The notes beneath the pieces are model-generated. The model was not told the origin of the DNA, did not search any database, and saw only the letters and a list, made by a program, of their open reading frames with translations. Positions 1-64,000 of a stretch of 64,000 nt of DNA are shown here, in pieces. A program made the translations under genes and the position numbers. The stretch is taken from contig NZ_CP081496.1 in the NCBI RefSeq assembly GCF_019774615.1, forward strand, positions 1,860,001 to 1,924,000, written 5' to 3'. Position 1 is the stretch's first letter. The number at the start of each line of letters is the position of its first letter. Source of the DNA: Streptomyces sp. BHT-5-2 (GTDB lineage Bacteria > Actinomycetota > Actinomycetes > Streptomycetales > Streptomycetaceae).

Positions 1-108
1 ACCCTGCGCCGCATAGAAGCGGTGATCGCCTGCCGGGCGGCCCTGGAGCGCAATGTCGCGCCGCTGCTCGCCGTCGAGGCCATGACGGTCGCGCTCCGGG
101 CGGGCTGA
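1..108 (+). CDS. holB: DNA polymerase III subunit delta' (3' end only)
   Basis: The frame is open from base 1 and ends at TGA 106-108, giving 35 residues ending VEAMTVALRAG; the rest lies upstream of the window. The helical, alanine-rich tail fits the C-terminal collar domain of the clamp-loader delta' subunit. The call also rests on context known from Streptomyces, where holB is followed by a Tap-like secreted hydrolase and a tRNA-Thr gene, as here. Too little sequence is present to verify catalytic or clamp-loader motifs, so the name is an inference from neighbourhood plus weak similarity. Confidence 0.55.
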   Translation, partial: TLRRIEAVIACRAALERNVAPLLAVEAMTVALRAG

Positions 109-173
109 GGGCCCCACCGTCGGCTCACCACCCGCCTGACCACCGCGCACGGATCGTTGATCTATGGATACGC

Positions 174-209
174 TCCGTAGGTGACCCGGAAAATCCGTAG
201 GTGGTCCGG
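174..209. repeat. Two 16-bp direct repeats, 20 bp apart
   Basis: TCCGTAGGTGACCCGG at 174-189 and TCCGTAGGTGGTCCGG at 194-209 match at 14 of 16 positions and start exactly 20 bp apart, about two helical turns. They lie in the 242-bp gap between holB and the secreted hydrolase. The spacing suits a regulator bound twice on one DNA face, but no regulator is identified. Confidence 0.4.
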
Positions 210-350
210 CAGGAGTCGGGACGCCGGGAGCCGGAAGCCGGGAGCGCACCGCCGAGGAGCACACCGCACCGAGGAGCCACCGCCGCCAGGAACGCCACAC
301 AGGCCACCACCGGGAAGACCCCCACCTGGGACCGACACCAAGGGACCGCC

Positions 351-1955
351 ATGCCGCCCAGCCGCCTGTTCCGCTCCACCACGACCGCTGCCGCCGCTGC
401 CACCGCGGCCCTCGCCCTGCTGATCTCCGGCTGTTCGTCGGGAACGTCGTCCGCACCCGGTGGCGCCGGTTCGTCGGGCCACTCCACGGAGGCCGGCGCC
501 GACCTCCCGGCGTCCGCCACCCCCCTGGCGCCGCTCCCCGCGGCCATCCCGGCCGAACTCCGCCCGTATTACGACCAGGAGCTGAGCTGGCACGACTGCG
601 GTGTGGCGGGCTTCCAGTGCGCCACGATGAAGGCCCCCCTGGACTACACCAAGCCCGACCCGGCCACCGACCTGAAGCTTGCGGTGGCCCGCAAACAGGC
701 CACCGGCCCCGGGGCCCGGCTCGGCTCCCTCATGGTCAATCCGGGCGGCCCCGGCGGCTCGGCGATCGACTACCTCCAGCAGTACGCGCCCCAGCCGGCC
801 GCGGTCCGCGCGCGGTACGACATGGTCGCCATGGACCCGCGCGGGGTGGCCCGCAGCGAACCGGTCGAATGCCTCACCGACGCCCAGATGGACCGCTACA
901 CCCAGACCGACACCACCCCCGACAACCCCGCCGAGGTCGACCAGCTCGTCACCGCCGACCGCGACTTCGCCAAGGGCTGCGAGGCCCGTTCCGGCAAGCT
1001 GCTGCCGCACGTCTCCACCATCGAGGCGGCCCGCGACATGGACGTCCTGCGCGCCGCCCTCGGCGACAAGCGGCTGACCTACGTCGGCGCCTCCTACGGC
1101 ACCTTCCTCGGTGCGACCTATGCCGGCCTCTTCCCGTCCCGCTCCGGCCGCCTGGTCCTCGACGGGGCGATGGACCCGTCGCTGGACTCCCGCGCCATCA
1201 ACCTCCAGCAGGCCGCCGGCTTCAACACCGCCTTCACCGCGTTCGCCGCCGACTGCGTGAAGAAGAAGGACTGCCCGCTCGGCACCAAGAGCACCGAGGA
1301 CGCCGGCCGGCAGCTCTCCGCCCTCTTCAAGAAGCTGGACGCCCACCCGATCGACACCGGCCAGGAACGCAAGCTCACCGAGTCCCTCGCCACCACCGGC
1401 GTCATCGCCGCGATGTACGACCAGGGCGCCTGGCCCCTGTTGCGCAAGGCCATCGCCCAGGCCCGGGCCGGCAACGGCCGCGGGCTGCTCGCCCTCTCCG
1501 ACAGCTACTACGAACGCGATGCCTCGGGCCACTACGCGAACCAGATGTACGCCAACCCGGCCGTCAACTGCCTCGACCTCCCGGCTCCCTTCACCGGCCC
1601 CGACCAGGTCCGCGGCGCCCTGCCCGGCTTCCGCAAGGCGTCCCCGGTCTTCGGCGACAACTTCGCCTGGTCCGCCCTGAGCTGCGCCTACTGGCCGGTC
1701 AAGGCCACCGGCACGGTCCACCGCATCGAGGCCAAGGGCGCCGACCCGATCGTCGTCGTCGGCACCACCCGCGACCCGGCCACCCCGTACACCTGGGCCA
1801 AGGGCCTGGCCGCCCAGCTCTCCAGCGGCACCCTCCTGACCTACGTCGGCGACGGCCACACCGCCTACGGCCGCGGCAGCGACTGCATCGACACCGCCAT
1901 CAACACCTACCTCCTCGAAGGCACCCCGCCCGCCAAGGGCAAGCGCTGCACGTGA
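351..1955 (+). CDS. Secreted tripeptidyl-aminopeptidase-like alpha/beta hydrolase (lipoprotein)
   Basis: 534 residues. The N-terminus has basic residues, a hydrophobic run and the lipobox LISGC with Cys28, so the mature protein should be lipid-anchored outside the cell. The nucleophile elbow GASYG places the catalytic Ser at 248; a TTRDPATP stretch near 465 carries the likely acid, and DGHTAYG near 505 the His, followed by the Cys-containing TAP-like C-terminal domain. This matches the SlpD/SlpE and Tap family of Streptomyces mycelial peptidases that remove N-terminal tripeptides. ATG 351 is chosen because it directly precedes the signal peptide; the longer frame from 201 adds a non-signal extension. 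Confidence 0.85.
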   Translation: MPPSRLFRSTTTAAAAATAALALLISGCSSGTSSAPGGAGSSGHSTEAGADLPASATPLAPLPAAIPAELRPYYDQELSWHDCGVAGFQCATMKAPLDYTKPDPATDLKLAVARKQATGPGARLGSLMVNPGGPGGSAIDYLQQYAPQPAAVRARYDMVAMDPRGVARSEPVECLTDAQMDRYTQTDTTPDNPAEVDQLVTADRDFAKGCEARSGKLLPHVSTIEAARDMDVLRAALGDKRLTYVGASYGTFLGATYAGLFPSRSGRLVLDGAMDPSLDSRAINLQQAAGFNTAFTAFAADCVKKKDCPLGTKSTEDAGRQLSALFKKLDAHPIDTGQERKLTESLATTGVIAAMYDQGAWPLLRKAIAQARAGNGRGLLALSDSYYERDASGHYANQMYANPAVNCLDLPAPFTGPDQVRGALPGFRKASPVFGDNFAWSALSCAYWPVKATGTVHRIEAKGADPIVVVGTTRDPATPYTWAKGLAAQLSSGTLLTYVGDGHTAYGRGSDCIDTAINTYLLEGTPPAKGKRCT

Positions 1956-2046
1956 CCCGCCCCACACCCGCCCCCACCTCCACCGAGCCCCTCCGGAACC
2001 GAGTACAGAGCACCCCCGCTCCTGTGTAGACTGGGCCGCGCACCAC

Positions 2047-2120
2047 GCCGCCTTAGCTCAGTTGGCCAGAGCAACGCACTCGTAATGCGTAGGTCTCGGG
2101 TTCGAATCCCGAAGGCGGCT
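2047..2120 (+). tRNA. tRNA-Thr (anticodon CGT)
   Basis: A complete cloverleaf is visible. The acceptor stem GCCGCCT pairs with AGGCGGC; the anticodon stem ACGCA/TGCGT encloses loop CTCGTAA with anticodon CGT, reading ACG (Thr); the T-arm is TCGGG-TTCGAAT-CCCGA. The discriminator base is T2120. CCA is not encoded: the sequence continues CAGTT. Confidence 0.96.
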
Positions 2121-2128
2121 CAGTTGGG

Positions 2129-2160
2129 ACCCCGGCTCGGATTTTTCTGAGCCGGGGTTT
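2129..2160 (+). terminator. Rho-independent terminator of tRNA-Thr
   Basis: ACCCCGGCTC (2129-2138) pairs perfectly with GAGCCGGGGT (2149-2158) across a 10-base loop, followed by a short T run. It starts 8 bp after the tRNA. Confidence 0.85.
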
Positions 2161-2325
2161 CTGGTTTCGGGGATGTGTTGGTGGTGTCGGGTGCGTGCGG
2201 GCTTCAGATGTCGTCGGGGCGGCCCGTTGCACGCCCCGGCCGAGGGTCCGGGCGGCGGTGGAGGCGCCACCGCGCTGGTGCAGCTCGTGCCCGGGATCTT
2301 TCGGTGGGTCGCGTTGCCATCGTGA

Positions 2326-2880
2326 ATGTCGGGGCGTGTCATGAGGCGGATTTCCAGGGCCGGTTGGCCCTGTTCTGGGCCTCGGGCGTTCGGGGAGGCG
2401 GCGCGGGTGCTGCGGCCCGGTGGCCGGCTGTCCGTGAGTCTGCCGGTCCATGCCCGCCGCCGGTACCACGTCCGCCTGTGCGGGCCGGTCCCGGCGGAGC
2501 TGTCCGCGCTTGCGGCACGGGCCAGGGCGGGTGCCGCCGAGGTCTTCGCGCCCGAACGGCTGTGGGCGGCGGCCGCGCGGACCGGACTGCTGGCCGAGCG
2601 CGCGGTGGTCGAGGACACCGTCCGCCGACTGCGCGGCCAGGCCGAGGTCGAGGCGCATCTGCGGGAGCGGGACACCGGGGCGTTGACGCTGCCGGAACAC
2701 GCGACCGCGGCGCTCGGTGCGGGAGGGGCGCGGCGCTACCGCGACGCCTGCCATGAGGCGGCCGCGCGGCACGGCACGATCGCGTACACCACCCCGGTGC
2801 TGTACGCGACCTTCCGCCGGGCCGGTGACGGTGACGCCGACGGTGCAGGTGCCGGTGTGGGAGGTCGACCGGTGCACTGA
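2326..2880 (+). pseudogene. Remnant of a class I SAM-dependent methyltransferase (C-terminal half)
   Basis: From about 2390 this frame reads EAARVLRPGGRLSVSLPVHA, the strand 4 to strand 5 region typical of class I methyltransferases. About 140 residues of plausible C-terminal domain follow, ending IAYTTPVLYATFRR. The N-terminal half with the glycine-rich SAM-binding motif is absent: the sequence upstream runs straight into the tRNA-Thr terminator region. The gene therefore looks deleted at its 5' side. A shortened functional protein is possible, but no convincing start or ribosome-binding site precedes the homologous part. Confidence 0.6.
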
Positions 2881-2932
2881 GCCGGTCGGCGGTGCGGGCG
2901 TCGCGCACCGAGCCGGTCGGCCGTGCGGGCGC

Positions 2933-3880
2933 CTACCGTCGGACGAGGTCGCCCGGGTCCGTGTTCGCCCCGCACAGGACGACGCAGACCGTCTCGCCGG
3001 GGGCGGGGGAGTAGGCGCCGGACCGCAGGGCCGCGAGGGCAGTGGCGCCGGCCGGTTCGACGGCGATGCGGTAGGCGTCCCACAGCTGTTGGCGTGCGTC
3101 GACGATCGCGTCGTCGGGGACCAGGACCGAGCGGGTGCCGGGGTGCCGGGCCCAGTCCAGGGCGGCCTGGGAGACCAGGCGGGCGCCCAGGGCGTCGGCG
3201 GCGACGGAACGGACCTCGACGGGGACCGGGGCCCCGGACCGGAGCGCGGCGTTCAGCGCCCGGGAGTGCTCCGGTTCGACGACCACGGTCCGGATGCCGC
3301 GGTGGTCCGCGGCCGCGGCGGTGCCGGCGAACAGCCCGCCGCCGCCGGCCGCCACGACGACCGTGTCGACCGCGGGCAGCGCGGCCGCGACCTCTTCGAG
3401 GAGGGTGCCGGCCCCGGCGGCGATCAGGGGGTGGTCGTAGGCGTGGGACTCCAGCGCGCCGGTCCGGGCCGCGTACCCGCGGGACGCCTCCAGGGCCTCG
3501 GAGTACTCCGTCCCGACCTGGTGCACCTGCGCGCCGAGGGCCCGGAGCCCGGCCACCTTCACCGCGGGGGAGGTCTGCGGCAGGAACACGTTGGCGGGGA
3601 CGTGGTGCCGGGCCGCCGCCCAGGCGCAGGCGATCCCGGCGTTGCCACCGGAGGCGATGACGACACCGGCCTCCGGCATGGTGCCGGCTTCCTTGTGCGC
3701 GGCGGTGAAGTTGGCCGCGCCGCGGGCCTTGAAGGTGCCCGTGTGCTGCATGAACTCGCAGGCGAACCACACCCGGGCGCCGGTGGGATCCGGGTCCGCG
3801 GGCGCGAGGGACACCGGCCGGACCTGCCCGGCGATACGGGCGGCCGCGGACTTCACCTCGTCGTAGGTGAGCTGGGGCAT
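2933..3880 (-). CDS. PLP-dependent threonine/serine dehydratase-like enzyme
   Basis: 315 residues of fold type II PLP enzyme. The Schiff-base lysine is K51 in GTFKARGAANF, the substrate loop is ASGGNAG at 76-82, and the phosphate-binding loop is AAGGGGLFAG near 167. These features match catabolic threonine/serine dehydratases, which deaminate Ser or Thr to 2-oxo acids. There is no C-terminal ACT domain, so this is not the long biosynthetic IlvA type. The loop reads GGNAG rather than SGNHA, so substrate could differ (hydroxy-amino acids or other beta-elimination substrates). ATG 3880 follows GGAGGCCCTGCC. Confidence 0.8.
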   Translation of the reverse strand: MPQLTYDEVKSAAARIAGQVRPVSLAPADPDPTGARVWFACEFMQHTGTFKARGAANFTAAHKEAGTMPEAGVVIASGGNAGIACAWAAARHHVPANVFLPQTSPAVKVAGLRALGAQVHQVGTEYSEALEASRGYAARTGALESHAYDHPLIAAGAGTLLEEVAAALPAVDTVVVAAGGGGLFAGTAAAADHRGIRTVVVEPEHSRALNAALRSGAPVPVEVRSVAADALGARLVSQAALDWARHPGTRSVLVPDDAIVDARQQLWDAYRIAVEPAGATALAALRSGAYSPAPGETVCVVLCGANTDPGDLVRR

Positions 3881-3954
3881 GGCAGGGCCTCCGGAAGTGC
3901 GGAGCCCGGGGCGTGGGGCGTGCCCGGTGTCGCCGCGGGCTCCTCGGCGGCGAC

Positions 3955-4044
3955 GGGCGGGACTGTGGTGATGGGCGGGACTGTGGTGACGGGTGGGTCG
4001 GTGGTGACGGGCAGCACCGGGGTGACGAGTGGGCCGGTGGTGGT
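3955..4044. repeat. 18-bp minisatellite, five copies
   Basis: Five head-to-tail 18-bp units occupy 3955-4044. Units 1 and 2 (GGGCGGGACTGTGGTGAT and the same ending in C) differ by one base; units 3 to 5 are progressively diverged. The array lies between the dehydratase start and the YbaK gene stop. The length is a multiple of three and both flanking genes stay outside it. Confidence 0.75.
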
Positions 4045-4055
4045 GGCGGCCCGGT

Positions 4056-4619
4056 TCAGCCGGCCAGCCGGGGGAGGACCTCGGCCCGCGGCAGCTGGGC
4101 CAGGAAGCGGCCGGGGAGGATGAGCTTGCCGCGGCGCCGGCCGCTGCCGATGAGCACGTACGGGCTGGCCGCGACCGCCTCGTCGACCAGTACCGGCCAG
4201 TCCGCCGGCAGGCCGAGCGGAGTGATGCCGCCGTACTCCATGCCGGTCTCGGCGACGGCGGTCTCCATGGGCGCGAAGCTGGCCTTACGGGCACCCAGGT
4301 GCTTCCGGACGGTCTTGTTGACGTCGACGCGGGTGGTCGCCAGCGCGACACAGGCGGCGAAGGTGACCTCCTGGCCGCGCCTGGCGCCGACGATCACGCA
4401 GTTCGCGGAGGCGTCCAGCGGCACGTCGTAGGTCTCGCAGAAGGCGGCGGTGTCGGCCTTCTCCGGATCGGTGTCGACGACCAGCACGGACTCCGCCGGC
4501 TCGGCGCCCGCCCACCCGCGCAGGGCCGCGGCGGTGGGGTCCGCCACCAGCTCGGGACGCTCGATCGCGCGCCAGGCCGCGTCGAAGCGACCGAACGGTG
4601 TGGTGAGGGAATTGATCAC
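4056..4619 (-). CDS. YbaK/EbsC-family aminoacyl-tRNA deacylase-like protein
   Basis: 187 residues with the YbaK/ProX editing-domain pattern: a segment SANCVIVGARRGQEVTFAACVALATTRVDVNKTVRKHLGA split by short loops, then GMEYGGITPLGLP, then a conserved V-L-I-GSGRRRGKLILP end. Family members hydrolyse mischarged tRNAs such as Cys-tRNA-Pro. The putative catalytic Lys is in VNKTVRK. GTG 4619 (VINSLTTPFGRF) is the chosen start; the frame stays open upstream without an obvious ribosome-binding site, so the N-terminus is uncertain. Confidence 0.75.
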   Translation of the reverse strand: MINSLTTPFGRFDAAWRAIERPELVADPTAAALRGWAGAEPAESVLVVDTDPEKADTAAFCETYDVPLDASANCVIVGARRGQEVTFAACVALATTRVDVNKTVRKHLGARKASFAPMETAVAETGMEYGGITPLGLPADWPVLVDEAVAASPYVLIGSGRRRGKLILPGRFLAQLPRAEVLPRLAG

Positions 4620-4908
4620 CTTCGCATCGTAGTTCAGCCGCTTCCGCCTGCGGAGGGGTGCGGCGAGGGCCCGTCCTCCCGCGCCCGGGGCCCTGCCCGG
4701 TCCGCTCGGATGGCCGCCTCCCCGGGGAGCCGCCGCCGAAGGGGTTGACCTGCGGAAAAGGCGGGCGGGAAGGGCGTGCGGCGGGGCGCCCCGCGTGGCG
4801 GTGGGGGCGGGTTGGAGGCAGGGTCGGGAGGCAGGGCGGCTGCGGGCCCTAGGGGGCGTACCTGACGCAGACGGCAGCGTCTGCGGCCGAGCGACCTGGA
4901 GGCTCCGC

Positions 4909-5817
4909 GTGCTTGGGAGATCGGTGCGGATCCGTCGGCCGTTTCGGGCCGCGTCCGGTGCGTTCGCTTTCCTCGTCACGGTGACCGTGGCCTCGTCGGC
5001 GCTGGCGTCCGGCCCGGAGGGGCGGCAGCAGTTGGCCACCCGGGGCGGGACGTTCGTGAGGCTGCCGCAGGAGCACGGCACCCCGTTCGTGATCGCCCAC
5101 CGGGGCGCGTCGCGCTACGCGCCGGAGAACACCCTCGCGGCCGTCGACGCGGCGCACCGCCGGGGTCTGCTGTGGGTCGAGAACGACGTGCAGCGGACCA
5201 GGGACGGGCGGTTGATCGTGATGCACGACACCACGCTCACCCGGACCACCGATGCCGCGAAGGTGTTCCCGCACCGGGCGCCGTGGCGGGTGGGGGATTT
5301 CACCGCGGCGGAGATCGCGCGGCTGGATGCGGGGAGTTGGTTCGGGAAACGGTTCGCGGGCGAGCGGGTGCCCACGCTCGCCGACTATCTGCACCGGCTG
5401 GACCGTAATCGGCAGGGGCTGCTGCTGGAGCTCAAGGCGCCCGAGGAATATCCGGGAATCGAGGCGCAGGCGCTTCGCGAACTGCGGGCGCTGGGTTGGC
5501 TGGACCGCGCGCATATCCGTGGTCGGTTGGTGATCCAGAGCTTCTGCGTACGTTGCGTGCGGCGGGTGCACCGGCTGATGCCGGAGGTGCGTACGGGCAT
5601 TCTGGGGCGGCCGCCGCTGAGCCGGCTGCGGAGTTATGCGCGGTTCGCCGATCAGATCAATCCCCGTATGGCGGAGGTCGGTTCGCGCTGGGCCCGGGCG
5701 GTGCACGGGCTACGGGGCCCACACGGCCGGCAGTTGGAGATCTTCGCGTGGGACGTGGGGACGGAGGCGAGTGTGCGGGCGGTGCGGGCGCGGGGCGTGG
5801 AAGGCGTCATCGACTGA
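4909..5817 (+). CDS. Secreted glycerophosphodiester phosphodiesterase
   Basis: 302 residues. After a Sec signal (hydrophobic FAFLVTVTVASSALA) comes the GDPD TIM-barrel: VIAHRGASRYAPENT with H64/R65 and E73, metal ligands E91 and D93 in ENDVQ, and general acid H106 in VMHD. The barrel continues to FAWDVGT and closes at VEGVID. The enzyme should cleave glycerophosphodiesters from phospholipids or wall teichoic acid to glycerol-3-phosphate outside the membrane. GTG 4909 is preferred because TGGAGG lies 6 bp upstream; GTG 4924 is an alternative that would still keep most of the signal peptide. Confidence 0.85.
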   Translation: MLGRSVRIRRPFRAASGAFAFLVTVTVASSALASGPEGRQQLATRGGTFVRLPQEHGTPFVIAHRGASRYAPENTLAAVDAAHRRGLLWVENDVQRTRDGRLIVMHDTTLTRTTDAAKVFPHRAPWRVGDFTAAEIARLDAGSWFGKRFAGERVPTLADYLHRLDRNRQGLLLELKAPEEYPGIEAQALRELRALGWLDRAHIRGRLVIQSFCVRCVRRVHRLMPEVRTGILGRPPLSRLRSYARFADQINPRMAEVGSRWARAVHGLRGPHGRQLEIFAWDVGTEASVRAVRARGVEGVID

Positions 5818-6171
5818 GCCCCCGATTGATCGACGAGCCCCTGATTGTTCGGGTGTTCGCGGCGGGTGGTTTTTTCGGGAGTTCCGGAGTCGCGGCCGCT
5901 CGTCCAGGGCCGACGGGTGTAATCTCCCGCCCGAATTTGCGGGATTTCGCCCGGCTCCGGTGAAGGTGCGGTGAAGGGCGGCGATCCGGTGGGCGGGCAC
6001 GGCCGGGCGGGATTTACGGGATTCCGTCGCCGCGGCTAAGGTGCCAGAGATGTTCGACGCGACGATCGCCGTAAATAAACTAAGACGCCGAATTCGGCCC
6101 GTGGGTTCCATTGTGGAGCGCACGGCTTCGCGGCGTCCGGCTCCTTTCGACGGCGCGTTCCGGGAGGGCCG
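5818..6171. other. 354-bp intergenic region
   Basis: No credible gene. Near 5816-5850 the phrase GAGCCCC-GATTG-TCG occurs twice, imperfectly. An AT-richer patch (CGTAAATAAACTAAG) at about 6070-6085, unusual for this DNA, is a plausible promoter area for the acyltransferase gene. GGGAGGGCC at 6162-6170 serves as its ribosome-binding site. Confidence 0.5.
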
Positions 6172-7458
6172 TTGACGCACGAGTTTCCGGCGTCCGGCGA
6201 GCGGCGGGTGCCGCTGCCCGCGCCGCGGCCGACGCCGCAGGACCCGCCCGCAGGGGCGGGGGCGGTCGGGGGGCCGGGCCGGGCCGGGCTGTCCACGGCG
6301 ACGATCCCCGCGTCCTCGACGCCCGTGCCGGCGCCGCCCGGGCCGACGGTGGGCGGCAGCGGCAGCGGGCGGCACGCCAAGGGGCGCGCGGGCCGGGCCG
6401 GCGCCGGCCCGGCGGCGACCACCGAACCGCGGCCCCCCACCCGCGACGCGTTCTTCGACAACGCGAAGTACCTGGCCATCGTGCTGGTGGCGATGGGCCA
6501 CTCCTGGGAGCCGCTGCGCTCCGGCAGCCGGTCGGCGGCGGCGCTCTACATCGCCGTCTACGCGTTCCATATGCCGGCCTTCATCATCATCTCCGGCTAT
6601 TTCTCGCGCAGTTTCGACATGCGCCGGGACCGACTGCAACGGCTGATCACCGGCGTCGCCGTCCCGTACGTCCTCTTCGAGGTCGCCTACACCTTCTTCA
6701 AGCGCTGGGCGGACCACGACCCGGACTATCCGATCACCCTGCTCCAGCCGTGGTACCTGACGTGGTTCCTGGTCGCGCTCTTCGTCTGGCGCCTGACCAC
6801 CCCGCTGTGGAAGATCGTGCGCTGGCCGCTGCCGCTCGCGATGGTCATCGCGGTGCTGGCGTCCGTCTCACCGGAGATCGGTGACGATCTCAACCTCCAA
6901 CGGGTGCTCCAGTTCCTGCCGTTCTTCGTGCTGGGGCTCAACCTGCGGCCGGAGCACTTCCAGCTGCTGCGGCGCAAGGAGGTCCGGCTGGCCGCGCTGC
7001 CGGTCGTCGCCGGTGCGCTGGTCCTCGCCTACTGGGCCGCGCCGCGGATGAACGCCGCGTGGTTCTACCACCGCGACAGCGCACAGGAGTTGGGCGCCCC
7101 CTGGTGGAGCGGTGTGGTGATGACCCTGGCGATGTTCGGCTGCTCGCTGGTGCTGGTGGCCTGTTTCTTCGCCTGGGTGCCGGGCCGTCGGATGTGGTTC
7201 ACGGCGCTCGGCGCCGGCACCCTCTACGGCTATCTGCTGCACGGCTTCCTCGCCAAGGGCTCGCGCTTCTGGCACTGGTACGACAACCCCTGGCTGCACA
7301 CGCCCTGGGGGCAGGTGCTGCTCACCCTGGCCGCGGGCACGCTCGTCACGCTGCTGTGCACGCCGCCGGTGCAGCGGATCTTCCGCTTCGCCGTGGAGCC
7401 GAAGATGACCTGGGCGTTCAAGCCGGATCCGGTGGGGACGGCGCGCGGGCGCGGGTGA
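6172..7458 (+). CDS. Acyltransferase family 3 integral membrane protein
   Basis: 428 residues. A disordered Pro/Gly/Ala-rich N-terminus of about 95 residues precedes FFDNAKYLAIVLVAMGHSWEP, which carries the acyltransferase-3 signature His, then about ten hydrophobic helices (for example FHMPAFIIISGYFSRSF and PWYLTWFLVALFVWRL). Family members O-acylate exported glycans, antibiotics or lipids; the substrate here is unknown. TTG 6172 is used because it follows GGGAGGGCCG and no better ATG or GTG lies before the homologous part. Confidence 0.8.
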   Translation: MTHEFPASGERRVPLPAPRPTPQDPPAGAGAVGGPGRAGLSTATIPASSTPVPAPPGPTVGGSGSGRHAKGRAGRAGAGPAATTEPRPPTRDAFFDNAKYLAIVLVAMGHSWEPLRSGSRSAAALYIAVYAFHMPAFIIISGYFSRSFDMRRDRLQRLITGVAVPYVLFEVAYTFFKRWADHDPDYPITLLQPWYLTWFLVALFVWRLTTPLWKIVRWPLPLAMVIAVLASVSPEIGDDLNLQRVLQFLPFFVLGLNLRPEHFQLLRRKEVRLAALPVVAGALVLAYWAAPRMNAAWFYHRDSAQELGAPWWSGVVMTLAMFGCSLVLVACFFAWVPGRRMWFTALGAGTLYGYLLHGFLAKGSRFWHWYDNPWLHTPWGQVLLTLAAGTLVTLLCTPPVQRIFRFAVEPKMTWAFKPDPVGTARGRG

Positions 7459-7679
7459 GAGGACGCGGGGCGGGCGGGGAGCAAGGACGGCGGGAGGCGG
7501 GATGCCCGGTCGTTCGGGCTCCCGAATTGCCCGGCCGCTCCGTAGCTCAGCCGCAGGTCCTAGGGCCCGCCGTGGCGTGGCGTCGTCCCGTTGGCCGATA
7601 CGTTGCGGTGTCGGTGTCTCGTAGGCTCCGTTGCGGCCTCCCGAACCGGGGGACGCCACGATGAAGGGGGACAGGCACC

Positions 7680-8507
7680 ATGACCGGAGCCAGCTGGGGC
7701 GGCGAGCGGCTCGATCTGGACGCGTACCTGGCGCGCGTCGGCTACGCGGGCGACCGGCGGCCGACCCTGGAGACGCTGCGGGCGCTGCACGCCGCGCACA
7801 GCGACGCCATCGGCTTCGAGAACATCGAGATCGTGCTGGGCCGCCCGATCCCGCTCGACCTGGAGACGCTGCAGGCCAAGATGGTCCGGCAGCGACGCGG
7901 CGGCTACTGCTACGAGCAGAACCTCCTCTACGCGGCCGCCCTGGAGCGCCTCGGCTTCCGGGTCTCCGGCCTCGGCGCGCGGATCCGGATGGGCGACGAC
8001 AAGGTGCGCCCGGTCACCCACGCCCTGTTGAAGGTCGAGCTGGACGGCACGGACTGGATCACCGACGTCGGATTCGGCGGCGAGGCGCTGCTCGCCCCGC
8101 TCCCGCTGCGGGACGGCGTCGAGGACCGGCAGGGCCCCTGGACCTTCGGCCTGGTCCGGGAGAAGGAGACCGAGGCGTGGGTGCTGCGGTCGCTCCATGA
8201 CGACGGCTGGTTCGACCTGTACGCCTTCGGGACCGAGCAGCGCTTCCCGGTCGACTACGCCGTCTTCAACCACTACATATCGACTCACCCGCGCTCGCCG
8301 TTCACCGGCAGGATCGTGGTGCAGAAGCCGGGGAACGGGCTGCGCCGCACGTTGGTCGGCCGGGAACTGACCCGGACCCGGCCGGACTGGTCGCGGGAGG
8401 TGCGCGAGGTCGCGCCGGAGGAGATCCCGGCCCTGCTGGACGCCGAGTTCGGGATCACGCTGTCCGCGGCGGACGCCGAGGCGCTGGTGGCGACCTACGG
8501 GCGGTGA
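7680..8507 (+). CDS. nat: Arylamine N-acetyltransferase
   Basis: 275 residues, standard NAT length. The catalytic triad is clear: Cys77 in RRGGYCYEQN, His114 in PVTHALL and Asp129 in ITDVGFGG. The enzyme transfers acetyl from acetyl-CoA to arylamines or hydrazines by a ping-pong mechanism; in actinomycetes relatives also act in antibiotic biosynthesis. ATG 7680 follows GAAGGGGGACAGGCACC. Its 3' end overlaps the converging RidA gene by 13 bp. Confidence 0.92.
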   Translation: MTGASWGGERLDLDAYLARVGYAGDRRPTLETLRALHAAHSDAIGFENIEIVLGRPIPLDLETLQAKMVRQRRGGYCYEQNLLYAAALERLGFRVSGLGARIRMGDDKVRPVTHALLKVELDGTDWITDVGFGGEALLAPLPLRDGVEDRQGPWTFGLVREKETEAWVLRSLHDDGWFDLYAFGTEQRFPVDYAVFNHYISTHPRSPFTGRIVVQKPGNGLRRTLVGRELTRTRPDWSREVREVAPEEIPALLDAEFGITLSAADAEALVATYGR

Positions 8508-8974
8508 GCGGCCGGGCCGCGCCTGCGCACCACCGCGATGCCCTCGATCTCCACCAGCGCCGTCTCGTCCCACAGGCGGGTGGCGCCGATGACCGCCATC
8601 GCCGGGAAGTCGCTGCCGACCAGGCGCTTCCACACCCGGCCCAGCTCCCTGGCGTGCCGGCGGTAGTCGGCCACGTCGACCGCGAAGACGGTGAGCTTGA
8701 CCAGGTCGGCGGGGGCGGCGCCGGCGGCGGCCGCCACCTCCAGCAGATTGCCGAGCGCCCGCTCGAACTGCGCGACGACGCCGTCCCCGACGATCCGCCC
8801 CGCGCCGTCGAGCGCGGTCTGCCCGGCGAGGAACACCAGCGTGTCGGGGGCGGTGACGCGCACGGCGTGGCTGAAACCGGTCGGTGGCGCGAGATGCGGC
8901 GGGTTCACCCGCTCCAGGCCGTCGTCGCTGCCGCGATCGGTGCTGCTGCCGTGGTCGTCGTTGCTGACGCTCAT
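8495..8974 (-). CDS. RidA (YjgF/YER057c) family protein
   Basis: 159 residues. A 27-residue polar N-terminus precedes the chorismate-mutase-like RidA fold: LVFLAGQTALDGAGRIVG, then VAQFERALGNLLEVAAAAGA, then LVKLTVFAVDVADYR, and MAVIGATRLWDETALVEIEGIAV. The Arg in GATRLWD sits where canonical RidA has its substrate-binding Arg, but the surrounding sequence differs, so imine deaminase activity is likely rather than proven. ATG 8974 overlaps the TGA of the upstream DeoR-like gene (ATGA), implying translational coupling. Confidence 0.82.
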   Translation of the reverse strand: MSVSNDDHGSSTDRGSDDGLERVNPPHLAPPTGFSHAVRVTAPDTLVFLAGQTALDGAGRIVGDGVVAQFERALGNLLEVAAAAGAAPADLVKLTVFAVDVADYRRHARELGRVWKRLVGSDFPAMAVIGATRLWDETALVEIEGIAVVRRRGPAAHRP

Positions 8975-9360
8975 GCCCGCAGACTCCCCTCCGTCGCCAA
9001 CTCGTAACGCACTCCCAGGGATTGAAGCGCCTCCTGCTCCTCCTGGGGAAGCTGTTCATCGGAGATGGCGAGATCGAAGTCGGCCAGCGGTGCCAGTTCG
9101 TACAGCGCCGGACGACCGAACTCGGAGTGGTCCACCAGCAGCACCTTGCGCCGGGCGGCGGCCATCAGCGCGCGGTTGACCAGGACGTTCTCCTGCGCCC
9201 GGTGGTAGCAGTGGCCGTCGTCGACCGCGGAGGCGGACAGGAAGGCGATGTCCGCGCGGAAGCCGCGGGCGCTGTCGGCGGTGGACACACCGAGGAAGGC
9301 GTTGAACGCCGGCGCCTCGCTCGCGTCCGGGGCGTCCTCTGCCCCTTCGGTGTCGGCCAA
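8971..9360 (-). CDS. DeoR-type sensor domain lacking its DNA-binding domain
   Basis: 129 residues matching only the C-terminal ligand-binding domain of DeoR/GlpR regulators: FRADIAFLSASAVDD, then HRAQENVLVNRALMAAARRKVLLVDHSEFGRPALYELAPLADFDLAISD split over the usual strands. No helix-turn-helix is encoded between here and the monooxygenase stop at 9441. A TTG start at 9360 (LADTEGAED) has GAAGGGA 6 bp upstream, so the fragment may be translated as a free-standing domain. Alternatively it is a 5'-truncated pseudogene. Coupling to the RidA gene by ATGA favours retained translation. Confidence 0.65.
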   Translation of the reverse strand: MADTEGAEDAPDASEAPAFNAFLGVSTADSARGFRADIAFLSASAVDDGHCYHRAQENVLVNRALMAAARRKVLLVDHSEFGRPALYELAPLADFDLAISDEQLPQEEQEALQSLGVRYELATEGSLRA

Positions 9361-9440
9361 CGCTGGTCCCTTCGCGGCTCGGACGGCCCAAGGGCCCGGG
9401 CGGCGGCCGTACGCCCGCGGACGGCCCCTACCCGGCGAGT

Positions 9441-10139
9441 TTAGGCCGTGGGTGGCCCAGCGGCGGCTGCCGCTATCGGCTCCCTCCCGTCGAGCAGGCC
9501 CCGGGCGCCGTAGGGGCGGCAGCGGACGAACGCGGCCTCGTGGTGGAACGGCACGGCGCGGTGTTCCGCCACCACCTCCCGGTGTTGTGGGTGCGCCGTC
9601 CCGTACGCGTAGCGGCTCATGGCGGAGACGCTGCGCCATATCGAGAACGTGGCGACGAAGCGGGGCGGTCTGGCCAGGGCGGCGGAGGCGATCAACGAGG
9701 GATCGGCCGCCGCCCGCCCGGCGGCACGGGAATTGGCGCGCAGGAACGGCACCGCGCGGCGCAGCCGCAGCGAGCCGAGGGTGAGCACGGCGACCGGCCC
9801 GTCCTCGTCCGTCGGCGTGGCGCCGGGGTCGGCCTCGACCGGCATCCGGCTCCATGCGCCGAGGACCTGCACCGGCCGCAGCCGCACCAGCCAGCCGCCG
9901 GCCAGGCGCCGGGCCAGCGGATCCTCGGCGAGGAAGCGGCCGAGCGCGGCGTCGTCGTCCCACGACGCGAGCAGCGCGGCCCGGCCGGGACGGACCCTGG
10001 GCGGCCCGGCGGCGATGGCGCCGGTGAGGGTGGTGGCCGCGAACCGCAGCCCCGGGACCGCGCCCGGCCGCGGCGACCGCCCGAGCACGGCGCGCGTGCC
10101 GCGAGCGCCGATGTCGGCGAGATGTACCGAAATGATCAT
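9441..10139 (-). CDS. Spheroidene monooxygenase (CrtA)-like protein
   Basis: 232 residues. The pattern GLRFAATTLTGA, then RAALLASWDDDAALGRFL, then GSLRLRRAVPFLRANSRAA, then RPPRFVATFSIWRSVSAMSRYAYG, then EAAFVRCRPYGARG is that of the spheroidene monooxygenase/CrtA-like family, heme-containing enzymes in bacteria. In carotenoid makers CrtA oxidises spheroidene, but no carotenoid genes are nearby, so the substrate is open. ATG 10139 diverges from the tetR gene across 69 bp, suggesting that TetR controls it. Confidence 0.75.
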   Translation of the reverse strand: MIISVHLADIGARGTRAVLGRSPRPGAVPGLRFAATTLTGAIAAGPPRVRPGRAALLASWDDDAALGRFLAEDPLARRLAGGWLVRLRPVQVLGAWSRMPVEADPGATPTDEDGPVAVLTLGSLRLRRAVPFLRANSRAAGRAAADPSLIASAALARPPRFVATFSIWRSVSAMSRYAYGTAHPQHREVVAEHRAVPFHHEAAFVRCRPYGARGLLDGREPIAAAAAGPPTA

Positions 10140-10169
10140 GTCGAGCCCCCGTGTCCGTCCGTGCTGCTC

Positions 10170-10202
10170 CTGCGTCCGACCGCACCTGACCTGCGTCCAA
10201 CC
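10170..10202. promoter_or_regulatory. Candidate TetR operator: two direct repeats 21 bp apart
   Basis: CTGCGTCCGACC (10170-10181) and CTGCGTCCAACC (10191-10202) differ at one base and sit two helical turns apart in the 69-bp divergent region. TetR operators are usually inverted repeats, so this is only a candidate. Confidence 0.35.
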
Positions 10203-10208
10203 TGCTCG

Positions 10209-10865
10209 ATGAACGAGATCGACCGGAACCGCGCCGCCCGCGCGGAGGCCAGGACGCGGATCGAGGACGCGGCCGCCCGGCTGTTCGCGGAGCGCGGCTT
10301 CGCGGGCACCACGATCGGGGAGATCGCCGCCGAGGCGGGCCTGAGCAAGCCGATGCTCTACCGCCACTTCGACTCCAAACAGGAGCTGCACCTCGCCCTG
10401 CTGGAGCGCCACCGCGACGAACTGGCCGCCGCCCCCGTCCGCGAACTCCTCCACGGCGAGGGCGAGGTGGCCGAGCGACTGGAGGCGGTGTACGACGCCT
10501 GGTTCGGGCATGTGCAGAGCCACCCGTACACCTGGCGGATGATGTTCCGCGACACCACCGGCGACCCCGAGGTGCAGGCGTTCCACCGTGAACTCCAGCG
10601 CCGGCAGCGGGAGACGGACATCGGGTTGCTGCGCGAGGTCGCCCCCGGCCTCCCCGAGGCCGAACTGGAGCCGCTCGGCGAGGCGATCCGCAGCTCCCTC
10701 TACGGACTCGCGCTGTGGTGGCTGGAGCGCCCCGGGACCCCGCGCGAGGTCCTGGTCGCCACGATGACCCGCCTCACGCGCGGCCTGCTCCCGGCGGTGG
10801 CCGGCCGGGAGCTCGAAGAGCACCCCCGCGAGGAGAACGACACACGCCCCGAGCAGCCCGAGTAA
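10209..10865 (+). CDS. TetR family transcriptional regulator
   Basis: 218 residues. The N-terminal TetR HTH is textbook: RIEDAAARLFAERGFAGTT, then IGEIAAEAGLSKPMLYRHF with the recognition helix at about 44-55. The C-terminal ligand-binding part includes PYTWRMMFRDTTGDPEV. Divergent placement to the monooxygenase and the short shared promoter suggest that it represses that gene and itself. The ligand cannot be predicted. Confidence 0.88.
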   Translation: MNEIDRNRAARAEARTRIEDAAARLFAERGFAGTTIGEIAAEAGLSKPMLYRHFDSKQELHLALLERHRDELAAAPVRELLHGEGEVAERLEAVYDAWFGHVQSHPYTWRMMFRDTTGDPEVQAFHRELQRRQRETDIGLLREVAPGLPEAELEPLGEAIRSSLYGLALWWLERPGTPREVLVATMTRLTRGLLPAVAGRELEEHPREENDTRPEQPE

Positions 10866-10889
10866 CAGGGCGGACGGTAGGGATCCGAC

Positions 10890-11906
10890 CTAGAACCGCC
10901 CGTGCAACGCCGCCCTCAGATGCCCCGTCCAGTGGGCCGTCATCTCTCTCGCGAGCCGGGTGCCGGGGGCGGACAGCTCGAAGCCGTGCCAGGCGCCGGG
11001 CACGTTGTGGACCGTCACCGGCACCCCCGCGTCCATCAGGCGCCGGGCGTAGGCCAGGCCGCGGTCGCGCAGCGCGTCGAGGTCGCAGACCAGGAGGTAC
11101 GCCGGCGCCAGGCCCGACAGATCCGCGGCCCGGGCCGGCGAGGCGTACGCGTCCGGGGCGGGCCGCCGCTCCTGGGCGAACGAGCCCTCGGGGAGGTAGT
11201 GCCGCCACGCCAGCCGAACCAGCCGCAGGGTGTCCACGCGCGGGTCCGGCGGAACGTCCCCGGCGTCCCCGTCGGCGTCCGCCGGGACGGGCTCGTCGGC
11301 GATCCGGTCGTCCACGTCCGGAATGCACATCGACTGGTAGGCGATCGCCGGGCCCCCGCGGTCGCGGGCCATCAGCGCGACCGCCGCGGTGAGCCCGCCG
11401 CCCGCCGACTTGCCGTGCACGGCGATGCGATGGGGATCGATGCCCAGTTCGGCGGCGTGCGCGGCCGTCCACTCCAGGGCGCGGTAGCAGTCCTCCACAC
11501 CGGACGGCCAGCGGTGCTCGGGCGCGAGGCGGTACTCGACGGCGACGACCACGGCGGGCAGTCGGCGGCAGAGCCCGATCGCGGTCCGGTCCTGGCCGGG
11601 GAGGGAGCGGCCGATGGCGAAGCCGCCGCCGTGGAGGTGCAGCACGGCGGGCAGCGGCCCGGTGGACACGGGGGCCTCGCCGGGCTCCGGGTGGTAGACC
11701 TCGACGGTCAGCGCGCTGCCGTCCGGCCGCGGGACGTCGTAGCGCTCGCTGCGCACGCCCGAGCGGTCGGCGGGATACGCGGCCAGCAGCGCGTCGAACC
11801 TCGCACGGGTCGCCGCGATGTCCTCGTACGGATCGGAGAACGGCCCCAACGAGCTCAGATACGGGACGAGTTCGGGGTGGACCTTTAAACCGGACGGGGC
11901 GGTCAT
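10890..11906 (-). CDS. Alpha/beta hydrolase, hormone-sensitive-lipase family esterase
   Basis: 338 residues. HSL-family oxyanion motif HLHGGGFAIG, nucleophile elbow GKSAGGG, acid in VCDLDALRD and His in GAWHGFE are all present in order. It should hydrolyse short or medium acyl esters in the cytoplasm; no signal peptide is seen. ATG 11906 has GGAGAG 8 bp upstream; a longer frame to 11948 lacks support. It lies 133 bp downstream of the polymerase gene on the same strand. Confidence 0.87.
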   Translation of the reverse strand: MTAPSGLKVHPELVPYLSSLGPFSDPYEDIAATRARFDALLAAYPADRSGVRSERYDVPRPDGSALTVEVYHPEPGEAPVSTGPLPAVLHLHGGGFAIGRSLPGQDRTAIGLCRRLPAVVVAVEYRLAPEHRWPSGVEDCYRALEWTAAHAAELGIDPHRIAVHGKSAGGGLTAAVALMARDRGGPAIAYQSMCIPDVDDRIADEPVPADADGDAGDVPPDPRVDTLRLVRLAWRHYLPEGSFAQERRPAPDAYASPARAADLSGLAPAYLLVCDLDALRDRGLAYARRLMDAGVPVTVHNVPGAWHGFELSAPGTRLAREMTAHWTGHLRAALHGRF

Positions 11907-12039
11907 GGAATGTCTCTCCTCTGTTGACGCGGCGGGGCGCCGCAGCACGATGACGGGAGATCACCGATGAAACCGGAAATACACGGCGTGCGGGGGGAGT
12001 TCGGGAAAACGGCGCGCGACGCCACCATGCGCGCTTGGC

Positions 12040-13719
12040 TCATTTCGCGTCCCCGTAGCACTCCACCACCGCCGTGGTGAACGGGAACCGCACCGGCGTC
12101 GGGCCGAAGGCGATCCGGCTCGCGGTGGCGGCCGCCGCCGTGATCGCCTCGGCGACGGTGCCGGCCTCTTCCGCCGGGCAGTGCACGATCACCTCGTCGT
12201 GCTGGAAGAAGACCAGCTCCGCGCGGAGCCCGTCGTGCGCCAGCGCACGGCGCAGCGCGGCCAGTACCAGCAGGGCCCAGTCGGCGGCGCTGCCCTGCAC
12301 CACGAAGTTGCGGGTGAAGCGGCCGCGGGCGCGGGCCGCCGAGCTGCTGCCGTGGCCGCCGGGTCGCTCCTCCTCCTGGGGCAGGCCCGCCTCGTCGGGC
12401 GGCGTCATCGAGGCGGGCGGGCAGGTGCGGCCCATCCAGGTGCGCACCAGACGGCCCTCCTCGCCGGCGCGCGCCGCGTCGTCCACGTAGGCCACCGCGG
12501 CCGGATAGCGGCGGCGCAGATCGGCCATGTGCTTGAGGGCGTCGCCCGAGGTCTGGCCGTAAACGGCGCCCAGCAGGGCGAGTTTGGCCTGGTCGCGGTC
12601 GCCGCCGAAGGCGCGGGCGGCCAGGTCCGCGTAGAGGTCCGCGCCGGTGCCGGCGACCTCCATCAGGCCCCGGTCGCGGGAGACCGCGGCCAGCACCCGC
12701 GGCTCCATCTGGTCGACGTCGGCGACCACCAGGCGCCATCCGGGATCGGCGCGCACCGCCTGCCGGATCACCTTCGGAATCTGGAGCGCGCCGCCGCCGT
12801 TGGTCGTCCACCGGCCGGAGACCGTGCCCCCGGGGAGGTACTCGGGGCGGAACCGGCCGTCGTGCACCCACTGTTGGAGCCAGGACCAGCCGTGGGCGGT
12901 GTGCAGGCGGTACAGCGACTTGTACGCCAGCAGCGGTGCCACCGCGGGGTGGTCGATCTGCTGGAGCTCCCACTTGCGCGTCGAGGAGAGGGCGATGCCG
13001 GCGCGGGCGAAGGCCCTGATGATGTCGTTGGGCAGGTCGGGGCGGACCCGCACGCCCTCCCCGAAGGCCCGCGAGACCTCGTCGGCCAGCTCGGCCATGC
13101 GCCGCGGCTCCAGCCCGCCCGGAAACCGCTCGCCCAACAGGCCGTCCAGCACCTCGCGGTGCACGTCCGCACGCCAGGGAATCCCCGTCCGGGACATCTC
13201 CGTGGCGACCAGCATCCCCGCCGACTCGGACGCCAGCAGCAGCCGCATCCGGTCCGGGTGCTCGGCCCGCTCCGCACGGGCCACCTGGCCGGCGTAGACC
13301 TCCAGCAGCGCGGTGAGTTGGTCGGTGCCGGGCGGCAACGGCACCGGGCCCGGCTCGAACAGCGACGGCTGGGTCTCGGCGGCGCGCACCGGGGCGTCCG
13401 GCGGCACCGGCAGGCCGTGCAGCCGTGCCCAGGCGGCCGCCAGCGAGCGCGGCTGGCCGGACTGGCCCTCCTCATGGCCGATCAGCAACGCCTCGGCCGC
13501 CTCGACGTCGTAACAACGCTCGACCCGCACACCGGCCGCCAGCAGCCGCCGGTAGATCTCGGCGGTGGACCGCCACACCCACCGCTCGGCCTCGGGGCGC
13601 GACCGCACCGCCTCGACCAGCGAGGACTCCCGCACCACCGGCCCGGCGGGCCGGCCGTCCCGAGTGAGCGGGCAGAGACGAGCACCCCCGTCGCCCGTCT
13701 CCGCCACCGCCCATCTCAT
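12040..13719 (-). CDS. Second family-A DNA polymerase (short, PolA-like)
   Basis: 559 residues, far shorter than PolA. The polymerase domain has SGRW (301-304), motif A VADVDQMEPR with D334, motif B DQAKLALLGAVYGQT with K379 and Y387, and motif C FFQHDEVI with D508/E509. Such proteins are annotated in Streptomyces as bifunctional 3'-5' exonuclease/DNA polymerases, but the N-terminal 130 residues show no DEDD exonuclease carboxylates. It probably polymerises without proofreading; a role in repair is inference. ATG 13719 begins MRWAVAETGD, the usual family start. A linker of about 25 residues (GLPQEEERPGGHGSSSAARA) interrupts the fingers/palm region. Confidence 0.83.
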   Translation of the reverse strand: MRWAVAETGDGGARLCPLTRDGRPAGPVVRESSLVEAVRSRPEAERWVWRSTAEIYRRLLAAGVRVERCYDVEAAEALLIGHEEGQSGQPRSLAAAWARLHGLPVPPDAPVRAAETQPSLFEPGPVPLPPGTDQLTALLEVYAGQVARAERAEHPDRMRLLLASESAGMLVATEMSRTGIPWRADVHREVLDGLLGERFPGGLEPRRMAELADEVSRAFGEGVRVRPDLPNDIIRAFARAGIALSSTRKWELQQIDHPAVAPLLAYKSLYRLHTAHGWSWLQQWVHDGRFRPEYLPGGTVSGRWTTNGGGALQIPKVIRQAVRADPGWRLVVADVDQMEPRVLAAVSRDRGLMEVAGTGADLYADLAARAFGGDRDQAKLALLGAVYGQTSGDALKHMADLRRRYPAAVAYVDDAARAGEEGRLVRTWMGRTCPPASMTPPDEAGLPQEEERPGGHGSSSAARARGRFTRNFVVQGSAADWALLVLAALRRALAHDGLRAELVFFQHDEVIVHCPAEEAGTVAEAITAAAATASRIAFGPTPVRFPFTTAVVECYGDAK

Positions 13720-13949
13720 GACCCGAGTCTTGCACCAGGGTCTGACAACGGCCCCGAACAGCGCCCCGGCACCGCTCATCCCCGGGCCACCGGCAATCAC
13801 CGCCACGCGACCGGCGGCGTGCGACGATGACGGAACGAGCGGCGCCGCGGGGCGCGTGACGGGCCGCCGGGGACGAGCGCCGTGCACACGGCCGTGTTCA
13901 CCACAGGCGCCCCTTACGGCAGTTATGACCGTTCATCACCCGTTTGGCC

Positions 13950-13978
13950 CGCTACTTTTGCCGGGTTTGTTCCGTTGA
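13950..13978 (+). promoter_or_regulatory. Candidate sigma-BldN-type promoter of the first chaplin
   Basis: CGCTAC (13950-13955), 17-bp spacer, CGTTGA (13973-13978). The -10 equals the published BldN-type element CGTTGA and the -35 resembles CGTAAC. The start codon lies 67 bp downstream. The rest of the 325-bp gap back to the polymerase start holds nothing recognisable. Confidence 0.5.
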
Positions 13979-14044
13979 ACTGCTTGTCGCTCCAGGCGGC
14001 GCGCACAGAAAACCCGAATGCTGCTCTCAGTGAAGAGGTTCGCC

Positions 14045-14299
14045 GTGAAGTTTGTCTCCAAGGCTGTAGTCCTGTCCGCCGCCGCGGGCATTGCCGTCGT
14101 GGGCGGTGCCGGAATCGCCAATGCCGGCGGGCACGGTAACGGCGCCCACGCCTCGGGCGCCGCCGTGGGTTCGCCCGGCGTGATCTCCGGCAACCTCATC
14201 CAGGTGCCGATCCACGTCCCGATCAACGTGTGCGGCAACACGGCCCAGTTCATCGGGGCGCTCAACCCGGCGTTCGGCAACATCTGCGTCAACCGCTGA
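14045..14299 (+). CDS. Short chaplin (ChpE/ChpH type)
   Basis: 84 residues. A Sec signal (FVSKAVVLSAAAGIAVVGGAGIANA) is followed by one chaplin domain: GSPGVISGN, then LIQVPIHVPINVCGN, then NPAFGNICVNR, with the two conserved Cys that form the intradomain disulfide. Chaplins are amyloid-forming surfactants that coat aerial hyphae and spores. GTG 14045 is chosen because GAAGAGG lies 6 bp upstream; starting at 14018 would add nine residues. It is the first gene of the surface-coat cluster. Confidence 0.93.
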   Translation: MKFVSKAVVLSAAAGIAVVGGAGIANAGGHGNGAHASGAAVGSPGVISGNLIQVPIHVPINVCGNTAQFIGALNPAFGNICVNR

Positions 14300-14316
14300 G
14301 CGCGGTCCGGCGATCG

Positions 14317-14345
14317 AGGCCCGCCCCGCTCGGGGCGGGCCTTTC
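14317..14345 (+). terminator. Terminator after the first chaplin
   Basis: AGGCCCGCCCC (14317-14327) and GGGGCGGGCCT (14332-14342) form an 11-bp stem with a 4-base loop, followed by TTT. Confidence 0.85.
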
Positions 14346-14473
14346 ATATGCGGAATTCCCGGCGGGCGCGGCATTTGCGGCAGGCGAATCCCCGTGACCA
14401 GGGCGGATAACCGGAGTTGACGCCCGCGTGCAGTGATATGGGTCTATGGTTGCGCGGCAATTGAGTGAAATCG

Positions 14474-14501
14474 CGAAACCGCTTTCTGGCGAGCGAGTTG
14501 A
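14474..14501 (+). promoter_or_regulatory. Candidate sigma-BldN-type promoter of rodlin 1
   Basis: CGAAAC (14474-14479), 16-bp spacer, AGTTGA (14496-14501): five of six matches to each half of CGTAAC-N16-CGTTGA. TTGAGTGAA precedes at 14461-14469, as it also does at rodlin 2. The predicted leader is about 40 nt. Confidence 0.55.
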
Positions 14502-14547
14502 CCAGTGCGCTCCGGATACGGGCACTCCGCTTCCAGAAGGGTAAAAA

Positions 14548-15012
14548 GTGATCAAGAAGGTTCTGGCCACGACGGCAGTAGCCGCTTCCATGGTCGGTAT
14601 CTCGGCGACGGTCGCCCCCCAGGCGATGGCGGCCGGCGGTCGCCACCACGGTACGACCACGATCAACGGCAACCGCAGCGTGAGCGCATTCGGCAACTCC
14701 ACCACGCACGGCAGGATGAGCCCGCAGCTGGAGCTCGTCCAGGGCTCGCTCAACAAGCCCTGCATCGGCCTGCCGATCAAGGGCAACTTCGGCTCGCTGT
14801 TCTCGTTCTTCGGAGCGGCCACGGTGCAGGACATCAACGTCCTGTCCTCGCCGCAGAACCAGCAGTGCACCGAGAACTCCACCCAGGCCAAGGGCGACGA
14901 GGCGCTGTCGCACATCTTGGACGACATCCCGATCCTGTCGGGCAACGGAGTCAAGAACGGCTTCAAGAGCGGTTTCAAGGATGGGCACAAGGGCGGACAC
15001 CGGAAGCGCTGA
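14548..15012 (+). CDS. rdl: Rodlin 1
   Basis: 154 residues. A signal peptide ending APQAMA is followed by the rodlin domain: MSPQLELVQGSLNKPCIGLP, then TVQDINVLSSPQNQQCTENS, then KGDEALSHILDDIPILSGN. Rodlins assemble with chaplins into the rodlet layer of aerial hyphae; they are known only from filamentous actinomycetes. The two Cys are conserved. The C-terminus carries a basic, glycine-rich extension (KNGFKSGFKDGHKGGHRKR) absent from rodlin 2. ATG 14548 follows GAAGGGTAAAAAGTG. Confidence 0.94.
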   Translation: MIKKVLATTAVAASMVGISATVAPQAMAAGGRHHGTTTINGNRSVSAFGNSTTHGRMSPQLELVQGSLNKPCIGLPIKGNFGSLFSFFGAATVQDINVLSSPQNQQCTENSTQAKGDEALSHILDDIPILSGNGVKNGFKSGFKDGHKGGHRKR

Positions 15013-15052
15013 CGGGCGTCGGCCCCGGCCGATGCACCGAAGGCGAAACCGG

Positions 15053-15084
15053 GCGGCCGGCGGGCGGGTCCGGCCGCCGGCCGC
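15053..15084 (+). terminator. Terminator after rodlin 1
   Basis: GCGGCCGGCGG (15053-15063) pairs with CCGCCGGCCGC (15074-15084). No T tract, as is common in Streptomyces. The same hairpin family follows rodlin 3. Confidence 0.7.
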
Positions 15085-15358
15085 AGGACCGGATTTCCCA
15101 CTTCCATATTTCCTGGAATTCGTATTTCGGCGACCTTCCGTCTGTTCGGACGGCGCGGATTTCTGTGCGGTTCGCGCGAGGTGCCGGTAATTGCCGTGCG
15201 GCATTCGGGCGATTCCTCCGAAAACTTCCTCCTGGGGGTTTCGCCGACACGGACAAATCGTTACCAATAGCGACAGCGGAGTTACGGGCGACCAGATCCG
15301 CGCCCGTGCGACACGATGGTCGTGTGCGCTACGGATCCCGCTGCGGGAAGGGCTGAAA

Positions 15359-15592
15359 GTGAAGTACGCAAAGGCTGCAGCCATCACTGCCGGCACACTC
15401 ATGGCAGTGGGCGCTGCTACGCCGGCTTTCGCCGACGCGCATGCCGCGGGCGGCGCGAAGGGCTCCCCGGGTGTCATCTCCGGCAATGTCGTCCAGGTTC
15501 CGATCTCCATTCCGATCAACCTGTGCGGCAACACCGTTGACTTCATCGGGATCCTCAACCCGGCGTTCGGGAACCGCTGCATCAACCGCTGA
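15359..15592 (+). CDS. Short chaplin 2
   Basis: 77 residues, beginning VKYAKAAAITAGTLMAVGAA, a signal peptide cleaved near AFADA, then one complete chaplin domain: KGSPGVISGN, VVQVPISIPINLCGN, and NPAFGNRCINR with both Cys. GTG 15359 has GGAAGGG 5-6 bp upstream. It differs from chaplin 1 mainly in the signal peptide and linker. Upstream, CGTTAC (15259-15264) could be a -35, but the following -10 is poor. Confidence 0.92.
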   Translation: MKYAKAAAITAGTLMAVGAATPAFADAHAAGGAKGSPGVISGNVVQVPISIPINLCGNTVDFIGILNPAFGNRCINR

Positions 15593-15872
15593 CCGAGGAA
15601 ATTCGAGCCGTGTTGCGGTCGCAGGTCTCGGCTCGCCTTCGCCGCGGGCCGGGACCGGTTTCTTTTCGGTCCGTCGCGGATGCGTCCGAGGCGGTCCGAA
15701 ATCTTTCGGGTGGCGAGTCTGGAGAAACGGAACTTCCGGGTTTCTCCGGGCGACGGTACTCGTTAGCCAGAGGGAAAGCGGTGATCCGAGCAGCGAAGCG
15801 ATTGCTCGCGCGATGTTTATGTCGTTGATGTCGCGATTCCATCGAGCACCGCACCAGAAGGGACACAGGGAC

Positions 15873-16178
15873 GTGAAGTACGCGAAGTCCGCCGCGGTTG
15901 TTGCCGGCTCCGTGATGGCGTTGGGCGCGGCTGCGGCCGTGCCCGCTTTCGCCGCCGAAACCGGTGCGCCGAACATGACCTCGCCGTCCATGAGCCTCAA
16001 TGGTGGCCTGATGAGCGCGCTGAACAGCGGGCAGCTGGACAGCCGCCAGGTGACGCCGCTGGTCGACACCGTCCGGGGTGTGGAGAAGACCACCAAGCAT
16101 CCCAAGCAGCTTCTCGGCGGCGCCACGGGGGCCGCCAAGGAGATCGCCATGCTGGGTGGGCTGCCGTTCGGCACGTGA
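15873..16178 (+). CDS. Small secreted protein of unknown family in the coat cluster
   Basis: 101 residues. The signal peptide (VKYAKSAAVVAGSVMALGAA, cleavage near AFAAE) is nearly the same as that of chaplin 2, but the mature part has no chaplin or rodlin domain and no Cys. It reads MTSPSMSLNGGLMSALNSGQ, then RQVTPLVDTVRGVEKTTK, then a glycine-rich end GGATGAAKEIAMLGGLPFGT. GTG 15873 follows AAGGGACACAGGGAC. A CGTTGA element at 15823-15828 could be its -10, without a good -35. I do not recognise the family. Position suggests a surface-layer component or assembly factor. Confidence 0.75.
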   Translation: MKYAKSAAVVAGSVMALGAAAAVPAFAAETGAPNMTSPSMSLNGGLMSALNSGQLDSRQVTPLVDTVRGVEKTTKHPKQLLGGATGAAKEIAMLGGLPFGT

Positions 16179-16393
16179 CGGGCCGGCGAACCGGAATTTC
16201 CACTGTCCCGCAGGATTGCCCGGGGAACGGGAAGCGACCGTGTGAAGCCTCAGCCGCCGAATCGGAAAGGCTGCGTCGATCGATTTCGATGGTCGGCGCG
16301 CCGGTTCGGATGGTGAATCGCGGTCGTGGAGTTCCGGGCGGGATATCTGATCGCCGGGAAAGATCAGAGCACCAGCTCATTTGAGTGAACGAG

Positions 16394-16421
16394 CACAACT
16401 GAATGCGCTCTTGCGAGTTGG
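16394..16421 (+). promoter_or_regulatory. Candidate sigma-BldN-type promoter of rodlin 2
   Basis: CACAAC (16394-16399), 16-bp spacer, AGTTGG (16416-16421). It has the same spacing and the same upstream TTGAGTGAA (16381-16389) as rodlin 1. Confidence 0.45.
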
Positions 16422-16467
16422 CCAGAATGTCCGGCTCCAGGGCATCCCGAAATACGAAGGATCAATA

Positions 16468-16881
16468 ATGATCAAGAAGACGCTGGCAACCGCCGCCGCG
16501 GCTGCCTCCATTGTCGGGGTGGCCGCGGCGGCCGCTCCTGAGGCAGTGGCCTCGGGCCATCAGCACGGCACGTCGACCGTCAACGGCAACGGTGCGAAGC
16601 AGTTCTTCGGAAACTCGACGACGTACGGCTACATGAGCCCGCAGATCGGTCTGATCCAGGGCTCGCTCAACAAGCCCTGTGTCGGCCTGCCGGCCAAGCT
16701 GAACCTCGGCTCGCTGGTCGGCGGAGTCCCGGTCACGGTGCAGGACATCAACGTCCTGTCCTCGCCGCAGAACCAGCAGTGCACCGAAAACTCCACCCAG
16801 GCCAAGGGCGACGAGCCGCTGTCGCACATCCTGGACGACATCCCGATCCTCTCCGGGAACGGCAAGCACAACCGCCGCTGA
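16468..16881 (+). CDS. rdl: Rodlin 2
   Basis: 137 residues. Signal peptide to about AAPEAVA, then the rodlin domain: GNSTTYGYMSPQIGLIQGSL, NKPCVGLPAKLNLGSL, VQDINVLSSPQNQQCTENS, and DEPLSHILDDIPILSGNG. It lacks the basic tail of rodlins 1 and 3 and so is closest to the classical RdlA/RdlB length. ATG 16468 follows GAAGGATCAATA. Confidence 0.94.
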   Translation: MIKKTLATAAAAASIVGVAAAAAPEAVASGHQHGTSTVNGNGAKQFFGNSTTYGYMSPQIGLIQGSLNKPCVGLPAKLNLGSLVGGVPVTVQDINVLSSPQNQQCTENSTQAKGDEPLSHILDDIPILSGNGKHNRR

Positions 16882-16893
16882 TCCGCCGCAGCG

Positions 16894-16935
16894 TGCCCGG
16901 GCCGCCCGGATTTCCTTGTCCTGGCGGCCCGGGCA
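16894..16935 (+). terminator. Terminator after rodlin 2
   Basis: TGCCCGGGCCGCC (16894-16906) and GGCGGCCCGGGCA (16923-16935) form a perfect 13-bp stem with a 16-base loop. Confidence 0.75.
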
Positions 16936-17030
16936 TTCGCGGGTTTATCGGCCGGCCGACCCGCGGATTGTTATTTTCCCGTGACCGTCGGCGGTCCGGG
17001 CGGATCGTTAGGGATAGCGTGTGGAGGGAT

Positions 17031-17080
17031 GCATGCCAATGCCCTCGCGAGATGATGGGGTTGCCGGGGCATTGGCATGC
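17031..17080. repeat. 14-bp inverted repeat between rodlins 2 and 3
   Basis: GCATGCCAATGCCC (17031-17044) and GGGCATTGGCATGC (17067-17080) are perfect complements with a 22-base loop. Rodlin 2 already has its own terminator about 100 bp upstream and the rodlin 3 promoter lies 110 bp downstream, so its role is unexplained: an operator, or a hairpin in a small RNA. The rest of the 386-bp gap holds no gene. Confidence 0.6.
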
Positions 17081-17188
17081 CGGCCGGAAAAGAACGCAGG
17101 GTCCGGAAACGTTCTCGTGATTTCGTCGGCCGGTGATGCGCCGTAGGTCTTTTCGGGAGAATGATCGCCATCTATTTGGGTGATGGTG

Positions 17189-17216
17189 CGGAACTCGGGT
17201 GCTCGCGGTCGGTTGT
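17189..17216 (+). promoter_or_regulatory. Candidate sigma-BldN-type promoter of rodlin 3
   Basis: CGGAAC (17189-17194), 16-bp spacer, GGTTGT (17211-17216). The spacing is identical to that of the other two rodlins; the -10 is weaker. Confidence 0.45.
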
Positions 17217-17267
17217 TCAAACAGGGCTCCCGTGCCGGGAGTTCCTTCTCCTGAAGGGTTTAGCGCG

Positions 17268-17702
17268 ATGAACAAGATGATGGCGGCCGCGGCGATCGCG
17301 GCATCGCTCGTCGGAATTTCGGCCGCGGCGGCTCCAGAGGCCCTGGCGGCCGGTGGTGAGCACGGCGGCGTCAAGACCGTCAACGGCAACGGTGCCAAGT
17401 CCGTGTACGGCAACTCCCGGACGAAGGGGAAGCTCAGCACCCAGCTCGGGCTCTTCCAGGGCAGCCTGAACGACCTGTGCATCGGCCTGCCCGCCAAGGG
17501 GAACTTCGGTTCGCTGGTCGGCTTCGTCCCGGTCACGGTGCAGGACATCAACGTCCTGTCCTCGCCGCAGAACCAGCAGTGCACCAGGAACTCGACGCAG
17601 GCCAAGCGCGACGAGGCGCTGTCGCACATTCTGGACGACGACCCGATCCTGTCGGGCAACGGGATCAAGAACGGGTTCAAGAGCCGAATGAAGAGGCGCT
17701 GA
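17268..17702 (+). CDS. rdl: Rodlin 3
   Basis: 144 residues with signal peptide to about APEALA and the full rodlin domain: STQLGLFQGSLNDLCIGLP, VQDINVLSSPQNQQCTRNS, DEALSHILDDDPILSGNG. The tail IKNGFKSRMKRR is basic like that of rodlin 1. NKPC is changed to NDLC. Bases 17696-17722, spanning the stop codon, are identical to 15006-15032 after rodlin 1, so the two descend from a duplication that included the 3' flank. Confidence 0.93.
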   Translation: MNKMMAAAAIAASLVGISAAAAPEALAAGGEHGGVKTVNGNGAKSVYGNSRTKGKLSTQLGLFQGSLNDLCIGLPAKGNFGSLVGFVPVTVQDINVLSSPQNQQCTRNSTQAKRDEALSHILDDDPILSGNGIKNGFKSRMKRR

Positions 17703-17738
17703 CGGGCGTCGGCCCCGGCCGACTGATCGTTTGTGACA

Positions 17739-17777
17739 CCGGGCGGCCGGCGGGCGAGTGCGCCGCCGGCCGCCCGG
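17739..17777 (+). terminator. Terminator after rodlin 3
   Basis: CCGGGCGGCCGGCGG (17739-17753) pairs perfectly over 15 bp with 17763-17777 across a 9-base loop. It is homologous to the hairpin after rodlin 1. Confidence 0.75.
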
Positions 17778-17838
17778 TCGTACGGGCACGACGGGCTGCG
17801 GGCGGGCAGCCCGGACACGAGCTGTGGAGTGAGGGGAC

Positions 17839-18357
17839 ATGCGACGGAGCCTGAAGGCGTGCGTGCTCGCGGTGGCGGTTTCGGGGGTGCTGGGGGCGGG
17901 TGCCGGTCCGTCGTTCGCGGGCGCCGGTGGGCCGGGCGGCGCCGTGGACGGACCCGGCGCGCTGGCCGGGAACGCGGTCCGGGTGGAGGTGCACGCCCCG
18001 TTCACCGTGTGCGGCAACTCCCTTGTGGTGGTGGGGGTGTTGAACTCGGGAACGGGGGACCGGTGCGGGAACGGCCCGGCGGCCGGGCGGGCCGTACCGG
18101 TGCGGCGTGCCGCGGAGCCGACGAAGCACCGGCGGCGGGTGGCCGGGGGGCCGGCGCGGACATCCCGGCTGCACACCGGGGCGCGGAGCGGGCACGACCC
18201 CCGGGTGGGGGCGGTGGCGCGGGCCGGGCGGTCGGCGGGGAAGGCACTGCTGGCGGCCAGTGGTGCGGAGCGGCTGGAGGTGGCGGCCGCGACCGGCGGC
18301 GGGCTGCTGGTCGCCGGGGCGGCGCTGCTGCGCCGGGCCCGCAGGCGCCAGGGGTGA
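17839..18357 (+). CDS. Long chaplin with one chaplin domain and a variant sortase signal
   Basis: 172 residues. Signal peptide to about SFAGA, then one divergent chaplin domain (residues 38-78: GPGALAGN, VEVHAPFTVCGN, and LNSGTGDRCGN with both Cys). A basic, low-complexity linker of about 55 residues follows. The C-terminus has sorting-signal layout: LAASG (138-142), AERLE, hydrophobic TGGGLLVAGAALL, then RRARRR. Known long chaplins (ChpA-C) have two chaplin domains and an LAXTG signal for class E sortase; here one domain is missing and Ser replaces Thr. ATG 17839 follows GTGAGGGGAC. Confidence 0.85.
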   Translation: MRRSLKACVLAVAVSGVLGAGAGPSFAGAGGPGGAVDGPGALAGNAVRVEVHAPFTVCGNSLVVVGVLNSGTGDRCGNGPAAGRAVPVRRAAEPTKHRRRVAGGPARTSRLHTGARSGHDPRVGAVARAGRSAGKALLAASGAERLEVAAATGGGLLVAGAALLRRARRRQG

Positions 18358-18687
18358 GCGCGGGTCGTCGGAGGCTCCGGTGGGGCTCCGGCGGCCGGCC
18401 GAGCGGTGCGGCGGGCCGCTCGGCCTGGGCCACCCGGTCGAGGCGGCGCCCTGGGCGCCGGACGTCCCGACCGCGGCCGTCGTACCGCTGGCGCCGGGCG
18501 GAGCTGCGGCTGGAAGCCGCCCGGGGATACGACGGGTCGTGCGGATCAACGGGTGAGAAAGGTGCCCGGCACGGGAAGGATCGTTCTTTCGCTCGTTGGT
18601 GGGATGCGTCTTAACCGGATGTTCAGGGAAGAATGGGGGCAAAAGCCATAAAGGCTATTAAGCGTAGTTAAGTGAGGGGGAGTGGGC
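18358..18687. other. 330-bp intergenic region
   Basis: No gene seen. The last 70 bp are markedly AT-rich for this genome (ATAAAGGCTATTAAGCGTAG and following), ending in AGTTAAGTGAGGGGG, which supplies the ribosome-binding site of the nitrilase gene. This is the probable promoter, but no clear -10/-35 pair was assigned. Confidence 0.5.
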
Positions 18688-19533
18688 ATGCTTGTCGCGC
18701 TGGCGCAGACCGACTGCGCACTGGGGGACGTACCGGAGAACCTGCGGGTCGCACGGGAGCAGATCGAGCAGGCCGCGGCGCAGGGGGCGGATCTCGTCGT
18801 CTTTCCCGAACTCAGCCTGCACGGCTATCACTTGGGGGCGCTCAAGCGGGACGAGTCCATCGAGGCGGACGATCCGCGGCTGCGGGAGCTGAGCTCCCTG
18901 GGGCCGGATGTGCTGGTCGGGTTCCACGAGCACACCCGGTTGCGGGCGTACAACACCTCCGCGTACTACGTGGACGGGGAGCTGGCGCATGCACACCGCA
19001 AGCTCTATCTGCCGAACTATCTGGCCTGGGAGGAGCGCAAGCACGTCAGCCCGGGGCAGTCGCTGCGCTCGTACGAGCTGGCGAAGTCGACGAGCGGGGG
19101 GCGGGGGGCGACGCTGGTCTGCAACGACGCCTGGCAGCCGGTGCTGCCGTGGCTGGCGGTGCAGGACGGGGCCGAGGTGCTGTTTGTGCCGACCAACAGC
19201 GCGGCGAGCCTGGACCCGGAGGCGATGGACACCGGGCTGTACTGGGACACCCTGCTGTCCTATACGGCGCGGATGTTGCAGTGCTGGGTGGTCTTCGTCA
19301 ACCGGGTGGGCAACGAGCACGGGGCGTCGTTCTGGGGCGGCTCGCGGGTGGTGGATCCGCGGGGCGCGGTGGTGGCGCAGGCGCCCAAGTGGGAGCCCTC
19401 GCTGGTCACGGTGGAGATCGATCCGGCCGAGGCGCGCCGGCAGCGGCGGGCGGTGCCGCTGGTCGCGGAGGCCCGGCTGGGGCTGGTCGACCGCGAGGTG
19501 CGGCGGTTGATCGACGAGGGCGGCGACCACTGA
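18688..19533 (+). CDS. Carbon-nitrogen hydrolase (nitrilase superfamily)
   Basis: 281 residues with the Glu-Lys-Cys triad: E41 in VVFPELSLHGY, K105 in HRKLYLPN and C145 in TLVCNDAW. Members hydrolyse nitriles, amides or carbamoyl groups; the motif around Cys (CNDAW) does not allow a substrate call. ATG 18688 is preferred since GAGGGGG lies 8 bp upstream; GTG 18682 would sit too close to it. The gene stands alone, converging on tatA. Confidence 0.85.
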   Translation: MLVALAQTDCALGDVPENLRVAREQIEQAAAQGADLVVFPELSLHGYHLGALKRDESIEADDPRLRELSSLGPDVLVGFHEHTRLRAYNTSAYYVDGELAHAHRKLYLPNYLAWEERKHVSPGQSLRSYELAKSTSGGRGATLVCNDAWQPVLPWLAVQDGAEVLFVPTNSAASLDPEAMDTGLYWDTLLSYTARMLQCWVVFVNRVGNEHGASFWGGSRVVDPRGAVVAQAPKWEPSLVTVEIDPAEARRQRRAVPLVAEARLGLVDREVRRLIDEGGDH

Positions 19534-19554
19534 CCGCCGCGGGCGCGGGCCCGG

Positions 19555-19752
19555 TCAGTGGCCGGCGGGCTGCTCCGTGCGGGGGGCCTCGGCGGGCTGC
19601 TCGTCCCGGAGGGCCTTGGTCTCCGACTTGAGGATGCGCATCGAGCGGCCGAGGCCGCGCGCCATGTCGGGGAGCTTCTTGGATCCGAAGAGCAGCACGA
19701 GGACGGCCACGATCAGGATCAGGTGCCAGGGCTCCAGGGCGTTGCGCAGCAT
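19555..19752 (-). CDS. tatA: Sec-independent translocase TatA/TatE-like protein
   Basis: 65 residues: one membrane helix ([20 protein letters not shown]) with the FGSKKLP hinge, then an amphipathic helix [19 protein letters not shown] and a short acidic/Pro tail. This is TatA architecture. It is probably a second TatA, since the main Streptomyces tatA lies with tatC elsewhere. It lies 111 bp beyond the stop of rpsN on the same strand, so it could be read from the zinc operon. Confidence 0.9.
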
Positions 19753-19863
19753 GGCGCTCTCGCTTTCGTCGGGGGTGCCTGCGGGTTCTGTCCAGTATTA
19801 CCCGAAGGGCCCGGCCACCCGGCCCAGGGGGCGTGCCCGGGGGCGGGTGGCCGGGGCTGGCGG

Positions 19864-20169
19864 TCACCAGCTGGACTTGGTGACCCCTGGCAGATGGCCC
19901 TTGTGCGCCTGCTCGCGGAGGTTGATCCGGGAGAGGCCGAAGGTGCGGAGGTAGCCGCGCGGGCGGCCGTCGACGCCGTCGCGGTTGCGGACGCGGGTGG
20001 CGCTGGCGTCCCGCGGCTGGCGGGACAGCTCCCGCCGGGCGGCGGTCCGCTCGTCGTCGGAGGAGCGGGGGTTGCGGATCACGGCCTTGAGGACGGCCCG
20101 GCGGGCGGCGTAGCGGGCGACCGTGAGGCGGCGCTGCTCGTTCTTGGCGATCTTGCTCTTCTTGGCCAT
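19864..20169 (-). CDS. rpsN: 30S ribosomal protein S14, zinc-free paralogue
   Basis: 101 residues, the long S14 form: [14 protein letters not shown] start and [31 protein letters not shown] end. There are no Cys at all, so the zinc knuckle is absent. Such copies replace zinc-containing S14 in zinc starvation. ATG 20169 overlaps the TGA of rpmB (ATGA), so the two are translationally coupled. Confidence 0.96.
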
Positions 20170-20405
20170 CAGACCTTCTCCCCCCGGGCGCGGATGCGGG
20201 CGACGGCGGCCTCGACGCCGATCGCGTCGACGGTCCTGATCCCCTTGGCGCTCAGGGTCAGCCGGATGTGGCGGCCCTCGCTCGCCAGCCAGTAGCGCTT
20301 GCGCTGGATGTTGGGGTCGAAGCGGCGGGAGGTGCGGCGGTGCGAGTGGGAGACGGTCTTGCCGAAGCCCGGCGCGCGGCCGGTCAGCTGGCAGTGGGCG
20401 GACAT
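20169..20405 (-). CDS. rpmB: 50S ribosomal protein L28, zinc-free paralogue
   Basis: 78 residues: [35 protein letters not shown] and a C-terminal [13 protein letters not shown] region. Only one Cys remains, so no four-Cys zinc site can form. It is the first gene of the leftward zinc operon (rpmB-rpsN); its start lies 73 bp from the divergent rpmG start. Confidence 0.95.
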
Positions 20406-20444
20406 GGTGCGGTCCCTCCGGTGGTCGAGCCCTCCACGGGCTTA

Positions 20445-20472
20445 TTGAAAATGGAAACCATTTGCGTATACT
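20445..20472 (+). promoter_or_regulatory. Near-consensus promoter with embedded Zur-type palindrome
   Basis: TTGAAA (20445-20450), 16-bp spacer, TATACT (20467-20472). The spacer contains AAATGG-AAA-CCATTT (20449-20463), a perfect inverted repeat resembling Streptomyces Zur boxes (TGAAAATGATTTTCA-like), also facing the rpmB promoter. A start site about 7 bp past TATACT coincides with the rpmG ATG at 20479, so the transcript may be leaderless. Confidence 0.7.
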
Positions 20473-20478
20473 AACCAC

Positions 20479-20643
20479 ATGGCCCGCAACGAGATACGCC
20501 CGGTCGTCAAACTCCGGTCCACCGCCGGCACCGGGTTCACCTACGTCACCCGCAAGAACCGCCGTAACGACCCCGACCGACTGGAACTGCGCAAGTACGA
20601 CCCGGTCGCCGGCCGGCACGTCACCTTCCGAGAGGAGCGCTGA
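20479..20643 (+). CDS. rpmG: 50S ribosomal protein L33, zinc-free paralogue
   Basis: 54 residues: [39 protein letters not shown] and [16 protein letters not shown]. The two CXXC pairs of zinc L33 are absent. There is no ribosome-binding site before ATG 20479, consistent with leaderless translation. First gene of the rightward operon. Confidence 0.96.
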
Positions 20644-20648
20644 GCCCG

Positions 20649-20903
20649 ATGCAGCCTGGAATCCACCCCGCCTACGGGCCCGTCGTCTTCCGCGACCGGG
20701 CCGGCGACTTCGCCTTCCTCACCCGCTCGACGATGACCAGTGACAAGACCGTGGAGTGGGAGGACGGGAACACCTATCCCGTCGTCGACGTCGAGATCTC
20801 CTCGGCGAGCCACCCCTTCTACACGGGCACCGCGCGGGTGCTGGACACCGCCGGCCGGGTCGAGCGGTTCGAGCGTCGGTACGGCAAGCGCGGGGCCCGC
20901 TGA
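20649..20903 (+). CDS. rpmE2: 50S ribosomal protein L31 type B
   Basis: 84 residues: [26 protein letters not shown], then the type B insertion [22 protein letters not shown] and the RYGKRG end. No Cys, so it is the zinc-independent type. AGAGGAG lies just upstream; only 5 bp separate it from rpmG. Its TGA shares bases with the next ATG (TGATG). Confidence 0.96.
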
Positions 20904-22051
20904 TGGAGCGGCTGAGCGTGGTGCTGGTGGGCGGCCTGCACGCGGACGCCCGGCGGGCCGCCGTCGAGCGGCTGCTGACGGCCGTCCCCGGCAGCGTCGC
21001 CCTCCACCACGACCTGGCCTCGGCGGCCGACGGCACCGTCCGGCGCACCGTCCGCGACGCCGGCGGCATGCTGGACACCGGCGAGGCGCCGCTGGTCAAC
21101 GACTGCGCCTGCTGTGCGCTGCGCGAGGACCTGGTGCCCGAGCTGGAGCGGCTGGCCGCGGGCCGGACCTGCCGGCTGGCCGTCGTCGAGCTGTGGGACT
21201 CGGTCGAGCCCAAGGCGATGGCCGAGGTGGTCACCTCGCACGGGGGCGACGGCCTGGAGCTGACCGGGGTGATCACCGCCGTCGATCCGGCGCTGCTGCT
21301 GCCCTATCTGGGCAACGGTGACGACCTCGCCGAGGCCGGACTGGCGGCCGCCGCCTCCGACCAGCGCACGATCGCCGACACCTGGGCGCGCCAGCTGGAG
21401 TACGCGACGGTGCTGGCGCTGGCCGCGGGGGAGGAGCCCGCGGACGACGCAGATCTCGCGCTGCTGGCGCAGCTGCACTCGACGGCCCGCCAAGTCCCTG
21501 TGGAGTCCGGGGAGTTGGCCGCGGCCGCGCTGGCCGGCTTCGATGTGGAGGCCGCTGCGGGCCGGCAGCATCCGGCCTGCGCGCTGCTGCCCCAGGAGGC
21601 CGACGCGGCCGGCGTGGCCACCCTCGTCTGGCGCGGCGGCCGGCCCTTCCACCCCGAGCGGCTCTACGCGGCCCTGGAGGACCTGGCCTGCGCGGCGGCG
21701 CGCAGCCGGGGGCGGTTCTGGCTGGCCGACCGGCCGGACACCCTGCTGTCCTGGGACGCCGCGGGCGGCGCGCTGTGCGTGGAGAACGCCGGGCCGTGGC
21801 TGGCGGCGCTGCCGGACGCCGCCTGGGAGCTGGTGCCGCCCATGCGGCGCGCGGCCGCCGCGCTGGACTGGCACCCCGAGCACGGCGACCGCGGGCAGCA
21901 CCTGGTCTTCACCTCGCCGGGGTTGGACCGCGACGGGCTGCGGCTGCTGCTGGAGTCCTGCCTGCTCACCGACGCCGAGTACGCGGGCGGTCCGGCGGCC
22001 TGGAAGGGCCTGGCGCCGGCCTTCGACGAGCTGCTCGACCCCGTGTCGTGA
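20903..22051 (+). CDS. CobW/COG0523-like protein with a degenerate P-loop
   Basis: 382 residues. The metal-binding CXCC motif is intact (VNDCACCALRED, C68-C70-C71) and a C-terminal CobW domain is present (LVWRGGRPFHPERLYAAL, HLVFTSPGLDRDGL). COG0523 proteins are GTPase metallochaperones that supply zinc in starvation. However, the Walker A site reads VGGLHADARRAAV, without the GKT residues that bind phosphate, so GTP hydrolysis is doubtful. It sits inside the Zur-type operon, overlapping rpmE2 by one base. Confidence 0.82.
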   Translation: MERLSVVLVGGLHADARRAAVERLLTAVPGSVALHHDLASAADGTVRRTVRDAGGMLDTGEAPLVNDCACCALREDLVPELERLAAGRTCRLAVVELWDSVEPKAMAEVVTSHGGDGLELTGVITAVDPALLLPYLGNGDDLAEAGLAAAASDQRTIADTWARQLEYATVLALAAGEEPADDADLALLAQLHSTARQVPVESGELAAAALAGFDVEAAAGRQHPACALLPQEADAAGVATLVWRGGRPFHPERLYAALEDLACAAARSRGRFWLADRPDTLLSWDAAGGALCVENAGPWLAALPDAAWELVPPMRRAAAALDWHPEHGDRGQHLVFTSPGLDRDGLRLLLESCLLTDAEYAGGPAAWKGLAPAFDELLDPVS

Positions 22052-22156
22052 CGCCCCGTACGCCGTGACGCCCTGTACTCCGTGACGCCCGGCCGCGCGC
22101 CGGTCCGCGGAAAGCCCGCACAAGCCCCAAGCAGCCCGCAGTAAGGAAGCTCTGCC

Positions 22157-22393
22157 ATGCCCCGTCGGAACCCCTCGCGGCGTCAGGCCGCCACCCGCCC
22201 CAACCCGCTGGACGCGGCGGGCATCATGTACATCGACTACAAGGACACCGATCTGCTGCGGAAGTTCCTCTCGGACCGCGGCAAGATCCGGAGTCGCCGG
22301 GTCACCCGGGTCACCGCCCAGCAGCAGCGGCAGCTGGCCCGCGCGATCAAGAACGCCCGGGAGATGGCGCTGCTGCCGTACGGCTCGCGGTGA
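22157..22393 (+). CDS. rpsR: 30S ribosomal protein S18, zinc-free paralogue
   Basis: 78 residues: [20 protein letters not shown], then [39 protein letters not shown], and [12 protein letters not shown]. No Cys. AAGGAAG precedes ATG 22157 at about 7 bp. The 105-bp gap after the CobW-like gene contains a repeated CCGTGACGCCC but no promoter I can identify, so co-transcription is likely. Confidence 0.95.
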
Positions 22394-22420
22394 CGGGCGG
22401 CCCCGTACCGGGCGCGACCG

Positions 22421-22461
22421 GTAGGAGATTCCCTACGTTTGACGCGTAGGGAATCTCCTAC
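22421..22461. promoter_or_regulatory. Large palindromic operator of the ArsR/SRPBCC operon
   Basis: GTAGGAGATTCCCTACG (22421-22437) and its exact reverse complement (22445-22461) flank TTTGACG. Each arm is itself a dyad GTAGG-N6-CCTAC, so two operator half-pairs lie in inverted order. TTGACG (22439-22444) in the loop and TATTTT (22463-22468) could be -35 and -10. Repression by the adjacent ArsR protein is inferred. Confidence 0.75.
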
Positions 22462-22474
22462 GTATTTTGGGGGC

Positions 22475-22846
22475 GTGAACGCCACTCCCGTACCGCCGCG
22501 CCCCGTTCTGTCCGAGCCGGACCAGGACCGGGTCTTCGCGGCGCTCGCCAACGGCACCCGCCGTGAGGTGCTCCGCCTGCTGCGGGACGACGGGCCGCAG
22601 CCCGTCCAGCGGCTGGCCGAGCACTTCGCGATGAGCCGGCCGAGCCTGTCCGAGCATCTGAAGGTGCTGCGCCAGGCCGGGCTGGTGAGCGAGCAGCGGG
22701 CCGGCCGGCAGCGGATCTACCGCCTGGAGGCCGCGCCGCTGAGCGAGGTGCAGGACTGGCTCGGACCCTACGAGCGGTTCTGGCGCGCGAAGCTCGCGGG
22801 CCTGGCCGAGCTGCTCGACCGCATCCCCCACGAAGAGGCACGATGA
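22475..22846 (+). CDS. ArsR family repressor
   Basis: 123 residues of winged helix: DRVFAALANGTRREVLRLLR, VQRLAEHFAMSRPSLSEHLK as recognition helix, VLRQAGLVSEQRAGRQRIYRL as wing. No Cys metal site, so it is of the non-metal subgroup usually paired with SRPBCC proteins. GTG 22475 is used (FGGVNATPVP in the longer frame); it lies only 6 bp from the putative -10, so the mRNA may be leaderless. The stop overlaps the next ATG. Confidence 0.9.
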   Translation: MNATPVPPRPVLSEPDQDRVFAALANGTRREVLRLLRDDGPQPVQRLAEHFAMSRPSLSEHLKVLRQAGLVSEQRAGRQRIYRLEAAPLSEVQDWLGPYERFWRAKLAGLAELLDRIPHEEAR

Positions 22847-23325
22847 ACACCCACGGCTTCCCGGCCCCCGACGACGACCCGGCGGACGCGACGACCCTCC
22901 GCGTCGACCACTTCCTGCCGCACCCCCCGGCCAAGGTCTGGCGGGCGCTGACCGAGCCGGAGCTGATCGCCCAGTGGATGATGCCGGGCGACTTCCGGCT
23001 GGAGGTCGGCCACCGCTACGAGATGCGGACGCTGCCCCGGCCGAACTCCAACTTCTCCGGCACGGTCGTCGCCGAGGTGATCGGGTTCGAACCGGAGCGG
23101 ACGCTGCGGCTGCGCTGGCGGGACGCCGACGAGGGGCAGGGCAACCGCGCCGACTGGACCATTACCTGGACCCTGGAACCCGAGGGGCGCGGTACGCGTC
23201 TCTTCCTCGTCCACGAGGGCTTCGATCCCGACGACCCGTACCAGGTGCAGGCGCACCGCATCATGGGCGGCGGATGGCGGGCGATTGTGACGGAGGGTCT
23301 GGGGAAGGTGCTCAACAAAATGTGA
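22843..23325 (+). CDS. SRPBCC (AHSA1-like) domain protein
   Basis: 160 residues, the Activator of Hsp90 ATPase homologue 1-like fold: VDHFLPHPPAKVWRALTEPE, LIAQWMMPGDFRLEVGHRYE, GTVVAEVIGFEPERTLRLRW, TRLFLVHEGFD, GGGWRAIVTEGL. These bind hydrophobic ligands. The ATGA overlap with the ArsR gene shows a two-gene operon; such pairs are widespread but their ligand is unknown. Confidence 0.88.
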   Translation: MNTHGFPAPDDDPADATTLRVDHFLPHPPAKVWRALTEPELIAQWMMPGDFRLEVGHRYEMRTLPRPNSNFSGTVVAEVIGFEPERTLRLRWRDADEGQGNRADWTITWTLEPEGRGTRLFLVHEGFDPDDPYQVQAHRIMGGGWRAIVTEGLGKVLNKM

Positions 23326-23346
23326 CCACCTCGGCACCGGCTGTCG

Positions 23347-23374
23347 TGCACGTGCATCTGCGCATGCATCCGCA
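23347..23374. promoter_or_regulatory. Motif shared by the DUF397 and XRE promoters (copy 1)
   Basis: TGCACGTGCATCTGC (23347-23361) is the exact reverse complement of 24452-24466. It contains the perfect palindrome TGCACGTGCA and runs into a tandem GCATCTGCGCAT / GCATCCGCATG. It lies 80-95 bp upstream of the DUF397 gene. Confidence 0.6.
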
Positions 23375-23442
23375 TGTGAACGCAGCTATGATCCCGGGCA
23401 GTTGACACCATTCATCACCGCGTTCACCACCGGGAGAGCCCT

Positions 23443-23682
23443 GTGCCCCACGCATACAACGGCATGGCCGCAACGGATCTCCGCGATGTGACCTGGCAGA
23501 AGAGCCGGCACAGCAACTCCCAGGGCTCCTGCGTGGAGTTCGCGAAGCTGCCCGGGGGCGACGTGGCGGTCCGCAACTCCCGCTTCCCGGACGGGCCGGC
23601 GCTGGTCTACACGCCGGCCGAGGTCGAGGCGATGCTGCTGGGCGTGAAGGACGGGGAGTTCGACCACCTGGTGCGCGACTGA
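23443..23682 (+). CDS. DUF397 (BldB-like) small protein
   Basis: 79 residues: VTWQKSRHSNSQGSCVEFAK, then VAVRNSRFPDGPALVYTPAE and VEAMLLGVKDGEFDHL. This is the DUF397 family that includes developmental protein BldB and partners of WhiJ-type regulators. GTG 23443 follows GGGAGAGCCCT. Together with the ATPase and XRE genes that follow it forms a typical Streptomyces WhiJ-like set, probably acting in developmental control. Confidence 0.9.
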   Translation: MPHAYNGMAATDLRDVTWQKSRHSNSQGSCVEFAKLPGGDVAVRNSRFPDGPALVYTPAEVEAMLLGVKDGEFDHLVRD

Positions 23683-23729
23683 GCGGGCCGCGGCTCCGGG
23701 CGCCGGTCCGGAGCCGGCACGGAAACGCG

Positions 23730-23763
23730 CGTCGGGCGCCCGCTTCGGAGCGGGCGCCCGACG
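23730..23763. terminator. Bidirectional terminator between DUF397 and the ATPase gene
   Basis: CGTCGGGCGCCCGCT (23730-23744) pairs perfectly over 15 bp with 23749-23763 around a TCGG tetraloop. It separates converging genes. Confidence 0.8.
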
Positions 23764-23816
23764 TATGAGGTCCGGAACGCGGGGATCGCGGGGAGCGCGG
23801 CCCGTGCGGGCCCGCG

Positions 23817-24326
23817 CTACGGCAGCCGGAAGAGGGCCCACACGACCTTGCCGTGCCGGCCCCCGGGCAGCCGGTGCCAGCCCCAGCTGTCGCTGAAGGA
23901 TTCCACGAGGTAGAGCCCGCGGCCCGATTCGGCGACGGAGTCCGCCTCGCCGGCCTCCGGCGAGGCGTCGCTGGGGTCCCGTACCGCACAGACCAGGCGG
24001 GAGGACCAGCGCATCAGATGGAGCCGGGCGGGCAGGCCGGCGTCGGTGAGGTCCGTGCCGAAACCCGGGTGGTCCGGGGCGGCCAGGACCGCGTGCCGCA
24101 GGGCGTTGGTGACGAGCTCGGAGACGACCAGGGCGACGCCGTCGAAGAGTTCCTCCAGGCCCCAGCCGGTGAGCGTTTCACGGGTGAACTTGCGGGCGCC
24201 GCCGACCGATTCGTAGCGCGGCGGGAGCGGGCAGGACACGGATCCGGAGACGGCCAAGGGGTCGACGGGAGGAAAGCCCTGCCATAACGGCTCGAAATCG
24301 AGCATGGTCGAAACCTTGGTCCCCAT
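23817..24326 (-). CDS. RsbW-like anti-sigma/HATPase protein
   Basis: 169 residues with the GHKL fold of RsbW/SpoIIAB-type kinases: ELFDGVALVVSELVTNALRHA holds the N-box, and VAESGRGLYLVESFSDSWGW the G-box region. The phosphate lid is short, as in the Streptomyces stand-alone family. It may bind a sigma or anti-anti-sigma factor; in WhiJ/AbaA-type clusters it accompanies DUF397 and XRE genes. ATG 24326 has AGGAG 8-9 bp upstream, better than GTG 24335. Confidence 0.82.
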   Translation of the reverse strand: MGTKVSTMLDFEPLWQGFPPVDPLAVSGSVSCPLPPRYESVGGARKFTRETLTGWGLEELFDGVALVVSELVTNALRHAVLAAPDHPGFGTDLTDAGLPARLHLMRWSSRLVCAVRDPSDASPEAGEADSVAESGRGLYLVESFSDSWGWHRLPGGRHGKVVWALFRLP

Positions 24327-24437
24327 GCGAGGCACTCCTGGCGTTCGCGGACGTCATGACCCAGGCCGGTCAGCCGGGGATCAGGCGGATCTTTCACGAG
24401 CGTGCATGCGTGCGAGCTCTATGGTTCCCAATGCGTA

Positions 24438-24466
24438 GGGCAGATGCAAGGGCAGATGCACGTGCA
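24438..24466. promoter_or_regulatory. Motif shared by the DUF397 and XRE promoters (copy 2)
   Basis: GGGCAGATGCA occurs at 24438-24448 and again at 24450-24460, the second running into CGTGCA to form GCAGATGCACGTGCA (24452-24466), reverse complement of copy 1. It lies in the 316-bp divergent gap between the ATPase and XRE genes, which holds no further gene. Confidence 0.6.
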
Positions 24467-24642
24467 GCTGACGCGATTGCGGGGGGCTGGCCCCATAAGC
24501 GCCGTATTCTTCCTGTGATTTCTTGTGGAGGGCTTGCGGGGGCCGCACATATCAGTAACCAGATGAGCACTCAACGAAGCCCGGACATGGCAGACTGCGC
24601 CTTCACTGTTGGACGGGGCGGGGTCACAGGAGGGTCAGAGAG

Positions 24643-25506
24643 GTGTCCGCAAGTGAGTCGGGCGGGTCGGTGGTGCGGCGGATCCTGCTCGGATCCCAGC
24701 TCCGTCGGCTGCGTGAATCGCGCGGGATAACCCGTGAAGCGGCCGGCTACTCGATCCGTGCGTCCGAATCGAAGATCAGCCGCATGGAGTTGGGCAGGGT
24801 GAGCTTCAAGGCACGTGATGTCGCAGATCTCCTCACGCTGTACGGCGTGAGCGACGAGCAGGAGCGCGAGGCGCTGCTCGCACTGGCCAAGGAGGCGAAC
24901 GTCGCGGGCTGGTGGCACAGTTACAGCGATGTGCTCCCCGGCTGGTTCCAGACGTATGTGGGTCTGGAAGGGGCCGCTTCCCTGCTCCGCGTCTACGAAG
25001 TCCAGTTCGTCCACGGCCTGTTGCAGACCGAGGAGTACGCGCACGCCGTGGTCTCCGGTGGTATGCCGGACGCGCCGGCGGCCGACGTCCAGCGCCGGGT
25101 CGCGCTGCGCCAGGAGCGGCAGAAGCTGCTGATATCGGAGCGGGCGCCGCAGCTGCACTGTGTCCTGGACGAGGCCGCGCTGCGCCGCCCCTACGGTGGA
25201 CGGGCGGTGATGCGCGGGCAGTTGAAGCATCTCATCGACATCTCGGAGCGGCCCAATGTGCGGCTCCAGGTGATGCCGTTCAACTTCGGCTGGCACGCGG
25301 GGGAGAGCGGTGCGTTCACCATGCTGCGCTTCCCGGAGTCCGATCTCTCCGACGTCGTCTATCTGGAGCAACTCACCAGTGCCCTCTACGTGGACAAGCC
25401 GGAGGAGGTCGCGCAGTACGAGCGGGCGATGGAGCGGCTGCAGGAGGACAGCCCGGGACCCTCGGAGACCAGGGATCTTCTGCGTGGTCTGCTCCAACTG
25501 ACCTGA
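24643..25506 (+). CDS. XRE-family regulator with DUF5753 domain (WhiJ-like)
   Basis: 287 residues. An N-terminal HTH (LGSQLRRLRESRGITREAAG, SIRASESKISRMELGRVSFK) is followed by the DUF5753 domain from about 100 on (WFQTYVGLEGAASLLRVYE, FVHGLLQTEEYA, ERAPQLHCVLDEAALRRPYG). This is the WhiJ type of developmental repressor, which works with small DUF397 proteins. GTG 24643 has GGAGGG about 9 bp upstream. The inverted motif shared with the DUF397 promoter is its likely binding site (inference). Confidence 0.88.
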   Translation: MSASESGGSVVRRILLGSQLRRLRESRGITREAAGYSIRASESKISRMELGRVSFKARDVADLLTLYGVSDEQEREALLALAKEANVAGWWHSYSDVLPGWFQTYVGLEGAASLLRVYEVQFVHGLLQTEEYAHAVVSGGMPDAPAADVQRRVALRQERQKLLISERAPQLHCVLDEAALRRPYGGRAVMRGQLKHLIDISERPNVRLQVMPFNFGWHAGESGAFTMLRFPESDLSDVVYLEQLTSALYVDKPEEVAQYERAMERLQEDSPGPSETRDLLRGLLQLT

Positions 25507-25570
25507 CCCGGCAGTAGGATGACGCCGGATCAGCCCCCCGCAGAGCAGTGCCGCACAGAGTAGGGATGCC

Positions 25571-27028
25571 ATGTCCTTCTTCGCAGACCTGGCCTACCAG
25601 TTCATCGACGGTGAGTGGCGGGCCGGCAGCGGCTCGTGGGACATCATCGATTTCAACCCCTACGACCAGGAGAAGCTGGCGTCGATCACGGTCGCCGGCG
25701 TGGACCAGGTCGACGCCGCCTACCGCGCCGCCGAGCGCGCGCAGCGGGACTGGGCGCTGCGGAATCCCTACGAGCGGCGGCAGGTCACCGAGCGGCTGCT
25801 GCGGCTGATCGAGGAGCGCGAGGAGGAGATCGTCGAGGCGCTCGTCCTCGAACTGGGCGGCACCCGGATCAAGGCCGCCTACGAGGTCCGGCTCGCCAAG
25901 GAGTTCGTCCGCGAGGCGACCCAGCTGGCGATGCGGCCGCAGGGGCGGATACTGCCCTCCCCGGTGGACGGCAAGGAGAACCGCGTCTACACCCTGCCGG
26001 TCGGCGTCATCGGTGTGATCAGCCCCTTCAACTTCCCGTTCCTGATCTCCATGAAGTCCGTGGCGCCGGCGCTGGCGCTGGGCAACGCGGTGGTCGTCAA
26101 GCCCAACCAGAACGCCCCCATCACCGGCGGCGGGCTGATCGCCAAGCTGTTCCAGGACGCGGGGCTGCCGGACGGGCTGCTCAACGTGCTGATAACCGAC
26201 ATCGCGGAGATCGGGGACGCGCTGATCGAGCACCCGGTGCCGCGGGTGATCTCGTTCGCCGGGTCGGACAAGGTCGGCCGGCATGTCGCGGCGGTCAGTG
26301 CCGGGCACTTCAAGCGGGTGATCCTCGAACTCAGCGGCAACAGCGCGCTGATCGTGATGGCGGACGCCGATGTGGACTACGCGGTCGACGCCGCCGTCTT
26401 CAGCCGGTTCGTCTATCAGGGCCAGGTCTGCATGGCGGCCAACCGGGTGCTGCTGGACCGCGCGATCGAGGCCGAGTTCACCGAGAAGTTCGTGGCCAGG
26501 GTGGCGGCGCTGCGGACCGGCGACCCGCGCGATCCGCACACCCAGATCGGCCCGCTGATCAACTCCTTCCAGGCGGAGGCGCTGACCTCGCTGGTCGACC
26601 GGGCGATAGCCGAAGGGGCCACGGCGCTGCTGCGCGGCCGCACCGACGGCAATCTCGTCGAGCCGAGCGTGCTGGCGGGGCTGCCCGCGGACTCGGTGCT
26701 GCACGGCCAGGAACTGTTCGGGCCGGTGGCCCTGCTGGTGCCGTTCGACGGCGAGGACGAGGCGGTGCGGATCGCCAACGACACCCCGTACGGGCTCAGC
26801 GGGGCGGTGCACACCGCCGATGCGGAGCGCGGGGCGCGGATCGCCCGGCGGATCGAGACCGGCATGATCCACGTCAACGACGGGACGGTGCACGACGAGC
26901 CGCAGGTGGCCTTCGGCGGGGAGAAGTTCTCCGGGATCGGGCGGCTGAACGGCGAGTCCACGGTCGAGGCGTTCACGACGCAGAAGTGGGTGTCCATCCA
27001 GCACGGGCGGACGCCGTTTCCGCTCTGA
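25571..27028 (+). CDS. NAD(P)-dependent aldehyde dehydrogenase
   Basis: 485 residues, full ALDH length. N154 in SPFNFPF, E253 in ILELSGNSAL and nucleophile C287 in YQGQVCMAANR are present. LELSGN replaces the usual LELGGK, a variation seen in benzaldehyde/vanillin-dehydrogenase-like enzymes, so an aromatic aldehyde substrate is plausible but not shown. It stands 64 bp after the XRE gene with ATG 25571 after GTAGGGATGCC. Confidence 0.88.
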   Translation: MSFFADLAYQFIDGEWRAGSGSWDIIDFNPYDQEKLASITVAGVDQVDAAYRAAERAQRDWALRNPYERRQVTERLLRLIEEREEEIVEALVLELGGTRIKAAYEVRLAKEFVREATQLAMRPQGRILPSPVDGKENRVYTLPVGVIGVISPFNFPFLISMKSVAPALALGNAVVVKPNQNAPITGGGLIAKLFQDAGLPDGLLNVLITDIAEIGDALIEHPVPRVISFAGSDKVGRHVAAVSAGHFKRVILELSGNSALIVMADADVDYAVDAAVFSRFVYQGQVCMAANRVLLDRAIEAEFTEKFVARVAALRTGDPRDPHTQIGPLINSFQAEALTSLVDRAIAEGATALLRGRTDGNLVEPSVLAGLPADSVLHGQELFGPVALLVPFDGEDEAVRIANDTPYGLSGAVHTADAERGARIARRIETGMIHVNDGTVHDEPQVAFGGEKFSGIGRLNGESTVEAFTTQKWVSIQHGRTPFPL

Positions 27029-27185
27029 GGCTGCCGGTCCGGTCTTCTTGGTTCCTTCCCGGAGTAGGACGTCAACTGTCCTAGATACCTCGTAGCGTTG
27101 GGGATGTCGGAAAGCGTCCGGGCGGTTCGGTACCGGGCCGGACGCCCGCGGCGCTCCGCCGCCGACATGACGAAAGGTGGAACCC

Positions 27186-27734
27186 ATGCCCACTCATGTT
27201 CCGGCCGAGGCCCACGGTGACGAGCGCGGTGCGCTGCTGGCCTTCCTGGAGGCGCAGCGCGGCGGCCTGCGACGGGCGGTCCTGGGGCTGACCGACGAGC
27301 AGGCCGAGGAGCGGCCGAGCGCCAGCGAACTGTCACTGGGCGGGCTGGTCAAGCATGCCGCGGAGGTCGAGCAGCGCTGGCTGGAGATCGCGCAGCAGCG
27401 GGAGCCCACCATTCCGCGCGATCAGGGCAACTGGCACCTGAGCTTCCGACTTCAGGACGGCGAGACCGTCGCGGGCATGCTGGAGTTCTGGGACGGGGTC
27501 GCGGCCGAGACCGAGAAGTTCGTCCGCGCTGTGCCGAGCCTGGACGACACCTTTCCGCTGCCCCCGGCCCCGTGGTTCCCGAAGGACGCCCGGCAGTCGA
27601 TGCGGTGGCTGATGCTGCACCTGATCGAGGAGGTCGCGCGGCACGCCGGCCACGCCGACATCGTCCGGGAGTCGCTGGACGGCAAGACGGCCTTCGCGCT
27701 GGTGGACGAGGAGCGCACGGCGCGGGAGGGGTAG
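27186..27734 (+). CDS. DinB family protein (mini-DUF664)
   Basis: 182 residues of four-helix bundle: ERGALLAFLEAQRGGLRRAV start, LGGLVKHAAEVEQRWLEIA, and SMRWLMLHLIEEVARHAGHADI with the family's metal-binding His residues. Some DinB relatives are mycothiol-dependent transferases in actinobacteria, so thiol chemistry is a reasonable guess. ATG 27186 follows GAAAGGTGGAACCC; the GTG three codons earlier is less well placed. Confidence 0.85.
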   Translation: MPTHVPAEAHGDERGALLAFLEAQRGGLRRAVLGLTDEQAEERPSASELSLGGLVKHAAEVEQRWLEIAQQREPTIPRDQGNWHLSFRLQDGETVAGMLEFWDGVAAETEKFVRAVPSLDDTFPLPPAPWFPKDARQSMRWLMLHLIEEVARHAGHADIVRESLDGKTAFALVDEERTAREG

Positions 27735-27812
27735 CCCAGCGGCCCCGGCGCCCGGCCGCCTAGGCTGGCGGCAGGGCGCGTGCGGGATGCGCGTCCTGGG
27801 ATTGAGGTGGCG

Positions 27813-28484
27813 ATGTCGGCGATCCGGCTGCTGGTGCTGGGGGCCGTGCGGCAGCACGGCCGGGCGCACGGCTATCAGGTCCGCAACGACCTGGAGTACT
27901 GGGGCGCGCACGAGTGGTCCCACGCCAGGCCGGGATCGATCTACCACGCGCTCAAGCAGATGGCGAAGCAGGGCCTGCTGCTCGCCCACGACGTCGCGCC
28001 GAGCACGGCCGGCGGGCCGCCGCGCACCGAGTACGAGGTGACCCCGGCGGGCGAGGAGGAGTACTTCCGGCTGCTGCGGGCGGCGCTGGCGCAGCGCGAC
28101 CCGAAGACCGACCTGCTCAGCGCCGGGATCGGCTTCGTCGTCGATCTGCCGCGGGACGAGGCGGTGGCGCTGCTGAGGGAGCGGGTGCGGGCCCTGGAGG
28201 AGTGGCGGGCCACGGTCACCTCGTCCTATGTGCCCGAGGACGGTCCCGGACAGCTCGGCCACATCGGCGAGATCATGCACATGTGGGTGCACGAGGCGGA
28301 CAGCGGCGCGGCGTGGACCCGGGGGCTGATCGCGCGGATCGAGGGCGGGGCGTACGTCTTCGCCGGCGAGGGGGAGCCGTTCGTGGGCGTGCTGCGGGAG
28401 GGCCAGGAGAACCCGTACGCGGTGCGAGGGGACGACGGCCGGGCGGACGACGACGAGGGCGGCGGGAAGGGCGGCGCAGGCTGA
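27813..28484 (+). CDS. PadR family transcriptional regulator
   Basis: 223 residues. PadR winged helix: SAIRLLVLGAVRQHGRAHGY, QVRNDLEYWG, RPGSIYHALKQMAKQGLLLA, RTEYEVTPAGEEEYFRLL, then a Vir-type C-terminal helical domain and an acidic Gly-rich tail (DDGRADDDEGGGKGGAG). It usually represses a neighbouring transporter or enzyme gene upon ligand binding. ATG 27813 follows GAGGTGGCG. Confidence 0.88.
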   Translation: MSAIRLLVLGAVRQHGRAHGYQVRNDLEYWGAHEWSHARPGSIYHALKQMAKQGLLLAHDVAPSTAGGPPRTEYEVTPAGEEEYFRLLRAALAQRDPKTDLLSAGIGFVVDLPRDEAVALLRERVRALEEWRATVTSSYVPEDGPGQLGHIGEIMHMWVHEADSGAAWTRGLIARIEGGAYVFAGEGEPFVGVLREGQENPYAVRGDDGRADDDEGGGKGGAG

Positions 28485-28569
28485 GGGCGCGGGGCGTTCG
28501 GGGTTCTCCCGGGCCCCTCCCTGGAGGCTCGCGCATGGGGCTCTCCGATGGGGCGCGCCCGCCGTCTCG

Positions 28570-29985
28570 TCAGTGGTGGAAGGCGGTCGCGACCTCTTCC
28601 GGGCGGCTCAACGGGGCGGACTGCCGGCGGAGTTCGGTGAGCAGCTGCTCCAGGTCGGTCAGGAAGTTGTCGGCCAGGTCCAGCGAGAAGCCGTTGCGGC
28701 AGACCACGCGGAGGACGGAGAGGTCCTGGCGGTCGGGCGGGAAGGTGTAGGCGGGGACCAGCCAGCCGCGCTCCCGCATCCGCCGGGACACGTCGAAGAC
28801 GTCGAAGGCGGTGACGTCGTCGGCGGTGGTGAAGGCGAAGACCGGCAGCTGGTCGCCCCGGGTGAGCAGCCGGAAGTCGCCCAGCGAGCCGATCCGTTCG
28901 GCCAGCGAGCGGGCCACGTCGCGGGTGCTCTGCTGGACGGCGCGGTATCCCTCCCGGCCCAGGCGCAGGAAGGTGTAGTACTGGGCGGCCACCTGGGCGC
29001 CGGGGCGGGAGAAGTTGAGGGCGAAGGTCGGCATGTCGCCGCCCAGGTAGTTGACGCGGAAGACCAGCTCCTCGGGGAGCGCGACCTGGTCGCGCCAGAG
29101 CGCCCAGCCGACACCGGGGTAGACCAGGCCGTACTTGTGGCCGGAGGTGTTGATGGACGCGACCCGGGGGAGGCGGAAGTCCCAGACGAGATCGGGGTCG
29201 AGGAACGGCGCGATCATGGCGCCGGACGCGCCGTCCACATGGACCGGGACGTCCAGGCCGGTGCGCTCCTGGAGGGCGTCGAGCGCCGCGCAGATCTCCG
29301 CGACCGGCTCGTAGGAGCCGTCGAAGGTCGAGCCCAGGACGGCGACGACGCCGATGGTGTCCTCGTCGCAGAGGGCGGCGGCGGAGTCCGCGTCGAGGTG
29401 GAAGCGGTCGCCCTCCATGGGGACCTGGCGGGCCTGGACCTCCCAGAAGTTGCAGAACTTCTCCCAGCAGACCTGGACGTTGGCGCCCATGACGAGATTG
29501 GGGCGGGCGGCGCCCGGATAGCGGTCCTGGTTGCGTCGGGCCCAGCGGCGTTTGAGGGCCATGCCGGCGAGCATGCAGGCTTCGCTGGAGCCGGTGGTGG
29601 AGCAGCCGATGGCGGCGTGCGGGTCGGGGGCGTGCCAGAGGTGGGCGAGCATCGCCACGCAACGCCGCTCCAGTTCGGCGGTGCGCGGGTACTCGTCCTT
29701 GTCGATCATGTTCTTGTCCCGGCACTCCGACATCAGGACGTCGGCCTGCGGCTCCATCCAGGTGGTGACGAAGGTGGCGAGGTTGAGCCGGGCGTTGCCG
29801 TCCAGCATCAGCTCGTCGTGGACGAACTGGTAGGCGGTGTGCGGGGAGATCGGGCCCCGGGGGAGGGTGTGCCGCGGCGGGGAGGTCTCCATGCCGGAGG
29901 TCGGGTCGGCCTCGCCGTAGAAGGGGTTCACCGGGTGGCCGCGGCGGCCGCGGTCGTGTTCGTAGGCACCTTTGTGGAGGGTCAT
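28570..29985 (-). CDS. gadB: Glutamate decarboxylase
   Basis: 471 residues, standard for GAD. PLP lysine K284 in INTSGHKYGLVYPG and the cofactor-pairing D251 in HVDGASG are present, as is the CSTTGSSEACML substrate region near 128-140. It converts glutamate to GABA, consuming a proton. Streptomyces usually lacks GadC nearby, and none is seen here. It lies 16 bp downstream of wrbA on the same strand. Confidence 0.93.
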   Translation of the reverse strand: MTLHKGAYEHDRGRRGHPVNPFYGEADPTSGMETSPPRHTLPRGPISPHTAYQFVHDELMLDGNARLNLATFVTTWMEPQADVLMSECRDKNMIDKDEYPRTAELERRCVAMLAHLWHAPDPHAAIGCSTTGSSEACMLAGMALKRRWARRNQDRYPGAARPNLVMGANVQVCWEKFCNFWEVQARQVPMEGDRFHLDADSAAALCDEDTIGVVAVLGSTFDGSYEPVAEICAALDALQERTGLDVPVHVDGASGAMIAPFLDPDLVWDFRLPRVASINTSGHKYGLVYPGVGWALWRDQVALPEELVFRVNYLGGDMPTFALNFSRPGAQVAAQYYTFLRLGREGYRAVQQSTRDVARSLAERIGSLGDFRLLTRGDQLPVFAFTTADDVTAFDVFDVSRRMRERGWLVPAYTFPPDRQDLSVLRVVCRNGFSLDLADNFLTDLEQLLTELRRQSAPLSRPEEVATAFHH

Positions 29986-30001
29986 CTGCTGCGGCCTTTC
30001 G

Positions 30002-30625
30002 TCAACCGGTGGCGGCCAGACCGGTTTTGATCGCCTTGGTGAACTGCACGACCCGCTCCGCCTGGATGCGGGCGGCGGTCCGGACGGCGGCGTCGAGCGG
30101 CGTCTCCGGGCCGCCGACGTGCGAGGTGCCGTAGGGGTTGCCGTCGTCGAACTTCGCCGGGTCCGTGTAGCCGGGGGTGACGAGGATGCCGCCGAAGTGG
30201 TGGACGGTGTGGTAGAGCGCCAGGAGAGTGGACTCCTGGCCGCCGTGCGCGGACTGGGAGGCGGTGAAACCGCTGTAGACCTTGTCGGCCAGCCGGCCCT
30301 GCTGCCACAGGCCGCCCAGGGTGTCGATGAACTGCTTGAGCTGGGACGTGACGTTGCCGAAGCGGGTGGGGGTGCCGAACAGCACCGCGTCCGCCCAGAC
30401 CATGTCGTCGTGGGTGGCCTCCAGGATGTCGGCGGTGGCGGCGACGTTGGCCGCCCAGGCCGGGTTGGAGTCGATGGCGGCCTGCGGGGCGAGCTCGGCG
30501 ACCCGGCGCAGCCGGACGTCGGCGCCGGCGTGCTCGGCGGCGTCCGCGATCAGCCGGGCCAGTTCGGCGATGGTGCCGGTCGACGAGTAGTAGATGACGG
30601 CGACGTTGACGTCGTGCAGGGGCAT
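30002..30625 (-). CDS. wrbA: NAD(P)H:quinone oxidoreductase WrbA-type flavodoxin-like protein
   Basis: 207 residues. The flavodoxin phosphate loop is VIYYSSTGTIAEL, and GTPTRFGNVTSQLKQFIDTL, GGQESTLLALYHTVHHFGGI and TPGYTDP are WrbA signatures. FMN-dependent two-electron reduction of quinones protects against redox cycling. ATG 30625 has AGGAGGT 6 bp upstream. Likely co-transcribed with gadB, pointing to a stress role. Confidence 0.9.
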   Translation of the reverse strand: MPLHDVNVAVIYYSSTGTIAELARLIADAAEHAGADVRLRRVAELAPQAAIDSNPAWAANVAATADILEATHDDMVWADAVLFGTPTRFGNVTSQLKQFIDTLGGLWQQGRLADKVYSGFTASQSAHGGQESTLLALYHTVHHFGGILVTPGYTDPAKFDDGNPYGTSHVGGPETPLDAAVRTAARIQAERVVQFTKAIKTGLAATG

Positions 30626-30770
30626 GACGCACCTCCTGGAACCCGACAATAGGGGCATAAGGTGCGCATGGCCTCCAGGGTTCGCCCAGTGGAAGCGCGG
30701 CCGGGCCGGGCCCGTGCGGACCCGGCCCGGCCATGGGGAACGGCGCCGCGCGGGCGCCGGCCCGCACCGC

Positions 30771-31469
30771 TCAGCTCGCGCTGGCCAGCGACAGCTTCGC
30801 GGCGAAACCGAGGAAGGCGGCGCCGGCGCCCGCGGACAGGCCGGCCGTCAGCCGCTTGCGGCGCCGGAAGGTCGCCGCCAGGAACGTCCCGCTGAAGATC
30901 AGCAGCGACAGATAGCTGAAGCTGAACAGCTGCGCCCAGGCGCCGAGCGCCACGAACGACAGCACCGGGTGCGCATAGGCGGGGTCCACGAACTGCACGA
31001 AGAACGAGATGAAGAACAGGATCGCCTTCGGGTTGAGCAGACTCACCACGAACGCCCGGCGGAACGGCCGCTCGGCGGGCGCCTTCTTCGGGGCCGCGCC
31101 GGCCGGGGCCCCGTCCGCCGCCCCGCCGGCCTGCTCGGCCGCCGCGTCCCGCAGCGCCGCCCGTCCGCCGCGCCACAGGGACCAGGCGCCGCGCAGCATC
31201 CCGACGGCCAGCCACGTCAGATAGCCCGCGCCGGCGAACTTCACGATCCCGAACAGCACCGGGCTGGCCTTCAGCAACGAGGCCACACCGCCCGCCGACA
31301 GCGTCATCAGCACCGTGTCGCCGCACAGCACACCCGCCGCCGCCCGGTATGCCACCCGGCGGCCGCGGCGGGCGGCCACCGAGACGACGTACAGCGAATT
31401 CGGCCCCGGCAGCAGGATGATCAGGGCGAGGCCCACCAAGTAGGTGGACAGATCCGTTATTCCGAGCAT
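30771..31469 (-). CDS. LysE/RhtB family amino-acid exporter
   Basis: 232 residues, six hydrophobic helices. The family motif LIILLPGPNSLYVVSVAARR lies in helix 1, and SLLNPKAILFFISFFVQFVD in helix 4, as in LeuE/RhtB. A Gly/Ala/Pro-rich loop of about 35 residues separates helices 3 and 4. Substrate is probably a neutral amino acid. No ribosome-binding site is evident at ATG 31469. It diverges from tipA. Confidence 0.87.
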   Translation of the reverse strand: MLGITDLSTYLVGLALIILLPGPNSLYVVSVAARRGRRVAYRAAAGVLCGDTVLMTLSAGGVASLLKASPVLFGIVKFAGAGYLTWLAVGMLRGAWSLWRGGRAALRDAAAEQAGGAADGAPAGAAPKKAPAERPFRRAFVVSLLNPKAILFFISFFVQFVDPAYAHPVLSFVALGAWAQLFSFSYLSLLIFSGTFLAATFRRRKRLTAGLSAGAGAAFLGFAAKLSLASAS

Positions 31470-31525
31470 GCGCGGAGGATCTCACCCGCCGACGCGCCGC
31501 CTCACCGGCTTTTCAGCATCCGGAC

Positions 31526-31556
31526 TTGCACCTCACGCCGCGTGAGGACCCATCGT
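31526..31556 (+). promoter_or_regulatory. Thiopeptide-inducible tipA promoter
   Basis: TTGCAC (31526-31531) and CATCGT (31551-31556) are 19 bp apart, the over-long spacer typical of MerR targets. The inverted repeat CCTCACG-CCG-CGTGAGG (31531-31547) is the TipAL operator. The arrangement closely follows the known S. lividans ptipA. Confidence 0.88.
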
Positions 31557-31590
31557 GAAGCGCGTACCGATGACCGACGAGGGAGCGGAA

Positions 31591-32349
31591 GTGAGCTATT
31601 CGGTAGGGCAGGTGGCCGGTTTCGCCGGAGTGACGGTGCGGACCCTGCACCACTACGACGAGATCGGGCTGCTGGTGCCCGGCGAGCGCAGCCACGCGGG
31701 ACACCGCCGCTACGGCGACGCCGACCTGGACCGGCTCCAGCGGATCCTGTTCTACCGGGAGCTCGGCTTTCCGCTCGACGAGGTGGCGGACCTCCTGGAC
31801 GACCCGGACGCGGACCCGCAGGCGCATCTGCGGCGCCAGCACGACCTGCTGACCGCGCGGATCGGGAGACTCCAGCACATGGCCGCCGCCGTCGAACGCG
31901 CAATGGAGGCACGCAGGATGAACGTAAGGCTCACCCCGGAGGAGAAGTTCGAGGTCTTCGGCGACTTCGACCCCGACCGGTACGCGGAGGAGGTCGAACA
32001 GCGCTGGGGCGGCACCGACCCCTACAAGGAGTCGCAGCGCCGGACCGCCGCGTACACCAAGGAGGACTGGAAGCGGCTGACGGCGGAGTTCGACGCCATC
32101 CACCGCAAGATGGCGGACCTGCTCGCGCAGGGGGTGCCGGCGGACTCCGAGGCGGCCATGGACGTCGCCGAGGAGCACCGGCGCTTCATCGGCGGGGCGT
32201 ACTACGACTGCACCTACGAGATTCACACCGGACTCGGCGAGATGTACGTCGCGGACGAGCGGTTCACCGCCACGTACGAGGCGATCCGGCCCGGGCTCGC
32301 GGTGTACATGCGGGACGCGATGCTGGCCAACGCGGTGCGGCACCTGTGA
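31591..32349 (+). CDS. tipA: Thiopeptide-responsive MerR-family activator TipAL
   Basis: 252 residues, one fewer than S. lividans TipAL. The N-terminal MerR domain starts MSYSVGQVAGFAGVTVRTLH and runs through the long dimerisation helix to about 109; the TipAS antibiotic-binding domain follows (NVRLTPEEKFEVFGDFDPD). C207 in YYDCTYEIHT matches the Cys that traps thiopeptide dehydroalanines. The protein untwists its own 19-bp spaced promoter when thiostrepton-like antibiotics bind. GTG 31591 has GGGAG 7 bp upstream and gives the known N-terminus; the longer frame from 31555 overlaps the promoter. Confidence 0.95.
   Translation: MSYSVGQVAGFAGVTVRTLHHYDEIGLLVPGERSHAGHRRYGDADLDRLQRILFYRELGFPLDEVADLLDDPDADPQAHLRRQHDLLTARIGRLQHMAAAVERAMEARRMNVRLTPEEKFEVFGDFDPDRYAEEVEQRWGGTDPYKESQRRTAAYTKEDWKRLTAEFDAIHRKMADLLAQGVPADSEAAMDVAEEHRRFIGGAYYDCTYEIHTGLGEMYVADERFTATYEAIRPGLAVYMRDAMLANAVRHL
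31918..32349 (+). CDS. tipA: TipAS, internal in-frame product of tipA
   Basis: ATG 31918 lies in the tipA frame with GGAGG 8 bp upstream, at the point where S. lividans starts TipAS. The 143-residue product would be the ligand-binding domain alone, made in excess as an antibiotic sink. Residues 1-143 include the thiopeptide-binding Cys. Confidence 0.8.
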   Translation: MNVRLTPEEKFEVFGDFDPDRYAEEVEQRWGGTDPYKESQRRTAAYTKEDWKRLTAEFDAIHRKMADLLAQGVPADSEAAMDVAEEHRRFIGGAYYDCTYEIHTGLGEMYVADERFTATYEAIRPGLAVYMRDAMLANAVRHL

Positions 32350-32397
32350 GCGTCCCCGCGTCGTGGTGCTGATCCACCGCCGTGCCGCCGACGTCGT

Positions 32398-32766
32398 TCA
32401 GCCCTGGGGCTCCAGCACCACGGCCGTGCCGTAGGCGCAGACCTCGGTGCCGACGTCGGCGGCCTCGGTGACGTCGAAGCGGAACATCAGCACGGCGTTG
32501 GCACCGCGGGAGCGGGCCTGTTCCACCAGGCGTTCCATGGCCTGGTTGCGGGTCTGGACGAGGGTCTTGGTCAGCCCGCGCAGCTCACCGCCGATCATCG
32601 ACTTCAGGCCCGCGCCGATCTGGCTGCCGAGGTGCCGGGAGCGCACGGTGAGGCCGAAGACCTCGCCGATCACCTGTTTCACGTGAAACCCCGGTACGTC
32701 GTTGGTCGTCACGACCAGGACGTCGGACTGCGCGTGCTGTCCGCCGCCGTACTCCTCGATGCCCAT
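32398..32766 (-). CDS. YbjQ/UPF0145 family protein
   Basis: 122 residues: SDVLVVTTNDVPGFHVKQVI, GEVFGLTVRSRHLGSQIGAG, then QARSRGANAVLMFRFDVTEA and EVCAYGTAVVLEP. This pentameric heavy-metal-binding-like fold has no known role. ATG 32766 has AGGAGG 8 bp upstream. A parS palindrome lies within the coding sequence at the GFHVKQV codons. Confidence 0.88.
   Translation of the reverse strand: MGIEEYGGGQHAQSDVLVVTTNDVPGFHVKQVIGEVFGLTVRSRHLGSQIGAGLKSMIGGELRGLTKTLVQTRNQAMERLVEQARSRGANAVLMFRFDVTEAADVGTEVCAYGTAVVLEPQG
32675..32690. promoter_or_regulatory. parS: Candidate parS centromere site
   Basis: TGTTTCACGTGAAACC contains the perfect 14-bp palindrome GTTTCACGTGAAAC (32676-32689), the ParB-binding parS core. 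It is inside the YbjQ gene. Streptomyces chromosomes carry many parS sites, concentrated around oriC. Confidence 0.8.
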
Positions 32767-33039
32767 GCTCCGCACCTCCTGCCCTTCCTCCGGCCAGGAT
32801 CACCCGGGCCGGAGGGAGCGGCCAGCGGTCGGGCGCGCTCGGGTGGGTGCGAAAGGCGCCGGTGGCCGTCGTCGGACCCGGCTCCGGGGCGGCCGCGCAG
32901 CCCCGAGCCCGGGCTGCGCCTGGAACCACGGCTCGTCATAGTCCGTTGATAGCTTTGGGCCGCACACCGCGCCTGCACCCTCGCTTCAGCTCGTCGCACC
33001 GCGCGAGCCGGGCGCCCTCGACCCAGGAGCCTTCACCCC

Positions 33040-33729
33040 GTGAATACTCTCGCGCTCGGTCCCCAGTGGCTGAACTCGGACTACTTGATCACGAATTTCG
33101 GCCTGATCGGCGTCCTGCTCATCGTCTTCGCGGAGTCCGGGCTGCTGATCGGCTTCTTCCTGCCCGGGGACTCGCTGCTGTTCACCACCGGCCTGATGGT
33201 GACCACGGACAAGATCGACAAGCCGCTGTGGCTGGTGTGCACGCTGGTGGTGCTGGCGGCGGTGCTGGGCGACCAGGCCGGCTACCTCTTCGGCCGCAAG
33301 GTCGGCCCGGCGCTCTTCAGCCGCCCCGACTCACGGCTCTTCAAGCAGGAGAACGTCGAGAAGGCACACGACTTCTTCCAGAAGCACGGCCCGAAGTCGC
33401 TGATCCTGGCCCGTTTCGTGCCCATCGTGCGCACCTTCACGCCGATCATCGCGGGCGTGAGCCGGATGCCGTACCGCTCCTTCATCATCTTCAACATCAT
33501 CGGTGGCGCGCTGTGGGGCGCCGGCGTGACGCTACTGGGCGCGGCGCTGGGCAACGTCGAGTTCGTCCACAAGAACATCGAGCTGATCCTCGTCGCGATC
33601 GTGCTGATCTCCGTGGTGCCGGTTGCCATCGAATTCCTCCGTGCCCGGAGGAAGGCGAAGCGGGAGCCGGCGCCGGCTCCGGCGACGGCGGCCCGCGCGC
33701 AGGGGCGGGGCCGCCACGCCAAGCGTTGA
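33040..33729 (+). CDS. DedA family membrane protein
   Basis: 229 residues with the SNARE-associated/DedA domain: FAESGLLIGFFLPGDSLLF, GDQAGYLFGRKVGPALFSRP, FFQKHGPKSLILARFVPIVR, TFTPIIAGVSRMPYRSF, ending in a basic tail. The E-x-GxxxGFFLPGDS and R-F-(V/I)P motifs are intact. DedA proteins are proposed lipid or undecaprenyl-phosphate flippases. GTG 33040 follows AGGAGCCTTCACCCC. Confidence 0.9.
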   Translation: MNTLALGPQWLNSDYLITNFGLIGVLLIVFAESGLLIGFFLPGDSLLFTTGLMVTTDKIDKPLWLVCTLVVLAAVLGDQAGYLFGRKVGPALFSRPDSRLFKQENVEKAHDFFQKHGPKSLILARFVPIVRTFTPIIAGVSRMPYRSFIIFNIIGGALWGAGVTLLGAALGNVEFVHKNIELILVAIVLISVVPVAIEFLRARRKAKREPAPAPATAARAQGRGRHAKR

Positions 33730-33744
33730 CGCTCGGCGGGTCCA

Positions 33745-33960
33745 TCCCACGTTGTCGGCGTTCCCGCCGTAGGGGTTCGCGTCTTTGCGCCTGACGGCGC
33801 GTTTCTGGCCCGCTTCGCGGGAGCTGTTCCGGCCCGCTTCGCGGGCATTGTTGGTCCGCTGCGCGGGGCTGTCGGGTGCGGTGCCGGGCCTGCGGGGGTG
33901 GTGTGTCGGACTGCTGCGCTTTACGTCCGACACACCACCCCCTCCGGCCCGTCCCCTCCC
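33745..33960 (-). repeat. Structured dispersed repeat, copy A
   Basis: It starts CCCACGTTGTCGGC and runs to GTCCCCTCCC; copy B at 34104-34350 is its inverted partner. It contains a 39-bp core (33853-33891) identical to copies B and C, and a perfect 18-bp hairpin (33894-33911 with 33925-33942) with the loop TGCTGCGCTTTAC. It lies between dedA and the thrE-like gene. Confidence 0.8.
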
Positions 33961-34103
33961 GTTGGGGGTCGGATCACAGGTCAGTTGGGGCGTCTGTCCG
34001 GTGGGCCAGTGCAGGCTCCGGGCTGATGGGTGATCGCCGGTCAATCGATGAGCGACCCGCAGAGGACCGCTTCGCTCGGCCCCCACTCACCGTCTTTCCC
34101 TCC

Positions 34104-34350
34104 CACCCACGGGAGGGGACGGGTCGGAGGGGCAGGGGGTGTGTCCGGACGTAAAGCGCAGCAGTCCGGACACCCCCTGCCCCGGAGGCCCGGCACCGCA
34201 CCCGACAGCCCCGCGCAGCGGACCAACAACGCCCGCGAAGCGGGCCGGAACAGCCCCCGCGCAGCGGACCGGCAACGCGCCGCCAGGCGCAAAGGCGAAG
34301 CGCCGCAAGGCGAACCCCTACGGCGGAACAGCCGACAACGTGGGGGGAGC
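34104..34350 (+). repeat. Structured dispersed repeat, copy B
   Basis: Inverted copy of A. The hairpin arms are 34131-34150 and 34164-34181 (one arm has 2 extra bases), with loop GTAAAGCGCAGCA, the reverse complement of the copy A loop. The 39-bp core follows at 34186-34224. Many CGCGAAGCGGG-like short dyads are present. The 140 bp between copies A and B contains no gene. Confidence 0.8.
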
Positions 34351-34433
34351 CCCGAAGAAGCGGGCGGCGCAGCCATACGGCATCGTGTGCATGACCGGTC
34401 GGCAGGAGGCGTACGTAAGAGGAGTGGGGACAG

Positions 34434-36113
34434 GTGTCGTCGGAACCATCCCGCGGAAGCGGAAACGGTCTCCCCGAGGAACGCAAACCGTCGGACGAGG
34501 CGCGCAGCGCCTTCACGCCCCCACTGGGCGTACCTTTGCCCCCGCCTCCCGAGGAGGAGCACCCCACCTCCGAGTTCGCGCTGCCGGACGGGCTGCTGGC
34601 GGAGGCACCGGCGGAGCCCGAGGGGTCGGCGTTCGCCCCGCCGGGGAGCACCACCGGCCAGACCCCGCTGCCGACGTTCACCCCGCCGCACGGGATACCC
34701 GTGCTCAGCCTGACCAAGGAAGCGCCGTGGCAGGACCGGATGCGCACCATGCTGCGGATGCCGATCCACGAGCGGCCGGTGCCCGAACGCGCGGAGCGCG
34801 GCGAGGAGGAGGGCGTCGGCCCCGCCGTGCCCCGCGTCCTGGACCTGACGCTGCGTATCGGCGAGATCCTGCTGGCCGGCGGTGAGGGCGCCGAGGACGT
34901 CGAGGCGGCGATGTTCGGCGTCGCGCACGCCTACGGGCTGGAGCGGGTCGAACCGACCGTCACCTTCACCCTGCTGTCGATCTCGTACCAGCCGTCACTG
35001 GTGGACGACCCGGTCACCGCCAGCCGGACGGTCCGGCGGCGCGGCGTGGACTACAACCGGCTGTCGGCGGTCTTCGGGCTGGTGGACGAGATCACGTCGG
35101 AGGGGATCAGCCTCGAGGAGGCGTACCGCGGGCTGGCGGAGATCCGCCGCAACCGGCACCCCTACCCGAGCTGGGCGCTGACGGTGGCCTCCGGGCTGCT
35201 CTCCGGCGCGGCGAGCATGCTCGTCGGCGGCGGGACGCTGGTGTTCATCGCGGCGGCCCTCGGCTCGATGCTGGGCGACCGGATCGCCTGGCTGGCGTCG
35301 GCGCGCGGGCTGCCGGAGTTCTACCAGTTCGTGGTCGCGGCGATGCCGCCCGCCGCGATAGGGGTCGTCTTCGCCCTGGCGCACTCCAACGTGCAGTCCT
35401 CCGCGGTGATCACCGGTGGGCTGTTCGCCCTGATCCCGGGACGGGCGCTGGTCGCCTCCGTGCAGGACGGGCTGACCGGCTACTACATCACCGCCGCCGC
35501 ACGTCTGCTGGAGGTCGGCTATCTCATCGTCGGCATCGTCGTCGGCGTGCTGTCCGTGCTCTACATCGGACTCCAGGCCGACCCCGGCCTCCAACGGCTC
35601 AACCCCGAGCAGGCGCTGCGGCTCTACAACGAGCCGGTGGTGCAGACCATCGCGTCGATGCTGTTGGCGCTGGCGTTCTGCGTCCTGCTCCAACAGGAGC
35701 GCCACACCGTCGCGTTCGCGACCATGAACGGCGGGGTCGCGTGGGTGGTGTACGGGGCGCTGACCGCCACCGCCGGGTTCAACGCGGTGCCCTCCACGGC
35801 CATCGCCGCCGGCCTCGTCGGCCTCTTCGGCCAGCTGCTCTCCCGGTACCGCTACGCCTCCGCGCTGCCCTACGTGACCGCGGCCATCGGCCCGCTGCTC
35901 CCCGGTAGTGCGACCTACTTCGGGCTGCTCAACTTCGCCCAGGGGAACCTGCTGGAGGGCTTCTCGTCGCTGATCAAGGCCGCCTCGCTGGCGCTCGCGA
36001 TCGCGGTCGGGGTCAACCTCGGAGGCGAGGTGGCGCGGCTCTTCCTGCGGGCGCCAGGGCTCACCGAGGCCGGCGCGGGGCGCCGCGCGGCCAAGCGGAC
36101 CCGCGGCTTCTGA
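34434..36113 (+). CDS. Threonine/serine exporter (ThrE/ThrP-like)
   Basis: 559 residues. A Pro-rich cytoplasmic N-terminus of about 130 residues precedes the ThrE domain: VLDLTLRIGEILLAGGEGAE, VEPTVTFTLLSISYQPS, AYRGLAEIRRNRHPYPSWAL, then about ten helices covering both ThrE domain halves (for example ATMNGGVAWVVYGALTATAG). In Corynebacterium ThrE exports threonine and serine by proton motive force. GTG 34434 has AGGAG upstream. Copy B of the structured repeat ends 83 bp before it. Confidence 0.87.
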   Translation: MSSEPSRGSGNGLPEERKPSDEARSAFTPPLGVPLPPPPEEEHPTSEFALPDGLLAEAPAEPEGSAFAPPGSTTGQTPLPTFTPPHGIPVLSLTKEAPWQDRMRTMLRMPIHERPVPERAERGEEEGVGPAVPRVLDLTLRIGEILLAGGEGAEDVEAAMFGVAHAYGLERVEPTVTFTLLSISYQPSLVDDPVTASRTVRRRGVDYNRLSAVFGLVDEITSEGISLEEAYRGLAEIRRNRHPYPSWALTVASGLLSGAASMLVGGGTLVFIAAALGSMLGDRIAWLASARGLPEFYQFVVAAMPPAAIGVVFALAHSNVQSSAVITGGLFALIPGRALVASVQDGLTGYYITAAARLLEVGYLIVGIVVGVLSVLYIGLQADPGLQRLNPEQALRLYNEPVVQTIASMLLALAFCVLLQQERHTVAFATMNGGVAWVVYGALTATAGFNAVPSTAIAAGLVGLFGQLLSRYRYASALPYVTAAIGPLLPGSATYFGLLNFAQGNLLEGFSSLIKAASLALAIAVGVNLGGEVARLFLRAPGLTEAGAGRRAAKRTRGF

Positions 36114-36146
36114 GCGGCCCGGGCACCGGAACCCACGACACGGACG

Positions 36147-36176
36147 ACGGGCGGCCCCCAGATGGGTGCCGCCCGT
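36147..36176. terminator. Bidirectional terminator between thrE-like gene and ppa
   Basis: ACGGGCGGC (36147-36155) pairs with GCCGCCCGT (36168-36176), extended inward by CCC/GGG around AGAT. It separates converging genes. Confidence 0.7.
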
Positions 36177-36260
36177 TCGCGTACGAAAATCAGAGCGCGC
36201 CGGCGGGCGTGCGGAGCCCCGGGGAACCCCGTCGCCGCCGGACCCGCTCCGTCGGTCGGG

Positions 36261-36752
36261 TCAGTGCCCGCCCTGCGCCTCGTAGCGCTTGTAGGAGCGC
36301 TCGATCTCGGCCTCGGCGTCGGCGCGGCCGACCCAGTCGGCGCCCTCGACGGACTTGCCCGGCTCCAGGTCCTTGTAGACCTCGAAGAAGTGCTGGATCT
36401 CCAGGCGGTCGAACTCCGAGACGTGGTGGATGTCGCGGAGGTGCTCCACACGCGGGTCGGAGGCGGGGACGCACAGCAGCTTGTCGTCGCCGCCGGCCTC
36501 GTCGGTCATCCGGAACATGCCGATGGCGCGGCACGTGATCAGGCAACCGGGGAAGGTCGGCTCGTCCAGGATGACCAGCGCGTCCAGCGGGTCGCCGTCC
36601 TCGCCGAGGGTGTTCTCGACGAAGCCGTAGTCGGCCGGGTAGCTGGTCGAGGTGAAGAGTCGACGGTCCAGGCGGATCCGACCGGTCTCGTGGTCCACCT
36701 CGTACTTGTTCCGCGAACCCTTCGGGATCTCGATGGTGACGTCGAACTCCAC
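36261..36752 (-). CDS. ppa: Inorganic pyrophosphatase
   Basis: 163 residues, exactly the size of family I Streptomyces Ppa. [20 protein letters not shown], then [20 protein letters not shown] with the metal-binding Asp cluster, and [17 protein letters not shown] are characteristic. It drives biosynthesis by hydrolysing PPi. GTG 36752 (MEFDVTIEI) is used because GGAGGAG lies 6 bp before it; a longer frame starting at 36776 reads through that ribosome-binding site. Confidence 0.96.
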
Positions 36753-36838
36753 GGGTGGCTCCTCCATGATCAACACATACGTCTGGTGATTAAGTGTCCC
36801 CCACGCAGGTGTGTGGTGGCGAAAGGGGCTGGTCCGAA

Positions 36839-38455
36839 GTGCCCGAGACCCGAATGTGGCAGGTCAGATGGCAGTCGGCGCAGCGTTCCGCGCGGGTGGC
36901 GGCACGCCGGGCCGGGCGTTCCGCACGCACCGCGGCACGGGCCGCACGGCGCACTGCGCACACGGCATCGGGTGCCGCACGGCAGGCGTGGCGGGCCGCA
37001 CCTCGGCAGACGCGGCAGACCTGGCAGCTGACAGCGGTGTCCGCCGCCACGGGTCTGGCGGTCGCGGTCGCCGTGGTGACGGCGGCCGGGCCGTGGGACT
37101 CCGGTCAGCGTACGGCCGAGCGGGCGGCGGCGGTCCCCGCTCCGGCGACAGGTGGCGAGCATCACGACGACGGCCGGGCGCCCGGTCCGGCGCCCAGCGC
37201 GCCGGCGGTGCTGACCGCGCTCGGCGGGCCTGTACGTGGCGCGGTGGGCCGCGGCGGGGCCGCGCCCGCGCCCACCGACGCCGGACTGGCCGACGCGCTC
37301 GCCCCGCTCCTGGCCGACCCGGCGCTGGGGCCGCTGCGGACCGCGTCCGTCGTGGACGTCGCGGCGGGCCGGCAGGTCTTCGGCGAGAAGCCGGACCAGG
37401 TGGCCACCCCCGCCTCCACCGTCAAGCTCGCCACCGCCGTGGCCGCGCTCTCCCGGCTCGGCGCCGACCACCGCATCGACACCCGGGTGGTGCTGGCCGG
37501 CAAGGACCGGATCGTCCTGGTCGGCGGCGGCGACCCGACCCTGACCGCCCACGCTGCCGCCCCGGGGCCCGGCGACCAGCCGGCGAGCCTGCGCGCCCTC
37601 GCCGACGCCACCGCCCACGCCCTCCGGCAGCGCAAGCTCACCACCGTCGGCCTCGGTTACGACGCCTCGGCCTTCACCGGCCCCGTCGAGCACCCCATCG
37701 GTCCCAACGAGAACATCGCCCCGGTCAGCGCCCTGATGGCCGACGAGGGCCGCCTCGACGACAGCGACCACGGCACCGCGCCGCGCTCCACCGACCCCGC
37801 GGGCGACGCCGCCCGCACCTTCGCGGGCCTCCTGAAGGAACGCGGTATCACCGTCACCGGAGACCCCGAAGAGGCCCGCGCCCCCGAGAACCCGGAGCGG
37901 ATCGCCGTCGTCCACTCCCTGCCGCTCTCCGCCCTCGTCGAGCGGATGCTGACCTACAGCGACAACGACATCGCCGAGGCGCTGGCCCGCCAGACCGCCC
38001 TCGCCGCCCACCAGCCCGCCAGCTTCGAGGGCGCCGCCAAGGCCGTGCGGGACGCGCTGGCCGCCCAGCACCTCCCGCTGGCCGGCGCCGTCTTCGAGGA
38101 CGGCAGCGGCCTGGACCGGGACGACAAGGTCTCCGCGAACCTCCTCTCCCGCCTCCTGCTGGCGGCCGCCGCACCCGGCAAGCCGGAACTCCGCCCGGTC
38201 GTCACCGGCCTCCCGGTCGCCGCCTTCACCGGCACCCTCAGCGGCCGCTACGTGGGCGACACCGCCGGCGCCGGCACCGTCCGCGCCAAGACCGGCACCC
38301 TCACCGGCGTCAACACCCTCGCCGGCACCGTCGTCGACGCCGACGGCCGCCTCCTGGCCTTCACCTTCATGACCACCGGCACCACCGACGCCCAGGCCGC
38401 CCAGAAGGCCCTGGACCGCATGGCCTCCACGGTCGCCAACTGCGGCTGCCGCTAA
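36839..38455 (+). CDS. dacB: D-alanyl-D-alanine carboxypeptidase/endopeptidase (PBP4 type, S13)
   Basis: 538 residues. An unusual N-terminus of about 60 residues is Arg/Ala-rich ([20 protein letters not shown]), followed by one membrane helix (about 63-83) and a Pro/Ala linker. The S13 domain has S193-x-x-K196 in [11 protein letters not shown], an SDN motif in [10 protein letters not shown] and AKTGTLTG as the third motif. It trims peptidoglycan stem peptides outside the membrane. GTG 36839 (VPETRMWQ) follows GAAAGGGG; GTG 36794 is an alternative. Divergent from ppa. Confidence 0.88.
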
Positions 38456-38465
38456 CCCGATCACC

Positions 38466-38562
38466 GAGGCCCGGCACCGCACCCGACAGCCCCGCGCAGC
38501 GGACCCGCGCCGCAGGCGCAACGGCGAGAACCTCCGCGGCGGGAAAGCCGACAACGTGGGAA
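38466..38562 (+). repeat. Structured dispersed repeat, copy C (partial)
   Basis: Bases 38466-38505 are identical to 34185-34224 (40 bp). A diverged stretch follows with GCAGGCGCAA-CGGCGA, ending GCCGACAACGTGGG like copies A and B. The hairpin part is missing. It lies just after the dacB stop. Confidence 0.8.
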
Positions 38563-38626
38563 GCCGGCCGAGCGCAGCGACCCCGTCGGCTACCCCATAG
38601 CGGAGCGGTCCCCGTACCGTGAACCC

Positions 38627-39781
38627 ATGACGAGCATCGGTGGTGTCGAGATGGTCGACTGGAATCTCGCGGTCGCGACCGCGACCCGGTTCGTACGGCC
38701 CGGTCCGGAGGTGAGCCGGGACGAGGCGCGGGCGATCGTCGCCGAGCTGCGCCGGCACGCCAAGTCCTCCGAGGAGCACGTCCGGGCGTTCACCCGGATG
38801 GCGCAGCCCGGCGTGCCGGGTGAGGCGGGCGGGGCGGTACCGCACGACACGCCGGTCCTGGTGGTGGACCGGCCCGGCTGGATCCGGGCCAACGTCGCCG
38901 GGTTCCGGGCGGTGCTGAAGCCGTTGCTCGCCAAGATGGAGGACCGGCGGTCGGCGACCCCGGGCGGCGCGGTGCTGGGTGCGGTCGGCGGCAAGGTGAC
39001 CGGCGTGGAGCTGGGCATGCTGCTGTCGTTCCTGGCCTCGCGGGTGCTGGGCCAGTACGAGACGTTCGCCCCGGCCTCGCGGGACCTGCCGGCCGGGTCG
39101 CAGGGCGGCCGGCTGCTGCTGGTGGCGCCGAACATCGTCCACGTGGAGCGCGAACTCGACGTGGCGCCGCACGACTTCCGGCTGTGGGTGTGCCTGCACG
39201 AGGAGACCCACCGGACCCAGTTCAGCGCCGTGCCCTGGCTGCGGGACCACATCGAGGGAGAGGTCCAGTCCTTCCTCGCGGAGACCGACATCGACCCGGG
39301 GACGCTGCTGGAGCGGCTGCGGGAGGCCGCGCAGTCGCTGGCCGGCGCCAAGCCGGAGGGCGAGGAGGGCGAGGAGAGCCGGTCGCTGGTGGACCTGGTG
39401 CAGACGCCCGCGCAGCGGGAGATCCTCGGGCGGCTCACCGCGGTGATGTCGCTGCTGGAGGGGCACGCCGACTTCGTCATGGACGGGGTGGGGCCCGAGG
39501 TCGTGCCCTCGGTGGCGGAGATCCGGGAGAAGTTCCAGAAGCGGCGGGCCAGCGGCGCGGGCCGGCTGGACCAGGCGCTGCGGAAGCTGCTGGGGCTGGA
39601 CGCCAAGCTGCGGCAGTACCGTGACGGTGAGCGGTTCGTGCGGTCCGTCGTCGAGGAGGTCGGCATGGACGGCTTCAACCGCGTCTGGACGTCGCCGAAC
39701 ACGCTCCCGACCAAGCAGGAGATCGCCAAACCGGCGGACTGGGTCGCGCGGGTGCACCGGAAGGCGGACGGGGCACCATAA
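38627..39781 (+). CDS. Zinc-dependent metalloprotease family protein (DUF2342)
   Basis: 384 residues. LWVCLHEETHRTQFSAVPWL contains HEETH (HExxH), the zinc-binding site, and LLEGHADFVMDGVG supplies further ligands. Actinobacterial members are annotated as zinc metalloproteases or coenzyme F420 biosynthesis-associated proteins; no proteolysis has been shown to my knowledge. In Streptomyces it regularly precedes tilS, as here, suggesting co-expression. ATG 38627 is the chosen start. Confidence 0.82.
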   Translation: MTSIGGVEMVDWNLAVATATRFVRPGPEVSRDEARAIVAELRRHAKSSEEHVRAFTRMAQPGVPGEAGGAVPHDTPVLVVDRPGWIRANVAGFRAVLKPLLAKMEDRRSATPGGAVLGAVGGKVTGVELGMLLSFLASRVLGQYETFAPASRDLPAGSQGGRLLLVAPNIVHVERELDVAPHDFRLWVCLHEETHRTQFSAVPWLRDHIEGEVQSFLAETDIDPGTLLERLREAAQSLAGAKPEGEEGEESRSLVDLVQTPAQREILGRLTAVMSLLEGHADFVMDGVGPEVVPSVAEIREKFQKRRASGAGRLDQALRKLLGLDAKLRQYRDGERFVRSVVEEVGMDGFNRVWTSPNTLPTKQEIAKPADWVARVHRKADGAP

Positions 39782-39976
39782 GCACATGATGCGAGCCGGG
39801 CACGCCGCGCGGCAGAAGAGCGCCCCTTCAATCACCCGTCTGAGGGACCGTGACCGGTGGATAGGCGTGCAATGCTCGGGGAACTGCTCGCCTCTGTCAC
39901 CATCTAGGCACTCTGTGTGACGAAGTGCCGACCTCGGCCCGAGGCTCGTCCCCCAGCTGAACGATTGGAAACGGAC

Positions 39977-40984
39977 ATGGGTCCCCATCCAGCGGTCGCC
40001 GCGATACGCCTGGCGGTCCGCCGCGTACTCCACGACGTGCTCACCCACCACTGCGCGCAGGACCGGCCCGAGGCACCCCTCGTGCTCGTCGCCTGCTCCG
40101 GCGGCGCCGACTCGATGGCGCTCGCCTCCGCCCTCGCCTTCGAAGCCCCCAAACTGGGCGTCCGTGCCGGGGGCGTGACCATCGACCACGGCCTGCAGGA
40201 GGGTTCCGACCTCCGCGCCGCCGAGGTGGCCCTGCGGCTGCGGGCCCTCAAGCTCGATCCCGTCGAGGTCGTCGGAGTCGAGGTGGGCCGGACCGGCGGC
40301 CCCGAGGCGGCCGCCCGGGACGCCCGCTACGCCGCTCTGGACGCCACCGCCGACCGCCACGGCGCCAGCGCGGTCCTCCTCGGCCACACCCGCGACGACC
40401 AGGCGGAGACCGTCCTCCTGGGGCTGGCCCGCGGCTCCGGGATCCGCTCGCTCTCCGGCATGGCCGCGGCCACCGGGACCAACGGCCGCTACCGCCGCCC
40501 CTTCCTGGACCTGGACCGGCAGACCGCCCGTACGGCATGCCTGATCCAGGCGCTGCCCGTCTGGGACGACCCGCACAACACCGACCCCGCCTACACCCGC
40601 TCACGGCTGCGGCACGAGGGGCTGCCGGCTCTGGAGAAGTGCCTGGGCAAGGGCGTCGTCGAGGCTTTGGCCCGGACCGCCCAACTCTCCCGCGACGACG
40701 CCGACGCACTGGACGCCTGGGCCGCCGAGGCCGAGACGGCGATCGTCGACGAGGCCGGCACGCTGGACGTCGCCGGGCTCTTCGCGCTGCCGCCCGCGGT
40801 GCGCCGCCGGGTGCTGCGCCGGGCCGTCATCGCGGCCGGTTCGCCGGCCGGTTCGCTCTTCGCCCGCCACATCGAGGAAGTGGACCGGCTGATCACCGCC
40901 TGGAGGGGCCAGGGGGCCATCAACCTCCCCGGGCGCGTGGGTGTGCGACGGCAGGGTGGCAGACTGGTCATTCGGCAGGGCTGA
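39977..40984 (+). CDS. tilS: tRNA(Ile)-lysidine synthase
   Basis: 335 residues. The PP-loop SGGADS (41-46), [28 protein letters not shown] and [19 protein letters not shown] are characteristic. The enzyme converts C34 of tRNA-Ile2 to lysidine so that AUA is decoded. It has the short C-terminal end typical of actinobacteria. ATG 39977 follows GGAAACGG; the frame from 39917 has no better signal. Confidence 0.95.
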
Positions 40985-41075
40985 GCCGCACGGGATCGCG
41001 CCCTGCCTCGTGACCTCACGACCGGTTCCCGCTTCGTGAGTTCGACGACCGATCTGCACACCGAACCGAACGAGA

Positions 41076-41639
41076 GTGGCACGGGTGGACGACAAGGACA
41101 TGGGCGCCGACCTTCAGTCGGTGCTCATCACCAAGGAAGAGATCGACGCGAAGCTGGCCGAGCTGGCTGCGAAGATCGACGCGGAGTACGCGGGCAAGGA
41201 CCTGCTCATCGTCGGTGTCCTCAAGGGCGCGGTGATGGTGATGGCGGACCTGGCGCGTGCCCTGTCCTCCCCCGTCACGATGGACTGGATGGCCGTGTCC
41301 TCCTACGGCGCGGGCACCCAGTCCTCCGGTGTGGTCCGGATCCTCAAGGACCTGGACACCGACATCAAGGGCAAGCACGTCCTGATCGTCGAGGACATCA
41401 TCGACTCGGGTCTGACGCTGTCGTGGCTGCTGTCGAACCTCGGTTCGCGCGAGCCCGCCTCGCTGGAGGTGTGCACGCTGCTGCGCAAGCCGGACGCGGC
41501 CAAGGTCGCCATCGACGTGAAGTGGATCGGCTTCGACATTCCCAACGAGTTCGTCGTGGGGTATGGCCTGGACTTTGCGGAGAAGTACCGCAATCTGCCG
41601 TTCGTCGGTACCCTCTCGCCCCACGTCTACGGCGGCTGA
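41076..41639 (+). CDS. hpt: Hypoxanthine phosphoribosyltransferase
   Basis: 187 residues. The PRPP-binding motif is [18 protein letters not shown], with [16 protein letters not shown] upstream and [20 protein letters not shown] at the C-terminus. It salvages hypoxanthine and guanine. GTG 41076 or GTG 41085 ([10 protein letters not shown]) could be the start; the ribosome-binding site is poor for both. The order tilS-hpt-ftsH is conserved widely in bacteria. Confidence 0.95.
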
Positions 41640-41655
41640 GAGCCCACCCCGTGCT

Positions 41656-41678
41656 CGTCCGGCCGCAGTGGCCGGACG
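41656..41678 (+). terminator. Terminator after hpt
   Basis: CGTCCGGCC (41656-41664) and GGCCGGACG (41670-41678) form a 9-bp stem with a 5-base loop. A second, imperfect GGCGGGAA...TTCCCGCC hairpin follows at about 41712-41738. ftsH thus probably has its own promoter in the remaining 200 bp. Confidence 0.6.
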
Positions 41679-41934
41679 GGTCCGACCAGGACTCGGGCGG
41701 CCCGTGTCGCGGGCGGGAACCCTACGGGGTTTCCCGCCGTTGGAGCAGGGAGAAGGGGAATCCCGGGCTTCATTGTTCCCCGCCGGCACGGGCGCCGGGT
41801 GACAATGCTGGGGTACCGTCCGAAGGCAATCTGTTTTCGGGCCAGTAATACACACCGTACGCACGACCAGCCCTCCCGGGGGCGTTGTGCCTCACTGTGG
41901 CAGGAGGGACGGGGCCTTAGGTGGCTCCGTGTGG

Positions 41935-43941
41935 ATGGACGTGAAGCGATACTTCCGTGGGCCGGTCATGTGGATCGTGCTGGCCGTCCTCGCCGTGGTC
42001 GTGTTGATGCAGGTCGTCGGCTCGTCCGGCGGCTATAAGACGGTGGACACCGGTCAGGTCGTCAAGGCGATCGCTGACAACAAGGTGAAGTCCGCCGAGC
42101 TCACCACCGGCGACGAGAACAAGATCAAGATCGAGCTGTCCGGCGACAACAAGATCGCCGGATCCAACAAGATCCAGGCCAGCTACATCGGCGACCAGGG
42201 CGTCGACCTGGCGAAGAACCTGCAGGCCAAGTACCAGACCGGCGAGATCAAGGACGGGTACACGGTCTCGCCGTCGAAGCAGAACCCGTTCGTCGGCGTG
42301 CTGCTCTCGCTGCTGCCGTTCGTACTCATCGTGGTCGTCTTCCTGTTCCTGATGAACCAGATGCAGGGCGGCGGCTCCCGGGTGATGAACTTCGGCAAGT
42401 CGAAGGCGAAGCTGATCACCAAGGACACCCCCAAGACGACCTTCTCGGACGTCGCGGGTGCCGACGAGGCCGTCGAGGAGCTCCACGAGATCAAGGAGTT
42501 CCTGCAGGAGCCGGCGAAGTTCCAGGCCGTCGGAGCCAAGATCCCCAAGGGTGTGCTGCTCTACGGCCCGCCCGGTACGGGCAAGACGCTGCTCGCCCGC
42601 GCGGTCGCGGGTGAGGCGGGCGTCCCGTTCTACTCGATCTCCGGCTCCGACTTCGTCGAGATGTTCGTCGGTGTCGGTGCCTCCCGGGTCCGCGACCTCT
42701 TCGAGCAGGCCAAGGCGAACGCCCCGGCGATCGTCTTCGTCGACGAGATCGACGCCGTCGGCCGGCACCGCGGTGCGGGTCTCGGCGGTGGCCACGACGA
42801 GCGCGAGCAGACCCTGAACCAGCTCCTCGTCGAGATGGACGGCTTCGACGTGAAGGGCGGCGTGATCCTGATCGCCGCCACGAACCGCCCGGACATCCTC
42901 GACCCGGCGCTGCTGCGCCCCGGCCGTTTCGACCGGCAGATCGCCGTCGACCGTCCGGACCTGCAGGGCCGGCTGGAGATCCTCAAGGTCCACCAGAAGG
43001 GCAAGCCGGTCGCGCCGGACGTCGACCTCTCGGCCGTCGCCAAGCGCACCCCCGGCTTCACCGGTGCCGATCTGTCCAACGTCCTGAACGAGGCCGCGCT
43101 GCTGACGGCCCGGAGCGACGAGAAGCTGATCAACAACCACTTCCTGGACGAGGCGATCGACCGCGTCGTGGCCGGCCCGCAGAAGCGGACCCGGATCATG
43201 TCCGAGAAGGAGAAGAAGATCACCGCGTACCACGAGGGCGGACACGCCCTGGTCGCGGCGGCTTCGCCGAACTCCGACCCGGTCCACAAGATCACGATCC
43301 TGTCCCGCGGCCGGGCTCTGGGCTACACCATGGTCCTGCCCGACGAGGACAAGTACTCCACCACCCGCAACGAGATGCTCGACCAGCTGGCATACATGCT
43401 GGGCGGCCGCGCGGCGGAGGAGCTGGTCTTCCACGACCCGACCACCGGTGCCGCCAACGACATCGAGAAGGCGACCGCGACCGCCCGCGCGATGGTCACG
43501 CAGTACGGCATGACCGAGCGGCTCGGCGCGATCAAGTTCGGCACGGACAACTCCGAGCCGTTCCTGGGCCGTGAGATGGCTCACCAGCGCGACTACTCCG
43601 AAGAGGTCGCCGCGCTGGTGGACGAGGAAGTCAAGAAGCTCATCGAGACCGCGCACAACGAAGCGTGGGAGATCCTCGTCGAGAACCGCGACGTCCTCGA
43701 CAACCTCGTGCTGGAGCTCCTGGAGAAGGAGACGCTCAACAAGGAGCAGATCGCCGAGATCTTCAAGCACGTGGTCAAGCGCCCGGCCCGCCCGGCGTGG
43801 ACCGGCTCCTCGCGCCGTACGCCCTCGACCCGCCCGCCGGTGCTGTCGCCCAAGGAGCTGGCCCCGGCCAACGGCTCCGCGGCGCAGCCGGTCTCCATGG
43901 AGAAGGCGGACGCGCCCGAGGAACCGCGTTCGGAGAGCTGA
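41935..43941 (+). CDS. ftsH: ATP-dependent zinc metalloprotease FtsH
   Basis: 668 residues. Two membrane helices (10-28 and about 119-140) flank an extracytoplasmic domain. The AAA module has Walker A GPPGTGKT (211-218), Walker B IVFVDEID and the second region of homology; protease site HEGGH (H433, E434, H437) with the third ligand in the [12 protein letters not shown] area. It degrades misassembled membrane proteins and short-lived regulators. ATG 41935 ([11 protein letters not shown]) matches the family start; the longer frame from 41887 does not. Confidence 0.97.
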
Positions 43942-44048
43942 GCCGACGCCCCACCGGGCACCCGGAATACACGCCGCGCCTCCCGAGGTTTTAGCCTGGG
44001 AGGCGCGGCTTTCCGCGTTTCGAGCGGGCCCAGGAGGAACGAGGCACC

Positions 44049-44654
44049 ATGACGGACCCTGTGACGCTGGACGTCGAGGGCGTGATCGGCACGTTTGACG
44101 AGAAGCGTGCCGAGAACGCCGTGCGCGAGCTGCTCATCGCGGTGGGCGAGGACCCGGACCGCGAGGGCCTGCTGCAGACGCCGGCGCGGGTGGCCCGGGC
44201 CTACAAGGAGCTGTTCGCGGGGCTCTGGCAGAAGCCCGAGGACGTGCTCACCACCACCTTCGACCTCGGTCACGACGAGATGGTGCTGGTCAAGGGCATC
44301 GAGGTGGTCTCGAACTGCGAGCACCACCTGGTGCCGTTCGTCGGCGTGGCCCACGTCGGCTACATCCCGTCCACCGACGGCAAGATCACCGGGCTGTCCA
44401 AGCTGGCCCGGCTGGTCGATGTGTTCGCCCGGCGTCCGCAGGTCCAGGAGCGGCTGACCACCCAGATCGCCGACTCGCTGATGAAGATCCTGGAGCCGCG
44501 CGGTGTGATCGTGGTCGTCGAGTGCGAGCACATGTGCATGACGATGCGCGGGGTCCGCAAGCCGGGGGCGAAGACGACGACGTCCGCGGTGCGCGGGCAG
44601 CTGCGCGATCCCGCGACGCGGGCCGAGGCGATGAGCCTGATACTGGCCCGCTGA
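44049..44654 (+). CDS. folE: GTP cyclohydrolase I
   Basis: 201 residues. Zinc and active-site motifs are [19 protein letters not shown], then [20 protein letters not shown] and [19 protein letters not shown]. It makes dihydroneopterin triphosphate from GTP, the first step of folate synthesis. ATG 44049 follows CAGGAGGAACGAGGCACC. It begins the split fol locus, with folP, folB and folK 3.4 kb downstream on the same strand. Confidence 0.97.
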
Positions 44655-44713
44655 GGCCGGTGAACCGGCCGCCCGGCGCCCTGCGGGGCGTGCGGCGGCC
44701 GGAGAACGAAAGA

Positions 44714-44757
44714 GCGGCCCGGGGCCCACGGCGGAGATCGCCGGGGCCCCGGGCCGC
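44714..44757. terminator. Bidirectional terminator between folE and the esterase
   Basis: GCGGCCCGGGGCCC (44714-44727) and GGGCCCCGGGCCGC (44744-44757) form a perfect 14-bp stem. Confidence 0.8.
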
Positions 44758-44781
44758 TGCGCTGCCGGGTCGTGCGGGGCG

Positions 44782-45897
44782 TCAGGCCTTGAGCCGGCCG
44801 CCCATCCACTCCAGGGCGGCCGGGATCTCCCGGCGCCAGGTGTTGAAGTTGTGGCCGCCGCTGTCGAGGATGATCGACGCGACCCTGGACGGCGACTTGG
44901 TGCTCTCGATGAACTTCAGGGTGGGCTTGTAGTTGCTCTCGCCGTGCTTGCTGCTGGTGACCAGCAGGTTCACCGGGGGAGCGGGCAGGTGCTGCTGCCG
45001 CCAGTGCAGGTCGTGCTCCCGCTGCAGCTGCTTGTCGCCGCCGAAGAGGGGGCCGGTGGTGGCGTCGATCGGCGCCTTGTAGTCACCGGAGAGGGACACG
45101 GCCGTGGAGTAGGCGTGGGGGTTGCGCATGGTCATCATCAGAGCGCAGTAGCCGCCCGTGGAGTCGCCCATGATGCCCCAGCTCTTGGCGTCCTTGCCGA
45201 CGCGGTACTGGCCGCTGATGTCGTGCCGCAGATCGTGGGTGAAGAACGTCTGGGTCTGGGGGCCGTTGGGTATGTCCACGCACTCCGTGTCGCGGGGCGG
45301 GGCCACGGTCGGGCGCATCATCACCAGGACGGTCGGCTGGATCCGCTTTTCCTTGAGCAGGTCGTACTGGGTCTGCGGGTAGTGCAGCTTCTTGTAGAGC
45401 GCCTCGGCGGTGCCCGGGTAGCCGGTGAGGACCACCGCCGCCGGGAACTTCTTGTGCGCGTACTGCTTCTGGAAGTACTGCGGCGGCAGGTAGACGTACG
45501 CCGGGCTGGCGATCTTGGACTTCTCGCCGCGGATCAGGACCTTGTCCAGCCGGCCGGCGGTCGCCGGGACCGAGGCGCCCTGGATGCTCAGGCGCTCGGT
45601 GCCCAGCATCTTCAGGCTGGTGCCGTTCGGACCGGACTTGTAGTTGGTGACCACACCCGGCTCCTGCTCCTGGCCGAAGAGGTCGGCCCAGGAGGCGTAG
45701 AAGCCGAAGGTGTTGTTGGCGAACAGACCGATCGCAGCGAACAGCGAGACCTGCGTCGCGAAGAGCAGGCCGATACGGCCGAGCACAGCGCGCCAGTTGC
45801 CCTTCGAGAGCCGCGGCCAGAGCCAGATCGTCAGAACGAACAGCGCCACCGCGACCAGTACGGCAAGAAGCAGCACTTTCTTGCTGGTGAGACCCAT
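44782..45897 (-). CDS. Membrane-anchored esterase, antigen-85-like alpha/beta hydrolase
   Basis: 371 residues. Two N-terminal hydrophobic helices (about 7-27 and 38-62) anchor an exported domain: SPAYVYLPPQYFQKQYAHKK, FPAAVVLTGYPGT, nucleophile motif GIMGDSTGGYCALMMTM, NLLVTSSKHGES acid region and DSGGHNFNTWRREIPAALEW with the His. This is the esterase D/antigen 85 superfamily, common in Streptomyces as putative esterases; a mycolyl role is unlikely because Streptomyces lacks mycolates. ATG 45897 follows GGAAGAAAGCACGAC. Confidence 0.85.
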   Translation of the reverse strand: MGLTSKKVLLLAVLVAVALFVLTIWLWPRLSKGNWRAVLGRIGLLFATQVSLFAAIGLFANNTFGFYASWADLFGQEQEPGVVTNYKSGPNGTSLKMLGTERLSIQGASVPATAGRLDKVLIRGEKSKIASPAYVYLPPQYFQKQYAHKKFPAAVVLTGYPGTAEALYKKLHYPQTQYDLLKEKRIQPTVLVMMRPTVAPPRDTECVDIPNGPQTQTFFTHDLRHDISGQYRVGKDAKSWGIMGDSTGGYCALMMTMRNPHAYSTAVSLSGDYKAPIDATTGPLFGGDKQLQREHDLHWRQQHLPAPPVNLLVTSSKHGESNYKPTLKFIESTKSPSRVASIILDSGGHNFNTWRREIPAALEWMGGRLKA

Positions 45898-46038
45898 GTC
45901 GTGCTTTCTTCCGGGCGGCCGGGCCATCCGGACCGCAAGTGGAACCCCGAGCCCTGAGACGCCGTCATACAGGGCGCAAAAGTCCAGATGCTGCGACCAA
46001 GGCTCGCACGTTCTCTCGACCGGGGCGACGGGAAAGTG

Positions 46039-47880
46039 ATGTCTGACAGGCTAGATGGCGAAAAGTCGGAGAAGGTTGCGTGGTCTGCGCCACGCTGGCT
46101 CCGCGGCCCGCGGCCCGCGGCGGTCCCCGGCCTGGTGGGCTCGGCCGGCGTCGTGGTCGGACTGCTGAATCTGTTCTCCGGGATCTTCCCGCGTTTCCGG
46201 CACAGCCGGGTGCACGCGGTGGCCGAGGTGCTGCCGGGCGCGGTGAGCCCGCTGGCCGCCTCCGCCTCGCTCGTCGTCGGGATCCTGCTGCTGCTCCTGG
46301 CCCACGGGCTCAAGCGGCGCAAGCGGCGGGCCTGGGTGGCGGCGGTGGCGCTGCTGCCGGTGGGGATCGCCGCCCAGCTGGTCCACCGGCACTCGGTCTT
46401 CGGGGCCACGCTGTCGCTGGTGCTGCTGGGGTTGCTGGTGTGGCACCGCAGGGAATTCTCGGCGCTGCCCGATCCGCGCAGCCGCTGGCGGGCGGTGGTC
46501 AACTTCGTCGTCCTCGGAGGGGTGAGTTTCGGCCTCGGAATGGTGATCGTCAGCTCCCATCCGCACAAGATCGTCGGTTCGCCGTCGTTCGGGGCGCGCG
46601 CCGAGCACGTCCTGTGGGGGCTCTTCGGCTTCGAGGGGCCGGTCGCCTACACCAACGGCGTCGACTACACCGTGGGCTACTCGCTCGGTGCGCTGGGCCT
46701 GCTGACCGTGGCCACCACCGCCTACCTCGCCTTCCGCCCGGAGCACCCGGCGGCCCGGCTGACGGACGAGGACGAGCAGCGGCTGCGGGAGCTGCTGGCC
46801 CGGCACGGCGACCGGGACTCGCTGGGCTACTTCGCGCTGCGCAGGGACAAGGGCGCGGTGTTCTCGCCGTCCGGCAAGGCCGCGGTCTGCTACCGCGTGA
46901 TCTCCGGCGTGATGCTCGCCAGCGGTGACCCGATCGGGGACGTCGAGGCGTGGCCGGGCGCCATCGAGCGCTTCATGGAGGAGGCGCGGGCGCACTCCTG
47001 GACGCCGGCGGTGCACGGCTGCAGCGAGACCGGTGGCCAGGTGTGGACGCGGGAGACCGGCATGGACGCGCTGGAGCTGGGTGACGAGGCGATCGTCGAC
47101 GTCGCCGACTTCTCGCTGTCCGGCCGCGCCATGCGCAACGTACGGCAGATGGTCAAGCGCATCGAGCGCAACGGCTACACCACCCAGGTGCGCCGGGTCC
47201 GCGACCTGGGGCCGGAGGAGCTGGAGCGGGTCCAGAAGGCCGTGGACGCCTGGCGCGACACCCAGGAGGAGCGCGGCTTCTCCATGGCGCTGGGCCGGGT
47301 CGACGCGGCGGCCGACGGCGACGCGGTGATCGCCACCGCGCACCTGCCGGTCGCCGAGGGGGAGGAGCCGGGCCCGTTCGGCGACCTGAAGGCGATGCAG
47401 TACTTCGTCCCGTGGGGCGTCGACGGGGTGTCCCTGGACGTGATGCGGCGGGACCGCAGCGCCGACCCGGGGATGAACGAGCTGCTGATCGTCGCCGCGC
47501 TGCAGGCCGCGCCGGACCTGAAGATCAAGCAGCTCTCGCTGAACTTCGCGGTCTTCCGCTCCTACCTCCAGCGCGGCGAGCGGCTGGGCGCCGGGCCGGT
47601 GATGCGGGTGACGCGCGGAACGCTGTTGTTCCTGTCCCGCTGGTACCAGATCGAGTCGCTGTACAAGTTCAACGACAAGTTCCGGCCACGCTGGGAGCCG
47701 CGGTTCGTGGTGTTCCGCAACAGCCGGGACATCCCGCGGATCGGCCTGGCCACGCTCCAGGCCGAGGGGTACCTGGAGCTGCCGCGGGTGCTGCGCCGCC
47801 GGAAGGCCGCCGAACCGCGGCCCTGCGAGCACCTGGAGGAGTCGGTGCTGGCGGCCGGGGCGCTGGAGAAGGTCGCCTGA
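46039..47880 (+). CDS. MprF/DUF2156-type phosphatidylglycerol lysyltransferase-like membrane protein
   Basis: 613 residues. Five or six helices (for example VGSAGVVVGLLNLFSGIFP, LAASASLVVGILLLLLAHGL, FVVLGGVSFGLGMVIVS) occupy the first 240. The DUF2156 tandem GNAT-like domain follows: YFALRRDKGAVFSPSGKAAV, SGDPIGD, RNVRQMVKRIERNGYTTQVR, GMNELLIVAALQAAPDLKIK, LYKFNDKFRPRWEPRFVVF. Relatives add lysine or alanine from aminoacyl-tRNA to lipids; no lysyl-tRNA synthetase domain is fused. ATG 46039 is preceded by GGGAAAG. Confidence 0.84.
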   Translation: MSDRLDGEKSEKVAWSAPRWLRGPRPAAVPGLVGSAGVVVGLLNLFSGIFPRFRHSRVHAVAEVLPGAVSPLAASASLVVGILLLLLAHGLKRRKRRAWVAAVALLPVGIAAQLVHRHSVFGATLSLVLLGLLVWHRREFSALPDPRSRWRAVVNFVVLGGVSFGLGMVIVSSHPHKIVGSPSFGARAEHVLWGLFGFEGPVAYTNGVDYTVGYSLGALGLLTVATTAYLAFRPEHPAARLTDEDEQRLRELLARHGDRDSLGYFALRRDKGAVFSPSGKAAVCYRVISGVMLASGDPIGDVEAWPGAIERFMEEARAHSWTPAVHGCSETGGQVWTRETGMDALELGDEAIVDVADFSLSGRAMRNVRQMVKRIERNGYTTQVRRVRDLGPEELERVQKAVDAWRDTQEERGFSMALGRVDAAADGDAVIATAHLPVAEGEEPGPFGDLKAMQYFVPWGVDGVSLDVMRRDRSADPGMNELLIVAALQAAPDLKIKQLSLNFAVFRSYLQRGERLGAGPVMRVTRGTLLFLSRWYQIESLYKFNDKFRPRWEPRFVVFRNSRDIPRIGLATLQAEGYLELPRVLRRRKAAEPRPCEHLEESVLAAGALEKVA

Positions 47881-48001
47881 CGCTGACCGGCGGGCCGGTC
47901 CGGTGCCCCTTCGGGGGGTGTGCGGGCGGCCCGTCGGAGGGCGGGTCCGCCCAGTCGGCGGGGGCAATCCGGCCGGTCGGCACACGGCCTACGCTGGTGC
48001 C

Positions 48002-48928
48002 ATGAGTACCTTGCGCGGCCGGGTGGCCGGACTGCCGGACTGGGACCGCTGCGCGGTGATGGGCGTCGTGAACGTGACGCCCGATTCGTTCTCCGACGGC
48101 GGCGAGTGGTTCGACACCGAACTCGCCGTCAAACACGGTCTGGACCTGGTGGCCCAGGGCGCCGACATCGTCGACGTCGGCGGCGAGTCGACACGCCCCG
48201 GCGCGCCCCGGGTGGACGAGGCCGAGGAGCTGCGCCGGGTCGTCCCGGTGGTGCGCGAGCTGGCCGCGGCGGGGGTGGTGGTCTCCGTCGACACCATGCG
48301 CGCCGCGGTGGCCGCACAGGCCGTGGAGGCCGGCGCATGCCTGGTCAACGACGTCAGCGGCGGGCTCGCCGACCCGGCGATGGTGCCCACGGTCGCCGAC
48401 CACCACGTGCCGTTCGTGGTGATGCACTGGCGCGGCCAGTCGATCGACATGAACAACCGGGCCGTCTACGCCGACGTCGTCGGCGAGGTGGTCGACGAGC
48501 TGGCGGTGAGCCTGGAGCGCGCGGTGGCCGGCGGGGTGGACCCGGAGCGGATCATCGTCGACCCGGGGCTGGGCTTCGCCAAGGAGGCGCCGCACGACCT
48601 GGCGCTGATCGCCCAGCTGAACCGGCTGCGGGCGCTTGGCCGACCGCTGCTGGTCGCCGCTTCGAGGAAACGCTTCCTGGGCAGGGTGCTGGCAGGCGGC
48701 GAGGGTGCCGCTCCACCGCCGGCCCGGGAGCGCGATGCCGCGACGGCGGCGGTGTCGGCGATCGTGGCGCGAGAGGGGGCCTGGGCGGTGCGGGTGCACG
48801 AGGTCAGGGCGAGCGCGGACGCGGTGCGGGTGGCCCGTGCCGTCGAGGGCGCGGCGGGGGCGGCCGGGGGCGCCGGTGCGTTCGGCGTGGACCGGGTGGG
48901 CGGTACGACGACGACGGGGACGAAGTGA
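48002..48928 (+). CDS. folP: Dihydropteroate synthase
   Basis: 308 residues. Hallmarks: MGVVNVTPDSFSDGG, ADIVDVGGESTRPGA, VNDVSGG, IIVDPGLGFAKEA and LLVAASRKRFLG. It joins p-aminobenzoate to the pterin pyrophosphate and is the sulfonamide target. The C-terminus extends about 25 residues past the barrel with a Gly/Ala/Thr-rich tail (EGAAGAAGGAGAFG...). Its stop overlaps the next GTG (GTGA). Confidence 0.96.
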   Translation: MSTLRGRVAGLPDWDRCAVMGVVNVTPDSFSDGGEWFDTELAVKHGLDLVAQGADIVDVGGESTRPGAPRVDEAEELRRVVPVVRELAAAGVVVSVDTMRAAVAAQAVEAGACLVNDVSGGLADPAMVPTVADHHVPFVVMHWRGQSIDMNNRAVYADVVGEVVDELAVSLERAVAGGVDPERIIVDPGLGFAKEAPHDLALIAQLNRLRALGRPLLVAASRKRFLGRVLAGGEGAAPPPARERDAATAAVSAIVAREGAWAVRVHEVRASADAVRVARAVEGAAGAAGGAGAFGVDRVGGTTTTGTK

Positions 48929-49413
48929 GCGGCTTGGGCCCACGGACGGACATCGAGCTGGTCGAGCAGGCGAACACCGCGCTGTACGAGACCATCGAGC
49001 GCGGCGACCACGAGGCGCTGTCCGAGCTGTGGTTGGACGGCCAGGTGAGCGTGGTCCATCCCGGGTGGCCGGTGCTGCGCGGGCGCGGCGAGGTGCTGCG
49101 CTCCTACGCCCTGATCATGGCGAACACCGAGTACATCCAGTTCTTTCTGACCGATGTGGAGATCGACGTCATCGGCGACACCGCGCTGGTGACGTGCACC
49201 GAGAACATCCTCAGCGGCGGTCCGGCCGAGGACGACGGCTCGGTGGGGCCGCTGATCGGCCAGCTGGTCGTGGCGACCAACGTCTTCAGGCGGACCGAGG
49301 ACGGCTGGCGGGTCTGGTCGCACCACGGCTCGCCGGTGCTCGCCGACCGCGAGGACGACGAGGGGGACGACGCCGACGAGGACGAGGAGAACGGGCCCGC
49401 CGGGCGGCTGTGA
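48925..49413 (+). CDS. NTF2/SnoaL-like protein coupled to folP
   Basis: 162 residues of cone-shaped NTF2 fold: LVEQANTALYETIERGDHEA, LSELWLDGQVSVVHPGWPVL, GRGEVLRSYALIMANTEYIQ, TALVTCTENILSGG, VATNVFRRTEDGWRVWSHHG. An acidic tail (DREDDEGDDADEDEEN) ends it. Conserved beside folP in Streptomyces; whether it binds a pterin or protects the pathway is unknown. GTG 48925 overlaps the folP stop, so translation is coupled. Confidence 0.85.
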   Translation: MSGLGPRTDIELVEQANTALYETIERGDHEALSELWLDGQVSVVHPGWPVLRGRGEVLRSYALIMANTEYIQFFLTDVEIDVIGDTALVTCTENILSGGPAEDDGSVGPLIGQLVVATNVFRRTEDGWRVWSHHGSPVLADREDDEGDDADEDEENGPAGRL

Positions 49414-49447
49414 GCGCCGGCCCGGAGAGTGTCCCATTCCGCGGACA

Positions 49448-49463
49448 TGTGAGTGGCTTCACA
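49448..49463. promoter_or_regulatory. Perfect CRP-type palindrome upstream of folB
   Basis: TGTGA-GTGGCT-TCACA (49448-49463) matches the classical CRP consensus TGTGA-N6-TCACA and fits the Streptomyces Crp core GTG-N6-CAC. A second dyad, CGGACATG (49442-49449) with CATGTCCG (49466-49473), frames it. It sits in the 382-bp gap before folB, which contains no other feature I can support. Confidence 0.55.
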
Positions 49464-49795
49464 AGCATGTCCGTCCGGGGGTGTGCGCCGGCGTGCCCGG
49501 CGTCAGCGGACCAGGCGGGGCGCACCCGTTCGAGCCAAGTGCGGCATGGGTAGGGGTGGGACGGGTGTGCGGGGGTAAGAGGCCGCGCGGATGATCTCCC
49601 GCGCTCTGCCCGGCTGCCCGCGCGGACCGGCCTAGCGGCAGAACGGGGCCTTGTCCATAGCCCCCATGGGCGAGCACTGTCGGTGCTCGCAGGTAGATTC
49701 GAATGGGGCAGCGTCGCCGGACGGCTCTGGTTGGCTGCCCGAATCCGACGAACAGTGGCGCCAGAGGTGCCGCCGGACCAGTGGGAGTGATTCGC

Positions 49796-50155
49796 GTGGA
49801 TCGTGTCGCGCTGCGTGGGCTCAAGGCCAGAGGACACCACGGGGTGTTCCCCCGGGAACGCGAGGAAGGCCAGACCTTCATCGTCGACCTGGTCCTCGGC
49901 CTGGACACCCGCCCGGCGGCCGCCTCCGACGACCTCGCGAAGACCGTCCACTACGGCATCGTCGCCGAGGAGGTGGTGGCCGTCGTCGAAGGCGAGCCCG
50001 TCGACCTCATCGAGACCCTGGCGGAGCGCATCGCCGATCAGTGCCTGAAGCACGAGGGGGTGCAGGAGGTGGAAGTGGTGGTCCACAAGCCGGACGCACC
50101 GATCACCGTCCCCTTCGATGACGTGACCATCACCATCACTCGGAGCCGAGTATGA
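49796..50155 (+). CDS. folB: Dihydroneopterin aldolase
   Basis: 119 residues: DRVALRGLKARGHHGVFPRE, then EEGQTFIVDLVLGLDT, KTVHYGIVAEEV, LIETLAERIADQCL and VHKPDAPITVPFDDVTITI. The Lys of the VHKP motif and the Glu of FPRERE-GQ are the catalytic pair region. It cleaves dihydroneopterin to hydroxymethyl-dihydropterin. GTG 49796 has GGGAG 8 bp upstream. The stop overlaps the folK ATG. Confidence 0.96.
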   Translation: MDRVALRGLKARGHHGVFPREREEGQTFIVDLVLGLDTRPAAASDDLAKTVHYGIVAEEVVAVVEGEPVDLIETLAERIADQCLKHEGVQEVEVVVHKPDAPITVPFDDVTITITRSRV

Positions 50156-50796
50156 AAACCACCCACCAGCCGGCCCCCGCCACCTCCCGCGCCGCCCACA
50201 CCGATCCCGTCAACGACCCGACCGTCCAGCCCGTGCCCGCCTCCGTGGTGGAGCAGGTGGACGCCGCGGACATCACGCTCTCCAACCCCAAGCGCGCGGT
50301 GATCTCGCTGGGCAGCAACCTCGGCAACCGCCTGGAGACGCTCCAGGGCGCCGTCGACGCGCTGGAGGACACCCCGGGCGTCCGCGTCAAGGCGGTCTCC
50401 CCGGTCTACGAGACCGAGCCGTGGGGCGTCGACCCCGGCTCCCAGCCCTCGTACTTCAACGCCGTGGTGCTGATCAAGACGACGCTGCCGCCGGAGTCCC
50501 TCCTGGAGCGCGGGCACGCCATCGAGGAAGCCTTCGAGCGGGTGCGGGACGAGCGCTGGGGTCCGCGCACCATCGACGTCGACATCCTCGCCTATCAGGA
50601 CGTGCGTTCCGACGACCCGCGGCTGACGCTGCCGCACCCGCGCGCCCACGAGCGGGCGTTCGTCCTGGTGCCGTGGCACGACATCGACCCGGAGGCGGAG
50701 GTTCCGGGCCGTGGTGCGGTGGCCGCCCTGCTGGCCGCGGTCGGCAGCGACGGCGTGAACCTCCGGGCGGACCTGGAACTGCGGCTGCCGGAGTAG
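50152..50796 (+). CDS. folK: Hydroxymethyl-dihydropterin pyrophosphokinase
   Basis: 214 residues. After an unusual polar N-terminus of about 45 residues comes the HPPK domain: AVISLGSNLGNRLETLQGAV, VSPVYETEPWG, YFNAVVLIKTTL, RWGPRTIDVDILAY with the two Mg-binding Asp, and LPHPRAHERAFVLVP. It activates the pterin for FolP. ATGA overlap with folB. Confidence 0.96.
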   Translation: MKTTHQPAPATSRAAHTDPVNDPTVQPVPASVVEQVDAADITLSNPKRAVISLGSNLGNRLETLQGAVDALEDTPGVRVKAVSPVYETEPWGVDPGSQPSYFNAVVLIKTTLPPESLLERGHAIEEAFERVRDERWGPRTIDVDILAYQDVRSDDPRLTLPHPRAHERAFVLVPWHDIDPEAEVPGRGAVAALLAAVGSDGVNLRADLELRLPE

Positions 50797-51014
50797 TCGT
50801 TAGGGTTGCGGGCCGGCTGCGTACGGCGGCGATGCGTCCGGGAGGCCGGAAGCGCTGATGTACTGGCGCGAGGACGCCGGCGGCGCAGGAGTGCGTGCGC
50901 GGGCGGCCGGACGGACACGACGGATACGGCGGCCGCACCGGTGCGTGCGGCCATGAGAGCAGACTCGGTCATCGCGGCACGGATGACCGGGACGGTGCGA
51001 GGGGCGATCGCTCG

Positions 51015-51500
51015 GTGAAGCAACTACGGATCAAGATCCTGGTCGGGCTGTTCGTGGTGGCCGGGATCCTGGCCTGGGCGGGCGCCCGGTTGTGGGACTC
51101 CTTCGGGACCCTGCCCGGCGTGCCGGTGGCGGCGCCCATCGTGCTGGCGCTGATCGCCGCGGTGCTGGCCGCCACCGCCCTGTCCCTGCGGGGTCGGCTG
51201 CGGGCGCAGCGCGAGCGGCGGCCCGGCGCGAAGGGCGTCGATCCGCTGGTGGCCGCCCGGGCGGTGGTCTTCGGCCAGGCGAGCGCCCTGGTGGCCTCGC
51301 TGGTCGCGGGCCTGTACGGCGGCGTCGGGGTCTTCCTGCTGACGTCGGGGGCGGACGGTGCGCGTCGCACCCAGGCGGTGTACGCCGGTTTCTCGGTGCT
51401 GGCCGGGGCGGCCGTGGTCGCCGCGGCGATCTTCCTGGAGCGGGTCTGCAAGCTGCCGGAGGGCGACGACGACGAGGACCCCGGGGCGGCGCGGACGTGA
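51015..51500 (+). CDS. DUF3180 membrane protein
   Basis: 161 residues with four hydrophobic helices (ILVGLFVVAGILAWAGARL, VAAPIVLALIAAVLAATALS, ASALVASLVAGLYGGVGVFL, AVYAGFSVLAGAAVVAAAIF). It is the DUF3180 family, which follows folK across actinobacteria; its function is unknown. GTG 51015 is chosen, with GGGGCGATCGCTCG before it and no strong ribosome-binding site. An acidic tail ends the protein. Confidence 0.85.
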   Translation: MKQLRIKILVGLFVVAGILAWAGARLWDSFGTLPGVPVAAPIVLALIAAVLAATALSLRGRLRAQRERRPGAKGVDPLVAARAVVFGQASALVASLVAGLYGGVGVFLLTSGADGARRTQAVYAGFSVLAGAAVVAAAIFLERVCKLPEGDDDEDPGAART

Positions 51501-51551
51501 CGGGTGCCCGGCCGGGCCGTACGGGTCCGGCCGGGGCCCGGACGCGGTTTC

Positions 51552-52715
51552 TCAGCCCCGCGGGACGGTGTCCAGGGCGACCTCGACGCGCGGGAGGTCG
51601 GCGGCGTCCGCGGTGGTGGCGCGGCGCAGCGCGCCGTGCAGGGCGGCGGGCGTGAGGACGCCGCGGTAGCGGTCGCCGTCGAGGACCGCGAGCCAGCCCG
51701 CGTCGTGCTGGAGCAGGGTGCTCAGCGCCTGCCGGAGCGGGGTGCCGAGCTGCACCGCCTCGGCCATCGGGCGGGCCCGGCCGCGGACGGTGGCGGGACC
51801 GTCGGCGTCCGTGAGCGCCTCGGCCGCCACCCAGCCGTGGGGCACCCCGTCGGCGTCCAGGACGACGGCCCAGGGGGCGCCGGCGGCGGCGAGCGCCTCG
51901 GTGGCCCGCGCGGCCGGGTCGTCCAGCCGGACCACCGGCGGCTCTTCGAGGTCGGCGGCCTCGACGGGGGTGACCGCGAGCCGCTTCAGACCGCGGTCGG
52001 CGCCCACGAACTCCGCGGTGTACGGGGTCGCCGGGGCGCCCAGGACCGTCGCGGGGGTGTCCAACTGCTCGATCCGACCGGAACCGTAGACGGCGATGCG
52101 GTCGCCGAGCCGGACCGCCTCCTCGATGTCGTGGGTGACGAAGAGCACGGTCTTGTGGAGCGCGGACTGCAGGCGCAGGAACTCGTTCTGGAGGTGCTCG
52201 CGGACGACCGGGTCGACCGCGCCGAACGGCTCGTCCATCAGCAGCACGGGCGGGTCGGCGGCCAGGGCGCGGGCGACGCCGACGCGCTGCCGCTGGCCGC
52301 CGGAGAGCTGGTCGGGGTACCGGTCGCCGTAGACGGACGGGTCCAGGCCGACCAGGTCGAGGAGTTCGGCGGCGCGGGCCCGGGCCGTTTTGCGCGGGCG
52401 GCCGAGGAGGTGCGGGACGGTGGCGGTGTTGTCCAGCACGGTCTTGTGGGGGAAGAGCCCGACCTGCTGGATGACATAGCCGATACGGCGCCGGAGTTCG
52501 ACGGGGTCGGCGTCGGCGACGTCCTCGCCGTCGAGGAGTATGCGGCCGTCGGTGGGCTCGATGAGCCGGTTCACCATCTTCATCGTGGTCGTCTTGCCGC
52601 AGCCCGACGGGCCGACGAGGGTGATGAGTTCGCCCTTGGCGACCTCGAAGGAGAGGTCGTCGACGGCCGTGGTGCCGTCGGCGTAGCGCTTGGTGACGTG
52701 CTCGAAGCGGATCAT
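51552..52715 (-). CDS. Osmoprotectant-type ABC transporter ATPase with CBS pair
   Basis: 387 residues. Walker A GPSGCGKTT (35-43), Q-loop VIQQVGLFPHKTV, signature LSGGQRQRVGVARALA and Walker B VLLMDEPFGAVD. A C-terminal CBS-like pair (PWAVVLDADGVPHGWVAAEA, GWLAVLDGDRYRGVLTPAAL) is the ionic-strength sensor region of OpuCA/ProV proteins. It is transcribed away from the permease genes, unlike the usual opuC operon. ATG 52715 follows GGGGGAAAG. Confidence 0.9.
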   Translation of the reverse strand: MIRFEHVTKRYADGTTAVDDLSFEVAKGELITLVGPSGCGKTTTMKMVNRLIEPTDGRILLDGEDVADADPVELRRRIGYVIQQVGLFPHKTVLDNTATVPHLLGRPRKTARARAAELLDLVGLDPSVYGDRYPDQLSGGQRQRVGVARALAADPPVLLMDEPFGAVDPVVREHLQNEFLRLQSALHKTVLFVTHDIEEAVRLGDRIAVYGSGRIEQLDTPATVLGAPATPYTAEFVGADRGLKRLAVTPVEAADLEEPPVVRLDDPAARATEALAAAGAPWAVVLDADGVPHGWVAAEALTDADGPATVRGRARPMAEAVQLGTPLRQALSTLLQHDAGWLAVLDGDRYRGVLTPAALHGALRRATTADAADLPRVEVALDTVPRG

Positions 52716-52874
52716 GCTTTCCCCCTGTGTGGACGGGCCCATTGTGTACGTGTCGTGCGCACGTGCCGTGAACGCGGTGTTGCGAGTGGAGACCGGGCCG
52801 CGGCGATTGTCAGTGGTGGGGGTTAGGGTCGCAGACAGTCACCACGGTATCGGCGAGCGGGGGAGGTGACGGCG

Positions 52875-53648
52875 GTGGAGGCACCGGTGCGTGCGGCCGA
52901 AGTGCTGACAGGTCCTCAGGTAATGGCCCAGGGCGGCCCGAGCTGCCTGGAGCGGAACGACTGGATCTGCGGCGAGTATCTCCACACCCGGAGCCAGGAG
53001 TTGATCGACGCCACGCTCCAGCATGTCGGCATCACGGTCGTGTCGGTGCTGCTCGGACTGCTGGTCGCCTTCCCGCTGGCGCTGCTGGCGCGGCACCGGC
53101 GCGGTGTCGCGGGGCCGGTCCTGGGGCTGACGACGGTGCTGTACACGGTGCCGTCGCTGGCGATGTTCGCGCTGCTGACGCCCGTCTTCGGGGTGTCGCC
53201 GTCGGTCGTCGTCACGGGCCTGGTGCTCTATTCGCTGACGATCCTGGTGCGCAACATCCTCGCGGGTCTGGACGCGGTACCCGCCGAGGTCCGGGAGGCC
53301 GCCCGCGGGATGGGATACGGGCCGGCCCGGCTGCTGTTCGAGGTGGAACTCCCGCTCGCGCTCCCGGCGTTGGTGGCCGGTGTGCGGATCGCCACGGTCT
53401 CGACGGTGGCGATGACGACCATCGGTTCGGTGGTGGGCTACGGCGGCCTGGGCAATCTCATAGCCAGCGGCCTGGAGGGCTTCTTCAAGGCCGAGGTGCT
53501 GACCGCGTCGGTGCTGTGCGTGCTGCTGGCCCTGGTGGCGGATCTGCTCCTGCTCGGGGTGCAGCGGCTGCTCACGCCGTGGACGCGGGCGCGGTCCAAG
53601 GGCCACCGGGTGCGGCGCGGTGCGGCCGTGGCGAAGGCGGTGGGGTGA
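52875..53648 (+). CDS. Osmoprotectant-type ABC transporter permease 1
   Basis: 257 residues. Binding-protein-dependent permease of the OpuCB/OpuCD type: HVGITVVSVLLGLLVAFPLA, TVLYTVPSLAMFALLTPVFG, LDAVPAEVREAARGMGYGPA containing the EAA loop, and TIGSVVGYGGLGNLIASGLE. GTG 52875 has GGGAGGT 7 bp upstream; GTG 52866 would overlap that site. The TGA overlaps the next GTG. Confidence 0.9.
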   Translation: MEAPVRAAEVLTGPQVMAQGGPSCLERNDWICGEYLHTRSQELIDATLQHVGITVVSVLLGLLVAFPLALLARHRRGVAGPVLGLTTVLYTVPSLAMFALLTPVFGVSPSVVVTGLVLYSLTILVRNILAGLDAVPAEVREAARGMGYGPARLLFEVELPLALPALVAGVRIATVSTVAMTTIGSVVGYGGLGNLIASGLEGFFKAEVLTASVLCVLLALVADLLLLGVQRLLTPWTRARSKGHRVRRGAAVAKAVG

Positions 53649-54532
53649 GCGTGGACGCGATCACGGGTGCCTGGCAGTGGCTGGCCACGGCCGCCAACTG
53701 GGCCGGGGAGAAGGGCGTATGGCACCGCCTCGGCGAGCATCTCTGGCTGAGCGGTCTCTGCCTGCTGCTGTCCTGCCTGACGGCCCTGCCGTTGGCGCTG
53801 TGGCTCGGGCACATCGGCAAGGGCGGCGCACTGGCGGTCAACCTCTCCAATGTGGGGCGCGCGGTGCCGACCTTCGCGGTGCTGGTGCTGCTGACGCTGA
53901 GCCCGCTGGGGAAGCACGGCGACTGGCCGACGATCATCGCGCTGGTGCTGTTCGCGGTGCCGCCGCTGCTGACCAACGTCCATCTGGGCATACGGGAGGC
54001 GGACCGCGATGTGGTCGAGGCCGCCCGGGGGATGGGCATGTCGGGGCCGCAGCTGCTGCTGCGGGTGGAGATACCGCTCGCCTACCCGCTGATCATGACC
54101 GGACTGCGTTCGGCGGCGGTCCAGGTGGTGGCCACGGCGACGCTGGCCGCGCTGGCCGGCGGCGGGGGCCTGGGCCGCATCATCACCGCCGGCTTCGGCA
54201 ACTACGACACCGCGCAGGTGGTGGCCGGCGCGGTCCTGGTGGCGCTGCTGGCCCTGCTGGTGGAGGGGGTGCTGGTGCTGGTGGACCGGTCCTTCGACCC
54301 GATGCGGGGACGGCGGCGGGCGCGGCGCGGGAGCCGCCCGGCCTCGGGCGGCCCGGCTGCCGGTGCGCCGGCTCCGGCCCAGGGCCCGGCCGTCAACCCC
54401 CAGGCCGCGTCCGGCGCTTCCCCGGCCGGGGGCGGGAGGCTCTCCGGGGCCGGCGCGCTCGCCGAGGGCGCCCATGCGGCCCCGTCCGGCTCGACTCCCG
54501 GCCCGCCTCCCGGGCGGGCGACGGAAGTGTGA
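53645..54532 (+). CDS. Osmoprotectant-type ABC transporter permease 2
   Basis: 295 residues. The permease core runs LGEHLWLSGLCLLLSCLTAL, GRAVPTFAVLVLLTLSPLG, READRDVVEAARGMGMSGPQ (EAA loop), LAGGGGLGRIITAGFGNYD. The C-terminal 70 residues are a Gly/Ala/Pro-rich tail not seen in most homologues. GTG 53645 shares its TGA bases with permease 1 (GTGA). Pairs with permease 1 to form the membrane pore. Confidence 0.9.
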   Translation: MSVDAITGAWQWLATAANWAGEKGVWHRLGEHLWLSGLCLLLSCLTALPLALWLGHIGKGGALAVNLSNVGRAVPTFAVLVLLTLSPLGKHGDWPTIIALVLFAVPPLLTNVHLGIREADRDVVEAARGMGMSGPQLLLRVEIPLAYPLIMTGLRSAAVQVVATATLAALAGGGGLGRIITAGFGNYDTAQVVAGAVLVALLALLVEGVLVLVDRSFDPMRGRRRARRGSRPASGGPAAGAPAPAQGPAVNPQAASGASPAGGGRLSGAGALAEGAHAAPSGSTPGPPPGRATEV

Positions 54533-54603
54533 CGGCAGGGCCGCCCGGCCCCGGCCCGAGACGTCTCGACCGACCTGATCCCGAACGGACGGAGTGGAAT
54601 TCC

Positions 54604-55572
54604 ATGAGCAGCACAGCACGTACGGCCCGCACGGCGCGTACCGCGCTCGCCGCGGGGACGGTGGTGGCGCTGGCCGCCGGGCTGGCCGCGTGCGGCGGGC
54701 AGAGCCTGGAGCAGAAGGGCGGCAAGGACGGGGGCAAGGGCGAGATCGTCATAGGCTCGGCGGGCTTCACCGAGTCGAAGGTGCTCGCCGAGATCTATTC
54801 GCGGGTCCTGGCCGATGCCGGTTACCACCCACGGGTTCAGACGCTGGCCAATCGCGAGCTGTATGAACCGGCCCTGGAGAAGGGCCAGATCGACGTCGTC
54901 CCGGAATACGCCTCCACCCTCGCGGAATTCCTCAACGCGAAGAAGAACGGCGCCAAGGCGAAGCCGGTGGCCTCCAGCGACATCGCCAAGACGGTCGCGG
55001 CGCTGGAGAAGCTGGCCGAGCCGCGCGGACTGAAGGTGCTCCCGGCCGGCGCGGCCACCGACCAGAACGCCTTCGCGGTGACCAAGGAATTCGCCGCCGA
55101 GAACAAGCTTCGGACACTCTCCGACCTGGGCCTTTCTCATCAGAAGGTCAAACTCGCCGCGGGGGAGGAGTGCGAGACGCGGGTGTTCTGCAAACCGGGT
55201 CTGGAGAAGACCTACGGCATCACCGTCGCCGGCATCGACCCCAAGGGCGTGGGGACGCCGCAGGCCAAGCAGGCGGTCAAGGACGGCACCGACCAACTCG
55301 TGCTGACCACGACCACGGACGCCACTCTCGACAACTTCGGCCTCGTGCTTCTCCAGGACGACAAGAAGCTGCAGAACGCCGACAATGTGCTGCCGGTGCT
55401 GAATGCCAAGAGCGCCGGCGACAAGGAGATCGCGGCCGCGCTCGACAAGATCACGAAGACGCTCACCACCGAGGACTTGATCAACTTGAACCGCAAGGTC
55501 GATGCCGAGCGCTTGAAGCCCGCCGATGTGGCGCAGGCATATTTGGAGTCCAAGGGGTTGGTCAAGAAGTAA
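54604..55572 (+). CDS. Osmoprotectant-type substrate-binding lipoprotein
   Basis: 322 residues. Lipobox GLAAC with C30, then the OpuAC-like domain: GEIVIGSAGFTESKVLAEIY, YHPRVQTLANRELYEPALEK, QIDVVPEYASTLAEFLNAKK, DNFGLVLLQDDKKLQNADNV. It likely captures glycine betaine, choline or similar quaternary amines; the aromatic cage was not verified. ATG 54604 follows GGACGGAGTGGAATTCC. Confidence 0.9.
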   Translation: MSSTARTARTARTALAAGTVVALAAGLAACGGQSLEQKGGKDGGKGEIVIGSAGFTESKVLAEIYSRVLADAGYHPRVQTLANRELYEPALEKGQIDVVPEYASTLAEFLNAKKNGAKAKPVASSDIAKTVAALEKLAEPRGLKVLPAGAATDQNAFAVTKEFAAENKLRTLSDLGLSHQKVKLAAGEECETRVFCKPGLEKTYGITVAGIDPKGVGTPQAKQAVKDGTDQLVLTTTTDATLDNFGLVLLQDDKKLQNADNVLPVLNAKSAGDKEIAAALDKITKTLTTEDLINLNRKVDAERLKPADVAQAYLESKGLVKK

Positions 55573-55636
55573 CCAGCCGGGAACGGATCCGTATGCGTGG
55601 CCCCATAGGTCTCGCACGCACGGTAAGTTTCTGGCC

Positions 55637-56818
55637 ATGCCACGAGGACGCCACCGCCATTCCCCACCCCTCCACCGGCTGCTTCCTCCATCGACGGTCG
55701 CCGGTGCGTCAATTGCCTGTGCCACGGGCGCGTGGTTCGTCGGCGACGACCTCGTGCAACGGGTGCTCGCCGCCGGTGCCGCGGCCGCCGCGGTCACCGG
55801 CGCCGTCCTGCTGCGGACCTGGGACCGCAAGGCCGGCAAGCGGGTCGCCGAGCTGACCCGGGCCCGGGCGCGCGACGAGTGGCGCACCGAGGAGCGGATC
55901 GCGGAGCTGGAGACGGACGTCGAGGAGTCGCGCGAGATCCGCGCCGCCCTGGACACCAAGCTCCGCGCCAAGCGCGCCGAACTCGCCCGGCTGCGCAGTG
56001 AGCACGCCGCCCTGCTGCGCCGCTACGCCAACGCCGAGACCGAGCGGGCCAGTGCCCTGGAGGGCCGCCGACTGCTCGCCATCGAGGCCGGGCAGCCGGC
56101 CCCCGAGGGCGGGCTCGTACCGGCCCGCCGTGAGCCGGAGACCGGCGGCGGCCGCCCGGCGCCGGACGCCGGGAGGACGGACGGCGCGGCCGGGGGCCGA
56201 CCCACCGCCACGTTCGCGGAGGCGGACCGCGCGCTGCGCGAGCTGGCCCGCAACGCCGCCCGGCAGCGCGCCGCCGCACAGCGCGCCGGCCGGCCCGACA
56301 CCGGTGCCCCGGAGAACCCCGAGGCGACCGGCCAGGGGAAGACCGGGGCGGCCGCCGCGCAGGGGGTGGGCGGATCGGCGCTCCGCCCGGTGCCGGCCGC
56401 CGCCGCGATCGCCCCGGCCCGCCCGTCCGTGCCCCGCACGCTGGGCGGCTTCGACTTCTTCGGCAACGCCACCGTCCCCCGCAACGAGCTGCCCGCGCCG
56501 CTGGAGGAGGACCTGGCGGACGTCGTCGGCGACGAGGCGGTGGCCGAGCAGACGGCACGCGCCAAGGCCCGCACGGAGGCTCGTACGGAGTCCGAGGGCT
56601 CCGAGGACCCGGGCGACTCCGGGAACTCCGCGGACGCCGAGCACGGCGGCATAGTCGGGCGCGAGGCGTCCGGCGAAGCGCCCTCCGGCGACGAGGCGCC
56701 CGGTGGCGCGGTCGCCGACGGGGAGACGACGCACGGCGCCGGCGAGGTCATCGACCTGACCGCCCACGACGAGACCGAACAGCTCGACCTCGCCGAACTG
56801 CGCAGCGCCATCTCCTGA
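55637..56818 (+). CDS. Membrane-anchored coiled-coil protein of unknown function
   Basis: 393 residues. Two adjacent hydrophobic segments (TVAGASIACATGAWFV and VLAAGAAAAAVTGAVLL, about 19-60) precede a charged heptad-rich stretch (RARARDEWRTEERIAELETD... to about 140). A disordered Pro/Ala/Glu-rich middle and an acidic end (GEVIDLTAHDETEQLDLAEL) follow. I recognise no enzymatic domain; the layout resembles actinobacterial envelope or cytoskeletal coiled-coil proteins. ATG 55637 begins MPRGRHRHSPP. Confidence 0.7.
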   Translation: MPRGRHRHSPPLHRLLPPSTVAGASIACATGAWFVGDDLVQRVLAAGAAAAAVTGAVLLRTWDRKAGKRVAELTRARARDEWRTEERIAELETDVEESREIRAALDTKLRAKRAELARLRSEHAALLRRYANAETERASALEGRRLLAIEAGQPAPEGGLVPARREPETGGGRPAPDAGRTDGAAGGRPTATFAEADRALRELARNAARQRAAAQRAGRPDTGAPENPEATGQGKTGAAAAQGVGGSALRPVPAAAAIAPARPSVPRTLGGFDFFGNATVPRNELPAPLEEDLADVVGDEAVAEQTARAKARTEARTESEGSEDPGDSGNSADAEHGGIVGREASGEAPSGDEAPGGAVADGETTHGAGEVIDLTAHDETEQLDLAELRSAIS

Positions 56819-56903
56819 ACGCCGGAAGGCGGCAGCGGGGCGCGGTGCAGGACAGCGGAGCCAGTAGAAAGCAGGAGAACGTAGGGCGGCAGAACGTAGT
56901 GAG

Positions 56904-56960
56904 CGGCGGGGAGGCGTCCGCCCGTCCACAGCCTGTGGACGGGCGGACGCCTCCCCGCCG
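56904..56960. terminator. 27-bp perfect hairpin between converging genes
   Basis: 56904-56930 and 56934-56960 are perfect complements with the loop GCC; the apex is CCACA-GCC-TGTGG. It separates the coiled-coil gene from nuoD2. Immediately after it GTTGTGCCGTATGC is repeated in tandem (56960-56989). Confidence 0.8.
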
Positions 56961-57056
56961 TTGTGCCGTATGCCCGTTGTGCCGTATGCGGACGCCCCGG
57001 CTGTCGAGCAGTCCTGCTCCCGGCCTCCGTCGCCTCCGACCGCGGGCCCTCGCCGC

Positions 57057-58199
57057 CTACTTGTCGATGTCGCCGACCACGAAGAACATCGACCCCAGGA
57101 TGGCGACCATGTCGGCGACCAGGGTCCCCGGCAGCAGCTCCGTCAGCACCTGGATGTTGTTGTACGACGCGGAGCGCAACTTCAGGCGGTACGGCGTCTT
57201 CTCGCCCTTGGAGACCAGGTAGTAGCCGTTGATGCCGAGCGGGTTCTCGGTCCAGGAGTAGGTCGTGCCCTCGGGGGCCTTGAGGACCTTCGGCAGGCGC
57301 TGGTTGATCGGGCCGGGCGGCAGTTCCGCGATCCGGTCCAGGCAGGCGTCGGCGAGGTCGAGGGAGTTGTGCGTCTGCTCCAGCAGGCACTCGAAGCGGG
57401 CCAGGCAGTCGCCCTCCTCCCTGGTGACGACCTTGAGCGTGGACCCCAGTTCGCCGTACGCGAGGTACGGCTCGTCGCGCCGCAGGTCGAAGTCGACGCC
57501 GGACGCGCGGGCGATCGGCCCGGAGACGCCGTAGGCGTGCACCGCCTCACGGGCCAGCGTGCCGACGCCCCGGGTGCGGCCGCGGAAGATCTCGTTCCCC
57601 AGGACCAGGTTGTCGAAGACGTCCATACGGGAGCGGACGTCGGCGACGGCCTGCCGGGCCCGGCCGAGCCAGCCGGCGGGCAGATCCTCCTTGAGGCCGC
57701 CGACCCGGTTGAACATGTAGTGCATCCGGCCGCCGGAGATCTCCTCCATGACGGTCTGCAGCTCCTCGCGCTCCCGGAACGCGTGGAAGACCGGGGTGAT
57801 CCCGCCGAGCTCCAGCGGGTACGAGCCGAGGAACATCAGGTGGTTCAGGACGCGGTTCAGCTCGGCGAGCAGCGTGCGCGTCCACACCGCGCGCTCGGGC
57901 ACCTCCATGCCCAGCATCCGCTCGACGCCGAGCACCACGCCCAGCTCGTTGGAGAATGCCGACAGCCAGTCGTGGCGGTTGGCGAGCATGATGATCTGGC
58001 GGTAGTCGCGGGCCTCGAAGAGCTTCTCGGCGCCGCGGTGCATATAGCCGATCACCGGCTCGGCGTGCCGGATGCGCTCGCCGTCCAGGACGAGGCGCAG
58101 CCGCAGCACGCCGTGCGTGGAGGGGTGCTGCGGGCCGATGTTCAGCACCATGTCGGTGCTCTCCGCCGCGCCGCCGATGCCGACCGTCGTCTCCGTCAT
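57057..58199 (-). CDS. nuoD2: NADH-quinone oxidoreductase subunit D, stand-alone paralogue
   Basis: 380 residues of the 49-kDa/NuoD family: [40 protein letters not shown] (R55 in HRG), [40 protein letters not shown] and the C-terminal [14 protein letters not shown]. No other nuo gene is near, so this is the orphan second copy known in Streptomyces. It lies 101 bp downstream of a MidA-type methyltransferase on the same strand. Confidence 0.93.
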
Positions 58200-58300
58200 G
58201 GGGACAGTGTCGCAGGACGGGACGATGCGGAACGGCGCGGTCCGTGGTGTGGAAGGGGCGGGCGGGGGTGCCGGGGTGGGGTGGTGTCGCGTTCGGTGCG

Positions 58301-59638
58301 TCAGTCGGCGGTGTTGCCGGTGCTGTCGGTCTTGCCGGCGCTGGTGGTGTTGCCAGCATGGTTGGTGTGGTCGGTGTTGTCGGCGCTGGTGGTGAGCAGT
58401 CCGGCGCAGGCCGTCCCGCCGACCGGCTCCAGCAGCCAGCCGAAGGCGCCCAGACCCGCTGGATCGGTCAGTTCCGCCGCGTCACCGGCCGCGCCGAGCG
58501 CCCGTACGTAGCCGGCCGGGTCGGTCGTGGCCAGGGAGAGCGGCGGGCGGCGGCCGGTCACCCCGAGGGCGTGCAGCGCGGCGCGCTGGGTCAGCTGCTC
58601 GGCGTCCGGACCGGCGCAGGCATCCAGCGCGACGTGCGCGGTGAGGTCGCAGCTGCCGTCCGGGACGGGCCGGACCTCGCGGCCCGCGCGGAAGCCGGTG
58701 AGGGTGCCGAAGGGCGGCCGGTCGGCGCGCCGGTGGGCGTAGTCGACGGCGACCGCGAGCCCGGCACGGAGGACGCGGACGGCGCGCTCCCAGGCGGCGT
58801 CCCGGGGGCGGCCGACCTCGGCGCGCAGCCCGGGGGCGGGTTCGCCGGAGGCGCCCGGCGCGGCGCGCGACCACCAGCGGGCAAGCCACTCCGCGTCGGG
58901 GCCGTCGACCGGCGGGCCGAGCCGTTCCGTGCCGTCGGCCCGTACCAGGACCCGGCGCGGCACGCCCTCGGCGTCCGTCTCGACGACGTCCAGCGGGACG
59001 TTGTCCAGCCACTCGTTGGCGAAGAGCAGGCCGGTGAGCGAGCCCGGCGCGGGCAGATCGGCGCGCCAGGAGATGCGGGGGTCGAGGCCCTCGGGGCGCG
59101 CGGCGCGTTCGACCGCATACGGGCGCAGCCGTCCGGCCACCTCCTCGGGGAGGGCCGCCAGCACGCCGGTCAACAGCTCGCCGCGCCCCGCGCCGACGTC
59201 CACCAGGGCCAGCCCGTCCGGATGCCCGAGGGCGGCGTCGACCCGGCGGAGCAGGGTGGCGACGGCGCCGGCGTACAGCGGGGACACGTGGACCGAGGTG
59301 CGGAAGTGGCCGGCGGGGCCGGGGCCACCGGGGCGGGTGTAGAAGCCGTCCGGGCCGTAGAGCGCCTCCTCGGCCGCCTCCCGCCAGCTACGCCAGGGGG
59401 AGTGGCGGGGGGCGGGGGCGCTGGGCGCTGCCGGGCCGGTGGGTGTGGTGGGTGTGGCGGGCGTGGTGCCGGTGGCCGGGCAGGTGAGGCGGTCGGCGTC
59501 GGCCGGCTCTCGTCGGGCCTGCTGGTGCTCGTTCGCCGCTGAACCGCTTCCCGGTCCCTGTGCCTGCCCCTGTGGCTGCGGCTGCCCCTGCGCCTGTGGC
59601 CGTGCCTGCCCCTGTCCCTCTGTCGTCACGGGCACCAC
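58301..59638 (-). CDS. MidA/NDUFAF7-type SAM-dependent methyltransferase
   Basis: 445 residues. From about residue 80 the DUF185 core is clear: [43 protein letters not shown] motif [60 protein letters not shown]. Mitochondrial NDUFAF7 dimethylates an Arg of the NuoD homologue NDUFS2, and this gene is the neighbour of nuoD2. Both ends are low complexity: a GQ/PQ-rich N-terminus and an Asn/Thr/Gly-rich C-terminus. The GTG 59638 start is weak and the N-terminus uncertain. Confidence 0.85.
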
Positions 59639-59946
59639 GGTACGGGGGCCGGCGCGTCCCGTACGTGGAGGCGGTCACCTCCCCTACGGGGGCGGTCGGC
59701 GGCGTCGGCATCGACCCGTGGTGGGGCGGTCGGCCTGGGGTACGAGCCGGGCAGGAGAGGAATCCCCTGGTCACGGACGTATTCCTGCAAACGGCATGGG
59801 CTCGGCGGGGCAGCGTGACCACGGATCGACCCCAGGGGCGACACAATTGGCGCAGACCGCCTCCACCTAGCGGAGTAGGCCCTATTGAAGAGGATCGCCC
59901 CTCCGGTTGACTCTTCTACCTGCTTGCGCTGCCTACGCTGGGTTAC
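59639..59946. other. 308-bp divergent promoter region
   Basis: No gene. TTGACT (59907-59912) is a good -35 for the kinase gene, but no -10 at normal spacing is evident. The segment ACCTAGCGGAGTAGGCCCT (about 59867-59885) is locally dyad-like. Nothing else stands out. Confidence 0.4.
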
Positions 59947-61152
59947 GTGCAGCGCCTCTATGACTTCCTCCGCAGGCACCCGACGGGAGTGGACAGCTTC
60001 TGGGCTTTCCTCCTCTTCGGGATCACCGGGTTGTGGGTCATCTCCCGGCCGGGCTTCGAGGGCAAGGTCATCGGCCTGGTCTTCGGCATCGGCCTGTGCC
60101 TGGTCATCGCCCTGCGCCGGAAGTACCCGGTCAAGATGTTGCTGCTGGCCATCGGCCTCGGCGTGGGCCAGCTGATCCTGAACGTCCCGCCCAACATCGG
60201 CGACTTCTCGATGATGGTGATCATCTACACCGTCGCCTCGGAGACCGCGGCCCGCCGCTGGGCCTCACGCCTCGCATTGGCCGCCGCGCTGGTCGGCCCC
60301 GGCCTGACCCAACTCCGCTTCCGGGAAGGCCCCGTCCACCTGCCGGTCTGGGCCGTGGTCTTCTTCATGGTGCTGTTCACCGTGCCGTTCGTACTGGCCT
60401 GGGTGCTCGGCGACTCGATCCGCACCCGCCGGGCCTACTGGGCGCAGCTGGAGGAGAAGGCCGCCCGCCTGGAGAAGGAGCGCGAGGCCCAGGCCCGGAT
60501 CGCGGTCGCGGCCGAGCGCGCCCGGATCGCCCGCGAGCTGCACGACGTCGTCGCGCACAACGTCTCGGTGATGGTCGTCCAGGCCGACGGCGCCGCGTAT
60601 GTCCTCGACGCCACGCCCGAGCAGGCCCGGCAGGCGCTGGAGACGATCTCCGGCACGGGCCGCCAGGCGCTCGCCGAGATGCGCCGGCTGCTGGGCGTGC
60701 TGCGCACCGGCGAGCAGGCCGAGGGCGAGGAGTATGTTCCCCAGCCCGGCGTCGAGCAGCTCGCCGACCTCATAGACCAGGTCCGGGGCGCGGGGCTGCC
60801 GGTCGACTTCCGGGTCGTCGGCGAGCCACGCCCGTTGCCCAGCAGCGTCGAGTTGACCGCGTACCGCATCGTCCAGGAGGCGTTGACCAACACCCGCAAG
60901 CACGGCGGCCCCGGCGTCAGCGCCACCGTCCGCCTCACCTACCGGGCCGACGACCTCGATCTCCTCGTCGAGGACGACGGCCGGGGCGCGCAGCACGAGC
61001 TCTACGAGTCGGGTGGCTCGGACGGGCTCGGCCACGGCCTGATCGGTATGCGCGAGCGGGTGGGCATGGTCGGCGGCATCCTCGACGCCGGTCCCCGTCC
61101 GGGCGGCGGATTCCGGGTCAACGCCGTGCTGCCGCTCAAGGCGGAGCGATGA
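59947..61152 (+). CDS. Two-component sensor histidine kinase (NarL-partner, HisKA_3)
   Basis: 401 residues. About five membrane helices lie in the first 155 residues (for example AFLLFGITGLWVISRP, VVFFMVLFTVPFVLAWVLG). The dimerisation helix carries H199 in RIARELHDVVAHNVSVMV, and the ATPase domain has EALTNTRKHGG, VEDDGRGA and GHGLIGMRERVGMVGG. No extracellular sensor domain is evident, so it probably senses within the membrane. GTG 59947 is the chosen start. Confidence 0.9.
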   Translation: MQRLYDFLRRHPTGVDSFWAFLLFGITGLWVISRPGFEGKVIGLVFGIGLCLVIALRRKYPVKMLLLAIGLGVGQLILNVPPNIGDFSMMVIIYTVASETAARRWASRLALAAALVGPGLTQLRFREGPVHLPVWAVVFFMVLFTVPFVLAWVLGDSIRTRRAYWAQLEEKAARLEKEREAQARIAVAAERARIARELHDVVAHNVSVMVVQADGAAYVLDATPEQARQALETISGTGRQALAEMRRLLGVLRTGEQAEGEEYVPQPGVEQLADLIDQVRGAGLPVDFRVVGEPRPLPSSVELTAYRIVQEALTNTRKHGGPGVSATVRLTYRADDLDLLVEDDGRGAQHELYESGGSDGLGHGLIGMRERVGMVGGILDAGPRPGGGFRVNAVLPLKAER

Positions 61153-61595
61153 GCAGGCCGCCCTCGCCGCGGGCCGGGGTCCGGCACGGCGAGCCTCGGT
61201 GGGGTGGGGCCGGGACGGGGACTGGGGCCGGTGGCTCCGGGCCCGTCGGGGGCCCGTTTGCCGGTGCGGGGGCGTCGCGTCCCGGTTCGCCGGGGCATGG
61301 GGCGTCGCGTCTCGTTGTGGGGGCGCGGCGCTCCTTGGCCGGCCCCCTGCGACGCGGCTCCGTCCGTCCCGCCTCCTGCCCGCCATGGTCCCGGACGCGT
61401 TCGTCCCGGCTCCGTCCGTGCCCGCCCCGTTCGCGCCAAACGCTCCCACTGCTCCCACCGCTCCGACTGCCCCAACGGCACCAGCCAGCCCACCCGTTCC
61501 CGCCGTCCCACCCGTTCCCGCCGTCCCGCCTGTTCTCACCGTCCCCGCCGACCCCGTCGGCCCCGCCGCCCCGTGAAGGGATTCCCCTGCCATGA
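61149..61595 (+). other. Pro/Arg-rich low-complexity stretch between kinase and regulator
   Basis: An open frame of 148 codons starts at an ATG overlapping the kinase stop (ATGA at 61149) and ends at a TGA overlapping the regulator start (ATGA at 61592). Its product would be Pro/Arg/Ser-rich with no domain. It contains an 18-bp tandem repeat (61491-61508 and 61509-61526, plus a diverged third unit). A second frame (61199-61576) is also open and Ala/Pro-rich. I favour repeat-expanded spacer DNA, but coupled translation is possible. Confidence 0.4.
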
Positions 61596-62275
61596 CCATC
61601 CGCGTGATGCTCGTCGACGACCAGGTGCTGCTGCGCACCGGCTTCCGGATGGTGCTGGCCGCACAACCCGACATGGAGGTCGTCGCCGAGGCGGGCAACG
61701 GGGCGGAGGCCCTGGAGGTGCTGCGTTCCACCGAGGTGGACGTGATCCTCATGGACGTCCGGATGCCGCACCTCGACGGGGTCGAGGCCACCCGCCGGAT
61801 CTGCGGGGGCAGCCAGCCCGAAGGCGCCCCGAAGGTGCTCATCCTGACCACCTTCGACCTGGACGAGTACGCGTTCTCCGCGCTGAAGGCCGGGGCCAGC
61901 GGCTTCATGCTCAAGGACGTCCCGCCGAACGAACTCCTCGCCGCGATCCGGGCGGTGCACAGCGGGGACGCGGTCGTCGCCCCGTCCACCACCCGCCGCC
62001 TCCTGGACCGCTTCACCCCCATGCTGCCCAACACCGGCGGCGAGCCCGCACGGCCCGAGCTGGAGCGGCTGACCGAGCGCGAGCGCGAGGTGCTGCTGCT
62101 CGTCGCGCAGGGGCTGTCGAACGGTGAGATCGCGGCGCGGCTGGTGCTGTCCGAGGCCACGGTCAAGACCCATGTGGGCCGGATCCTGACGAAGTTGAGC
62201 CTGCGGGACCGGGTCCAGGCGGTGGTGCTCGCCTACGAGACGGGGCTGGTCCGGGCCGGGGGCGCCGGGGCGTAG
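61592..62275 (+). CDS. NarL/LuxR-type response regulator
   Basis: 227 residues. The receiver has DD at 9-10, phosphoacceptor D55 in VILMDVRMPHLDG, T in ILTTFD and K in FMLKDVPPN. The LuxR HTH is LTEREREVLLLVAQGLSNGE, IAARLVLSEATVKTHVGRIL. It is the cognate partner of the upstream kinase. ATG 61592 has AAGGGA about 9 bp upstream. Confidence 0.94.
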   Translation: MTIRVMLVDDQVLLRTGFRMVLAAQPDMEVVAEAGNGAEALEVLRSTEVDVILMDVRMPHLDGVEATRRICGGSQPEGAPKVLILTTFDLDEYAFSALKAGASGFMLKDVPPNELLAAIRAVHSGDAVVAPSTTRRLLDRFTPMLPNTGGEPARPELERLTEREREVLLLVAQGLSNGEIAARLVLSEATVKTHVGRILTKLSLRDRVQAVVLAYETGLVRAGGAGA

Positions 62276-62280
62276 CGCAC

Positions 62281-62620
62281 GGGATCAGGCCGGTCGCCGG
62301 TTCGGGATCGCGGCGTTGGGCGACACCGCGATCCGCCAGTCCGACGGCAAGCCGTTGAACACCGCGAAGCCGCCCTACGTCGTGGTGCCCAGCGGCGGTA
62401 TCTGGAACTACGAGTCCGCGGGCATCAAGGGCGGCGTCGTCGTTGCCGTCATCCACGACAACCAGGTCGAGTACGCCGTCGTGGGCGACACCGGACCCGA
62501 CAAGATCATCGACGAGGCGTCCTACGCGGCCGCCAAGGCCCTGGGCGTCGAGCCCAACCCCGAGACCGGTGGCGCCGATTCGGGCGTCACCTGCCTGCTG
62601 TTCAACGCTGGGTGCGACGG
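62281..62620 (+). pseudogene. Fragment of a GH75 chitosanase
   Basis: The frame through TTG 62316 reads DQAGRRFGIAALGDTAIRQS, DGKPLNTAKPPYVVVPSGG, VVVAVIHDNQVEYAVVGDTG, PDKIIDEASYAAAKALGVEP, GGADSGVTCLLF. This is the central and C-terminal part of family 75 chitosanases (GDTGP, EASYAAAK and SGVTY-F signatures). There is no signal peptide, N-terminal region or start codon with a ribosome-binding site, and homology stops near 62600, after which the frame becomes Arg/Pro-rich. The following 200 bp are low-complexity GGCTTCCC/GACTTCC-type sequence without a gene. Confidence 0.7.
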
Positions 62621-62821
62621 CCGGCCGGCCCGGCGGGCCTCCCAGCCGCCTGGCTTCCCGGCTTCCCGACTTCCGGGCCCCGACTTCCAGGCCCCGGCTT
62701 ACAGGCTCCTGCCGTTCAGGCTTCGGGATTGCCGGTCTGGCCGGCCGACTGGCCGTCGACCTGCTGGTCTGTCCGTCGGTCCCGCTGTCCGTCCGGTGGG
62801 CCGTCCGCCGGGGCCCACCCC

Positions 62822-63931
62822 TCAGCGCAGCACGCCCTCCAGGAAGTCGCTGCCCAGCCGGGCCACCACCTGGAGATCCAACTGGTGGAGTACGTAACGC
62901 CCGCGCCGCCGGGTCTGCAGCAGCCCCGCCTTCTTCAGCACCGCGATATGCCGCGACACCTCCGGCGACGTGATGCCGAACGCGGTCGCCAACTCTCCTG
63001 TGGTGTGCGGCCCGCGCGAGAGCGTGCGGCACAGCCGCATCCGCATCGGGTGGCCGAGTGCCTCCAGCCGCTGCTGGACGAGTTCCAGCGTGGCGGACGC
63101 CGGCAACTCGGGGCTGGCGATCGGGTATTGGACGACCGGACGCCAGCCGGGGGCGTGGCTGAACAGCAGGTGCGGCCAGCCGAACGACGTCGGCAGGAAG
63201 GTGACCCCGGGGTCGGCGGGGTCGGCGAAGGCCGTCGTGCGCCCACTGGCCAGCTTGTCGACCAGGATCCGGGTGGTGCCGCCGGCGTCCTGCGCCTCGT
63301 CCAGCGTCAACGCCCGCGACGTCGCGGTCAGTGTCTCGGCCAGGCCCTTGCGGCGCAGCAGCTCGGTCTTGTGGCGGGCGTCGGCGGCCAGTTGGATGCC
63401 CACCCGCCGCCAGATGTCGCCGAAGAACGCGTCCTCGCAGTCCTGGAACAGGCGGCGCAGCCACACCCGCAGACCGTCGGGGTCGGTCAGCATCCGGTCC
63501 GTGAAGGCTGCCTGGCGCGGGCCGCGGGCCGCCGCCATCTCCCGTACGCGCGCCCGTTCACCCGCGTCGACCAGGGGCGACGGCGTGGGGCGGGTGTACC
63601 GGGCCGAGCAGTTGATCTCGAAGAAGGCGGCCACGAACCGCTCGTCGTCGATCTGGTCCAGCTGGTCCAGCTCCTCTGCCAGCGACGCCCCGGGGCGGGC
63701 GGGCAGCAGGATGTCGGAACGCGAGGACCCCCACAGGAAGTCCGCCTCGCACAACCGGTCGGCGAGGTCGGTCTTCAGACCGGCGTTGGTCGCGGTGACC
63801 CAGCCGTGCAGGCCCGGGTGGTGGCCCGGCTCGGACAGCGCGTGCAGCGCCGCACTCAGCTCGGCCAGCGGCGAGGGTGCGAAGACCAGGCGCTCCGGCG
63901 GCAGCCCGGTGATGTCGATGACGTTGGCCAT
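62822..63931 (-). CDS. ArsR-type regulator with DUF5937-like N-terminal domain
   Basis: 369 residues. The C-terminal winged helix is clear: LEALGHPMRMRLCRTLSRGP, TTGELATAFGITSPEVSRHI, AVLKKAGLLQTRRRGRYVLH. The N-terminal 260 residues (VIDITGLPPERLVFAPSPLA, ELSAALHALSEP) match the DUF5937 domain often fused to ArsR helices in Streptomyces and probably bind a ligand. ATG 63931 follows GATGGGGAC. An inverted repeat lies 37 bp upstream of the start. Confidence 0.87.
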   Translation of the reverse strand: MANVIDITGLPPERLVFAPSPLAELSAALHALSEPGHHPGLHGWVTATNAGLKTDLADRLCEADFLWGSSRSDILLPARPGASLAEELDQLDQIDDERFVAAFFEINCSARYTRPTPSPLVDAGERARVREMAAARGPRQAAFTDRMLTDPDGLRVWLRRLFQDCEDAFFGDIWRRVGIQLAADARHKTELLRRKGLAETLTATSRALTLDEAQDAGGTTRILVDKLASGRTTAFADPADPGVTFLPTSFGWPHLLFSHAPGWRPVVQYPIASPELPASATLELVQQRLEALGHPMRMRLCRTLSRGPHTTGELATAFGITSPEVSRHIAVLKKAGLLQTRRRGRYVLHQLDLQVVARLGSDFLEGVLR

Positions 63932-63967
63932 GTCCCCATCATGCGTGAGGCCGTGACCTGCGGTGTC

Positions 63968-63994
63968 GTCGATTGACGGCTCTCGTCAATCGAC
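63968..63994. promoter_or_regulatory. 11-bp inverted repeat upstream of the ArsR-type gene
   Basis: GTCGATTGACG (63968-63978) and CGTCAATCGAC (63984-63994) are perfect complements around GCTCT. Location and symmetry suit an autoregulatory operator; the core ATTGACG could also be a -35 region. Confidence 0.6.
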
Positions 63995-64000
63995 GCGCCA

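Follow-up and report, generated by a model that had tools for sequence, protein, structure and literature searches.

The window, that is, the whole stretch of DNA that was analysed (64,000 nucleotides, C1:1860001-1924000), lies in the 9.13-Mb, two-contig genome of Streptomyces sp. BHT-5-2 (G000; G, C and L numbers are our own labels for genomes, contigs and loci). It contains a cluster of chaplin and rodlin genes in the order short chaplin, rodlin, short chaplin, small secreted-looking protein, rodlin, rodlin, long chaplin, followed by a gene that we take to be nitrilase-like and another that is presumably tatA-like. The features are as follows:

14018-14299, + strand: short chaplin, first gene of the cluster (PF03777, 88.4 bits)
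14548-15012, + strand: rodlin 1 (NF041022, 209.5 bits)
15359-15592, + strand: second short chaplin (PF03777, 97.5 bits)
15873-16178, + strand: small secreted-looking protein, conserved in the cluster, without a Pfam match and without an NCBIfam match near the cut-off
16468-16881, + strand: rodlin 2 (NF041022, 227.4 bits)
17268-17702, + strand: rodlin 3 (NF041022, 200.1 bits)
17738-17778, no strand: perfect 16-bp inverted repeat in the intergenic stretch from rodlin 3 to the long chaplin (repeat and folding analysis)
17839-18357, + strand: rodlin-linked long chaplin with a single chaplin domain (ORF and translation, PF03777, orthologues)
17839-17922, + strand: putative signal peptide, residues 1-28, predicted boundary (basic then hydrophobic N-terminus, aligned with orthologues)
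17905-18072, + strand: chaplin domain, residues 23-78, with C58 and C76 kept and the change N74D (Pfam, alignment)
18079-18249, + strand: basic, variable linker, residues 81-137, with a conserved RAGxSAGxAL run at its end (translation, alignment)
18250-18264, + strand: LAASG sorting motif, residues 138-142, with Ser141 encoded by AGT at 18259-18261 (translation)
18265-18354, + strand: hydrophobic segment and Arg-rich tail (translation, C-terminal alignment)
18682-19533, + strand: presumed nitrilase-like gene flanking the cluster, used as synteny marker and tree gene

The long chaplin reading frame extends from the ATG at 17839 to the TGA at 18355-18357 and translates into 172 amino acids; an RBS-like stretch (gagtgagggg) lies directly 5' of the start codon. 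The Pfam profile PF03777 (ChpA-C) matches the protein over one stretch, residues 23-78, with 50.2 bits (E = 2.4e-13), which passes the curated cut-off of 21 bits. C58 and C76 are invariant in a 10-row alignment. Three GN turns are described as a usual chaplin feature (PMC13251363); the focal domain has two of the three (residues 44-45 and 59-60), and the third is GD due to N74D, a change found only in the window and not in G743, which retains GN. The protein was filed as a chaplin because of its profile score and orthology, and not by its count of GN turns. Downstream of LAASG, the sequence continues with AERLEVAAATGGGLLVAGAALL, then RRARRRQG. LAASG aligns column for column with LASTG and LAATG of the orthologues and is thus not a chance string. 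A sequence-only reading had described one chaplin domain, a basic linker, LAASG at residues 138-142, a hydrophobic helix and a tail rich in Arg, and this anatomy was reproduced by the translation and by PF03777. At its Leu, Ala and Gly the motif fits the LAXTG pentapeptide, while Ser replaces Thr at position 4 (P1); the protein is not filed as an LAXTG protein and is claimed only to work like one. It also has one Pfam stretch in place of the two chaplin domains of the ChpA-C type. Since its orthologues likewise have one domain, we regard it as a long chaplin by anatomy, but not of the ChpA-C type.

The family was followed with a C-terminal profile of 46 columns, built from 15 rows. Among 392 genomes of the genus, 11 scored at least 66.8 bits and the next match scored 45.7 bits. 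A second draw of 393 genomes from the taxonomic family gave 10 matches, four of them new, and 16 of the 17 genera gave none. Three further species, S. noursei, S. inhibens and S. sioyaensis, came from named records only. With named records drawn from the best 80 of 354 loci, the family comprises at least 18 species. The named orthologues are all from Streptomyces, S. noursei being the nearest among the matches listed, and the one-domain long chaplin at the end of the cluster belongs to the S. noursei/S. lydicus group. One chaplin domain was present in each of the 18 species found, as seen with a home-made HMM (11 of 11), with Pfam (eight of eight orthologues) and by direct reading (four), and as judged from the motif count only in S. 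inhibens and S. sioyaensis.

The 127 places matched by the C-terminal profile yielded 125 long chaplins (L195 and L256 gave none). Collected with the signal profile of the family itself, they are biased in favour of the focal family and of a Thr or Ser at P1. In this sample, a small home-made chaplin HMM found two domains in 102 proteins, one in 22 and three in 1. Half of the one-domain proteins (11 of 22) are the focal family, and at 22 of 125, one-domain long chaplins are ordinary. The window's genome itself has two other long chaplins, one with a single domain and LAKTG (L001) and one with two domains and LAHTG; L001 is not matched by the family profile and falls outside the sample. The sequence-only reading had presented the focal protein as a long chaplin reduced to one domain. 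This part of it did not hold: every orthologue found has one domain, so there was no reduction, and domain loss in the window lineage was rejected. A close homologue with two domains, proposed as a sign of assembly error, was looked for, and the orthologues found all have one.

All 18 orthologous loci examined, which represent 17 species (16 loci from 15 species, L098 and L214 being from the same genome, plus L351 and L354; the paralogue region L219 was left out), combine the long chaplin with the second short chaplin and the gene for the small secreted-looking protein. Rodlins are found at 16 of the 18 loci (14 of the 16 and both of the two others) and are absent around G365 and G090. Genome-wide, nine of 11 genomes were positive for rodlins, and these same two genomes had none. 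The first short chaplin was undetected at four of the 16 loci (L081, L209, L211 and L216) and partial in L073, and L082 ends ahead of the nitrilase-like gene.

The two rodlin-less species are sisters, in which the small secreted-looking protein has ≈43% identity. Their long chaplins (L217 in G365 and L218 in G090) have the weakest chaplin domains scanned, at 35.0 and 37.6 bits, and have kept LASTG. This suggests that the chaplin domain of the long chaplin relaxes upon rodlin loss, probably in a single event; rodlins are described as readily lost (PMC4255298). In CB02959 (G175, L215, about 7258-7434), only the first 43-47 residues of rodlin 1 can be recognised.

Within the family, P1 is Ser in four and Thr in 14 of the 18 species found. 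The window has LAASG with the codon AGT, its sister G743 has LAASG with AGC, and S. rhizoryzae (G265) and NRRL F-4489 (G695) both have LASSG with AGC; all four retain the motif's Leu, Ala and Gly. Since AGT and AGC are synonymous, the codon changed between the window and G743 while the serine was kept. Alignment of the signal regions, which had been proposed from the sequence, gave Thr at P1 in 123 of the 125 long chaplins and Ser in two (the window and G265). A class-E-type signal with Ser at P1 on a protein that is a long chaplin by anatomy was confirmed, and it is rare in this sample drawn with the family's own C-terminal profile. In the window's genome, the general LPXTG model TIGR01167 gave 20 matches, nine without a motif and 11 with the appearance of real signals, each of which has Thr at P1 (five LAETG, two LAKTG, two LAHTG, one LASTG and one LPQTG). 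The focal LAASG signal is not among these matches, and the signal of the two-domain LAHTG chaplin was also missed. The serine at P1 is unusual but real, and the protein that carries it is a long chaplin of a conserved, rodlin-linked kind with one chaplin domain.

A tree was calculated from eight neighbouring genes in 11 genomes (3084 columns; rodlins assigned by order, rodlin 1 of G175 partial), in which all 8 inner branches were starred. The window and G743 group together, followed by S. noursei and then CB02959; S. rhizoryzae and NRRL F-4489 form a pair outside, and the five other orthologue carriers constitute the outgroup. Since the serine species are separated by two threonine species, two gains require the fewest changes, and it is most parsimonious that the change from Thr to Ser arose twice. 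Each of the two gains has been retained through a speciation. A single serine clade was rejected by the eight-gene set (p-AU 1e-71), and a single inheritance of the serine was rejected on these grounds, although the nitrilase gene alone, whose tree has the lineages in the same groups (the window, G743 and S. noursei at 88/90), does not reject it (p-AU 0.09). In the focal gene's own tree, the window copy is found beside that of S. noursei, which has Thr, with moderate support (83/84).

Selection was analysed with a codon model with codon-position frequencies on a six-species tree (148 codons). Over the clade, omega was 0.255 for the whole gene (lnL -1526.76 vs. -1565.84 at omega 1) and 0.42 for the chaplin domain (-566.92 vs. 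-572.75). Constraint is strongest over the C-terminal 52 codons, with an omega of 0.12 (-453.77 vs. -479.14). On the window branch, the C-terminus had an omega of 0.126, with omega 1 not rejected over these 52 codons (lnL -454.25 vs. -453.77), and neutrality of the whole gene was not rejected in the six-species run (lnL -1527.01 at omega 1 vs. -1526.14). A five-species run gave a whole-gene omega of 0.44 on this branch, with omega 1 mildly disfavoured (lnL -1381.83 vs. -1379.53). The chaplin domain had an omega of 1.09 on the window branch and 0.37 elsewhere, a difference that was not significant (lnL -566.05 with two omegas vs. -566.92 with one). By NG86, omega was 0.87-1.09 for pairs that include the window, 0.38-0.81 for pairs without it and 0.10-0.60 for neighbouring genes. 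NG86 ignores the strong GC bias, and the codon model was therefore trusted over it. Neutral drift of the whole gene, at which NG86 had hinted, was rejected by the clade-wide codon model; for the window branch alone it was not rejected.

The window copy carries 11 replacements at alignment columns on which the remaining five clade members agree, and G743 has one (binomial p, computed by hand, of about 0.006, or of 0.02 when two gap-adjacent sites are dropped). In the neighbouring genes, the branch lengths of the two are about equal (0.018 and 0.017). Together, the omega values and replacement counts indicate that the anchor is conserved across the clade and that the displayed domain is apparently changing fast in the window lineage. 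The 11 replacements unique to the window copy include N74D in a GN turn, so that its chaplin domain may be decaying. The serine predates this acceleration, since G743, with its one such change, already has it.

The window's genome has six sortase-family matches, three of which are clustered. An SrtE1-like protein is encoded at C1:1464512-1465456, so that a class E sortase is present; it matches the structure of S. coelicolor SrtE1 (PDB 5cuw) with an E value of 9.9e-77, and a second, neighbouring sortase does so with 1.2e-42. Relatives were present in all 11 family genomes searched. In the catalytic domains of SrtE1 and SrtE2 from 11 genomes, no column was unique to the serine pair (the window and G265) relative to the nine threonine genomes; three columns of SrtE1 were unique to the pair, all in the N-terminal extension. 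(G743, NRRL F-4489, S. noursei and a third SrtE-like gene were left out of this comparison.) Co-adaptation of the sortase to serine was rejected, since neither catalytic domain had a column specific to the serine pair. For the same reason, if LAASG and LASSG proteins are anchored, it would be ordinary SrtE that does it.

Replacing Thr by Ser removes one methyl but leaves the hydroxyl in place, so that reduced but real sortase activity would be the natural expectation. In SrtA of S. pyogenes, a class A enzyme, the hydroxyl of the P1 Thr contacts the amide at the position of the catalytic Cys, while its methyl points toward Ala and Val (PMC9520033), and in a model of C. difficile SrtB the P1 hydroxyl is bonded to the catalytic Arg (PMC5118464). 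Since it is the hydroxyl that makes the contact with the catalytic-Cys amide, serine would preserve the polar contact. SrtE1 is reported to cut LAXTG between Thr and Gly and to prefer Ala to Pro at P3, and a PXT core is said to occur in the signals of all sortases characterised to date; the excerpted text of the same paper covers P3 and P4, and changes at P1 were not found in it (PMC5148588). According to a review (PMC9126251), the activity-enhanced eSrtA is tabulated with LPEXG substrates in which X is A, C or S, and streptococcal sortases favour LPXLG, so that class A enzymes do not strictly require Thr at P1. The same review describes a SrtA variant with a strong preference for LPXSG over LPXTG; it had to be evolved and needed nine mutations, a hint that position 4 of the motif matters. 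LPKSG is the predicted anchor motif of E. faecium PrpA (PMC4682149) and a precedent for serine; PrpA is like the focal protein in having a Ser at P1, but is an enterococcal LPxTG-type protein with Pro at P3 and no chaplin. Judged from titles and abstracts, no literature on LAXSG, LAASG or LASSG concerned sortases, and neither a SrtE assay on a Ser-P1 peptide nor a test of the P1 Thr in the class E signal was found in the texts available.

We consider it likely that the gene encodes an intact one-domain long chaplin that is exported, cut after Ser141 by ordinary class E sortases and anchored in the wall as an attachment point for the coat. We infer the secretion, the cleavage after serine, the wall linkage and the coat function. 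The signal peptide would export the protein, and the C-terminal helix and Arg tail would hold it in the membrane until a class E sortase cuts after Ser141 and joins it to lipid II. The chaplin domain would then be displayed on the aerial hypha, where it could serve as the attachment point for a coat of short chaplins and rodlins; the domain and its gene neighbourhood are what point to fibril assembly with these proteins. SrtE would tolerate the serine, perhaps at a lower rate. Since constraint on the protein is strongest in its C-terminal region, and since the SrtE catalytic domains compared have no serine-specific change, SrtE probably still anchors the focal protein.

We considered the possibility that serine at P1 blocks or greatly slows the sortase, leaving the protein bound to the membrane by its uncleaved C-terminal helix, as the sequence-only reading had also suggested. 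Thr is near-invariant at this position, both in the long chaplins (123 of 125) and in the 11 TIGR01167 signals of the window's genome, and in class A enzymes the specificity at P1 may act as a barrier (PMC9126251). However, the L-A-x-[ST]-G core of a signal that is no longer cut should drift, together with the residues around it, yet the C-terminal 52 codons have an omega of 0.12 (0.126 on the window branch), and the Leu, Ala and Gly are kept in all four serine species. A role as membrane anchor could also conserve the helix and tail, and over 52 codons the window branch is indistinguishable from omega 1. Given the purifying selection on the C-terminus, two serine gains that were each kept past speciation and SrtE catalytic domains that lack a serine-specific change, this reading is disfavoured, and we regard it as rather unlikely.

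There is a small chance that the window gene is under relaxed constraint and heading for loss, in which case the divergent chaplin domain would reflect decay and the serine would be incidental. The 11 window-only replacements vs. one in G743, the chaplin-domain omega of 1.09 on a branch where neutrality is not rejected, and NG86 values near 1 are in keeping with such decay, as is the PF03777 score, which is 50.2 bits in the window and 61.7-76.5 bits in six rodlin-carrying orthologues. However, the difference in omega between branches is not significant, and in the five-species run omega 1 was mildly disfavoured. The reading frame, both cysteines, the N-terminal signal and the sorting signal are all intact, and the serine is older than the acceleration. 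It is similarly improbable, in our estimate, that class E sortases naturally process LAxSG as a second signal and that the change to serine was selected twice, retuning the rate or timing of anchoring relative to the Thr long chaplins of the same cell. A base-call or assembly error almost certainly does not explain the serine and was rejected: AGT was read at 18259, as the sequence-only reading had it, while G743 has LAASG with a different serine codon, and S. rhizoryzae and NRRL F-4489 have LASSG.

The focal protein is like ChpA-C of S. coelicolor in its PF03777 domain and C-terminal sortase signal (PMC3079736, PMC13251363), but the focal family has one domain instead of two, Ser at P1 in four of the 18 species found, and a position at the end of a chaplin-rodlin cluster. 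It shares the single chaplin domain with the short chaplins ChpD-H, which are small proteins and, as described, do not carry the ChpA-C sorting signal (PMC3079736). Other single-domain long chaplins (L001 and 11 more in the sample) also combine one domain with a class-E-type signal, but differ in their C-terminal sequence, the focal family scoring at least 66.8 bits and all others at most 45.7. One-domain long chaplins form a regular class, so that two domains in a long chaplin is a rule for ChpA-C and not a general one. In a literature search for single-domain long chaplins, the phrase was found to mean short chaplins in the excerpted text of PMC3079736, and an earlier description is possible.

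The class E signal has been taken to include Thr at P1. The locus offers a natural, matched series of substrates for sortase E: LASTG in S. noursei and CB02959, LASSG in S. rhizoryzae and NRRL F-4489, and LAASG in the window species and G743.

A few additional observations concern the surroundings of the gene. The 139-nt intergenic RNA between rodlin 3 and the long chaplin has a folding z of -3.6, and inverted repeats similar to that at 17738-17778 occur at the corresponding position in S. noursei, NRRL F-4489, G265 and S. lydicus; the repeat is likely to be the 3' end or a processing stem of the rodlin transcript. A fourth rodlin gene lies distant from the cluster at G000:C1:177786-178166. 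The window's genome also encodes a ChpE-like short chaplin without cysteines (L010, G000:C1:5616914-5617081); ChpE itself lacks cysteines, yet counts as a chaplin (PMC3079736).
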